Origin: an uncultured Candidatus Marinamargulisbacteria bacterium | Lineage (GTDB): Bacteria; Margulisbacteria; Riflemargulisbacteria; GWF2-35-9 | Assembly: GCA_903897765.1 (NCBI GenBank) | Contig: CAIUCY010000073.1 | Coordinates: 1 to 37,534, forward strand | DNA length: 37,534 nt | Reading direction: 5' to 3' | Part shown: piece by piece, positions 1-37,534 of the stretch | Position numbering within the stretch: position 1 is the stretch's first letter | How the letters are laid out: each line of letters starts with the position of its first letter | Made by a program: the position numbers and the translations under genes | Notes under the pieces: generated by a model | Databases searched by the model: none | Told to the model about the DNA's origin: nothing | Seen by the model: the letters and a program-made list of their open reading frames with translations, nothing else

Positions 1-51
1 AAATCCCACTAGCATTTTTGCAAACAAATCCCTATCATTTACCTGAGCCAT
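1..51 (-). CDS. 5' end of an unidentified gene leaving the window
   Basis: An ATG at 51-49 opens a frame that runs off the left edge; its first residues read MAQVNDRDLFAKMLVGF. It is preceded by a near-perfect Shine-Dalgarno, GAAGGAGG at 65-58, six bases before the ATG. That is the strongest ribosome binding site in this part of the window. The start lies inside the last codons of the HEPN gene in another frame (15-17 nt overlap), so it is probably the third gene of the MNT-HEPN transcription unit. Only 17 codons are visible, so no function can be given. Confidence 0.6.
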   Translation of the reverse strand, partial: MAQVNDRDLFAKMLVGF

Positions 52-505
52 CGTTTTCCTCCTTCGTTTTTTGCCGATTATGAAGAAGTTTACGATGGCT
101 CTCTCTTTTCTTCAAATTGCGAACATTATCGTACACGATCGAAAAAACAGTATTTCTGATACTTTGAAAAGCCTCAAAACAATCGATTAGTTCATCTTTG
201 CTCAATAAATCACTACTGGGATATCTCAACTTTGGCAAATACTTATCGATTAACAAAATATTTTGTAATTCAATCGAGATCGAAGGGTACATGGCTTCAA
301 GTTGCCGAAAAAGTTGGTCTAAAAAATGGACCTTGGGGGGAATGACATGATTATTAATAAAAAGGGCTTTTAATAGTTTTTCTACGGCTTGATGCACATG
401 GTAAATACCGATATCAGGATAGCCATCATTTTGTATAATTAGCCGAGCTGTTTCTGAATCGTGCTTAGCTACTTCCAACCAAAGCTTAAGTTCTTGCTCG
501 CTCAT
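35..505 (-). CDS. HEPN domain protein (toxin-like partner of MNT)
   Basis: 156-residue all-helical protein that resembles the HEPN family (PF05168 type). Visible hallmarks are the N-terminal helix with the HQAVEKLLKALF segment (about residues 38-49), the RYP motif near residue 95, and a helix around residues 110-130. HEPN proteins paired with a minimal nucleotidyltransferase are usually ribonuclease toxins, neutralised when the partner AMPylates them. The catalytic R-x(4-6)-H motif is not obvious: the candidate segment IRNTVFSIVYD has Arg but no following His. It may therefore be a non-nuclease HEPN or a diverged toxin. It starts 20 bp inside the MNT gene, so the two are translationally coupled. 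Confidence 0.75.
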   Translation of the reverse strand: MSEQELKLWLEVAKHDSETARLIIQNDGYPDIGIYHVHQAVEKLLKALFINNHVIPPKVHFLDQLFRQLEAMYPSISIELQNILLIDKYLPKLRYPSSDLLSKDELIDCFEAFQSIRNTVFSIVYDNVRNLKKRESHRKLLHNRQKTKEENDGSGK

Positions 506-809
506 AAACCTTTTTACCTTCTTTTACTATTTGAACAATTAGCGGATCATTCTGAATTATTTTATCGTTAAACCCTTTTTGCGAATAGGTCAGCAAATCA
601 AGATGATAGTCTCGCGGATATAACGCCTTACTTATTTCGAAAGTTAAATCCTTTGCTTGATTCGTCTGGGTTGCTCGGTCATCAATAATCAATAAATCTA
701 AATCACTTGCCTCGGTTTGGGTTCCTCGAGAATAACTTCCAAAAAGATATATTCCTAGGGGATTAAATTGTTCAATAACTTTATTAATCTCATGAGCAAC
801 GTTGATCAT
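486..809 (-). CDS. Minimal nucleotidyltransferase (MNT), antitoxin-like
   Basis: 107-residue protein with the polymerase-beta type nucleotidyltransferase signature GSx10DxD (GSYSRG...SDLD, about residues 25-39). This is the metal- and nucleotide-binding core of the MNT family. In MNT/HEPN pairs the MNT protein acts as antitoxin by AMPylating the HEPN toxin; that role is inferred here. It is first in its transcription unit and overlaps the HEPN start by 20 bp. The ATG at 809-807 has no Shine-Dalgarno but follows a TATAAT box by exactly six bases, which suggests a leaderless transcript. Confidence 0.8.
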   Translation of the reverse strand: MINVAHEINKVIEQFNPLGIYLFGSYSRGTQTEASDLDLLIIDDRATQTNQAKDLTFEISKALYPRDYHLDLLTYSQKGFNDKIIQNDPLIVQIVKEGKKVYERART

Positions 810-815
810 TATTTT

Positions 816-821
816 ATTATA
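816..821 (-). promoter_or_regulatory. -10 box of MNT/HEPN operon (probably leaderless)
   Basis: TATAAT on the minus strand, six bases upstream of the MNT ATG. Transcription starting about 7 nt downstream would begin at or next to the ATG. No convincing -35 was found 17-18 bp upstream. Confidence 0.5.
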
Positions 822-878
822 TCACACGAATATTTTGCGTAGAAATATCATTGATTGTTCCACTTGTAACAATATGTT

Positions 879-907
879 TTGATTTTAAAGAACACCCTTG
901 GTAGAAT
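879..907 (+). promoter_or_regulatory. Promoter of the hyd operon
   Basis: TTGATT (879-884), 17 bp spacer, TAGAAT (902-907). Only nine bases separate the -10 box from the hydG ATG at 917, leaving at most a leader of 2-4 nt. Confidence 0.6.
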
Positions 908-916
908 AGCGGCAGG

Positions 917-2284
917 ATGTTTATCAAACCGGAAATAATCGACTCTCTTCTTGATCAAAAAGCTCCGCTTCGACAAGAAGTTGAGACAATATTGGCAAAG
1001 AGCCTGAACCTTGAACGGCTCTCTCTTGAAGACGTTGCCACGTTGCTTCGTGTAACTCGGCCTGCGGATATTGCCCGCATCTGGGACATGGCTGGCCAAG
1101 TCAAAGAATTGATATATGGAAAACGTGTCGTCATCTTTGCCCCCCTCTACATCTCTAATCTTTGTAAAAATAACTGCGCTTATTGTGCGTTTCGTGCCGA
1201 TAATCGAGGCGTCACACGCAAAGCTTTGTCTCAAAATGAGATCGCAGCCGAAACCTTAGCCCTTTTAAAAACAGGACAAAAGCGGGTGCTCCTCGTCGCT
1301 GGAGAGGACTATCCTCATGATGGACTAGATTACATCCTTGATTCGATAAAAACGGTTTACGCGGTCAGCGATGGGAACAATCGGATCCGGCGCATCAACG
1401 TCAACATCGCCCCCCTTGATCAAAAAGACTTTAAACGACTGCTGGCTAGCGATATCGGCACCTATCAGCTTTTTCAAGAAACCTATCACCCAGAAACCTA
1501 TGCCCAGCTGCACACCAAAGGCCCCAAATCCGATTATGCGTTTAGATTAAACAGCATGGATCGAGCCATTGAGTCTGGGTTTCAAGATGTGGGAATCGGC
1601 GCCTTGTTTGGACTTTACGATCACCGTTTTGAGGTGTTGGCCCTTATGCAACATATAGAACATCTCGAATCCACTTTTGGGCTTGGCCCTCACACCCTTT
1701 CCGTACCTCGGCTTGAGCCGGCTGAAGGCTCAAGTATTGCAGAGAACCCACCCTTCCCGATTGATGATACTACCTTTAAAACCCTCATCGCCATTCTGCG
1801 TTTAGCCGTCCCCTATACCGGCATTATTCTCAGCACCCGTGAAACGGCAGCCATACGACAAGACGCTTTGAATCTGGGCGTTTCCCAGATCAGTGCCGGA
1901 TCCAAAACTAACCCTGGGGGCTATAGTGATGATGCGGCTACAGAACAATTTTCTTTAGGTGATACGCGTCCTCTTGATGAGGTCATTGCCGATATTTGCG
2001 AGAAAGGACATATTCCCTCCTTTTGTACCGGATGTTATCGTCTTGGTCGAACGGGCACCGACTTTATGGATCAAGCCAAGCCAGGGGATATAAAATCCAA
2101 ATGTTTACCCAATGCACTTTTTACGTTCGAAGAGTATTTGCAAGACTATGCAGCCCCCTCAACCAAAGCCATGGGAAGGATTCTTATTGATCGCTCTATG
2201 CGTGATATCCCCAGTGCCCTCAAAGATAAGACACAAAAAGCTCTAAACAAAATTAGAGGCGGAAAGCGCGATATTTATGTCTGA
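917..2284 (+). CDS. hydG: [FeFe]-hydrogenase H-cluster radical SAM maturase HydG
   Basis: 455-residue radical SAM tyrosine lyase that makes the CO and CN ligands of the H-cluster from tyrosine. The SAM-cluster motif CX3CX2C is at C83, C87 and C90 (CKNNCAYC). The C-terminal auxiliary-cluster motif CX2CX22C is at C370, C373 and C396. The latter distinguishes HydG from ThiH, so the assignment is firm. Length is close to the family norm (about 460-475). It is the first gene of a five-gene operon and overlaps aspA by 8 bp. A promoter ends nine bases before the ATG and there is no good Shine-Dalgarno, so the message may be nearly leaderless. Confidence 0.95.
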   Translation: MFIKPEIIDSLLDQKAPLRQEVETILAKSLNLERLSLEDVATLLRVTRPADIARIWDMAGQVKELIYGKRVVIFAPLYISNLCKNNCAYCAFRADNRGVTRKALSQNEIAAETLALLKTGQKRVLLVAGEDYPHDGLDYILDSIKTVYAVSDGNNRIRRINVNIAPLDQKDFKRLLASDIGTYQLFQETYHPETYAQLHTKGPKSDYAFRLNSMDRAIESGFQDVGIGALFGLYDHRFEVLALMQHIEHLESTFGLGPHTLSVPRLEPAEGSSIAENPPFPIDDTTFKTLIAILRLAVPYTGIILSTRETAAIRQDALNLGVSQISAGSKTNPGGYSDDAATEQFSLGDTRPLDEVIADICEKGHIPSFCTGCYRLGRTGTDFMDQAKPGDIKSKCLPNALFTFEEYLQDYAAPSTKAMGRILIDRSMRDIPSALKDKTQKALNKIRGGKRDIYV

Positions 2285-3599
2285 GACCCAAAAGGCCCTA
2301 GCTAATTTTATTAGCTCTGGTCTCCCTCACTATAATGAATTATGGTACGCCCTTGCCGACGTTAAACTCGCAGCACTTCAAACAAACACGAATCTAGGCT
2401 ATATCGATGCCGAGCGTTCACATTTCATCGATCTCGCGCTCGATGAAACGATAAAAGGACAACACAATAATTGTCATATGATCGACCCTCTATCCGGTGG
2501 AGCGGGGACATCCCTTCATATGAACATTAACGAAACCATTGCCTCTCGAGCAATGGCGTTAGCCCTTGAGGAGAATATAAAAATTGAGATCCATCCTCTT
2601 GAACATGTCAATCTTCATCAATCAACCAACGATGTTATTCCAACCGCCATTCACATAGCGGTGTATCGACAGCTCCACCGGCTCGAAACAGAGATCAACC
2701 AAACCCTGCTTATTCTACAAGAGAAAGAGCAACATTTTGCAAATATTTTGAAGCTAGGACGAACTCAACTCATGCCCGCTGTTCCGACGACCTTAGGAAA
2801 AACCTTTTCTGCTTACGCTGAGGTGTTAGGGAGAGATCGTTGGCGACTAGCCAAATGCCTTGAACGCATTCGAGTCGTTACGCTCGGGGGAACAGCGATA
2901 GGCACCGGTATCGCCGCCCCTCGATCCTATATATTTGAGGTGATCAAGACCTTAAGACAAAATACTGGACTCCCCTTGTCTCGAGCCGAGAATTTAGTCG
3001 ACTATACTCAAAATCAAGATGCGCTGGCTGAAGTGTTCGCTTTGGTAAAAGTCTGCTCCCTTAACCTAGAAAAAATAGCAAATGATCTGCGACTCATGAC
3101 CCTTTTGGGTGAAATTTCCCTTCCAGAGGTTCAAGCGGGATCAACCATTATGCCAAGCAAAGTTAATCCGGTAATACCAGAAATGCTTATCATTATCGCT
3201 AAAAAGGTTCAAGGCAATGAACTTGCCGCAGCGAGCTGTATCGCACATGGAGAACTCGAATTAAACGCCTTCTTGCCCTTTATCGGATATCTTTTGCTAG
3301 AGTCGTTAGACATCTTATCACAAGGGCTAGAACGATTTCGATCACGATGTTTAACCGGTTTGACCGCGAAAGAAGACACGTGCAAATTGAACCTTTTTCA
3401 AAACCCCGCTTCAGCCACGCTACTTATTCAAAAAATAGGCTACTCTGGGGCGCAGATCGTAGCCGATCACATGAGGAACACCCATGAATCATTAACATCG
3501 AGTGTTTTAGCACTTGACGTACTATCGCCCGATGAACTGAATGTTTTATTGAGACCTGAGTCTCTATCACAATTAGGCTATGACACTTCAAGCACCTAA
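2277..3599 (+). CDS. aspA: Aspartate ammonia-lyase (hyd-operon type)
   Basis: 440-residue member of the aspartase/fumarase superfamily. It has the signature GSTIMPSKVN (fits G-S-x2-M-x2-K-x-N, about residues 289-298) and upstream blocks GAGTSLHMN and HQSTND, which match the substrate-binding regions of aspartases. The reaction is L-aspartate to fumarate plus ammonia. It sits between hydG and hydF with overlaps of 8 and 20 bp. Aspartase genes are known from hyd maturation clusters of several anaerobes, where a supply of ammonia or nitrogen for the dithiomethylamine bridge has been proposed; the role here is inferred from context. It is about 25 residues shorter than typical AspA, and a related lyase specificity cannot be fully excluded. 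Confidence 0.85.
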   Translation: MSETQKALANFISSGLPHYNELWYALADVKLAALQTNTNLGYIDAERSHFIDLALDETIKGQHNNCHMIDPLSGGAGTSLHMNINETIASRAMALALEENIKIEIHPLEHVNLHQSTNDVIPTAIHIAVYRQLHRLETEINQTLLILQEKEQHFANILKLGRTQLMPAVPTTLGKTFSAYAEVLGRDRWRLAKCLERIRVVTLGGTAIGTGIAAPRSYIFEVIKTLRQNTGLPLSRAENLVDYTQNQDALAEVFALVKVCSLNLEKIANDLRLMTLLGEISLPEVQAGSTIMPSKVNPVIPEMLIIIAKKVQGNELAAASCIAHGELELNAFLPFIGYLLLESLDILSQGLERFRSRCLTGLTAKEDTCKLNLFQNPASATLLIQKIGYSGAQIVADHMRNTHESLTSSVLALDVLSPDELNVLLRPESLSQLGYDTSST

Positions 3600-4812
3600 A
3601 GGACTACTCCCCCATATTGTTCTTGTGGGAAAACGTAACGTTGGGAAATCCTCTTTGCTTAACGCATTAACACAACAAGATCTTAGCATTGTCTCTGATC
3701 ATCCAGGAACAACAACGGATCCGGTTGAAAAAACGTTTGAACTCCAACCTTTTGGCCCTGTTGTCTTTATCGACACAGCCGGTCTTGATGATATGGGGAC
3801 CCTAGGTCAACAACGCATTGAAAGATCAAAGCATCGAATCGATGCGGCTGACCTCATTCTTTTCGTTGTCGATACGCCCCCTTCCGACAAAGAAACCTTG
3901 CAATTATTCAACCTATTTAAAACACGTCCTTCCTCAAACCTACTGCTCATTTTCAATAAATGTGAACAGATCAAAGCCCCTTCACTTCTCCGATCAGAAT
4001 GGGAATCGATGACCTCTTTAACCCCACTATTCGTATCCTGTTTGACAGGGGCGGGCATAGAAACCCTGCGAGAGGTGCTTGTATCAAGCTTAGAATCTCA
4101 TCGCCCTTTACCCCTTCTTCTCGCCGACCTCGTCACGCCCCCTAATTTAGTCGTGCTTGTTATTCCTATCGATAAAGAAGCGCCTCAAGGACGGCTTATT
4201 CTGCCCCAAGTTCAAGCTTTGCGTGAATTGCTCGACAACGATATTGCTAGTCTAGTTGTGAATGAGCGAGAGCTGGGCTATGCGCTTACGCATAATCTAA
4301 AAACACAGCCTGCTTTGGTTGTAACCGACAGCCAAGCATTTCTAAAGGTCGTTGCTGATGTTCCACTTGATGTCCCGTTAACCTCCTTCTCTATTTTATT
4401 GGCTCGTCAAAAAGGCGATCTGATCACCTATATTAAGGGAGCCCAATTCATTTCTCAATTAAAAAATGGCGACAAAGTGTTGATCGCTGAGCTATGTTCT
4501 CATCGCCCGATCAGTGAGGATATCGGTCGCATTAAAATACCCCGTTGGCTTCGACAACATACAGGAAAGGATATTGTTTTCGAGGTCGCATCAGGAAAAG
4601 AAATTCCACAAGACCTAAGTGGATTTTCACTGATCATACAATGTGGCGGCTGCGTTGCGAACCGCGCACTGATCCAATCTCGCATTCAACAAGCTAACGC
4701 AGTTGGAGTAGCGATCACGAACTACGGTCTTTGTATCGCCTATTTACATGGCATCCTAGAAAGGTCCATTCAACCTTTTCCTGAGGCATTACATGCATAC
4801 AACCATCCTTGA
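3580..4812 (+). CDS. hydF: [FeFe]-hydrogenase maturation GTPase HydF
   Basis: 410-residue scaffold GTPase on which the 2Fe subcluster is assembled before transfer to the hydrogenase. The N-terminal Era/TrmE-like G domain shows GKRNVGKSS (residues 17-25), DTAGLDD (G3) and NKCE (G4). A dimerisation region follows. The C-terminal cluster-binding domain has C306-x-H308 and C355-x2-C358. The usual motif is CxHx(46-53)HCxxC; here the position before the second Cys pair is Gln354 instead of His. The gene overlaps aspA and hydE by 20 bp at each side, so expression is tightly coupled. Confidence 0.93.
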   Translation: MTLQAPKGLLPHIVLVGKRNVGKSSLLNALTQQDLSIVSDHPGTTTDPVEKTFELQPFGPVVFIDTAGLDDMGTLGQQRIERSKHRIDAADLILFVVDTPPSDKETLQLFNLFKTRPSSNLLLIFNKCEQIKAPSLLRSEWESMTSLTPLFVSCLTGAGIETLREVLVSSLESHRPLPLLLADLVTPPNLVVLVIPIDKEAPQGRLILPQVQALRELLDNDIASLVVNERELGYALTHNLKTQPALVVTDSQAFLKVVADVPLDVPLTSFSILLARQKGDLITYIKGAQFISQLKNGDKVLIAELCSHRPISEDIGRIKIPRWLRQHTGKDIVFEVASGKEIPQDLSGFSLIIQCGGCVANRALIQSRIQQANAVGVAITNYGLCIAYLHGILERSIQPFPEALHAYNHP

Positions 4813-5833
4813 TCACGTTAAACAGGGTCAAACCATGACGGTCGAAAATATCGTCTCACTTCTGACCTTCCCAGAGGTTGACTCCCTCTATCAAGCAGCA
4901 AATGAATGTCGTCACAACAATATGGGGGATGACATCTATTTACGCGGCATTATCGAGTTTTCTAATATTTGCATAAAAAACTGCAACTACTGCGGAATTC
5001 GAGGATCAAATACCGAAATTGTTCCCTATCGTATTCCCGATAAAGACATCCTTAATACCTGTCAGAAAATGGTCGATTGGGGCTATACAAGTGTTGTGCT
5101 TCAATCGGGTGAAGATCCTTTTTATACAACGGAAAAGCTGGCCAAGTTGATCATGGTTATCAAAGAAACTACGCCATTAGCGATTACGTTGTCTGTCGGC
5201 GAACGTGATGAGGAAGCCTATCGTATCTGGAAAAAGGCGGGGATGGATCGATATTTGCTTCGTTTTGAAACGTCTGATCCAAAACTATTTAAAGCGTGTC
5301 ACCCTGACGATGACCTATTCGTTCGCCTTGAATGCCTTGAAACCCTTCGAAATAAGGGGATACAGGTCGGTTCAGGATTTCTGATCGGGCTTCCAAATGA
5401 AACCCTAGAACAACTAGCCCATGATATCCTGTTTTGTACGCAACTTAATTTGGACATGATCGGGATCGGCCCCTTTATCGCGCATCCCAATACACCGTTT
5501 GCGGATCAACCGAACTCCTTCAACTCCGATATTTTCTATAAAACCATCGCCATTTTAAGGCTCCTTAATCCCCTCGCTCATATTCCGGCGACTACCGCAT
5601 TTGATGCCATCGATCCGAACGGTCGAGACCTTGTCCTGCAACGTGGTGCAAATGTGTTTATGCCCAATGCTACCCCAATGGCCTATCGCGAGCATTATCA
5701 ACTCTATCCCGGAAAACCTTGCATCACCGAGTCGAGTGATGATTGTGCAGGCTGTGTAAAAGGACGTATAAAACGGCTTGGGCGAACGCTCGGCAACGAC
5801 GCTGGACATTCGTTCAAAAATCCGCTAAGGTAA
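4793..5833 (+). CDS. hydE: [FeFe]-hydrogenase H-cluster radical SAM maturase HydE
   Basis: 346-residue radical SAM enzyme acting on the HydG-derived Fe(CO)2(CN)cysteine synthon during 2Fe-subcluster assembly. The SAM cluster motif CX3CX2C is at C60, C64 and C67 (CIKNCNYC). A second, C-terminal CX7CX2C motif is at C310, C318 and C321. That site matches the optional second cluster known from Thermotoga maritima HydE and is absent from many homologues. GAGG lies about eight bases before the ATG chosen. It overlaps hydF by 20 bp and is followed by dapF after 7 bp. Confidence 0.95.
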   Translation: MHTTILDHVKQGQTMTVENIVSLLTFPEVDSLYQAANECRHNNMGDDIYLRGIIEFSNICIKNCNYCGIRGSNTEIVPYRIPDKDILNTCQKMVDWGYTSVVLQSGEDPFYTTEKLAKLIMVIKETTPLAITLSVGERDEEAYRIWKKAGMDRYLLRFETSDPKLFKACHPDDDLFVRLECLETLRNKGIQVGSGFLIGLPNETLEQLAHDILFCTQLNLDMIGIGPFIAHPNTPFADQPNSFNSDIFYKTIAILRLLNPLAHIPATTAFDAIDPNGRDLVLQRGANVFMPNATPMAYREHYQLYPGKPCITESSDDCAGCVKGRIKRLGRTLGNDAGHSFKNPLR

Positions 5834-5840
5834 TTTCACT

Positions 5841-6683
5841 ATGAATTTTACAAAAATGCAGGGAACAGGCAACGACTTTATCCTCATCGATGCCCTACAC
5901 CAAAAAACAGAGGGGCTTGATTGGCCCGAACTGTCAAAGAGTTGGTGTGATCGACATTTCGGTATTGGCGCCGACGGGGTCATGCTAGTCCTTCCTTCGA
6001 AAACCGCTGATCTTCAAATGAAGATCTTCAACGCGGATGGGAGTGAAGCCGAGATGTGTGGCAATGGTATCCGTTGCTTTGCTTTTTTTGCTTGGCAACA
6101 AAAACTCGTCACCCAAAAACGCTTCTCGGTTGAAACCCTCGCGGGCATTATGGTGCCTACATTAAATGATCTGTCCGAACGGAAAGCCATGGTCACAATT
6201 GACATGGGCACGCCGTTATTAAACCCTTCCCAAATTCCGGTGAACACCCCATTAGCCGAACCCATCTTAAATCTTCCCCTTGAAGTCGGCTCACGCACTT
6301 ATTCTGTGAGTGCGATCGGCATGGGGAATCCTCATGCCATTTTATTTGTAGACCATACAAAGGGGTTTCCCGTAACAACAATTGGCCCCATGATCGAACA
6401 TCATCCTTTATTCCCGAAACGAACGAACGTCGAATTTATCGAGATCCTGTCCCCCGACGAATTCAATATGCGGGTGTGGGAACGGGGGGCCGGCGAAACG
6501 CTCGCTTGTGGAACAGGAACCTGTGCTGCCACGGTGGCAGGCATTCTTCAAGGAAAACTCAACGATACGGTCACCGTTCATTTGCTCGGGGGAGATATTC
6601 AGGTGAGTTGGAAAGACCACGATCATGTCTTTATGACCGGCCCTGCGGAAGTGGTGTTTGAAGGAAAGAAAACGACGAACTAG
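5841..6683 (+). CDS. dapF: Diaminopimelate epimerase
   Basis: 280-residue cofactor-independent epimerase that converts LL- to meso-diaminopimelate for peptidoglycan and lysine. The two catalytic cysteines are present: C73 in EMCGNGIRCF and C223 in ACGTGTCAAT, each in the family's GNG/GTG turn. Length is typical (about 275-280). It is the last gene of the hyd operon, seven bases after hydE, although it has no metabolic link to hydrogenase. dapL follows about 420 bp downstream, so the last two steps of the DapL pathway are clustered. Its TAG stop shares the palindrome CTAG with the stop of the convergent small gene. Confidence 0.95.
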   Translation: MNFTKMQGTGNDFILIDALHQKTEGLDWPELSKSWCDRHFGIGADGVMLVLPSKTADLQMKIFNADGSEAEMCGNGIRCFAFFAWQQKLVTQKRFSVETLAGIMVPTLNDLSERKAMVTIDMGTPLLNPSQIPVNTPLAEPILNLPLEVGSRTYSVSAIGMGNPHAILFVDHTKGFPVTTIGPMIEHHPLFPKRTNVEFIEILSPDEFNMRVWERGAGETLACGTGTCAATVAGILQGKLNDTVTVHLLGGDIQVSWKDHDHVFMTGPAEVVFEGKKTTN

Positions 6684-6976
6684 ATCTTTAGCACGCACCC
6701 CATTAACTCAGCTGCAAATTGACTCGGCAAACGTTCAATGATCGCATCTTTTTTAGGTTGGCTAAAAAAAACTAGAACCTTTGCAGCACGAACCACCGGC
6801 AATCTCGTTAAGACTTTACACGTTGTTTTGATATCAAAATGACCTAACGCTGTGGCTAAAGTCTTTGGATCAGCAGTGGCTAACTCTCGACCATAACGTT
6901 CTTGATGGTTTGACGCGATCTGGAGGATCATCTCGTCAGGATTATTCATAATCGTTTTTTTTGTTTTGAAAATCAT
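6680..6976 (-). CDS. Small MgtE-N/FliG-like helical-repeat protein
   Basis: 98-residue protein. The ATG at 6976-6974 is preferred over an upstream candidate at 7087 because AAGGGGGG lies about nine bases before it. Residues 33-95 contain two short helical repeats (LATALGHF..., RAAKVLVFF, IIERLPSQFAAELMG). Their spacing of hydrophobic residues and the AA..L...LP pattern resemble the MgtE N-terminal and FliG superhelical repeats. There is no membrane segment, so it is not a complete MgtE channel, and it is far too short for FliG. A role as a small binding or adaptor protein is possible but unproven. It lies between the convergent dapF and the divergent dapL. Confidence 0.55.
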   Translation of the reverse strand: MIFKTKKTIMNNPDEMILQIASNHQERYGRELATADPKTLATALGHFDIKTTCKVLTRLPVVRAAKVLVFFSQPKKDAIIERLPSQFAAELMGCVLKI

Positions 6977-7031
6977 GCCATCGGCCCCCCTTGATGCTCC
7001 CCTGATTTGTATACTAACTCTAATTTTTAAA

Positions 7032-7060
7032 TTGGCAAGTCTTACGTCATATAATAATAT
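7032..7060 (+). promoter_or_regulatory. Candidate promoter for dapL-rnc
   Basis: TTGGCA (7032-7037), 17 bp spacer, TAATAT (7055-7060); an alternative TATAAT at 7050-7055 is too close to this -35. Start would be near 7067, giving a leader of about 36 nt that includes the AAAAGGA ribosome binding site of dapL. Confidence 0.45.
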
Positions 7061-7102
7061 ATCGTTAGTTTGTATTAAAAATTTCACCGAAAAGGAAATA
7101 AC

Positions 7103-8278
7103 ATGCCCAGAACATCAAAACGTTTCGAATTTATCCCACCCTATCTGTTCGCAGAGATCGACAAAAAAAAAGCTGCTGCCATAGCCCGAGGGGTTGATAT
7201 CATAAATTTAGGGATCGGCGACCCAGACAAACCTACCTTTTCTCATATCGTTGAGGCCATGCACAAAGCCATCGATGACCCAAGCACCCACAATTATCCT
7301 CCCTACGAGGGTATCGCTCGCTTTCGACAAGCCGTAGCCACGTGGTATCAAACGCGTTTTGGGGTGACACTTGACCCCGTCGAGGAGGTCGTTTCCCTCA
7401 TTGGCTCTAAGGAGGGCATTGCTCACTTACTGTCCGCTTACCTAGACCCAGGTGATATCGTCCTTGTCCCAAGCCCTGGGTATCCAGTTTACAAAATGGG
7501 AACGATATTAACAGGAGGTACTCCCTATTACATTCCCCTGAAAGAGAGCAATGGATTTCTGCCCGAGCTTGATAGCATCCCTGAGGACATTGCCAAAAAG
7601 GCCAAGATTTTCTATGTCAATTATCCAAATAACCCCACTGCGGCCGTTGCTGATTTAAAGTTTTATATAAAACTCGTCGCTTGGGCAAAGAAATTTGACC
7701 TGCTTATCGCCTCTGACTTGGCCTATAGTGAGATGACCTATGACGGATATATAGCCCCGAGCATTCTTGAAGTTGAAGGCGCCAAGGATATCGCCATTGA
7801 GTTTCATTCCCTTTCGAAATCTTTCAATATGACCGGATGGCGTATTGGTATGGCAGTTGGCAATAAAGAGGCCATTCGCGCACTTGGCACTATAAAAACA
7901 AATGTTGACTCAGGCATCTTTAAAGCCATTCAGGAGGCGGGTATCGTTGCCTTAACTACCCCAGCCCCCCAAATTGAACAGAATAATCTTGTTTATAAAG
8001 AGCGGCGCGATGTCTTGACGGACGGACTCAATCGTTTGGGCTGGACGTTATCCCCCATTAAAGCAACCTTTTATGTGTGGGCCCCTGTTCCAAAAGGCTA
8101 TGACTCCGCTTCATTTTGCAGTAAGGTTCTTGAGGATTGCGGCATTGTCGTTGTGCCCGGTAGCGGCTATGGCCCGGAAGGCGAAGGCTATTTCCGAATT
8201 GCATTGACTGAATCGGTGCAACGGATCGAAGAAGCGCTTTTACGCCTCAAAGAAAAAGGGATCCGTTATATAGCGTGA
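7103..8278 (+). CDS. dapL: LL-diaminopimelate aminotransferase
   Basis: 391-residue fold-type I PLP enzyme that converts tetrahydrodipicolinate and glutamate directly to LL-diaminopimelate, bypassing the DapD/C/E steps. Family hallmarks: FIPPYLFAEIDKKK near the N-terminus, NLGIGDPDKPT (about 35-45), NYPNNPTA (about 173-180), and the PLP lysine K239 in SLSKSFNMTGWR. The length fits the shorter DapL class. AAAAGGA stands seven to eight bases before the ATG. A run of nine A (codons for three Lys, about residues 21-23) is present. It overlaps rnc by 4 bp (GTGA). With dapF close by, the cell probably uses the DapL route. Confidence 0.92.
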   Translation: MPRTSKRFEFIPPYLFAEIDKKKAAAIARGVDIINLGIGDPDKPTFSHIVEAMHKAIDDPSTHNYPPYEGIARFRQAVATWYQTRFGVTLDPVEEVVSLIGSKEGIAHLLSAYLDPGDIVLVPSPGYPVYKMGTILTGGTPYYIPLKESNGFLPELDSIPEDIAKKAKIFYVNYPNNPTAAVADLKFYIKLVAWAKKFDLLIASDLAYSEMTYDGYIAPSILEVEGAKDIAIEFHSLSKSFNMTGWRIGMAVGNKEAIRALGTIKTNVDSGIFKAIQEAGIVALTTPAPQIEQNNLVYKERRDVLTDGLNRLGWTLSPIKATFYVWAPVPKGYDSASFCSKVLEDCGIVVVPGSGYGPEGEGYFRIALTESVQRIEEALLRLKEKGIRYIA

Positions 8279-8946
8279 GCGATATCGCCTCTATACTCGG
8301 TTTTTCGTTCAACGATCCAGCCTTGATCGAGGAGGCACTTACTCATGGCTCTACGCTCAACAGCGACGTTGATTATGAGCGTTTGGAGTTTCTTGGCGAT
8401 GCCATCTTAAAGCTTGTTCTAACCGAAGCCCTCTTTATGAAGTATCCGGATAAAACAGAGGGTGAGCTTAGTGGTCTTCGTTCCATTTTAGGTAGTGATC
8501 AATTATTAGGACGTAAAGCAGCCGAAATGGGATTAGCTCCGTTCATCCAAGTTGCACCGCATGAAGATCAACTTCGACATCATGAACGAATACTCGGCGA
8601 TGTCCTTGAAGCGCTTTTTGGCGCGATCTATTTGGATCAGGGACTTGAAAGGGTCCGAGAATGGATTTGCGAAATTTACGCTAACGCTCTCGATGGAACC
8701 GAAGATCTAAGTGAGTTGCAGGATTACAAAACGGCGTTACAAGAACGCACCCAATCAAAGAATTTAGGACAACCCAACTATATTTTAATGAGCGAAGACG
8801 GTCCCGTACACGAACGAACCTTCACTGTTCAAGCCCAAATCGATCGTGAGGGAATAACGCTTTTGGCATCAGGCGCTGGCCGCAGCAAGAAACATGCCGA
8901 GCAAACCGCAGCCAAAGCCTTGCTAAAACAACTCGATCTCATCTAG
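8275..8946 (+). CDS. rnc: Ribonuclease III
   Basis: 223-residue endonuclease for double-stranded RNA (rRNA and mRNA processing). The catalytic domain carries the signature ERLEFLGDAIL (E38, D42) and the second acidic pair D109/E112 in GDVLEALFGAIY. A dsRNA-binding domain occupies about residues 150-223 and ends in KKHAEQTAAKALLKQL. The start is a GTG overlapping the dapL stop by 4 bp, so it is coupled to dapL. Its last 24 bases overlap, tail to tail, the end of the GH8 gene on the other strand. Confidence 0.95.
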   Translation: MSDIASILGFSFNDPALIEEALTHGSTLNSDVDYERLEFLGDAILKLVLTEALFMKYPDKTEGELSGLRSILGSDQLLGRKAAEMGLAPFIQVAPHEDQLRHHERILGDVLEALFGAIYLDQGLERVREWICEIYANALDGTEDLSELQDYKTALQERTQSKNLGQPNYILMSEDGPVHERTFTVQAQIDREGITLLASGAGRSKKHAEQTAAKALLKQLDLI

Positions 8947-11900
8947 TAGTATCGTTTGTTGTTCGTCTGTCCTGTCTGATAAGCTTTTAAATTGTATGGT
9001 CATCGCATTAGCTAATGCTAGAGATAGTTGCGCAGGCAAACCCCATCCTGCTTGTCGAAACTGGCTAAAATAAAGTGTATAGCATATCCATTGGTTCGGC
9101 AGTGGATGGATCGGGTACAAAAAGTCGTCATAATCGGTAACCACCGAGGATGTCGCCGCAATAACCACCCCAATTGGTGCATTCGTTTGTGTTTTTATCC
9201 AAAAACGCAGCCCTTTATACGACGATAAATCCATCAATTGATGATGCTGCCTCAAGTCGATGTAGGCCATGGCTTGAGGACCTACAACTCCTGATAGGAC
9301 GCCTAATGTATAGGAAAAAGACAAAACATGACTATCCAATAATCCTTGAGATTGTCGTGAAATATTGGCCAGTGTCCCAGAATTTTGTGACAAAGCCCCC
9401 CAGTCCGTACTAAATTCTGAAAGAAGCCTTGAATCAGGAAATTCAAAGTTGTCGATTTTTGTTGTCGATCCTTGGTTAAGTTCAAGATAGAGTATCGCTC
9501 CATAATACCCTGTTCTGGCTGACTGTTTATCAACAACAAGCCCTAAATGATAGGCGCCCAAGGCTACGGGGTTCTGGCCTCTAAGCAATACCGATGATGT
9601 CGTATCTTGACGATCATATATGTCGAGCCATGCAGCATTGGGTGAAGACGGAAAACTAATCACATTTGTGGTTAGCAACATTTTTACTGGAAGGACTTGC
9701 AAGATATTTCCCGATGCGTCCTTTCGTGCCAATCCAGCAGATCCTGACTCCGAAACGACTTGATCCGAAAACGCTCGAATATTCCATGAGGGATCGGCTG
9801 CACTCATTTGGATAGCATTGGTAACCGTAAAATAAACAAATCGAGCTGAAGAGGACACGTTCCCCATTGAAATATTAAGGGTGAGTTGAGACAGGTAGTC
9901 TCCTGAATAGGGATAAAATATGCTTGTGTTCCCTAAATCCGTTTGCCAACTTCCATAGGTATTTTTCTTGGCATCGATCGCATTCCAGTTCGTGGCTACA
10001 TTACCCGTACCCCAATTACAGCTGATGACATAACTTAGAGTAATACTCATCACCGACCCCGTCACAGAGTACTCCCAAGAAGCATCCTTAATGGCTTGGT
10101 TGGGATTATTTACGATCGATAGCGAAGGCCACAATGCTTTCGGAAGCGAGAACTGAACCGCCCCCCCCCCAGTGCCACTGTAGACCTGAGCAATATCCAC
10201 CGTGCTAATATAACTGCCTCCTGCCGTTGAGTTGAGTCGCAAAGCAACATGATTAATGGATTTGTTGTGAAGTCGAGTTGAAACAGCCCCTGAAACATAG
10301 CTGGGCGCTACCCCGGGATTAACCAAATCCGTCAAAACATTAGGCATCGCCCCCGTAATAAGTAGGGCAGACAAAAGGCCTAGACTTTGGCCAAAATAAT
10401 CATATTTGCCTGCCGTATCGTAATCAACCGCTAAGAAAGAATATTTTTCGCTATATGAATAATTTAAATACCCATCAAATACTGTTTTCCAGTTACTTAT
10501 ATAGTTGCCGTCACCACTCCCCAAAGCACCGGCTCCCATCATGGCAATAAGCGGCAAATTCGGGCCATACAGATCATTCCCGTTCAGATCCATAAATTTT
10601 ATTGAGGCCAAAGTTTTATTCGCCCCAATATAGTTGCTGGCATTGGTTAAAAAGGCTTGCGCTTTCGGTTCATTAAACCATATTTTATCTGTAGCTAACC
10701 GCCAATAGGTTCTAATGGCGTCCCATGCCATGGTATAACCGTTCCCCCCGCTTTGTTCTCCCCAACTGTTACTCCAGTCGGGTACAAGCCCTTTCGAATA
10801 TCCAGGATTAGACGAAATCGTTGAGTAACCTTGTGCGATCACGGGATTCCAATCATGATTTTGATTCTCATAGAGCAAATAATTCTTGTACCATGCAGGA
10901 GAAAAATACGATGAATTGGTTAAGAGACGTCCCCCATTATAATAGTCGCCTAGTCGTATATATCGACTGAACTCCAGATCATTCTTGATATATTGATGGA
11001 TGAGTGTCTGCGCTTTAGTTGAGTAACTATACCCTGTGTTCGTCCAAAAGCCCTTCTGTACTAAAATGTCGGCAAACATTAACGCCGTGGCAACATCACC
11101 ATCAGCATCCGTGGCAGAATGGGGATCGGCTACCGTTCCATTGGCACTCACTTTCCAGGCGAGAAGATTGGTTGCCCCAGACGTCGCCATGATCGTCCAT
11201 GTTTTATTCAGCAATTGGTCAAAAAAAGGTTGATCGTTCATGAATATCGCGATAAGAAGCCCATATCCTGAGGCTTCCGAGGTGGCATAATCTAACGCAT
11301 CTTGTTGTGAAGAGCTTCCTTTCCCTGGATCAAAAATGAGGCCATAAGCTGAAGAGGACACAACCCCCTGATACTTTTCAACAAATTGATACTTATACCC
11401 CTTCCAAAGGTGTTGAATTTCTCGGCGATAATTGGCCATACTTGGATAGGCCCCAGCACTGAGATTCCCCGATGCCACCAAGCGATCGATCAATAAGGTA
11501 TTAAAGGTTGATGTAACATCAGTTTGATCAAAAAAAATATTTCTGACCGATATTTGATGGAGAACTCCGGATGAGGCATCAACAGGGTTATACTGGATCT
11601 GCTTAACTCTTGTCATATCGATCCCTTGAAAGGAATCAAGGTTGATCTCAATGGTTTTATATTGTGTCGCACTTAAATCATCAATATGATATCGTTTCGA
11701 CTTAACACCATTAACCGTTGAATCATCAATTAAAAATAAATCCACCTTGCCTGTATCACTCTTAATATCGAGGAGAAGTCGCTTGTAGTTTTTTAAGTTA
11801 ACAACAGTCCAATTAACATCAAAGGGATGATTAATCCAAGCCCAACCACTTGGCAAAAAGTTATAGGTAATAAACATTTCTGTTGAGGAATTAACAAAGG

Positions 11901-12033
11901 TTCCAAAAGTGCTACCCGAACTTGTGCCTCCATACGGTACCCCTGTGACAAAATAGACTGGAAATGTGCTTGCGAAAACTGAAGCATTAACAAATAAAAA
12001 GAAAATGGCTAACCGCAACCACATGGTTTTCAT
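8923..12033 (-). CDS. Secreted multidomain glycoside hydrolase, family GH8-like
   Basis: 1036 residues. Residues 1-22 look like a Sec signal peptide (hydrophobic, ending VFAS). Residues about 25-170 form a beta-rich domain ending in IRNIFFDQ-type strands, probably a carbohydrate-binding module. Residues about 195-580 resemble GH8: TSEASGYGLLIA holds the presumed acid E253, and ATDADGDVATAL, close to the GH8 signature, holds the presumed D309. Family members cleave beta-1,4 glucans, xylan or chitosan; substrate unknown. Residues about 585-880 are beta-rich and unassigned. Residues about 890-1036 (KIDNFEFPDS ... LLDEIELF) resemble CBM11/CIA30-type jelly rolls. Ten consecutive G in the coding strand (codons about 621-625) could make the C-terminal half phase-variable. 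It is the last gene of the rib operon, 28 bp after the ABC ATPase, with GGGTAGG before the ATG. Confidence 0.8.
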   Translation of the reverse strand: MKTMWLRLAIFFLFVNASVFASTFPVYFVTGVPYGGTSSGSTFGTFVNSSTEMFITYNFLPSGWAWINHPFDVNWTVVNLKNYKRLLLDIKSDTGKVDLFLIDDSTVNGVKSKRYHIDDLSATQYKTIEINLDSFQGIDMTRVKQIQYNPVDASSGVLHQISVRNIFFDQTDVTSTFNTLLIDRLVASGNLSAGAYPSMANYRREIQHLWKGYKYQFVEKYQGVVSSSAYGLIFDPGKGSSSQQDALDYATSEASGYGLLIAIFMNDQPFFDQLLNKTWTIMATSGATNLLAWKVSANGTVADPHSATDADGDVATALMFADILVQKGFWTNTGYSYSTKAQTLIHQYIKNDLEFSRYIRLGDYYNGGRLLTNSSYFSPAWYKNYLLYENQNHDWNPVIAQGYSTISSNPGYSKGLVPDWSNSWGEQSGGNGYTMAWDAIRTYWRLATDKIWFNEPKAQAFLTNASNYIGANKTLASIKFMDLNGNDLYGPNLPLIAMMGAGALGSGDGNYISNWKTVFDGYLNYSYSEKYSFLAVDYDTAGKYDYFGQSLGLLSALLITGAMPNVLTDLVNPGVAPSYVSGAVSTRLHNKSINHVALRLNSTAGGSYISTVDIAQVYSGTGGGAVQFSLPKALWPSLSIVNNPNQAIKDASWEYSVTGSVMSITLSYVISCNWGTGNVATNWNAIDAKKNTYGSWQTDLGNTSIFYPYSGDYLSQLTLNISMGNVSSSARFVYFTVTNAIQMSAADPSWNIRAFSDQVVSESGSAGLARKDASGNILQVLPVKMLLTTNVISFPSSPNAAWLDIYDRQDTTSSVLLRGQNPVALGAYHLGLVVDKQSARTGYYGAILYLELNQGSTTKIDNFEFPDSRLLSEFSTDWGALSQNSGTLANISRQSQGLLDSHVLSFSYTLGVLSGVVGPQAMAYIDLRQHHQLMDLSSYKGLRFWIKTQTNAPIGVVIAATSSVVTDYDDFLYPIHPLPNQWICYTLYFSQFRQAGWGLPAQLSLALANAMTIQFKSLSDRTDEQQTILLDEIELF
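10161..10170 (-). repeat. Homopolymeric G(10) tract in the GH8 coding strand
   Basis: Ten consecutive C on the plus strand. In the normal frame they encode part of GTGGGAVQF. Loss of one G gives a stop at 10112-10110, and gain of one G a stop at 10108-10106, both within about 20 codons. Confidence 0.8.
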
Positions 12034-12061
12034 TGTAAACCTACCCTGCGGATAAATATAT

Positions 12062-13168
12062 CTAAATTAGCGCTAACCTTGTTTTTGTGTCAAACAAATG
12101 CAGATTCTTTAAGTAAAAACCAAGTTCAACTTTTTGTCCTAGCTTAAATTCAAAGGCAGGATCCACTTCAGCCAAGAACTTCGCTTTACCAATCGAGCAA
12201 TGTAAGAAAGTCTGAGGGCCAAGCAACTCGGCGAAGTCTATCTTGGCGAGAACTTTCTCTTCAGTATACTTCTTTCGCAATGCCTTTTGGTAATCGACAA
12301 TATCTTCTGGGCGAATCCCTAAAGTAACGTCGGTTCCTACCACTTTTTTAAATTCATCAGCAAGCGCTTCGGGTAAACTTAGCTCAAAATCCGCATTCTG
12401 AAAGGTGAACCCTGTTTTAGCTTTAATGATCGTTCCTTCAAAAAAGTTCATTGAGGGTGAGCCGATAAATCCAGCAACGAATGTTGTTCGTGGCTTTGAA
12501 TACACATTGAGGGGCGCGTCAAACTGCTGAATGATCCCCTCATCCATCACACAAATTCGCGACCCTAATGTCATGGCCTCGACTTGGTCGTGTGTAACAT
12601 AAACAAACGTTGTATTTAATTTTTCGTGAAGATTCTTGATCTCTCCTCGTGTTTGGACACGAAGTTTGGCGTCTAAATTAGAAAGAGGCTCATCCATCAA
12701 AAAGACCTGTGGATGACGAACGATAGCACGGCCAAGTGCCACGCGCTGCCGTTGTCCACCTGAGAGTTGTTTGGGTTTTCGTTCTAATAGTTTGTTTAGC
12801 CCTAAAATCTCCGATGCTTCATCAACCCTTTGTTGGATAAGATGTTTGGGTTGACGTCGGATCTTCAGCGCAAATTCCATGTTTTCACGAACGGTCATGT
12901 GAGGGTAAAGCGCATAGCTTTGAAAAACCATCGCAATATCTCTTTCCTTCGGGGGTATCCATGTAACATCTTGATCGCCAATAAAGATATTGCCGGCTGT
13001 AACTTCTTCTAGCCCAGCGATCATGCGAAGAGTCGTTGTTTTTCCACAACCTGAAGGACCCACCAAAACAACAAACTCCCCTGGGGCGATATCTAGATCG
13101 ATGCCTTTTACAACCTCAACCTTACCAAAATTTTTTACGACTTTACGCAGCGAAACTCCAGCGGTCAT
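12062..13168 (-). CDS. Sugar-type ABC transporter ATP-binding protein (MalK/UgpC/MsmX family)
   Basis: 368-residue ABC ATPase. Walker [10 protein letters not shown] is at 37-45, Q-loop in [13 protein letters not shown] (about 81-93), signature LSGGQ at 135-139, Walker B VFLMDE at 155-160, and the D-loop SNLDAKLR follows. A TOBE-type C-terminal domain of about 130 residues (GIRPEDI near residue 285) is typical of the MalK/UgpC/MsmX group, which energises carbohydrate importers. No permease or binding protein adjoins it, so it may be a shared ATPase serving several transporters, as MsmX does. It overlaps ribH by 4 bp and is followed by the secreted GH8 enzyme, which could link it to use of the released oligosaccharides (inference). 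Confidence 0.88.
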
Positions 13169-13623
13169 TGTAGCTGCCTCTTTAGGTCGCTCATTTCGAG
13201 TGCACTCACGGCAGCCTCCCAGCCTTTGTTGCCGGACTTTGATCCTGCGCGTTCGATAGCCTGTTCTATATTATCCGTTGTTAACACACCAAAAATAACC
13301 GGCATCTTAGCAGACACCGCTACACTAGCCACGCCACGAGATACTTGGGATGAAACATAATCAAAATGGGGGGTTGCGCCTCGAATGACTGCGCCTAAAC
13401 AAATAATAGCATCAAAGGGTTTGTCGACAATACTGTTCAAAATATAAGGGATCTCAAAGGCACCGGGCACCTTGTAAACCGTGATATCCTTTTCGGACAC
13501 ATCATGACGAACAAGTGCGTCAATAGCACCTTCCAATAACTTTGAGCCCACAAATTCGTTAAATCGGCTCCAAATTATCGCGATCTTCTTGTCTTTTCCG
13601 GTGATTTTTCCTTCAATGATCAT
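13165..13623 (-). CDS. ribH: 6,7-dimethyl-8-ribityllumazine synthase
   Basis: 152-residue lumazine synthase, the penultimate step of riboflavin synthesis; it condenses the ribityl-pyrimidine with 3,4-dihydroxy-2-butanone 4-phosphate. Diagnostic segments are SRFNEF (about 20-25), VPGAFEIPY (about 51-59), [15 protein letters not shown] (about 77-91, with the catalytic His) and FGVLTTDN (about 111-118). Size is normal. GGAGG precedes the ATG by about seven bases. It lies 36 bp downstream of ribBA. Confidence 0.95.
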
Positions 13624-13659
13624 GGGCCGCCTCCGTTAAAGTGAGTTTATTATAGGGGT

Positions 13660-14868
13660 TCATTTCAGATTTAGTAAATGACCCATTTTGCTTTTCTTGG
13701 TTTCTAGGTATCGTCCACTGAACTCGGTCGGAGCGATCTCTACCGGAATACGATCCACGATCTCGATACCAAACCCGCTAAGTGCCACGATTTTTTTAGG
13801 ATTATTGGTAATTAAACGAATGGACTTTAGCCCTAGATCATAAAGGATTTGAGCCCCAACTCCATAGTCTCGCAAATCTTCCTCAAACCCAAGATCAACA
13901 TTCGCCTGAACGGTATCTCGGCCTTGCTCTTGGAGCCTATACGCCTTTAATTTATTAACAAGACCTATCCCTCGACCCTCTTGTTTGAGGTAAACAAGTA
14001 CTCCCGTCCCCTCCTTAGCTATCATCCGAAGGGCGGCCTCGAGTTGTGCTCGACAATCGCAACGAAGCGAATGAAAGACATCTCCTGTTAAGCATTCTGA
14101 GTGGATCCGAACCATGACGTCGTTTTTATTGGTAATATCGCCCATGACAAGGGCTATTTCTTCGCCACCCCCGATTTGATCGCGATAGCCATACCCTCGA
14201 AAGGTTCCAAATTCCGTTGGCAGGGTAATGTCCACTTCGCGAAGGACAAAACGTTCGCGTTGCAACTTGTACTGGATCAACGCCTCGATGGTGATGATCT
14301 TTAAATGATGCTTTTTAATAAAGGGCTCTAAGTCTTTAACCCGAGCCATTTCGCCATTTTCTTTAATGATCTCACAAATAACACCCGCTTCGAGCAGCCC
14401 CGCCATTCGTGCTAAGTCAACCGAAGCCTCGGTATGGCCAGCGCGTTTAAGAACGCCCCCTTCTTTTGCAATAAGAGGAAAAACGTGTCCAGGCTGAACA
14501 AGGTCTTCAGCTTTACTTTGAGGATTAATGGCAAGTTGTATCGTTTTTGCTCGGTCTGCCGCACTGATCCCTGTGGTTACACCATGTATCGGCGCCCCGT
14601 CAATACTAGCGGTAAACGCCGTTCGCATGGACTCAGTGTTATGGGTGACCATTTCCTTTAACCCGATCCGTGTGGCCATTTTTTCGGTCATGGGCAAACA
14701 AACGAGTCCTCGACCGTGAGTGATCATAAAGTTAATGGCTTCCGCCGTTACAAATTGCGCTGCCATGACCAGATCGCCTTCGTTTTCGCGATCTTCGTCA
14801 TCCACAACGACGATCATGTGACCGTTGGCTAGATCGTTGATCGCCTCTTCTATTGTATTAAAATCCAT
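13660..14868 (-). CDS. ribBA: Bifunctional DHBP synthase / GTP cyclohydrolase II
   Basis: 402 residues with two fused domains. Residues 1-200 are 3,4-dihydroxy-2-butanone 4-phosphate synthase ([15 protein letters not shown] acidic loop, [13 protein letters not shown]). Residues about 205-402 are GTP cyclohydrolase II, with the zinc motif C-x2-G-x6-C-x-C visible in [16 protein letters not shown] and the motif EGRGIGL. It supplies both branches of riboflavin synthesis. It overlaps ribE by 11 bp; AAGGA lies a few bases before the ATG. No FMN riboswitch was seen before any rib gene, and the genes sit inside a larger operon. Confidence 0.96.
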
Positions 14869-15499
14869 GATTCCTTAAAAACTCCTCGCTTAGATTGCTG
14901 GTAGGGACTTGCTTTGCCTCGAGGTAATGATACACGTATTTGCCTAGTATATCCACCTCTAGATTAACAATTTCCCCAACACGAAAGCGCCCAATAATGG
15001 TATCACTGAGTGTCGTTGGGATAATTGAAACGCTTAGGGTGTTCGGCGTAACGTTCACTAGGGTAAGGCTTACGCCGCTCAGCGTTATCGATCCCTTGGG
15101 CACACAATATCGCGTGACTGTGTCGGGGGCATCAAGGGTTATTATTGTATAGCCTTGTGACGGCTGAATTTGTTTGATGATCCCCGTTCCATCTACATGA
15201 CCTTGAACCCAATGGCCGCCCATCGATTCGCCTGCCCGAAGTGCAGGCTCTGCGTTAACTGCTTGCCCCACACGAAGCGATTTAAGCATTGAATGGTCAA
15301 GGGTTTCGCGCATTACATCAAAACGTACCGATTGATTAGTGAGGGTCGTCACCGTCAGACAAACCCCGTTTATGGCGATACTATCCCCTCGTTTAACGAG
15401 TTTTGATAGTTGAGGCAAAGATACACGCAGCGCCATCGACTCCTCAGATGAAGATAACTGCTCGATGGTGCCTATTTCTTGAATGATCCCTGTAAACAT
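14858..15499 (-). CDS. ribE: Riboflavin synthase, alpha chain
   Basis: 213 residues with the expected internal duplication of two lumazine-binding domains: [12 protein letters not shown] at the N-terminus and [14 protein letters not shown] near residue 95. It dismutates two 6,7-dimethyl-8-ribityllumazine molecules to riboflavin. Each half has the NGVCLT or SGVSLT segment of the family. Its ATG overlaps the nusB stop by one base (TAATG), so it is translationally coupled. A separate ribD deaminase/reductase is not in this window. Confidence 0.95.
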
Positions 15500-15924
15500 T
15501 AGTCCGCGACTTCCTTTTGCAAGCTCTCTCGGTTCTTAGCAATGCCGCCCAATATCCCGTTCACAAATTTTATGGCTTCATAAACACTATACTTGGCGAT
15601 CAATTCGATAGCCTCGGCAATGACCACCTTAACAGAGCTGTCGGTAAAAAGAAGTTCCCAGATAGCAACACGCAAGATAGCCTTATCGATATGGGCAATA
15701 CGATCTATTTTCCAGTCGATCGAATAGGTGACAATGAGGTTATTAATAAAAGCATCGTGCGCTATCACGCCTGCAAAAATAGCGGCAGCAAAATCTCGAG
15801 TATCGGGAATAAAATCGTGATCGTCTAAGGTGTACGCAATGATCTCGTCTGCATGGCCTTTTTGGATCTGGTATTGATACAACGCCTGCATCGCAAGTTT
15901 TCTTGCTGTTGTTCGCTTGCCCAT
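15499..15924 (-). CDS. nusB: Transcription antitermination factor NusB
   Basis: 141-residue all-helical protein that binds boxA RNA with NusE (S10) in rRNA antitermination. The family pattern is clear: RTTARKLAMQALYQYQ at the N-terminus, a central WKIDRIAHIDKAILRVAIWELL segment, and KYSVYEAIKFVNGILGGIAK at the C-terminus. Next to ribE and ribH this is a common bacterial arrangement. It lies 18 bp downstream of accC. Confidence 0.94.
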   Translation of the reverse strand: MGKRTTARKLAMQALYQYQIQKGHADEIIAYTLDDHDFIPDTRDFAAAIFAGVIAHDAFINNLIVTYSIDWKIDRIAHIDKAILRVAIWELLFTDSSVKVVIAEAIELIAKYSVYEAIKFVNGILGGIAKNRESLQKEVAD

Positions 15925-15942
15925 AAAATCAAGTTCCTTCGC

Positions 15943-17298
15943 TTATTCGCCTAATAGCGCACTTAAATGATTCTCGATGTAGTTCGTATAAACCTCACCG
16001 TTTTGAAAATCTCTCTCGTCGAGCAATCGCAGATGGAACGGAATTACCGTTTTCACCCCATCGATAATAAATTCATTCAGCGCACGTCTGGCTCGAGCGA
16101 TCACTTCGGCTCTATCTTTGCCGGTCACGATCAACTTTGCTAACATCGAGTCATAGTTTGGTGGGACTTTATAGCCTGCATAAAGATGGCTATCTACGCG
16201 AACACCCGGACCACCTGGGGGCAAATATAGAATAACCTCCCCCGGACTGGGCATAAAGTTCTTGAAGGGATCTTCGGCGTTAATGCGAAACTCTATCGCA
16301 TGTCCGGTGATGGTAATGTCTTTTTGCTTGTAGGATAACTTCTCACCCATGGCCACCATGATTTGCTCTTTCAGTAAATCAACACCCGTGACTTGTTCGG
16401 TCACAGAATGCTCCACTTGAATACGTGTGTTCATTTCCATAAAATAAAACTTTTTATTCACATCCAACAAAAACTCGATCGTTCCCGCCCCAACATATTT
16501 AATCGATTTAGCTGCTTTTACAGCTATGGCACCAATTTTTGTTCGGATCTCAGGCGTAAGTGCTATCGAGGGGGCTTCTTCCAGTAGTTTCTGGTGTCGA
16601 CGTTGCATCGAACAGTCCCGTTCACCAAAGTGAACCACATTGCCATATTTGTCCGCCATAAGCTGAACTTCGATATGACGGGGTTGTTCGATAAATTTTT
16701 CCATATAGACATCTGGGTTTCCGAATGATGCAAGGGCCTCTGCAGACGCCATGGTAAAAAACTTTTTGAGTTCTTTCACATTGCGTGCCACGCGCATCCC
16801 TTTGCCCCCCCCACCCGAAACCGCTTTAATAATAACGGGGTAGCCGATCCGTTTGGCGATTTTTTCAGCATCCACGAGATCGGTCAACACGCCTTTGTTT
16901 CCGGGAATGACAGGAACCCCCGCCTTTTGCATGGTGACCTTGGCAACTGCTTTATCGCCCATCATCCGAATATTTTCAACAGTAGGACCAATAAAATTAA
17001 TGCCATGTGTTCGACACACCTCGGCAAAGTTGGCATTCTCAGACAAAAAGCCATAGCCCGGATGGATCGCATCAGCACCGGTCACTTCGGCCACGCTTAT
17101 AATGGCGGGAATGTTGAGATAGCTTTGAGATGAGGGCGCAGGGCCGATACAAAAGGCTTCGTCGGCCATTTTAACATGAAGCGAATCACGATCGGCTTCA
17201 GAGAAAACCGCCACCGACTGTATCCCTAGCTCTCGGCATGCTCGAATGACACGAACCGCAATTTCACCTCGATTAGCGATAAGAATTTTCTTAAACAC
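15943..17298 (-). CDS. accC: Biotin carboxylase subunit of acetyl-CoA carboxylase
   Basis: About 451 residues: ATP-grasp biotin carboxylase that carboxylates biotin on the carrier protein using ATP and bicarbonate. Features: [23 protein letters not shown] (Rossmann N-terminus), glycine loop [10 protein letters not shown], and catalytic [18 protein letters not shown] at 17298-17296 is the likely start because GGAGGG lies six bases before it; an upstream in-frame GTG at 17316 has no such site. accB, normally adjacent, is not in the window, so the biotin carrier must be elsewhere. It probably heads the accC-nusB-rib-ABC-GH8 operon. Confidence 0.94.
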
Positions 17299-17367
17299 GT
17301 TGAACCCTCCCGACACTTTAAGTTGAGTTAATGACGAGCAAGTATATCACATTCCCTAAATATCTTG

Positions 17368-18573
17368 CTATGTTCGCAAACGGGAATCCACAAGCGAGCA
17401 CACCTCATCAACCGTAATGCTTTTCAGGCAAACGTTGTCATTGCACCTTGTTTTTCGGTGGTTCATTGCCGTTAAACAGGGACTGCACGTAAACGGGGCA
17501 TAGATCGCCACGGTTTTATCTGAAAGTGGTTTATAGAGTGCGGGGGTTTCGGGGCCAAAGAGAACCAGGTTATGAACAGGGATGAGGGATGCAAAATGAG
17601 CAGGCCCACTGTCGTTAGTCAAAAAGACATTGGCAAGGCTGAGCACATGAATTAGCTCGTTAAGGTTTTGGGTTTGACCGGTCAAATCAATAAGATTAGG
17701 GTCGTTATGGCATAACCCCCGAATAAAATCAGCATCTTCTTTGGCACTCGCTAACCCCACGATCACAACACGGGCGCGGCTCTTCGTAAGGGCATATTGC
17801 GCCACTCGGGCAAACGCTGCGTGCCCCCAGTTTCGGATAGGAAGAAGCTTGCCTGGGTTGGGATTTATAACCAAAATAGGCAGATCGCTGCCAATAATGT
17901 CTTTGAAGCGAGCTTCGATAGCTGTATCTGTCTTAAAAGGAGGAAGGCTCACCTTATAAGACGTCGTTGGTTTTCGAAGATAACTGTGCTCATCAAGGCA
18001 GAGCGCGTCCGCCAATGCCAAAAAATTATAGACCATATGAACATGCGGATTATAGTAGACATTGTGGGTCAACAGATTGCCTCGATACAATCCTTCATGG
18101 GTATATTTATAAAACCCTACACGGCAGGGGATATGGGCCATGTAGCTTAAAATCGAGGTAAACCGGCTAAAAAGCTCCAGATCAAGAACCACATCAAAGC
18201 GCGTTCTCCACGCCCGAAAAAGGAACCCGAATGTATCCTTCAAGAACGACATCAAGCCATCATCACGAATGACCCAAATATTTTGAGGGGGAATAATTCC
18301 CAGCAACTCAACGCTCTCTTTGTTTTTTTCAAAAATAAGAAAGGATAACGCGGCCTCGGGAAACGTCTCTTTCAGCTTTAATATCGCTGAATATGCGATC
18401 ACAGTCGACCCCATCTCCGACAGCTCTATAAGGAGTATCTTTCGCGGTGATCGTTGGGGTTTTGGGCGACGCACGTGTTGAAGAAGCGATATCAGCTTAC
18501 GATGAAGCGACAGAACGAAGCAAATCGGGATACCTATATATTTATCAACAAAGCGAACGGTTTCTATGTTCAT
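17368..18573 (-). CDS. GT9 family glycosyltransferase (ADP-heptose:LPS heptosyltransferase type)
   Basis: About 401 residues. Family features are ILLIELSEMGSTVIAYSAI (Rossmann start of the first domain), LPILVINPNPGKL, FLTNDSGPAHFASL (donor site) and the C-terminal Cys-rich end CSPC...C.DNVC. Such enzymes transfer ADP-heptose to the inner LPS core; the acceptor is not determined. The ATG at 18573 is chosen because a consensus-like promoter (TTGACA, 17 bp, TATGCT) lies just upstream and inside any longer reading frame (for example TTG at 18618). It supports an outer membrane with LPS-type glycolipid. Divergent from the GT39 gene. Confidence 0.85.
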   Translation of the reverse strand: MNIETVRFVDKYIGIPICFVLSLHRKLISLLQHVRRPKPQRSPRKILLIELSEMGSTVIAYSAILKLKETFPEAALSFLIFEKNKESVELLGIIPPQNIWVIRDDGLMSFLKDTFGFLFRAWRTRFDVVLDLELFSRFTSILSYMAHIPCRVGFYKYTHEGLYRGNLLTHNVYYNPHVHMVYNFLALADALCLDEHSYLRKPTTSYKVSLPPFKTDTAIEARFKDIIGSDLPILVINPNPGKLLPIRNWGHAAFARVAQYALTKSRARVVIVGLASAKEDADFIRGLCHNDPNLIDLTGQTQNLNELIHVLSLANVFLTNDSGPAHFASLIPVHNLVLFGPETPALYKPLSDKTVAIYAPFTCSPCLTAMNHRKTRCNDNVCLKSITVDEVCSLVDSRLRT

Positions 18574-18585
18574 GTGAAGAACGAA

Positions 18586-18637
18586 AGCATACGAAGTAAC
18601 AGATTGATTGTCAAGCAAGCGGGGTTCTTGATAAGAT
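18586..18637. promoter_or_regulatory. Face-to-face promoters for GT9 (minus) and GT39 (plus) with overlapping -35 boxes
   Basis: Minus strand: TTGACA (18614-18609), 17 bp, TATGCT (18591-18586), ATG 12 nt later. Plus strand: TTGTCA (18608-18613), 18 bp, TAAGAT (18632-18637), ATG seven nt later. The two -35 hexamers share five base pairs, so RNA polymerase can probably occupy only one promoter at a time. Confidence 0.65.
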
Positions 18638-18644
18638 TAAGCCC

Positions 18645-20183
18645 ATGCGAAATATCCTGCTTTTAGTCCTTCTGGGTGTTTTCTTGTTTATTGTGGGGAA
18701 CAATCAATTCACGATGTTTGATAATTCCGAAACCCATGGCTCGATGGTCGCAAGAGAAATTGTCACCCTTAAAGACCCCTTCACCATGCACTCGAATGGT
18801 AAACCTTGGTTTGTTCACCCTCCGTTGTCTTTCTGGCTTCAAAGTGCCACTTGTCAACTTTTCGGTTGGACCGATTTTAACTTGAGACTGAATGAAGCGA
18901 TTTTTGGGATCGTGGGGCTTATTGTCACTTTTATGATAGGGCGATTATTCTTGACTGAAGCTGTTGCACTTGCGGGCAGCCTTATCCTTGGCACCTCGAT
19001 GTACTATTTCGTCATTGCTCGAATGGCTATCTTTGACACGATACTCAACACCTTTATTCTGCTAGCGATCTATTTCTTTTTTAAGGCTTATTTAAACCCT
19101 CAAAAGAAAGGGCGTTATTTTTTGGGTTATGCTCTCGCCACGGTGCTTGCCGTTTTATCAAAGGGGCCGATCGGTTTGGTTCAACCTGGGATGATCATCG
19201 TCCCTTTTTTATTCTTCAAGAAAGACTTAAAATTTCTATGGGATAAACGCGTTGGGCTCAATTTCCTCTTATTCCTTGCACTAGCGAGCCCTTGGTATCT
19301 CTACGAGTTTTCCATTCATGGGATACAATTTTTTAATGTCGCATTGAAGGACTATACGTGGTTTCGCTTTTTCGGCGTGGTCGAAAGCCAGCCCGGCCCG
19401 TGGTATTACTATGTCTCCGCCCTTCTCTTTTTCTTTCCTTGGGTGTTTCATATCCCAAGCACACTCAAGTCGGGCTTGTCACACACCCCTCGTAATCGCG
19501 ATTTCTTTCTTTTTTCTTGGCTCTTTATTGGGATCTGTTTTGTCTTTTTTTCCTTTGCGGGAACCAAACAGCCCAATTACATCATCTCGATATTCCCCTT
19601 TCTATCGCTGCTGATGGCACAGTCCTTGTTTGAGACCACCTCAAAGCGTTGGGTGTTGGTTGAAGCGTTGCTTACGTTGCTATTCGCGCTCTTTCTGACT
19701 ATTGCGGTCACCAAAATGGCGTTACCCCCGATGTATATGGCTGACCGTCCACTGCTGATCTGGTTTTTTGGGATCCCTACGGTCACCGCACTCGTCGCCT
19801 TGGTGGGTTATGCTCGAAACAAGGCTCGGGGGCTCGTCACGGCTCACGTTTTAGGGACGATAGTCTGGCTATTCTTTATGACGTTTATTTTCTTCCCTGC
19901 TATCGATAAATATAAAGACAGCGAAACCTTTGTTAAGGCCATAAAAGCCGAAAAGATAACCAACTACACGCTGGTTAATTTCCATGGCTATAGCCCGTAT
20001 TTGATGTATTATTTGGATCGAGAGGTCAAACATTCCGACTCGCTTGACGAGATTATGCAGTTATTAAAACCATCCGGGGTCTATTATTTAATCGTTGGTA
20101 AATCGTTTAACGAAAAGATCAAGAACTTAAAGCACATTACCGACGGATATCATCAGTCCCTCTATCGGATAATCGTTCCCTAA
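18645..20183 (+). CDS. ArnT/PMT-like membrane glycosyltransferase (GT39/GT83)
   Basis: 512 residues, polytopic, with about 10-12 hydrophobic helices. The N-terminal loop after the first helix (FDNSETHGSMVAREI, about residues 26-40; then KPWFVHPPLSFWLQ) matches the pattern of polyprenyl-phosphate-sugar glycosyltransferases (ArnT, PMT_2), where an acidic pair and HPP(L/F)xxWL are conserved. These enzymes move a sugar from a lipid-phosphate donor to lipid A or protein on the periplasmic face. Here the usual DE is replaced by D...SE. The acceptor is unknown; pairing with the divergent GT9 suggests surface glycolipid modification. No Shine-Dalgarno; a -10 box is seven bases before the ATG. Confidence 0.8.
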   Translation: MRNILLLVLLGVFLFIVGNNQFTMFDNSETHGSMVAREIVTLKDPFTMHSNGKPWFVHPPLSFWLQSATCQLFGWTDFNLRLNEAIFGIVGLIVTFMIGRLFLTEAVALAGSLILGTSMYYFVIARMAIFDTILNTFILLAIYFFFKAYLNPQKKGRYFLGYALATVLAVLSKGPIGLVQPGMIIVPFLFFKKDLKFLWDKRVGLNFLLFLALASPWYLYEFSIHGIQFFNVALKDYTWFRFFGVVESQPGPWYYYVSALLFFFPWVFHIPSTLKSGLSHTPRNRDFFLFSWLFIGICFVFFSFAGTKQPNYIISIFPFLSLLMAQSLFETTSKRWVLVEALLTLLFALFLTIAVTKMALPPMYMADRPLLIWFFGIPTVTALVALVGYARNKARGLVTAHVLGTIVWLFFMTFIFFPAIDKYKDSETFVKAIKAEKITNYTLVNFHGYSPYLMYYLDREVKHSDSLDEIMQLLKPSGVYYLIVGKSFNEKIKNLKHITDGYHQSLYRIIVP

Positions 20184-20188
20184 ACGAT

Positions 20189-20314
20189 CTAAGCCTTCTT
20201 TAATATCTTTCCGGTAACACGAATAATCCGCTTAGCACCATAAAAACTATCTCCGAGCATCAGAAATCCGTTTTTGTGAGCGACGTTTAGCGTTTCTTTT
20301 CTGGCAGTAAACAT
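20189..20314 (-). CDS. Small basic 41-residue hypothetical protein
   Basis: ORF of 41 codons starting MFTARKETLN and ending RVTGKILKKA. The ATG at 20314-20312 is preceded by GGGGAGGGG eight bases upstream, a strong ribosome binding site that argues for translation. The product is basic, with no clear membrane segment or known motif. It is 70 bp downstream of the 429-residue gene on the same strand and may belong to that operon. Its end faces the GT39 gene 5 bp away. Only the ribosome binding site and position support it. Confidence 0.4.
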   Translation of the reverse strand: MFTARKETLNVAHKNGFLMLGDSFYGAKRIIRVTGKILKKA

Positions 20315-20384
20315 TTGGTCATCCCCTCCCCTTGTGTTTGATATAAATTTATCGAACACAAATCGCGAGAATTGCAGGGAAAAT

Positions 20385-21671
20385 TTAGGGTGGATTTTTT
20401 GCTCCAGGAACGTTTGCGTCTGTTGGTTTGGGCTGACTAGGCTCGTAGACACGTTTTACAAGTTCCCCGTCTTTTTCAATGAGAATCACATTATCATTCT
20501 TTATTTGTTCTAGAGTCGGCTCAACCCATGACGTTTGATCGATGTTAAGGTCTGGGTACTCTTTTACTAGTTGTGTCCCTAATTTATGTAATGTGTTCCC
20601 TGCATCGGTTGGTCCTTTCTGTTCCAAATTAAATGTTTCTTCGATTAATTTTGCCGACACAGGGGTTCCTTTACAATGCTTATTAATCTCCTGAGCCGCA
20701 TAACGAAGTAAAATGGCCATCTCTTTCCTGCCCAGTTTATAAAAATCAATATCTTTCAGACAGCTTAATTTCTTTAATAGGGCAATAAACACCCCAATAC
20801 TTGCGCCATCTTTGTTTCCAAAGAGCGGATCGTTTGGACTCATTGCCTCGAGGAAAGTTTTAAGTGGGCGAGGAAACTGGGCGATGCCGTTGGGGTCTTT
20901 TGCGATATCTCTATTTCGAGAGGCATTATTAAACTCAAACTGCTGATCTTTTTGGTCAGCAGTTTTCATCTCGTCAAAAAATCCACGCTCTCCCGGTTTT
21001 CCATAAAGGGTATCTCGTATCTCGTTTATGGTTGGATTCGACTTTAGATTCGTTGATTTGGCATAATTGATCATGATCGTATTTAGTAGTATTTGATCCA
21101 GTTCGGCGAGTTTAGCTAGGTCGCCCGTTTTATGTGCCTCGGATATTTTAGGGTGTAATTCATCAACTAAGGCCTTAAAAAAATTGCCCGCTCCAGCTAG
21201 GGCATCAAGTTCTTTCATTTGATTAGCGTTTAATGACACCCTGCTTATGTCGTCCTTGATCTCGGGATCCCAAAACAATATTATTTTTGCCATGTTCTTT
21301 AAATAATCGCCTTCATATTTTCGGCCGTTTAGGATGATGCCCCCAATTAGCCCCGTACTGCAACTTCTCCACTTGTTGTACTGGGAAGCTATGGCTGTCC
21401 ACTGTTCGGACGTTATTTTATCAAGTTTGCCTGGGTTTATGGACTCCGATATCATAGCCATTTCCACAATTTCGCCCCTTGTTAAAATTTTGGATGCTTG
21501 GCTTTTGTTGATATTTCCCCACTTCGTTTCCTCATAATCGGGATTAATTCGGTCGCCGAGCCGACTGTTATCGGCCGTAGCAGAAACAGGGGTTTGACTT
21601 TTTTCTGTACCTGGCTTGACAGGAACAGAGGTGGGCTTATTAGGGGCTGGATTAACAACTCCACCCGCCAT
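20385..21671 (-). CDS. Hypothetical protein, 428 residues, no recognised family
   Basis: The start is the ATG at 21671-21669, whose first base is the last base of the preceding TGA (TGATG). A TTG one codon earlier is less likely. The N-terminus (MAGGVVNPAPNK..., about residues 1-45) is rich in Pro, Thr and Ser and looks disordered. The remainder is mostly helical and soluble (for example QMKELDALAGAGNFFKALVDE), and the C-terminus is again Pro/Asp-rich (PSQPKPTDANVPG). There is no signal peptide, membrane segment or nucleotide-binding motif. The low-complexity ends with a helical centre could fit a secreted or structural protein, but this is guesswork. Third gene of an unknown operon. Confidence 0.7.
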   Translation of the reverse strand: MAGGVVNPAPNKPTSVPVKPGTEKSQTPVSATADNSRLGDRINPDYEETKWGNINKSQASKILTRGEIVEMAMISESINPGKLDKITSEQWTAIASQYNKWRSCSTGLIGGIILNGRKYEGDYLKNMAKIILFWDPEIKDDISRVSLNANQMKELDALAGAGNFFKALVDELHPKISEAHKTGDLAKLAELDQILLNTIMINYAKSTNLKSNPTINEIRDTLYGKPGERGFFDEMKTADQKDQQFEFNNASRNRDIAKDPNGIAQFPRPLKTFLEAMSPNDPLFGNKDGASIGVFIALLKKLSCLKDIDFYKLGRKEMAILLRYAAQEINKHCKGTPVSAKLIEETFNLEQKGPTDAGNTLHKLGTQLVKEYPDLNIDQTSWVEPTLEQIKNDNVILIEKDGELVKRVYEPSQPKPTDANVPGAKNPP

Positions 21672-21802
21672 CAATAATCCCCGGGGGCATCAGCCAATTG
21701 TAAGACGATAGGTGGCAACTCAGGTGGGCGAACCGGATTTTTGATCTGGTTGAGTCGCTCCTGCATGAGCCATGATTGGATATCGAGGTCGACGGGAATC
21801 AT
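21671..21802 (-). CDS. 43-residue coupled small protein
   Basis: This reading frame fills the gap between its two larger neighbours exactly. Its ATG (21802-21800) overlaps the upstream stop as ATGA, and its TGA (21673-21671) overlaps the downstream ATG as TGATG. The product begins MIPVDLDIQSW, has a short helix (WLMQERLNQIK) and a Pro-rich acidic end (PVRPPELPPIV ... LADAPGDY). Double stop/start overlap is typical of genes translated in series, which is the main evidence. No known family was recognised. It could be a chaperone-like partner or coupling peptide for the large proteins (inference). Confidence 0.6.
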   Translation of the reverse strand: MIPVDLDIQSWLMQERLNQIKNPVRPPELPPIVLQLADAPGDY

Positions 21803-22671
21803 GCGGTGAGTTGTTTGGATTGACTCAATATAGCTGCTAACAAATACCCTTCAGCTTTCAAATTCCTCGCACCGAGAGATGCTTGATTGCTAGTCTCTTG
21901 GGAAGGATTCTTATCTGAATTTGCTATTAGTTCATTAATGAGAAATTCTAATAATATTTGTTTTTTATCAATTCCCTTGTTTCTCAACTCGGCATTCAAG
22001 GCGATGTTCATATCGGCCGTTGGGGTGCCCCCTTTTTTTAATACAGCGATCATATCCATTAATGTTTTGTTCTCCCGTAGCGCTTGCAATTTTTTTTCAA
22101 TATTTTTTTCCTCAGCTTTTTTTGCCATCTGTTTCAGGTTTTCTTTGTCTTTGGCTGAATTTTCTTCAATGGTTTTGACGAATTGTTTGACTGCTTCTTC
22201 TCTCACTTCCATCGGCATCTTAAGAATTTGAGCGAGAATATCGCGACACCACTGTTGTACCGCCGTATCTTTGGACGTTAACATGCCCATAAATTTTGTA
22301 GCTATAAAGGAGTTGCCTTTTTTTAGCTTGAGACTGATCGTGCCATCGTCTTTCTTTTCAAATTCGGTAGCACCCATCTCTTTAAGAGTATTAATCGCTT
22401 GCTCATCAACCCCCATTAAATTCAAGAACTCAGCAACCGCATCCTCACCCTTTGACGCAGTCGTCATGAGTTTGTCGGTTTGCTGCTTTGATAAAACGAA
22501 GGTGATCGGGATAATACTCCCCGACAGGTTTGTAAAGGTTGCTTTCAAAGCCCCATCCAAAGAGGTAGTAATGTCAAGTGAGCCGGAGTTCGTCTTGAAT
22601 GTTTTTTCAGACTTTTTAGCATTTGCTTGAGGAATTCCCGCTAGAGCAGATACATTTGCAGGACCAACCAT
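21799..22671 (-). CDS. Hypothetical protein, 290 residues, first gene of unknown operon
   Basis: The ATG at 22671 is chosen because AGGGGGAG lies five bases before it; a longer frame from 22758 lacks a good site. Residues 1-30 (MVGPANVSALAGIPQANAKK) are polar and Ala/Ser-rich. Residues about 30-130 look beta then helical (GSLDITTSLDGALKATFTNLSG). Residues about 165-215 are charged and helical with coiled-coil character (EENSAKDKENLKQMAKKAEEKNIEKKL split over the region). The C-terminus is helical. No signal peptide or transmembrane segment. Not recognised. The region is visibly more A/T-rich than neighbouring nadA, and both large genes of the operon share the soluble, low-complexity-tailed style. 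Confidence 0.7.
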   Translation of the reverse strand: MVGPANVSALAGIPQANAKKSEKTFKTNSGSLDITTSLDGALKATFTNLSGSIIPITFVLSKQQTDKLMTTASKGEDAVAEFLNLMGVDEQAINTLKEMGATEFEKKDDGTISLKLKKGNSFIATKFMGMLTSKDTAVQQWCRDILAQILKMPMEVREEAVKQFVKTIEENSAKDKENLKQMAKKAEEKNIEKKLQALRENKTLMDMIAVLKKGGTPTADMNIALNAELRNKGIDKKQILLEFLINELIANSDKNPSQETSNQASLGARNLKAEGYLLAAILSQSKQLTA

Positions 22672-22760
22672 ACACTCTCCCCCTATCTTTTCGACTGTAA
22701 ATTTATTGTGCCCAATATTTGCGATCTTAAACCTGCTTTTTTGAAATCCGGTTAACATGT

Positions 22761-22766
22761 TAAACT
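22761..22766 (+). promoter_or_regulatory. -10 box of nadA (probably leaderless)
   Basis: TAAACT six bases before the nadA ATG; TTTTTG at 22738-22743 lies 17 bp upstream as a weak -35. There is no Shine-Dalgarno. Confidence 0.35.
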
Positions 22767-22772
22767 GTCCCC

Positions 22773-23681
22773 ATGAAAGACATCGACACGATCAGGGCGA
22801 TTAGGCAGCTGAAGCAACAAAAAAACGCCATCATTTTAGCCCATAATTATCAGCGCCCCGAGATCCAAGAACTGGCTGACCTCGTCGGCGACTCGCTGGA
22901 TCTTTCCCGTCGAGCAGCAGCCACATCGGCGGAGATGATCGTATTTTGCGGGGTTCGGTTTATGGCTGAAACGGCCAAGATCCTTGCTCCTCAGAAAACC
23001 GTCCTCCTGCCCAATCACAATGCGGGTTGTCCGATGGCCGACATGGTCACCGCGGACGATGTCATTGCTATGAAGGCGGCACACCCTTCCGCTACGGTCG
23101 TTTGCTACGTCAACACCCCTGCAACGGTTAAGGCCGAGGCTGATATTTGCGTGACCTCCGCCAATGCCGCCACGATCATCGAACGCTTGCAAACCGACGA
23201 GATCCTCTTTTTTCCCGATAAAAACCTTGCTGCATGGTGCCAACGATTCACGACTAAAAAAATCATCGCTTGGGACGGGTATTGCTACGTTCACAGTCGC
23301 TTTTCGGCTGCCGAGGTTGCGGCTAGTCAAGCTCGATTCCCTGACGCCGTTTTACTTGTCCACCCCGAATGCCCTGCTGACGTGGTCGATCTCGCCGACG
23401 AGGTGCTTTCCACCAATAAAATGGTCGCCTTCGCTACCGCGTCGAACGCCAAGCAATTCCTCATCGCAACCGAAGAAGGTATCATTCATCGTCTTCGACG
23501 TGAAAACCCTGACAAACAGTTTTATGCCGCCGGAAACGCCAAGAGCTGTTTTAATATGAAAAAAACCACACTCCAAGATATTTATCTGGCTCTCCTCAAA
23601 GGCCGAACCGAGATCAACCTTGACCCCACCATTATGGATCGCGCCCGCCACTCGCTTGAAGAAATGGTTAAGTTTGGATAG
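22773..23681 (+). CDS. nadA: Quinolinate synthase A
   Basis: 302-residue [4Fe-4S] enzyme that condenses iminoaspartate with dihydroxyacetone phosphate to quinolinate for NAD synthesis. Family segments: AIILAHNYQRPEIQELAD (about 18-35), FCGVRFMAETAKIL with the first cluster Cys, YVNTPATVKAEADICVTSANA with the second, and AGNAKSCFNMKKTTL with the third. Triplicated-domain length is normal. nadB and nadC are not in the window. It is transcribed divergently from the unknown operon. The 144 bp downstream hold a nested inverted repeat before mnmA. Confidence 0.95.
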   Translation: MKDIDTIRAIRQLKQQKNAIILAHNYQRPEIQELADLVGDSLDLSRRAAATSAEMIVFCGVRFMAETAKILAPQKTVLLPNHNAGCPMADMVTADDVIAMKAAHPSATVVCYVNTPATVKAEADICVTSANAATIIERLQTDEILFFPDKNLAAWCQRFTTKKIIAWDGYCYVHSRFSAAEVAASQARFPDAVLLVHPECPADVVDLADEVLSTNKMVAFATASNAKQFLIATEEGIIHRLRRENPDKQFYAAGNAKSCFNMKKTTLQDIYLALLKGRTEINLDPTIMDRARHSLEEMVKFG

Positions 23682-23705
23682 GCGCCTCACTTTCACTATC
23701 CTTGA

Positions 23706-23810
23706 AGCAAGAACAATGCCTCGCCAAACAGATCGACACGACGTCGATCACTTTTCAACCTGTTCAGGACAGGACGGTTTGAAAAGTTTAAAGAGGCTAT
23801 TGTTCTTGCT
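23706..23810. repeat. Nested inverted repeat between nadA and mnmA
   Basis: Outer arms 23706-23722 (AGCAAGAACAATGCCTC) and 23793-23810 pair over 17 bp with one bulge. Inside are two further hairpins: GATCGAC/GTCGATC (23731-23737 with 23743-23749, loop ACGAC) and CTTTTCAA(A)CC/GGTTTGAAAAG (23751-23760 with 23776-23786, one bulge) around CCTG...CAGG. A cloverleaf-like cruciform or RNA fold is possible. It has no T-tract typical of a terminator. Confidence 0.65.
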
Positions 23811-23825
23811 AGAAAGTTTAAGACG

Positions 23826-24935
23826 ATGAATGTCGTTGTGGGTCTAAGTGGTGGGGTGGATTCTGCGGTTACCGCGCATCTGCTTCAACAACAAGGCCAC
23901 TCGGTTATCGGCGTGCACATGAGTGTATGGTCGCCATCGCACCCACAACCTGATACTTCGACCCTTCGACAAGCGCAGGGTCCAACGCCACACCAACTAG
24001 CAAGAGAGGCGTGCTATTGCCCAGGGGACACCCGCGACGAAGCCGACGCCGCAGCCATTGCCAAACGACTTGATATTCCCTTTCATATCCTAGATGTCAG
24101 CGCGGATTATGCCACGAATGTACTTGATTATTTTGCAAGCGAATACGCCGCTGGGCGCACCCCTAACCCCTGCATTGCTTGTAACCAAAAGATAAAATTC
24201 GGTGCCCTGCTTCGCGAAGTTGAAAAAGCCGGTATCCCGTTTGATCGCTTCGCCACGGGTCATTACGCGCAGGTATCCCTTGACTCTGTTTCAAGCCGCT
24301 ATTCCCTCAGACGAGCCGTTGACCGACGTAAAGACCAAACCTATTTTATTTATCGTCTATCTCAAGACCAATTGAGCCGTTGCGTCTTCCCTCTGGGTAG
24401 CTATGAAAAAAACGAGATCAAAGTCATTGCACGAAACCTCGGATTGGCAGTAGCTGATAAACCCGAAAGTCAGAACTTCATCAACGGCGACTATGGCTAT
24501 CTCCTCAAAGAAACGCCGCTTCAAGGGCCGTTTGTCCTAGAAGATGGCACCATCCTAGGCACCCATCGCGGGATCGCCCATTACACCATCGGACAACGTC
24601 GCGGATTAGGCATCGCATGGACGGAGCCTTTGTTCGTTATCCGTATCGACGCCCCGACGAATACCGTTGTTTTGGGCACAGGTGATTCACTTTTTGGCCA
24701 TCGCCTCATTGCGACGGATTGCACATGGTCAAGCATCGCCGCCCCAACAGCACCGTTTACCTGCTCAGCAAAGATCCGCTATGCCAGTCCTGATGTCGAG
24801 GTTGATGTCACGCCCATTGATGAGAGTCGCTTCGAAGTGTCGTTCCATTCACCGCAAAAAGCTATCACGCCAGGGCAGTCCATTGTCTTGTACGATGGGG
24901 AGATCGTTTTGGGTGGTGGGATTATTGCGTTGTAA
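23826..24935 (+). CDS. mnmA: tRNA-specific 2-thiouridylase MnmA, atypical
   Basis: 369 residues. The PP-loop GLSGGVDSAV (residues 6-15) activates U34 of Glu/Gln/Lys tRNAs with ATP. TPNPCIACNQKIKF carries C116 and C119, then FATGHYAQV and a C-terminal beta domain (GQRRGLGIA...). Two oddities. First, the segment that normally reads SQ(D/E)ICF, with the sulfur-carrying Cys (C199 in E. coli), is shortened to ESQNFINGDY (214-223), so that Cys is absent. Second, about 20 extra residues (near 38-60, including TLRQAQGP) are encoded by a REP-like palindrome. C63 and C65 occur in ACYCPGD. It may use a cluster-based sulfur transfer (inference). There is no Shine-Dalgarno. Confidence 0.88.
   Translation: MNVVVGLSGGVDSAVTAHLLQQQGHSVIGVHMSVWSPSHPQPDTSTLRQAQGPTPHQLAREACYCPGDTRDEADAAAIAKRLDIPFHILDVSADYATNVLDYFASEYAAGRTPNPCIACNQKIKFGALLREVEKAGIPFDRFATGHYAQVSLDSVSSRYSLRRAVDRRKDQTYFIYRLSQDQLSRCVFPLGSYEKNEIKVIARNLGLAVADKPESQNFINGDYGYLLKETPLQGPFVLEDGTILGTHRGIAHYTIGQRRGLGIAWTEPLFVIRIDAPTNTVVLGTGDSLFGHRLIATDCTWSSIAAPTAPFTCSAKIRYASPDVEVDVTPIDESRFEVSFHSPQKAITPGQSIVLYDGEIVLGGGIIAL
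23961..23981. repeat. REP-like palindrome inserted in frame in mnmA
   Basis: Arms ACCCTtCG (23961-23968) and CGcAGGGT (23974-23981) flank the loop ACAAG, with one mismatch. The CTTCGACAAGC-CAGG core resembles a palindromic repeat dispersed in many environmental bacterial genomes. It is read as LRQAQGP in the MnmA frame. Confidence 0.55.
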
Positions 24936-24937
24936 CG

Positions 24938-25885
24938 CTACCCTGCCTTTCGCATGGGCACGCGACCAGCTTGCTCGATGAGCTGCCAGTCTAAGTCGAC
25001 AGGGTTGCCCGTTGTTGTTAGATAGTTTCCGACGAGCATGGCGTTTGCACCGGCCGAGAACATATACCGCTGCCACTCGCCTAAGTTTCGCTCACGTCCC
25101 CCGAAAAGACCAATGATCTTCGTGGGCATGACCCATCGAAACATGGCGATCAGCTTTAAAATATCTTGGGGACGGATCGGGTCGACCTTGCCAAAGACTT
25201 TTGTGCCTTCAATGGGATATAATATATTGATCGGAACCGAGTCCACATCAAGATCGCGCAGCTCCATCGCCAGTTCGACACGCTGTTCTAAGGACTCACC
25301 TAACCCAAAGATCCCACCCGAACACACCTGCAAGCCCACTTCTTTGGCTGCACTAATCGTGGCGACACGTTCGTCATAGGTATGTGTCGTACACATTTCG
25401 TTAAAAAAAGACCGCGCCGTCTCCAGATTATGATGATATTTATCCATGCCGGCATCCTTCAGCTGCTGAAGTTGCGCTTTTGTCATGATCCCAAGGGACG
25501 TACACCGATAGGTTCCGTCAAAGCCTGTCAAAGCCGAGAGAATAGTATCGAAATCCTTCCCCGTGGGAACCCCTTTACCTGATGTAACGATCGAGAAGCA
25601 GCTCACCCCGTCACCTTTTGACCGATTGTGAGCACCCATTAAAGTCTCTTTGGCCATTAAGGGGTAAACGTCCGCCTTCGTATGATGATGCGCGGACTGC
25701 GAACAAAAGGAGCAATCCTCGCTGCACTGTCCACTTTTGGCATTAACAATGCCACACAAAAGCACTGCGTTACCTACCGTCTCAAGGGTTAATGCCTCGG
25801 TGCGCGCTAATAATTCATCGAGTTGATCGTCGGAAGTATTCAAAATTGAAAGAGCATCGGTAAAAGAAAGGGCTTGGTTGTTCAT
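24938..25885 (-). CDS. bioB: Biotin synthase
   Basis: 315-residue radical SAM enzyme that inserts sulfur into dethiobiotin. The SAM cluster motif CX3CX2C is at C54, C58 and C61 (CSEDCSFC), followed by QSAHHHT. Other family blocks are CSGGIFGLGE and NILYPIEGT. The remaining biotin genes are not in the window. It ends two bases from the convergent mnmA. The ATG at 25885 has no Shine-Dalgarno; TACAAT stands seven bases upstream. The biotin made would serve the carboxylase encoded by accC in this window. Confidence 0.95.
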   Translation of the reverse strand: MNNQALSFTDALSILNTSDDQLDELLARTEALTLETVGNAVLLCGIVNAKSGQCSEDCSFCSQSAHHHTKADVYPLMAKETLMGAHNRSKGDGVSCFSIVTSGKGVPTGKDFDTILSALTGFDGTYRCTSLGIMTKAQLQQLKDAGMDKYHHNLETARSFFNEMCTTHTYDERVATISAAKEVGLQVCSGGIFGLGESLEQRVELAMELRDLDVDSVPINILYPIEGTKVFGKVDPIRPQDILKLIAMFRWVMPTKIIGLFGGRERNLGEWQRYMFSAGANAMLVGNYLTTTGNPVDLDWQLIEQAGRVPMRKAG

Positions 25886-25907
25886 GGGCGTTATTGTACG
25901 TTATACT
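25878..25907 (+). promoter_or_regulatory. Candidate promoter of the NRPS gene
   Basis: TTGTTC (25878-25883), 18 bp, TATACT (25902-25907); the ATG follows 14 bases later, so the leader would be about 7-8 nt. It overlaps the first codons and the -10 region of bioB, so the two genes may interfere. Confidence 0.45.
25893..25898 (-). promoter_or_regulatory. -10 box of bioB (probably leaderless)
   Basis: TACAAT on the minus strand, seven bases before the bioB ATG; no clear -35. It overlaps the divergent NRPS promoter region. Confidence 0.4.
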
Positions 25908-25921
25908 GAAAGCAAGCGTAA

Positions 25922-28900
25922 ATGAAAAAAACCCCTCTCTCTCCGATTGAGCAGCAGTTCTGGCACGAACAACAGATTTTCGCCGATAGTCCTGCCCTAA
26001 ACATTGGCGGATACACCCTAATCGATGGGCATATCGATGCATCCACTTTTCAACAATCCATTCGATTCTTTTTAAGGCATACCTATGCGTTTTGCCGATT
26101 CTTTCTAAATCGTGATATGGCCGACATCAACCCTAATCCCGATTACACGGTCAGGGTCATGCATCAATCCGATGAGGACAGCCTGACTTGGATGCAAACC
26201 GCGATGCGCCAACCCTTTGACGTCGGACACTATCCCCTATTTGATATAAACCTACTGTATTCTGATTCACACACTTATTTCTTTGCACGCGTTCATCATC
26301 TGCTAACCGATTCATGGGGATTGTCACTTTTTCTGCAAACGATATCCATGCTCTATAACCATTACCGCCGGTTTGGATCTTTTCCTACTTCAACAGGATG
26401 TTTTCCATACAACGACAGCATCGAACAAGTTTTGTCATATGCAAGATCCTCACACTATGAAGCAGATAAAGCCTATTGGCTGGGGAAGTTTTCCTCTCTA
26501 CCACCAACCCTCTTCGACCAAAAGGAGCCCAAACATGCCTTGGCCCTTCGAGAAAGTTTTACCATCCCTCGCGAGACACTAAATGATATCGAGGCGTTTG
26601 CCCATAGCAAGGACGCGACGGTTTTTCACTATTTTCTTGGAGCGCTCTATCTTTGTCTTGCGTTGCATTACACTCAAACCGATCTCGTCGTCGGAATCAA
26701 CCTTCTAAATCGTTTTGACAAAAAACAAAAGCAAACCATTGGCACCTTTTTTAATACCCTCCCCTTACAAATTTCTATTCATGAAGATGAACCCTTTAGA
26801 ACGCTTCTTAAATTAATCAAAAAAACCCTTCGAAGCGACTATCGTCACGCTCGCTTCCCTAGTCGAGATATTGCCTCGATGATAAACAAAGCGGGGCTAT
26901 TTGATATCATCTTCTCTTATGAAAAACATCCATACGCCACAGATTTTGATCATTACGCAACACAAAGCATTGCGATTTCGTCGGGCATGATGCGCGGCAA
27001 ACTAAACATATACATTCGAGACTATTCATATTTACATAACGTAGACATAGATATTGACTTCAACGCCAAGGTATTCAGTCGCTCCGATAGACAAGCGCTC
27101 ACTGAATCATTTAAGGGCTTGATTTACAAACCGCTTGATACTATCAACTATCAAGCGGACATCTATAGAATGTCCAAAGGCAAGGTCTTATCACACAATC
27201 ACGAGACAATCCCTGCTGTTTTTGAGCATCAAGTTAGTCTCACCCCTCATCGAATCGCCCTTATAGTTGATCAACAAGCCTATTCCTATGAAGAATTGAA
27301 CGCGCGGAGCAATAGGGTAGCCCACGCTTTGCGAGAACAGGGCATTAGTGTAGATAGCCTCGTCGCCATACTCTTTGACTATTCCCTTGAGATGATTGTC
27401 GCAATACTGGGCATTCTAAAGGCGGGCGGGGCGTATTTGCCTATTAATCCCGACGACCCTGCCCCCCTCATCGCCCATCGAATCGCCCATAGCCAAGCAA
27501 AACTTGTGCTTCGAACTCTACCCACCCATAGCAACAACCAAAACCTGCCACACATCAATGAGCCATCTAACTTGGCTTATGTGATCTACACCTCTGGATC
27601 GACCGGTGACCCCAAAGGTGTCCTTCTCGAACACAAAGGCGTCATCAATGTCCTGCGTCATTGGGTCGAAGCCTATGACCTGACACTGAACCCAACGACA
27701 TTGCTTCAGCTATCGGATTACACACACGATGTGTTCACCGGCAATTGGGTTAAAACGTTGCTTACGGGAGGGACGCTCGTTATTCCGTCCGGCATGGAAC
27801 GAAAAGACCTCGGAGGCTTGGCTCGTTTGATGTCCACACATCGGGTAAGTATGCTCGACACCACCCCCGCCATTATTCTTCGTCTAATTGACTATATTAA
27901 AGAAAATAACCTAGAAAGCGCCTCGACATTAACACACATTCTGCTCGGCTCTGACCTATGCCATCTGGAAGACTATCGAAAACTCGCCAAAGCATTTTGG
28001 GGGCAAGCTCGCGTGATTAATACCTATGGCGTCACCGAAGCCACCATTTATAGTTGTGATTATCAAACACCCCTCGACGAGATCCCTCTTCATGGAGCCA
28101 CGCCCATCGGTAAACCATTTTGCAACACTCAACTATTCGTACTTGATAAGTCCTTAACGCTGCTTCCTCAAGGTGTTGAAGGTGATCTCTACCTCGGGGG
28201 GGACGGCTTAGCCAGAGGCTATTTAGACCGTCCGGACCTAACAGCCAAAAAGTTTATTGCTTCACCTTTTGATGTAAACAAGCGCCTGTATGCCACAGGT
28301 GATCGTGCTAAATGGGCACAAGATGGACAATTAATTTTTCTGGGGCGTAGCGACTTCCAAGTAAAGATCTCTGGTTATCGAGTGGACATCGAGGAGATCG
28401 AGAACACGCTAAGACAACACCCTCTCGTCGAAGAAGCGATTGTTGTCGGCGTGAACAAAGACCCAAACAGACAAACCCTCATAGCGTATTACGTGTCAAC
28501 AACACCCATATCAGATGAGGCCTTTCGCCAATATTTAAGCAATAAGTTGCCACGACATATGATTCCGACCCGATATATTTTCAACGTTTCCCTCCCCTTA
28601 AACACCAGTGGCAAGGTGGATCGTAAAGCCCTTCGCGAAAAAGCCAATCAACCTCAAAACACAGTAGCCCCCACAGAGATGACCCCAAGGCAAAGCCAGC
28701 TACTAAATATTTGGGAAACGGTTCTCCATCAACGGCCTATCGATATTAACGACGATGTATTCGATCTCGGGGCGGATTCGCTTGATTGCGTTAATATGCT
28801 GAGCCAACTTGAAAAAGAAGGAATTCACCTGACATTGGCAGACTTGTACCATTATCGCACCGTGTCTGATTTAGCAAAGATATCAGAGCGACAAGAAGCT

Positions 28901-30226
28901 TCCTTCCATGTTGATTTCGCGGCTCCCATACTCGAAAGCGATGGCATTGATGCTCAAACTTGCAAGCCACTGATATATTCACTCTGGCAACAAGAGAACG
29001 CTTACATTCAGCAGCTCATCTCACGTCCCGTCAGCCACATTTTCTCGCCCATATTGTATAAAAACAATCATCGCATCTTTGCCCGCGAGGTCTATTTTGC
29101 CAAACATCTCATCCTTGAAAACACCGACTTTTTGCGTTTAATAGCTGCCATTAACGGTCTCCTAGTCGAACAAAGCCTACTTCGCAGCACGTTCACAAAG
29201 AAAAATGATGAATACGTTTGGCACGAATACCTTCATCAGGATCTAGCCCATTTTCCGTTTCTCGATCTCTCTGCCTATTCACCTGCTTGGATAAAATCGT
29301 TTTGGCTAAACATTTTGATCCCTTATTATGAAGACATAAATCCCCTTCGAAGGCTTCCTTTTCGTTTTGCCCTCATCAAACATGCCGAAAAGAACCACTC
29401 GATCGTGTTCTTAATGGATGAGTCCATACATGATACCTATGGCGAGGATATTATTTGCCAAACACTGCAAGACATTTACGATCAAACGCGAATCCCAACA
29501 CCCCAGCCTCGCTATGAGGACTATCTGTCGTTCCTTCAGTCGAAGGGAGCGTTATCGTTAGAGCAAAACAACCTGTTTGGGTTTCAACGCCATGTCGACG
29601 CCCTGACACAAGTCCGTCAATATCTAGAGACTTATCCTAACGGCCAAACATTCGCGCATTTTTCTATTCCCCTTGATGTGCCTGCCAAATACCAAACTTT
29701 AACTAAATGGGAGCTCGCCATTCGAATATTCACGGCTTTCTTGCGGGCCTATCTACCCCTTCAACTCGTTCCCTTTTTTATGGTGGATGACTGTCGCCGT
29801 TTCAACCATGACCAATTTGTAAATACGGTTGGGGGGTTTGGGGATTATAGGCCACTACTGCTCGATATATCAAAAGATAATGCAACCCTCGCCACCTCCA
29901 TTCACGAAACATTGCAACATTATGTACACCATGGGGTTCATTTTCTCTCTCTTCTTGAACAAAACAAACTTCCCTCTGACTATCAAGACGATGCCTCCAT
30001 TAAAAAGGCAATGATTCTCTTTCGTTTCAACGCCCATTACAGTAACCTCCAAAGCGAGGAACTTCACGATAGCCTTACTCATCAAAAGAACTACGGTCGC
30101 GATCTTCAACGCTGGGGAGAAGGACTTTATTTCTTTGTCTCTTTTAAGGACGACCATCCACTCCTCACAGTGCGCACCCCATTTAAGCTGAGCGAGGATG
30201 AATTGAAACAATTACTTTTTCATTAA
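25922..30226 (+). CDS. Non-ribosomal peptide synthetase, C-A-PCP-C*
   Basis: 1434 residues. Condensation domain at about 5-420 with HHLLTDSWG (H125, H126, D130) and IGTFFNTLPLQ. Adenylation domain at about 430-910: YTSGSTGDPKG (near 557-567), NTYGVTEAT (near 700), YATGDRAKW (near 789), NTSGKVDRKAL (near 893). Carrier domain at about 915-985 with LGADSLD; S953 is the phosphopantetheine site. The final about 440 residues look like a second condensation/epimerisation-type domain, but the active site aligns as DESIHDTYG (1166-1174), so both His are lost. No thioesterase, reductase or phosphopantetheinyl transferase is nearby. Starting with a C domain, it should accept an acyl or aminoacyl donor. 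The single-module product is unknown. Confidence 0.88.
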   Translation: MKKTPLSPIEQQFWHEQQIFADSPALNIGGYTLIDGHIDASTFQQSIRFFLRHTYAFCRFFLNRDMADINPNPDYTVRVMHQSDEDSLTWMQTAMRQPFDVGHYPLFDINLLYSDSHTYFFARVHHLLTDSWGLSLFLQTISMLYNHYRRFGSFPTSTGCFPYNDSIEQVLSYARSSHYEADKAYWLGKFSSLPPTLFDQKEPKHALALRESFTIPRETLNDIEAFAHSKDATVFHYFLGALYLCLALHYTQTDLVVGINLLNRFDKKQKQTIGTFFNTLPLQISIHEDEPFRTLLKLIKKTLRSDYRHARFPSRDIASMINKAGLFDIIFSYEKHPYATDFDHYATQSIAISSGMMRGKLNIYIRDYSYLHNVDIDIDFNAKVFSRSDRQALTESFKGLIYKPLDTINYQADIYRMSKGKVLSHNHETIPAVFEHQVSLTPHRIALIVDQQAYSYEELNARSNRVAHALREQGISVDSLVAILFDYSLEMIVAILGILKAGGAYLPINPDDPAPLIAHRIAHSQAKLVLRTLPTHSNNQNLPHINEPSNLAYVIYTSGSTGDPKGVLLEHKGVINVLRHWVEAYDLTLNPTTLLQLSDYTHDVFTGNWVKTLLTGGTLVIPSGMERKDLGGLARLMSTHRVSMLDTTPAIILRLIDYIKENNLESASTLTHILLGSDLCHLEDYRKLAKAFWGQARVINTYGVTEATIYSCDYQTPLDEIPLHGATPIGKPFCNTQLFVLDKSLTLLPQGVEGDLYLGGDGLARGYLDRPDLTAKKFIASPFDVNKRLYATGDRAKWAQDGQLIFLGRSDFQVKISGYRVDIEEIENTLRQHPLVEEAIVVGVNKDPNRQTLIAYYVSTTPISDEAFRQYLSNKLPRHMIPTRYIFNVSLPLNTSGKVDRKALREKANQPQNTVAPTEMTPRQSQLLNIWETVLHQRPIDINDDVFDLGADSLDCVNMLSQLEKEGIHLTLADLYHYRTVSDLAKISERQEASFHVDFAAPILESDGIDAQTCKPLIYSLWQQENAYIQQLISRPVSHIFSPILYKNNHRIFAREVYFAKHLILENTDFLRLIAAINGLLVEQSLLRSTFTKKNDEYVWHEYLHQDLAHFPFLDLSAYSPAWIKSFWLNILIPYYEDINPLRRLPFRFALIKHAEKNHSIVFLMDESIHDTYGEDIICQTLQDIYDQTRIPTPQPRYEDYLSFLQSKGALSLEQNNLFGFQRHVDALTQVRQYLETYPNGQTFAHFSIPLDVPAKYQTLTKWELAIRIFTAFLRAYLPLQLVPFFMVDDCRRFNHDQFVNTVGGFGDYRPLLLDISKDNATLATSIHETLQHYVHHGVHFLSLLEQNKLPSDYQDDASIKKAMILFRFNAHYSNLQSEELHDSLTHQKNYGRDLQRWGEGLYFFVSFKDDHPLLTVRTPFKLSEDELKQLLFH

Positions 30227-30248
30227 CATTTTGATGCGACTTACATCC

Positions 30249-31229
30249 TTACTCGAGGATAACCCTCAATGCGGGAACATCGACGGTGATCGTTCTATTC
30301 TTGAATCGACGTTTAAAGTGTCTAGGGATTCCTCTCGGCAATTTAACATGAAGGGAATAGGATTCAAGCTCCTGCCAACCTAACCAATGCTCAGGATGTT
30401 TTTTTAATAGCGCCTCAAAAGCCTGAGTGATCAGGGTTGCATCTTCGGGTGTAGCTCGCATCCGTTCTGACTCAAGAGTTAGCCCATCCTCCCAAGTAAA
30501 AAGTCCTAGGGTCGGCATGAAGATTAATAAAGGAAAGGGGCTTGAACGTGTTAGCCAGTCTGGCCACCAATCGGCCAGTATAAGTGATAATTTAGATCCG
30601 ATGGCTATGTTTAGGGGGATGTCCCTTCGACTTTCAACATAAGGACGATCCGCCACGACAAGCACTCTCATTTTAGAACGCCCTTCAACCATGGTGGGTA
30701 AGACAACGCTTTGACTGGTTTGCCATACTACAAAGCGACGCTTAAAATCATCATGACGGGGATCAGCTAAAACAAGGTCTAAATAATGGTTTATCTGTGT
30801 TTGCCATCGTTGCGGCAGCACCAAAATAAACTGAGCATCTGGATCTTCTTCCATCGCATAAGCCATAAAGAATACAATCAGCATCATAAAGCCACTGGTT
30901 TGAGCGACTAAAAGATTAACACACAGCGACTCCGAATATACCGACAAACGTTGACGAAAACCATCATAATGATAGGGATAGTCACGAAGAACCCATTGAT
31001 AGGGCGTTAACTCGTTAAAGGGAAGCAACCACGTATTATAATAATTCCATCGGCTCGCCATCAAGGTACGATGAAGAAATCGTTTCGCCCCCATCAGCGC
31101 TAGCATTGCCCACATGACCTGTAAAAAAAACTGTTTTTGCCGCGAGGGATCAAAATAGAACTCGTCATGTGCCTCGACTCGGCTTCCACGGTACCGAGAG
31201 AGCCGGATCATTTCTGAAATTTTACTCAT
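30249..31229 (-). CDS. LpxL/HtrB-like acyltransferase family protein, degenerate active site
   Basis: About 326 residues. The C-terminal half fits lipid A acyltransferase-type proteins: MRVLVVADRPYV (about 190-201, the DxxxG-type strand), then a Gly/hydrophobic stretch, then TQAFEALLKKHPEHWLGW (about 271-288), close to the family's HPEQWxWxHRRW end. The segment aligned with the catalytic HX4(D/E) (family GHFGNWE) reads AQTSGFMM, so the His and acidic residue are absent. It may be inactive or have changed chemistry. The ATG at 31229 with AGGGTGG upstream is preferred; a GTG at 31238 is possible and would give a leaderless start. It converges with the NRPS, 22 bp apart. Confidence 0.5.
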   Translation of the reverse strand: MSKISEMIRLSRYRGSRVEAHDEFYFDPSRQKQFFLQVMWAMLALMGAKRFLHRTLMASRWNYYNTWLLPFNELTPYQWVLRDYPYHYDGFRQRLSVYSESLCVNLLVAQTSGFMMLIVFFMAYAMEEDPDAQFILVLPQRWQTQINHYLDLVLADPRHDDFKRRFVVWQTSQSVVLPTMVEGRSKMRVLVVADRPYVESRRDIPLNIAIGSKLSLILADWWPDWLTRSSPFPLLIFMPTLGLFTWEDGLTLESERMRATPEDATLITQAFEALLKKHPEHWLGWQELESYSLHVKLPRGIPRHFKRRFKNRTITVDVPALRVILE

Positions 31230-31282
31230 GATAGCCACCCTAAGCTATTGTATTACAAAGAAGGTCGTTTTTACCCCCATTT

Positions 31283-31288
31283 TATATT
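31283..31288 (+). promoter_or_regulatory. -10-like box before the SIMPL gene
   Basis: TATATT six bases before the ATG at 31295, in a TA-rich stretch (TATATTATACT). No -35 match was found and there is no Shine-Dalgarno. Confidence 0.3.
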
Positions 31289-31294
31289 ATACTT

Positions 31295-31984
31295 ATGGGT
31301 ATGAAGAAAATTATTATCGTCTTTCTTTTGTCGTGGGCTTTTTGTCTCGACACCACCATGACCTTAACCGGTCAAGGATCGGTCAAATATCGGCCGAATA
31401 TGGCGGTCATTCAATTAGGGATCGAGGAGACTTATACCGATGCTGCCGCTGGACAAAAAGAAAGCAACAAAAAGATAAACGAATTTATTAAAAGTGCCAT
31501 GGGATATTTACCCAAAGAGCAGATGGAAACAACCGCACTTCAGGTTAACAGAAAGTTTGATTATCGGGATGGTCGGACTGTCTTTGCCGGTTATGATATT
31601 AAACAATCCATTCTCATATATTGTACCCACCTCGAACTCATCGGAACGCTTATTGACCTCAGCATGAAATGCGGACTCAATTCGCTTTATGGCGTTTCAT
31701 TTAGCCACACCCAACCCGATGCCTTTCAAAAGAGCGCCCTTGAACTCGCTTTAAAAGATGCAACCCAAAAAGCAAAACTCATCGCTCAAACCCTTAGTCT
31801 TAACCAAGTTGAACTCGTTGATCTTCAAATCAATCCGTCCCAAATACCGATCAATTTCGAGCCTCAACCTCGACTTATGTCGATCCAGAGCGCTGACACT
31901 ACAACCACAGCGCTTCCCAGTGAGTTAACAGCCACTCAGCTCATCACTGCTAAATTTAGCTTCAAAAGCAAGCCCATCAAATAG
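31295..31984 (+). CDS. SIMPL domain (DUF541) exported protein
   Basis: 229 residues. Residues 1-16 form a hydrophobic signal-like N-terminus (MKKIIIVFLLSWAF). The body matches the SIMPL/DUF541 family: MTLTGQGSVKYRPNMAVIQLGIE at the start, a central GYDIKQSILI, GVSFSHTQPDAFQKSALELALKDATQKAKLIAQ, and VELVDLQI. These are periplasmic or envelope proteins of poorly known function. Either ATG (31295 or 31301) is possible. It opens a co-directional run ending with the histidine kinase, with purE nine bases downstream. Confidence 0.8.
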   Translation: MGMKKIIIVFLLSWAFCLDTTMTLTGQGSVKYRPNMAVIQLGIEETYTDAAAGQKESNKKINEFIKSAMGYLPKEQMETTALQVNRKFDYRDGRTVFAGYDIKQSILIYCTHLELIGTLIDLSMKCGLNSLYGVSFSHTQPDAFQKSALELALKDATQKAKLIAQTLSLNQVELVDLQINPSQIPINFEPQPRLMSIQSADTTTTALPSELTATQLITAKFSFKSKPIK

Positions 31985-31993
31985 GAGGTTTTC

Positions 31994-32440
31994 ATGAAAG
32001 ATATTTTGATTATTATGGGGAGTCGATCAGATGAGCCCATTTTAGACGAGGCGACCCCTTATCTCGATAAATTTGGACTAACCTATGACAGGGTCATTGC
32101 TTCAGCACATCGAAACCCAGAACGAGTAACAGAACTCGCGAAAACCGCTTCGCAGCATTACCGTGTCATCATCGCTGCAGCGGGGAAGGCAGCCCATCTA
32201 CCTGGCGTTTTTGCAGGCCACACCACCCTTCCTGTCATTGGAGTCCCTATCAAAACCTCCGATCTCGGGGGCGTGGATTCTTTATATTCCATCGTTCAGA
32301 TGCCAAGAGGTGTTCCCGTCGCGACAGTTGCTATCAATGGTGCAGCGAATGCAGCGATACTCGCCGCACAGATCCTCGCTATTGCTCAACCGGAACTCCA
32401 ATTAAAACTTGAATCCTTTAAAGAGGAATTAAAAGGATAG
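31994..32440 (+). CDS. purE: N5-carboxyaminoimidazole ribonucleotide mutase
   Basis: 148-residue PurE that converts N5-CAIR to CAIR in purine synthesis. The segments MGSRSDEPIL (about 9-18), SAHRNPERV (about 40-48, catalytic His), AAGKAAHLPGVFAGHT and GVPIKTSDLGGVDSLYSIVQMPRGVPVATVAI are diagnostic. AGGAGG stands six bases before the ATG, an ideal ribosome binding site. purK is not in the window. It is preceded by the SIMPL gene and followed by cvpA after 4 bp. Confidence 0.94.
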   Translation: MKDILIIMGSRSDEPILDEATPYLDKFGLTYDRVIASAHRNPERVTELAKTASQHYRVIIAAAGKAAHLPGVFAGHTTLPVIGVPIKTSDLGGVDSLYSIVQMPRGVPVATVAINGAANAAILAAQILAIAQPELQLKLESFKEELKG

Positions 32441-32444
32441 ATCC

Positions 32445-32960
32445 TTGATCAGCATCCTAGACATTATCGCTGTACTAGTTTTAGGGTATGGGGCCTATAA
32501 AGGTTTTCGTGCCGGTCTCATTCATATGGTTTTTGAGATTCTTGCGGTAGGTTTATCGTTCTGGTTTACGATTCATCACTATCGAAAGGTGGGCTTATTT
32601 CTCCAGAATACTCTTCATATTCGGATCGGTTGGACAAAAGTTGACACATGGGACAACGTCCTTGTCTGGCTCCTCACTTTTATTCTCTGTTTTATCCTTT
32701 TCAAATTGGCAGGTGCCTTTTTAACACGGTTTTTTGAACGCACGTATTTAGGCTCTTGGAATCGTTGGGCTGGACTAGGTTTAAACTTTTCTAAATGGCT
32801 CTTATTATTATGGTTGATAGCCATTGTATTAATGCAACTTCCCTTAAAAACTCTTCGTCTCTATACCAAAAAGTCGGCCACATTTAAGTCCTATCAAGCG
32901 ATTTCAATCCTTGTCCCCTTAAAAACTTTGCTTCCTAATAAATTCCAACATTTTTTATAA
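32445..32960 (+). CDS. CvpA family membrane protein
   Basis: 171 residues with about four hydrophobic helices (residues near 5-22, 28-45, 73-95 and 112-130). The N-terminus ILDIIAVLVLGYGAYKGFRAGLI is the typical CvpA opening, and the helix pattern fits the colicin V production family. Function in most bacteria is unclear (envelope homeostasis). The start is a TTG; AAAAGGA lies about eight bases upstream. The following response regulator begins 1 bp after its stop. Confidence 0.82.
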   Translation: MISILDIIAVLVLGYGAYKGFRAGLIHMVFEILAVGLSFWFTIHHYRKVGLFLQNTLHIRIGWTKVDTWDNVLVWLLTFILCFILFKLAGAFLTRFFERTYLGSWNRWAGLGLNFSKWLLLLWLIAIVLMQLPLKTLRLYTKKSATFKSYQAISILVPLKTLLPNKFQHFL

Positions 32961-32961
32961 T

Positions 32962-33588
32962 ATGACATCTCGAGTCCTTATTGTTGATGACACAGGGTAT
33001 AATCTAAAAGTCCTCTTTGACCTGCTTAGTCAAGAATCCTATGAAGTCTTGGTTGCCCAGTCGGGCAAAAAAGCTCTTGAGATTCTTTCTGTCACGGAAC
33101 CAGACCTCATCCTTTTAGATGTCATGATGCCAGAAATGAACGGATTTGAGGTATTGAAAAAGATAAAAATAACCTCAGTTTGGCGAGATATCCCCGTTAT
33201 CTTTCTTACGGCCAAAACCAACCATGAAAGTCTGGTCGAAGGTTTTCAACTCGGCGCCGTGGACTATATTACGAAACCCTTTCAATCTGATGAATTAATT
33301 GCACGAGTCAACACCCACTGTTCCCTTCGCAAAGCACATCAGGATCTCCAAAAACAACATACTGAGCTTGAACGCGCTTATGATGAGATTAAAATGCTTC
33401 AAAGTTTACTGCCCATTTGCTTTAACTGCAAAAAGGTAAAGGATGACAAAGGGTACTGGATGAAGTTAGAAGAATATCTCTCCAACACCATGCATGTTAA
33501 AATCTCTCACGGGCTTTGTGATGATTGTTTGAAGATGCTTTATCCACAAGAAGCCGAACGAATACTTACGTCCCGTGATTCAATTTAA
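32962..33588 (+). CDS. Response regulator, REC plus coiled coil plus Cys/His end domain
   Basis: 208 residues. The receiver domain (about 4-122) has acidic D9/D10, phospho-acceptor D53 (LLDVMMP), T83 and K105. A coiled coil (about 122-148, [20 protein letters not shown]) leads to a C-terminal domain with C153-x2-C156 ([15 protein letters not shown]), H183, C186 and C189 (SHGLCDDC). This end is seen in many regulators of unknown output and looks metal-binding. There is no DNA-binding helix-turn-helix or GGDEF domain. It overlaps the histidine kinase by 14 bp and is presumably its cognate partner. Confidence 0.9.
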
Positions 33589-35284
33589 ACGTTTTCCCGC
33601 ATCTATTCGGATTTTCTTCGGTGTTTCAATCGCGGTTCTACTAAGTTTAATGGTCAGCACCTTATTACTCACTCACGCACTCGTCGATATTAACGACAAG
33701 ATACTTGAAACCAATGAATCCCTGAGCTGGCTTCGTCGAATAAAATCAGATCTTCTTACCTCTCAAGTCTCACTCAAAGATTATTTTCTTTATGGAGCGC
33801 AGATAAATTTACAAGCTTTTGAAGACGAAACGATCCATATCCTAGCCTCGATCGACCACCTTAAAACGCTTATTGAGGCAAATAATCTCGCCGAATCATC
33901 ATCCTTAGAGACCCTTCAGAGATTCCTCGCCTCTCGCTTTACAACACAAAAACAACTTATTGCACAATTTCGTGTCAGGAAGAATACCCCTTCGATCCTT
34001 GAATCGCTTCAAAACCATACATCTGATATTATCGATTTATCGACAAAACATCTCGGGATCATCGAACAAACAGAAAACAAAGAATTGAAATATTTTAATC
34101 AACGCTCCAATCAAACCGCTCAATTTCTTGTTATTATCGTCGTTCTCGGCGTCCTTTTGTCCATTGCTCTCCTTAGTCTTGCATTTCGACTCTTATCCAA
34201 TGAATCCCAAAAAGCAAAAGCCCTCGCCAAATCTCTTGAAATTGCCAAGAATGAGGCAGACAAAGCAAACCAAGCTAAAGGTGAGTTCTTGGCCAATATC
34301 AGCCATGAAATCCGAACCCCATTAAACGCGATTCTAGGCTTTACCGACTTGCTTCGAAAATCAGCGATCAACGACCGTGTTTATCTAGACTACATAAGGT
34401 CAATTCAAATTAGTGGTAAAGCCCTTTTAAGCCTAATAAACGACATACTCGACCTCTCAAAACTAGAAGCGGGGGCTCTAAAACTAGAACCATCGCCCAC
34501 AGAGATCCGAGTCCTTATTAACGATCTTATTGGTGTTTTTTCGCTTAGGGTTCGAGAAAACAACATTCTCATTAAACTCGGCATTGAACGCATCGTTCCG
34601 GAACGGTTGATGCTTGACGAAACGCGACTCCGACAGATTCTGTTTAATCTTATCGGGAATGCCGTCAAATTTACTCACGAAGGAAGCATTACGGTTCAAG
34701 TCGCCTGGGTCGACGGTATCGATTCTCATCTTGTTATCTCTATTGAAGACACGGGAATTGGCATTCCTCTAGAAGATCAAAATAGAATTTTTGAACCCTT
34801 TATGCAGGCGACCAATCAAAGTCAAAAAACGTATGAAGGTTCGGGGTTAGGCCTCGCCATTTCACGACGACTCGTTCAGTCAATGAATGGAAAATTAAGC
34901 CTAAAAAGCACCGTGGGCATCGGCTCTTGTTTCACAGTGGACCTTCCCAGCCTTCGTTGCGGAGATCCAGAAAAAACCTTTCAAGATCAAAACGATCTAA
35001 ACAAAACATCTCAGGATGGTTACATTCTATTGGATAAAGTCATTCCGGCTAATATTAAAGTTGTGTGGAAAAAAGAGATCATCGCACCCGCCATTAAGTG
35101 CATACAAACAATGTCTGTTAACAGATTAACTGAATGGTCTGACGCCCTGATCGAATTCTCAATACATCATGATCTTGACGAAATCAATCAATTCGCAAGA
35201 CAAATCCGAGACAATCTGAAGTCCTTTTCGCTGAAGGAAGCCGAAGCACAAATTCGGAGACTTATAAAAGCTACATCCGAATAG
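33575..35284 (+). CDS. Membrane sensor histidine kinase with CHASE3-like domain
   Basis: 569 residues. TM1 is at about 12-35, an extracytoplasmic helical domain resembling CHASE3 at about 36-180, and TM2 at about 183-207. A coiled coil leads to HisKA with H244 in [16 protein letters not shown]. The ATPase domain has an N box ([13 protein letters not shown]), G1 EDTGIGIP and G2 [12 protein letters not shown]. The last 75 residues form the helical extension often found after such kinases ([10 protein letters not shown]...INQFARQI). There is no receiver domain, so it likely phosphorylates the regulator just upstream. The start is a GTG inside the regulator gene. The last 14 bp overlap potD. Confidence 0.92.
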
Positions 35285-36281
35285 ACTCCCACGCTTGATT
35301 GAACTTTATTACCCCCTGCCCCAAATCTTCTTTAAGTTGGCATTTATCGAGATCCTCGATGTTGTAATGGGGACTGCGCTTAATGAACGGAGAAGCACCT
35401 GTGTTGATTGCGGGGAGCTGTAAATAATCCGCAATTTTGGCATAAATTTCCGGTTCATGGATAAAGTTAATAAATTTATAGGCTAAATCGATATGGGGCG
35501 CATTTTTTAAGATAACCATGCTATCGATATACATAGTTGTTCCTTCTTTAGGAATAAAGAAATCAACTGACTTGCGTTGTTCTTCATCAAGCTCTAAAAA
35601 CACATTCTCAGCGTAGCCTTGAACAACCCAATATTCTCCGGCTGCAAATCCTTTTGCAAAGGATTCAGCGTCAAACTTTAATATGTTCTTCTTCCAACGC
35701 AATGCAACAGCTTTCGCTTGTTCAAGTTCCGACGGGTTAGTGCTGTTCACCGAGTAACCTAAACTTTTTAAGGCCATACCGAGCACTTCTCGCATATCAT
35801 CTAAAAGCGTCATTCGTCCCTTTAAGTCTGAACGATCAAAAATAGAGCTGCTGTGGTCATAATCCTTGACACATTTTTTGTTAACGGCGATACCTGCAGT
35901 CCCAACCATGTAGGGAACGCTGAACATATTTCCGGCATCAAAGGTAATTTTATTAAGGATCCGATTGTCTAAATATTTTAAGTTTGGGAGTTTAGATTTT
36001 TCAAGTTTTTCAAGCATCCCCTCATGGATCATTATCTTTACAAAATCTCCACTTGGAAAAACTACATCATATCCACGCCCTCCAGCTTTAAGTTTGGCAA
36101 ACATTTCTTCGTTAGAGGAATAAACATCATAAACGACCTTGCACATATATTTTTTCTCGAACTGTTTGACTACATCATCGGGGATATAGTAGGTCCAATT
36201 ATAGACATACAAAGTCCGTCCACCACACCCCATTAAACCAAAAAGAACCAACAGCAATAGCCCTGAAAATAAACGGTTCAT
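35271..36281 (-). CDS. potD: Spermidine/putrescine-binding lipoprotein PotD
   Basis: 336-residue periplasmic binding protein. The signal peptide ends in the lipobox LMGC, with C19 as the lipidated residue. The mature start [20 protein letters not shown] is the hallmark of PotD/PotF proteins, and [32 protein letters not shown] and [12 protein letters not shown] follow family order. It delivers polyamine to PotBC. GAAGGAGGA lies just before the ATG. It is the last gene of the pot operon, 17 bp after potC. Confidence 0.92.
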
Positions 36282-36298
36282 TGTCTCCTCCTTCGTTA

Positions 36299-37084
36299 TT
36301 ATTTTTGTATGACGTATTTAAATAATCGGCTAGTCGAAAAAGCAATAATGGCCGTAGCTACGATTAATACTACCGATAAGGCATTGATCACCGGCGATAC
36401 GCCAAAACGGATCATCGAATAAATATAGAGCGGCAACGTTGTTGATCCCGGCCCTGCAACAAAAAATGTTATGACAAAATCTTCTAATGAAAGGGTTATG
36501 CTCATCAGTAAACTTGCTGCAATGGCGGGTCGACACATTGGAAGAATGACCTTTGTCAAAACGACCCACTCTGAAGCGCCTAGATCATAGGAAGCCTCGA
36601 TTACCGAATAATCAAACTCATCTAGCCTTGCCGTCATGATCAAAAACACGTACGGAATACAAAAGGTCGTATGGGCAATAAAGATCGTATGTAGCCCAAG
36701 AGGAATTCCCATTTTAGAAAAGAAGATCAGGAGCGACACCCCCATAATAATTTCTGGCAATAGGAGGGGCAGGAGCGTCAAGACCGTTATAACCCGTTTA
36801 TGTTTCACTGAATGCCAATATAACCCGATCGCCCCAAGCGTGCCTATCAAGGTTGCAACCAAAGAAGCCCATATCGCGATCCAGAGACTTTTACCAAAGG
36901 CGGCCCATAGATCAGGGGAATGGTTAAATAATATTTCATACCATTTAAGTGAGATCCCTTCCCACACCATTGTCTTTGAATGATTAAATGAAAAAACCGT
37001 TAATAATATGAGCGGCAAATAAAAAAACCCCATAGTTACCAGCACCATCGTCCACGTAAAAAGGCCTCTTTTTTGCTGGCTCAT
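36299..37084 (-). CDS. potC: Spermidine/putrescine ABC transporter permease PotC
   Basis: 261 residues with about six membrane helices, starting with one near 11-30 (FTWTMVLVTMGFFYLPLILLTVFSFN). The cytoplasmic EAA loop (IEASYDLGASEWVVLTKVILPMCRPAI, split around residues 165-190) contacts the ATPase. The PotC-type VFSFNHSKT and SLEDFVITFF segments are present. It starts 10 bp after the potB stop. No ATPase (potA) is in view; it should lie beyond the right edge before potB. Confidence 0.92.
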   Translation of the reverse strand: MSQQKRGLFTWTMVLVTMGFFYLPLILLTVFSFNHSKTMVWEGISLKWYEILFNHSPDLWAAFGKSLWIAIWASLVATLIGTLGAIGLYWHSVKHKRVITVLTLLPLLLPEIIMGVSLLIFFSKMGIPLGLHTIFIAHTTFCIPYVFLIMTARLDEFDYSVIEASYDLGASEWVVLTKVILPMCRPAIAASLLMSITLSLEDFVITFFVAGPGSTTLPLYIYSMIRFGVSPVINALSVVLIVATAIIAFSTSRLFKYVIQK

Positions 37085-37094
37085 TCGAAGTGTT

Positions 37095-37534
37095 TCACTT
37101 GTGGGCTCTATTATTTTGATTCACGAAAAACAGTAAAGCAAAAAGGGTCACCGCCGTTATGAGTGTCGATATCGCAGCTGAAAGGGGCCAATTCCTCGTA
37201 ATGGTTAATTCTCTAGCGATAATATTGCCCATCATATAGGCCCGACTATCCCCAACTAGCTGAGGAACGGCATATTGTCCAAAAGAGGGGATAAAGCAAA
37301 ATAATATCGCGGAAAACAGCCCACTTTTCACGCTAGGTATTAGGACCTTTCGAAACGCTTGGATCCGAGTCGCTCCTAAATCCCTTGCGGCTTCGAGTAG
37401 CGAAAAATCAAATTTCTCGATGGTCGAAAACAGGGGAAGGATCGCAAATGGTAGATACGTATAAACGAGCACCAATATGACTGACACTGGGTTATATAGC
37501 AACCGTAGGGGTTGATCGATCCATCCTAATCTGA
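37095..37534 (-). CDS. potB: Spermidine/putrescine permease PotB, 5' end outside the window
   Basis: The reading frame stays open to the right edge (LGWIDQPLRLLYNPVSVILV...), so only about the last 145 codons are present. Visible are the YNPVSVILVLVYTYLPFAILPLF helix, the EAA loop EAARDLGATRIQAFRKVLIP, and two or three further helices ending ALLFFVNQNNRAHK. This is the C-terminal half of a PotB-type permease, partner of PotC. A start within the visible part is excluded because the frame continues upstream. Confidence 0.9.
   Translation of the reverse strand, partial: RLGWIDQPLRLLYNPVSVILVLVYTYLPFAILPLFSTIEKFDFSLLEAARDLGATRIQAFRKVLIPSVKSGLFSAILFCFIPSFGQYAVPQLVGDSRAYMMGNIIARELTITRNWPLSAAISTLITAVTLFALLFFVNQNNRAHK

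Follow-up and report, generated by a model that had tools for sequence, protein, structure and literature searches.

The mnmA locus and its palindrome

The window, meaning the whole analysed stretch of 37,534 nt, corresponds to contig C73 of a 2.16-Mb genome in 250 contigs (82% complete). The genes of interest are ordered nadA, then mnmA, with mnmA convergent with bioB, and the match to the MnmA family spans the full 369-aa open frame. The features considered here are as follows.

23826–24935, + strand: mnmA, tRNA 2-thiouridine(34) synthase, 369 aa (NCBIfam NF001138, 381 bits, and TIGR00420, 323 bits, both above cut-off)
23931–24011, + strand: coding sequence for residues 36–62, the MnmA loop of variable length between W35 and the invariant C63 (lengths compared in 107 rows; pLDDT 55–57 at residues 41–60)
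23944–23973, + strand: segment missing from the same-genus mnmA (30 nt; end positions ambiguous by about one base)
23957–23968, + strand: left arm of the extended palindrome (inverted-repeat pair I6)
23961–23981, + strand: REP-like palindrome ACCCTTCGACAAGCGCAGGGT, translated TLRQAQG (21 nt; core CTTCGACAAGCGCAG at 23964–23978)
23974–23985, + strand: right arm of the extended palindrome, which occurs in the sister genome too

A sequence-only reading of this DNA had placed a palindrome within mnmA and had proposed that it is translated as TLRQAQGP without breaking the frame. Both points were confirmed: the palindrome lies at 23961–23981, its arms could be extended to 23957–23985, TLRQAQGP is its in-frame translation within MnmA, and the frame stays open with a full-length family match. 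The extended arms are 12 nt each, are complementary at 10/12 positions and enclose the loop ACAAG, and positions 1–4 outside the core all pair. The palindrome is one base away from the core CTTCGACARGCTCAG, and this change of T to G (GCT to GCG) is synonymous. Folding of 23950–23990 as single-stranded DNA gave −6.2 kcal/mol (z −2.0 versus shuffles), indicating a modest hairpin, and no Rfam family matched in 23600–24100 at E up to 1.

The gap between nadA and mnmA is 144 nt in the window versus 9 nt in the sister genome. It contains a strong nested palindrome (23706–23810) with a 17-pair outer stem and two inner hairpins, which gave −31.6 kcal/mol folded as DNA (z −8.5 versus shuffles); its inner core CCTGTTCAGGACAGGAC has one further exact copy in the genome, where the outer arms differ and still pair. 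Elsewhere in the window, an open reading frame of 319 residues on the minus strand (21799–22758) was without an NCBIfam match.

Length and structure of the MnmA loop

The nearest genome is that of a sister species of the same genus (G001), whose MnmA is 94% identical over aligned residues; MnmA of the relatives beyond it shows about 46–50% identity. Relative to the sister, the window's gene has 30 extra nucleotides in frame, equivalent to the 10 codons QPDTSTLRQA. The earlier estimate of about 20 extra residues was too high, because the W35–C63 loop is 27 residues long in the window, against 17 residues in the sister and a commonest length of 13 (35/107 rows; range 2–33; ORF filtering retained 106 of 109 loci; L008 and L037 come from one genome). 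In the relatives G002–G004 the loop has 13–19 residues.

An AlphaFold2 model built with 52 sequences had a mean pLDDT of 90.6, with 55–57 at residues 41–60. The loop is thus a low-confidence segment in a confidently predicted fold, which fits a flexible loop.

The cysteine directly after the loop, C63, and those of C116-x-x-C119 are each invariant in 52/52 rows (24148–24157; residues 63, 116, 119, 214–220). The usual second catalytic cysteine of MnmA, as in the E. coli enzyme, is missing from this protein, in which residues 214–220 read ESQNFIN where many rows have SQEICF; Bacteroidales-like rows resemble the window here. This protein could be of an iron-sulphur type of MnmA.

The repeat family in the genome and the phylum

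The exact 18-mer of the window occurs once in its genome. Allowing at most one mismatch to CTTCGACARGCTCAG revealed five copies, on contigs C27, C73 (mnmA), C161, C169 (alaS) and C237. The proposal of a dispersed repeat therefore stood for the core with its variable outer arms and did not stand for the exact 18-mer; nor is the core confined to a single place, as the family occurs several times in the genome. Two of the five, those in mnmA and alaS, are read in frame within housekeeping genes with tRNA-related functions, and the copies on C27, C161 and C237 had no covering open frame of at least 120 codons. A high-copy REP in this genome was considered and rejected: there are only the five copies, and with up to two mismatches the genome gave 15 matches versus 12 for the reversed control, the 10 added at two mismatches being at background level.

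Counting the core CTTCGACANGCNCAG gave four sites in the window's genome versus none for the control, and 8 in the sister, 18 in G003 and 31 in G013. Across the phylum the core was over-represented, with 109 sites in 22/55 genomes versus four for the reversed control. The sister, which lacks the full mnmA insert, thus carries its eight copies elsewhere, so that the insert is not shared by a repeat-free relative. Just outside the core, the first and second base positions are variable and are nevertheless complementary in 64/70 and 59/70 distinct copies (shuffle maxima 40 and 46 in 2000 shuffles); the 70 are not independent of one another, and near-identical copies of G003 and G013 are among them. 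Several open frames start or stop beside the repeat, and such copies may therefore be untranslated. Not every copy in an open frame can be counted as an insertion: the G007 match CTTCGACAAGCACAG (L146), in a protein that we take to be FliI-like, looks like ordinary conserved protein sequence.

We consider it very improbable that the mnmA palindrome is a chance product of drift in the loop rather than a copy of the repeat. It does have one core mismatch, and calculations from base composition alone lead one to expect 0.30 words within one mismatch of CTTCGACARGCTCAG somewhere in the whole genome; the same calculation gives, however, 1.5e-4 in mnmA and 6e-7 once the four complementary flanking pairs are added, and the palindrome falls exactly on the indel between the congeners. 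These comparisons support the assignment of the palindrome to the dispersed CTTCGACARGCTCAG repeats, carried in frame by a housekeeping tRNA-modification gene.

REPINs and RAYT-mobilised REPs are dispersed hairpin repeats, and the repeat described here resembles the latter in being a dispersed hairpin in a genome with one Y1_Tnp (PF01797) gene. That gene (L191, G000:C27:11600–14664) shares its contig with one REP-like copy. Among the eight genomes G000–G007 PF01797 was matched only in the window's own (1/8; the assemblies may be incomplete, and earlier presence is possible). Unlike the situation with RAYT-mobilised REPs, no Y1_Tnp match was obtained in the sister or in G003; copy number does not track the transposase, because both have more copies of the core.

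A second in-frame copy in alaS

The gene carrying the copy on C169 is one that we take, from its protein sequence, to be alaS. Both members of the genus have NPSTSSGQAHDK in frame at a place where six relatives (G002–G007) have 4–7 fewer residues, and this distribution points to insertion of the repeat in the common ancestor of the two species. The copy reads CCTCGACAAGCTCAG in the window's genome and CTTCGACAAGTTCAG in the sister, each one synonymous change off the exact core.

Counting the mnmA copy, the coding copies show three departures from the core, all of them synonymous; random substitutions would give this with a probability of 0.022. Although few, the three changes lean toward constraint at the protein level; with a single change in each copy there is little ground for claiming selection, and the synonymous excess would also fit a mild constraint on the peptide. 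The proposal that the added residues are used to adjust the loop beside C63 and are maintained by selection could draw on these synonymous changes and on the position of the loop next to an invariant cysteine, but the sister has lost ten of the residues with its gene intact, other genomes do without them, and the model predicts no firm structure for the loop. We therefore give this proposal very little credence.

An unrelated repeat in the same loop

In G013, a genome of the same phylum and another class, MnmA has 20 extra residues in the same loop relative to its congeners G008 and G023. At the DNA level this in-frame insert consists of a double-hairpin repeat some 60 bp long; G013 has 29 further matches to it at E up to 0.001, and its sequence shows no relation to that of the window's repeat. 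Because the window and G013 carry unrelated repeats there, palindromic repeats have survived in the MnmA loop at least twice among the genomes examined. The longer MnmA loop of G052 was also considered as a repeat and was set aside, since no second copy was found in that genome.

Among the copies of the G013 repeat (L210–L229), some lie within partial tRNA-gene copies beside an intact tRNA-Gly (L216) or tRNA-Cys (L222) gene, and others abut tRNA-Pro (L227) or tRNA-Leu (L226) genes. The outer arms of this repeat stay similar, and its inner hairpins vary.

Origin of the mnmA copy

At the site of the 30-nt difference the sister's sequence is CACC-CGCAGGGTCCAACG, in which the palindrome is represented by its right half (CGCAGGGTCC) without the left. 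The sister thus lacks the 30 nt and is still not a clean empty site, and its sequence ACCC-GCA-GGGT makes a small hairpin on its own. The view that a repeat had entered the gene was right as to the kind of element; a simple gain, with plain presence in one species and absence in the other, did not hold, since the sister keeps this right half. Microhomology at the breakpoint amounts to at most one base. The block to the right of the indel did not prove unusually conserved: its run of eight identical codons ranks third by length within mnmA, and in 89% of shuffles the maximum run is expected to reach eight or more.

The probable course of events is that a REP-like element was inserted in the ancestor of the genus, was tolerated in a loop and was then partly lost, in frame, in the sister. 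A dispersed REP-like hairpin with the core CTTCGACARGCTCAG would have entered mnmA of this ancestor within the codons of the length-variable loop. It would have met a reading frame free of stops and a loop that accommodates changes in length, and so would have been translated (TLRQAQG) and tolerated. The window's species would have retained the whole palindrome with its one synonymous core change, and the sister would have lost 30 nt, beginning slightly to the left of the element and reaching its middle, leaving the right half. The element would then most likely be without a separate role in MnmA, a neutral passenger retained only through selection for an open frame. We infer the order of these events, the neutrality of the element and its arrival by transposition. 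In favour of this history are the coincidence of the element with the 30-nt in-frame difference between the congeners, the over-represented core with its paired outer arms, the alaS copy in both congeners, the other repeat in the MnmA loop of G013 and the tolerance of that loop for different lengths. Against it, the sister's 17-residue loop is within the range of the family and could be ancestral. The mismatch of the mnmA copy also counts against it, as no other of the 109 core sites has G at this place, and so does the microhomology of at most one base at the breakpoint. The direction of change is a matter of probability, the comparison within the genus covering two genomes, the window's and the sister's.

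The reverse direction, in which the sister-like site is ancestral and 30 nt were gained in the window's lineage only, appears unlikely. A left half-element or a template-switch product would have arrived beside a pre-existing GCAGGGTCC and completed the palindrome; the sister does already have the right arm with its small hairpin, and its loop is of a length usual in the family. The gained piece would, however, have had to deliver CTTCGACAAGC, an exact match to the left of the core, together with its arm to the very spot already holding CAG and a complementary arm (about 6e-5 for seven such bases, as a rough estimate of 4 to the power −7), and a plain template switch predicts exact complementarity, which the 10/12 match of the arms does not show.

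Quite doubtful is the idea that the repeats enter the loops of small hairpins pre-existing in the target DNA, so that the element brings nothing but its core and the outer arms belong to the host. If true, it would explain why the outer arms vary and still pair in nearly all copies (64/70 and 59/70), why the sister's ACCC-GCA-GGGT resembles an empty hairpin, and how palindromes with no relation to each other came to share the MnmA loop in the window and G013.

Relation to known intragenic repeats and implications

In PMC3733652, the intragenic REPs tagged with GTAG or CGTC are described as small palindromes that are mostly intergenic, with some wholly within ORFs and translated, among them REPs in genes encoding tRNA synthetase and tRNA pseudouridine synthase. 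The window palindrome is like these in being in frame and translated in a tRNA-related gene. It differs from them, as they are described there, in ending in neither tetranucleotide (both are absent from 23957–23985 on both strands), in having about five copies in its genome instead of hundreds, and in having no transposase tied to it. The same text describes different REPs at about the same site in recB of two Xanthomonas species (PMC3733652), and the sharing of the MnmA loop by two unrelated repeats is similar. The likeness to Rickettsia palindromic elements (RPE) that the sequence-only reading had drawn is supported: by their description in PMC3733652, these too are palindromes in frame in housekeeping ORFs that leave the gene open. 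The mnmA element is probably unlike RPE in sequence, and it differs from them in its host, in its few copies, and in adding 10 residues relative to the sister, RPE-1 elements being longer palindromic insertions as summarised in that source.

Our literature search returned no paper with CTTCGACAAGCTCAG; for LRQAQG, GTCGAAGGGT, CCTTCGACAAGCTC and FDKLRQAQ nothing relevant was found, judged by titles and abstracts, and for Margulisbacteria and repeats nothing was relevant by title among the matches listed. In-frame translated palindromic repeats are already known from Rickettsia and other bacteria (PMC3733652), and the mnmA case is a further example of that phenomenon.

This example extends the known occurrence of translated palindromic repeats in proteins to an uncultured phylum and to one more tRNA-modification gene. 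The alaS copy adds a second case in which the DNA drifted synonymously and the repeat-derived peptide stayed. Because two unrelated repeats occupy the same MnmA loop, the data suggest that protein tolerance, more than the element's choice of target, decides where such repeats survive. For annotators, stretches resembling TLRQAQGP and PSTSSGQ are possibly repeat-derived.
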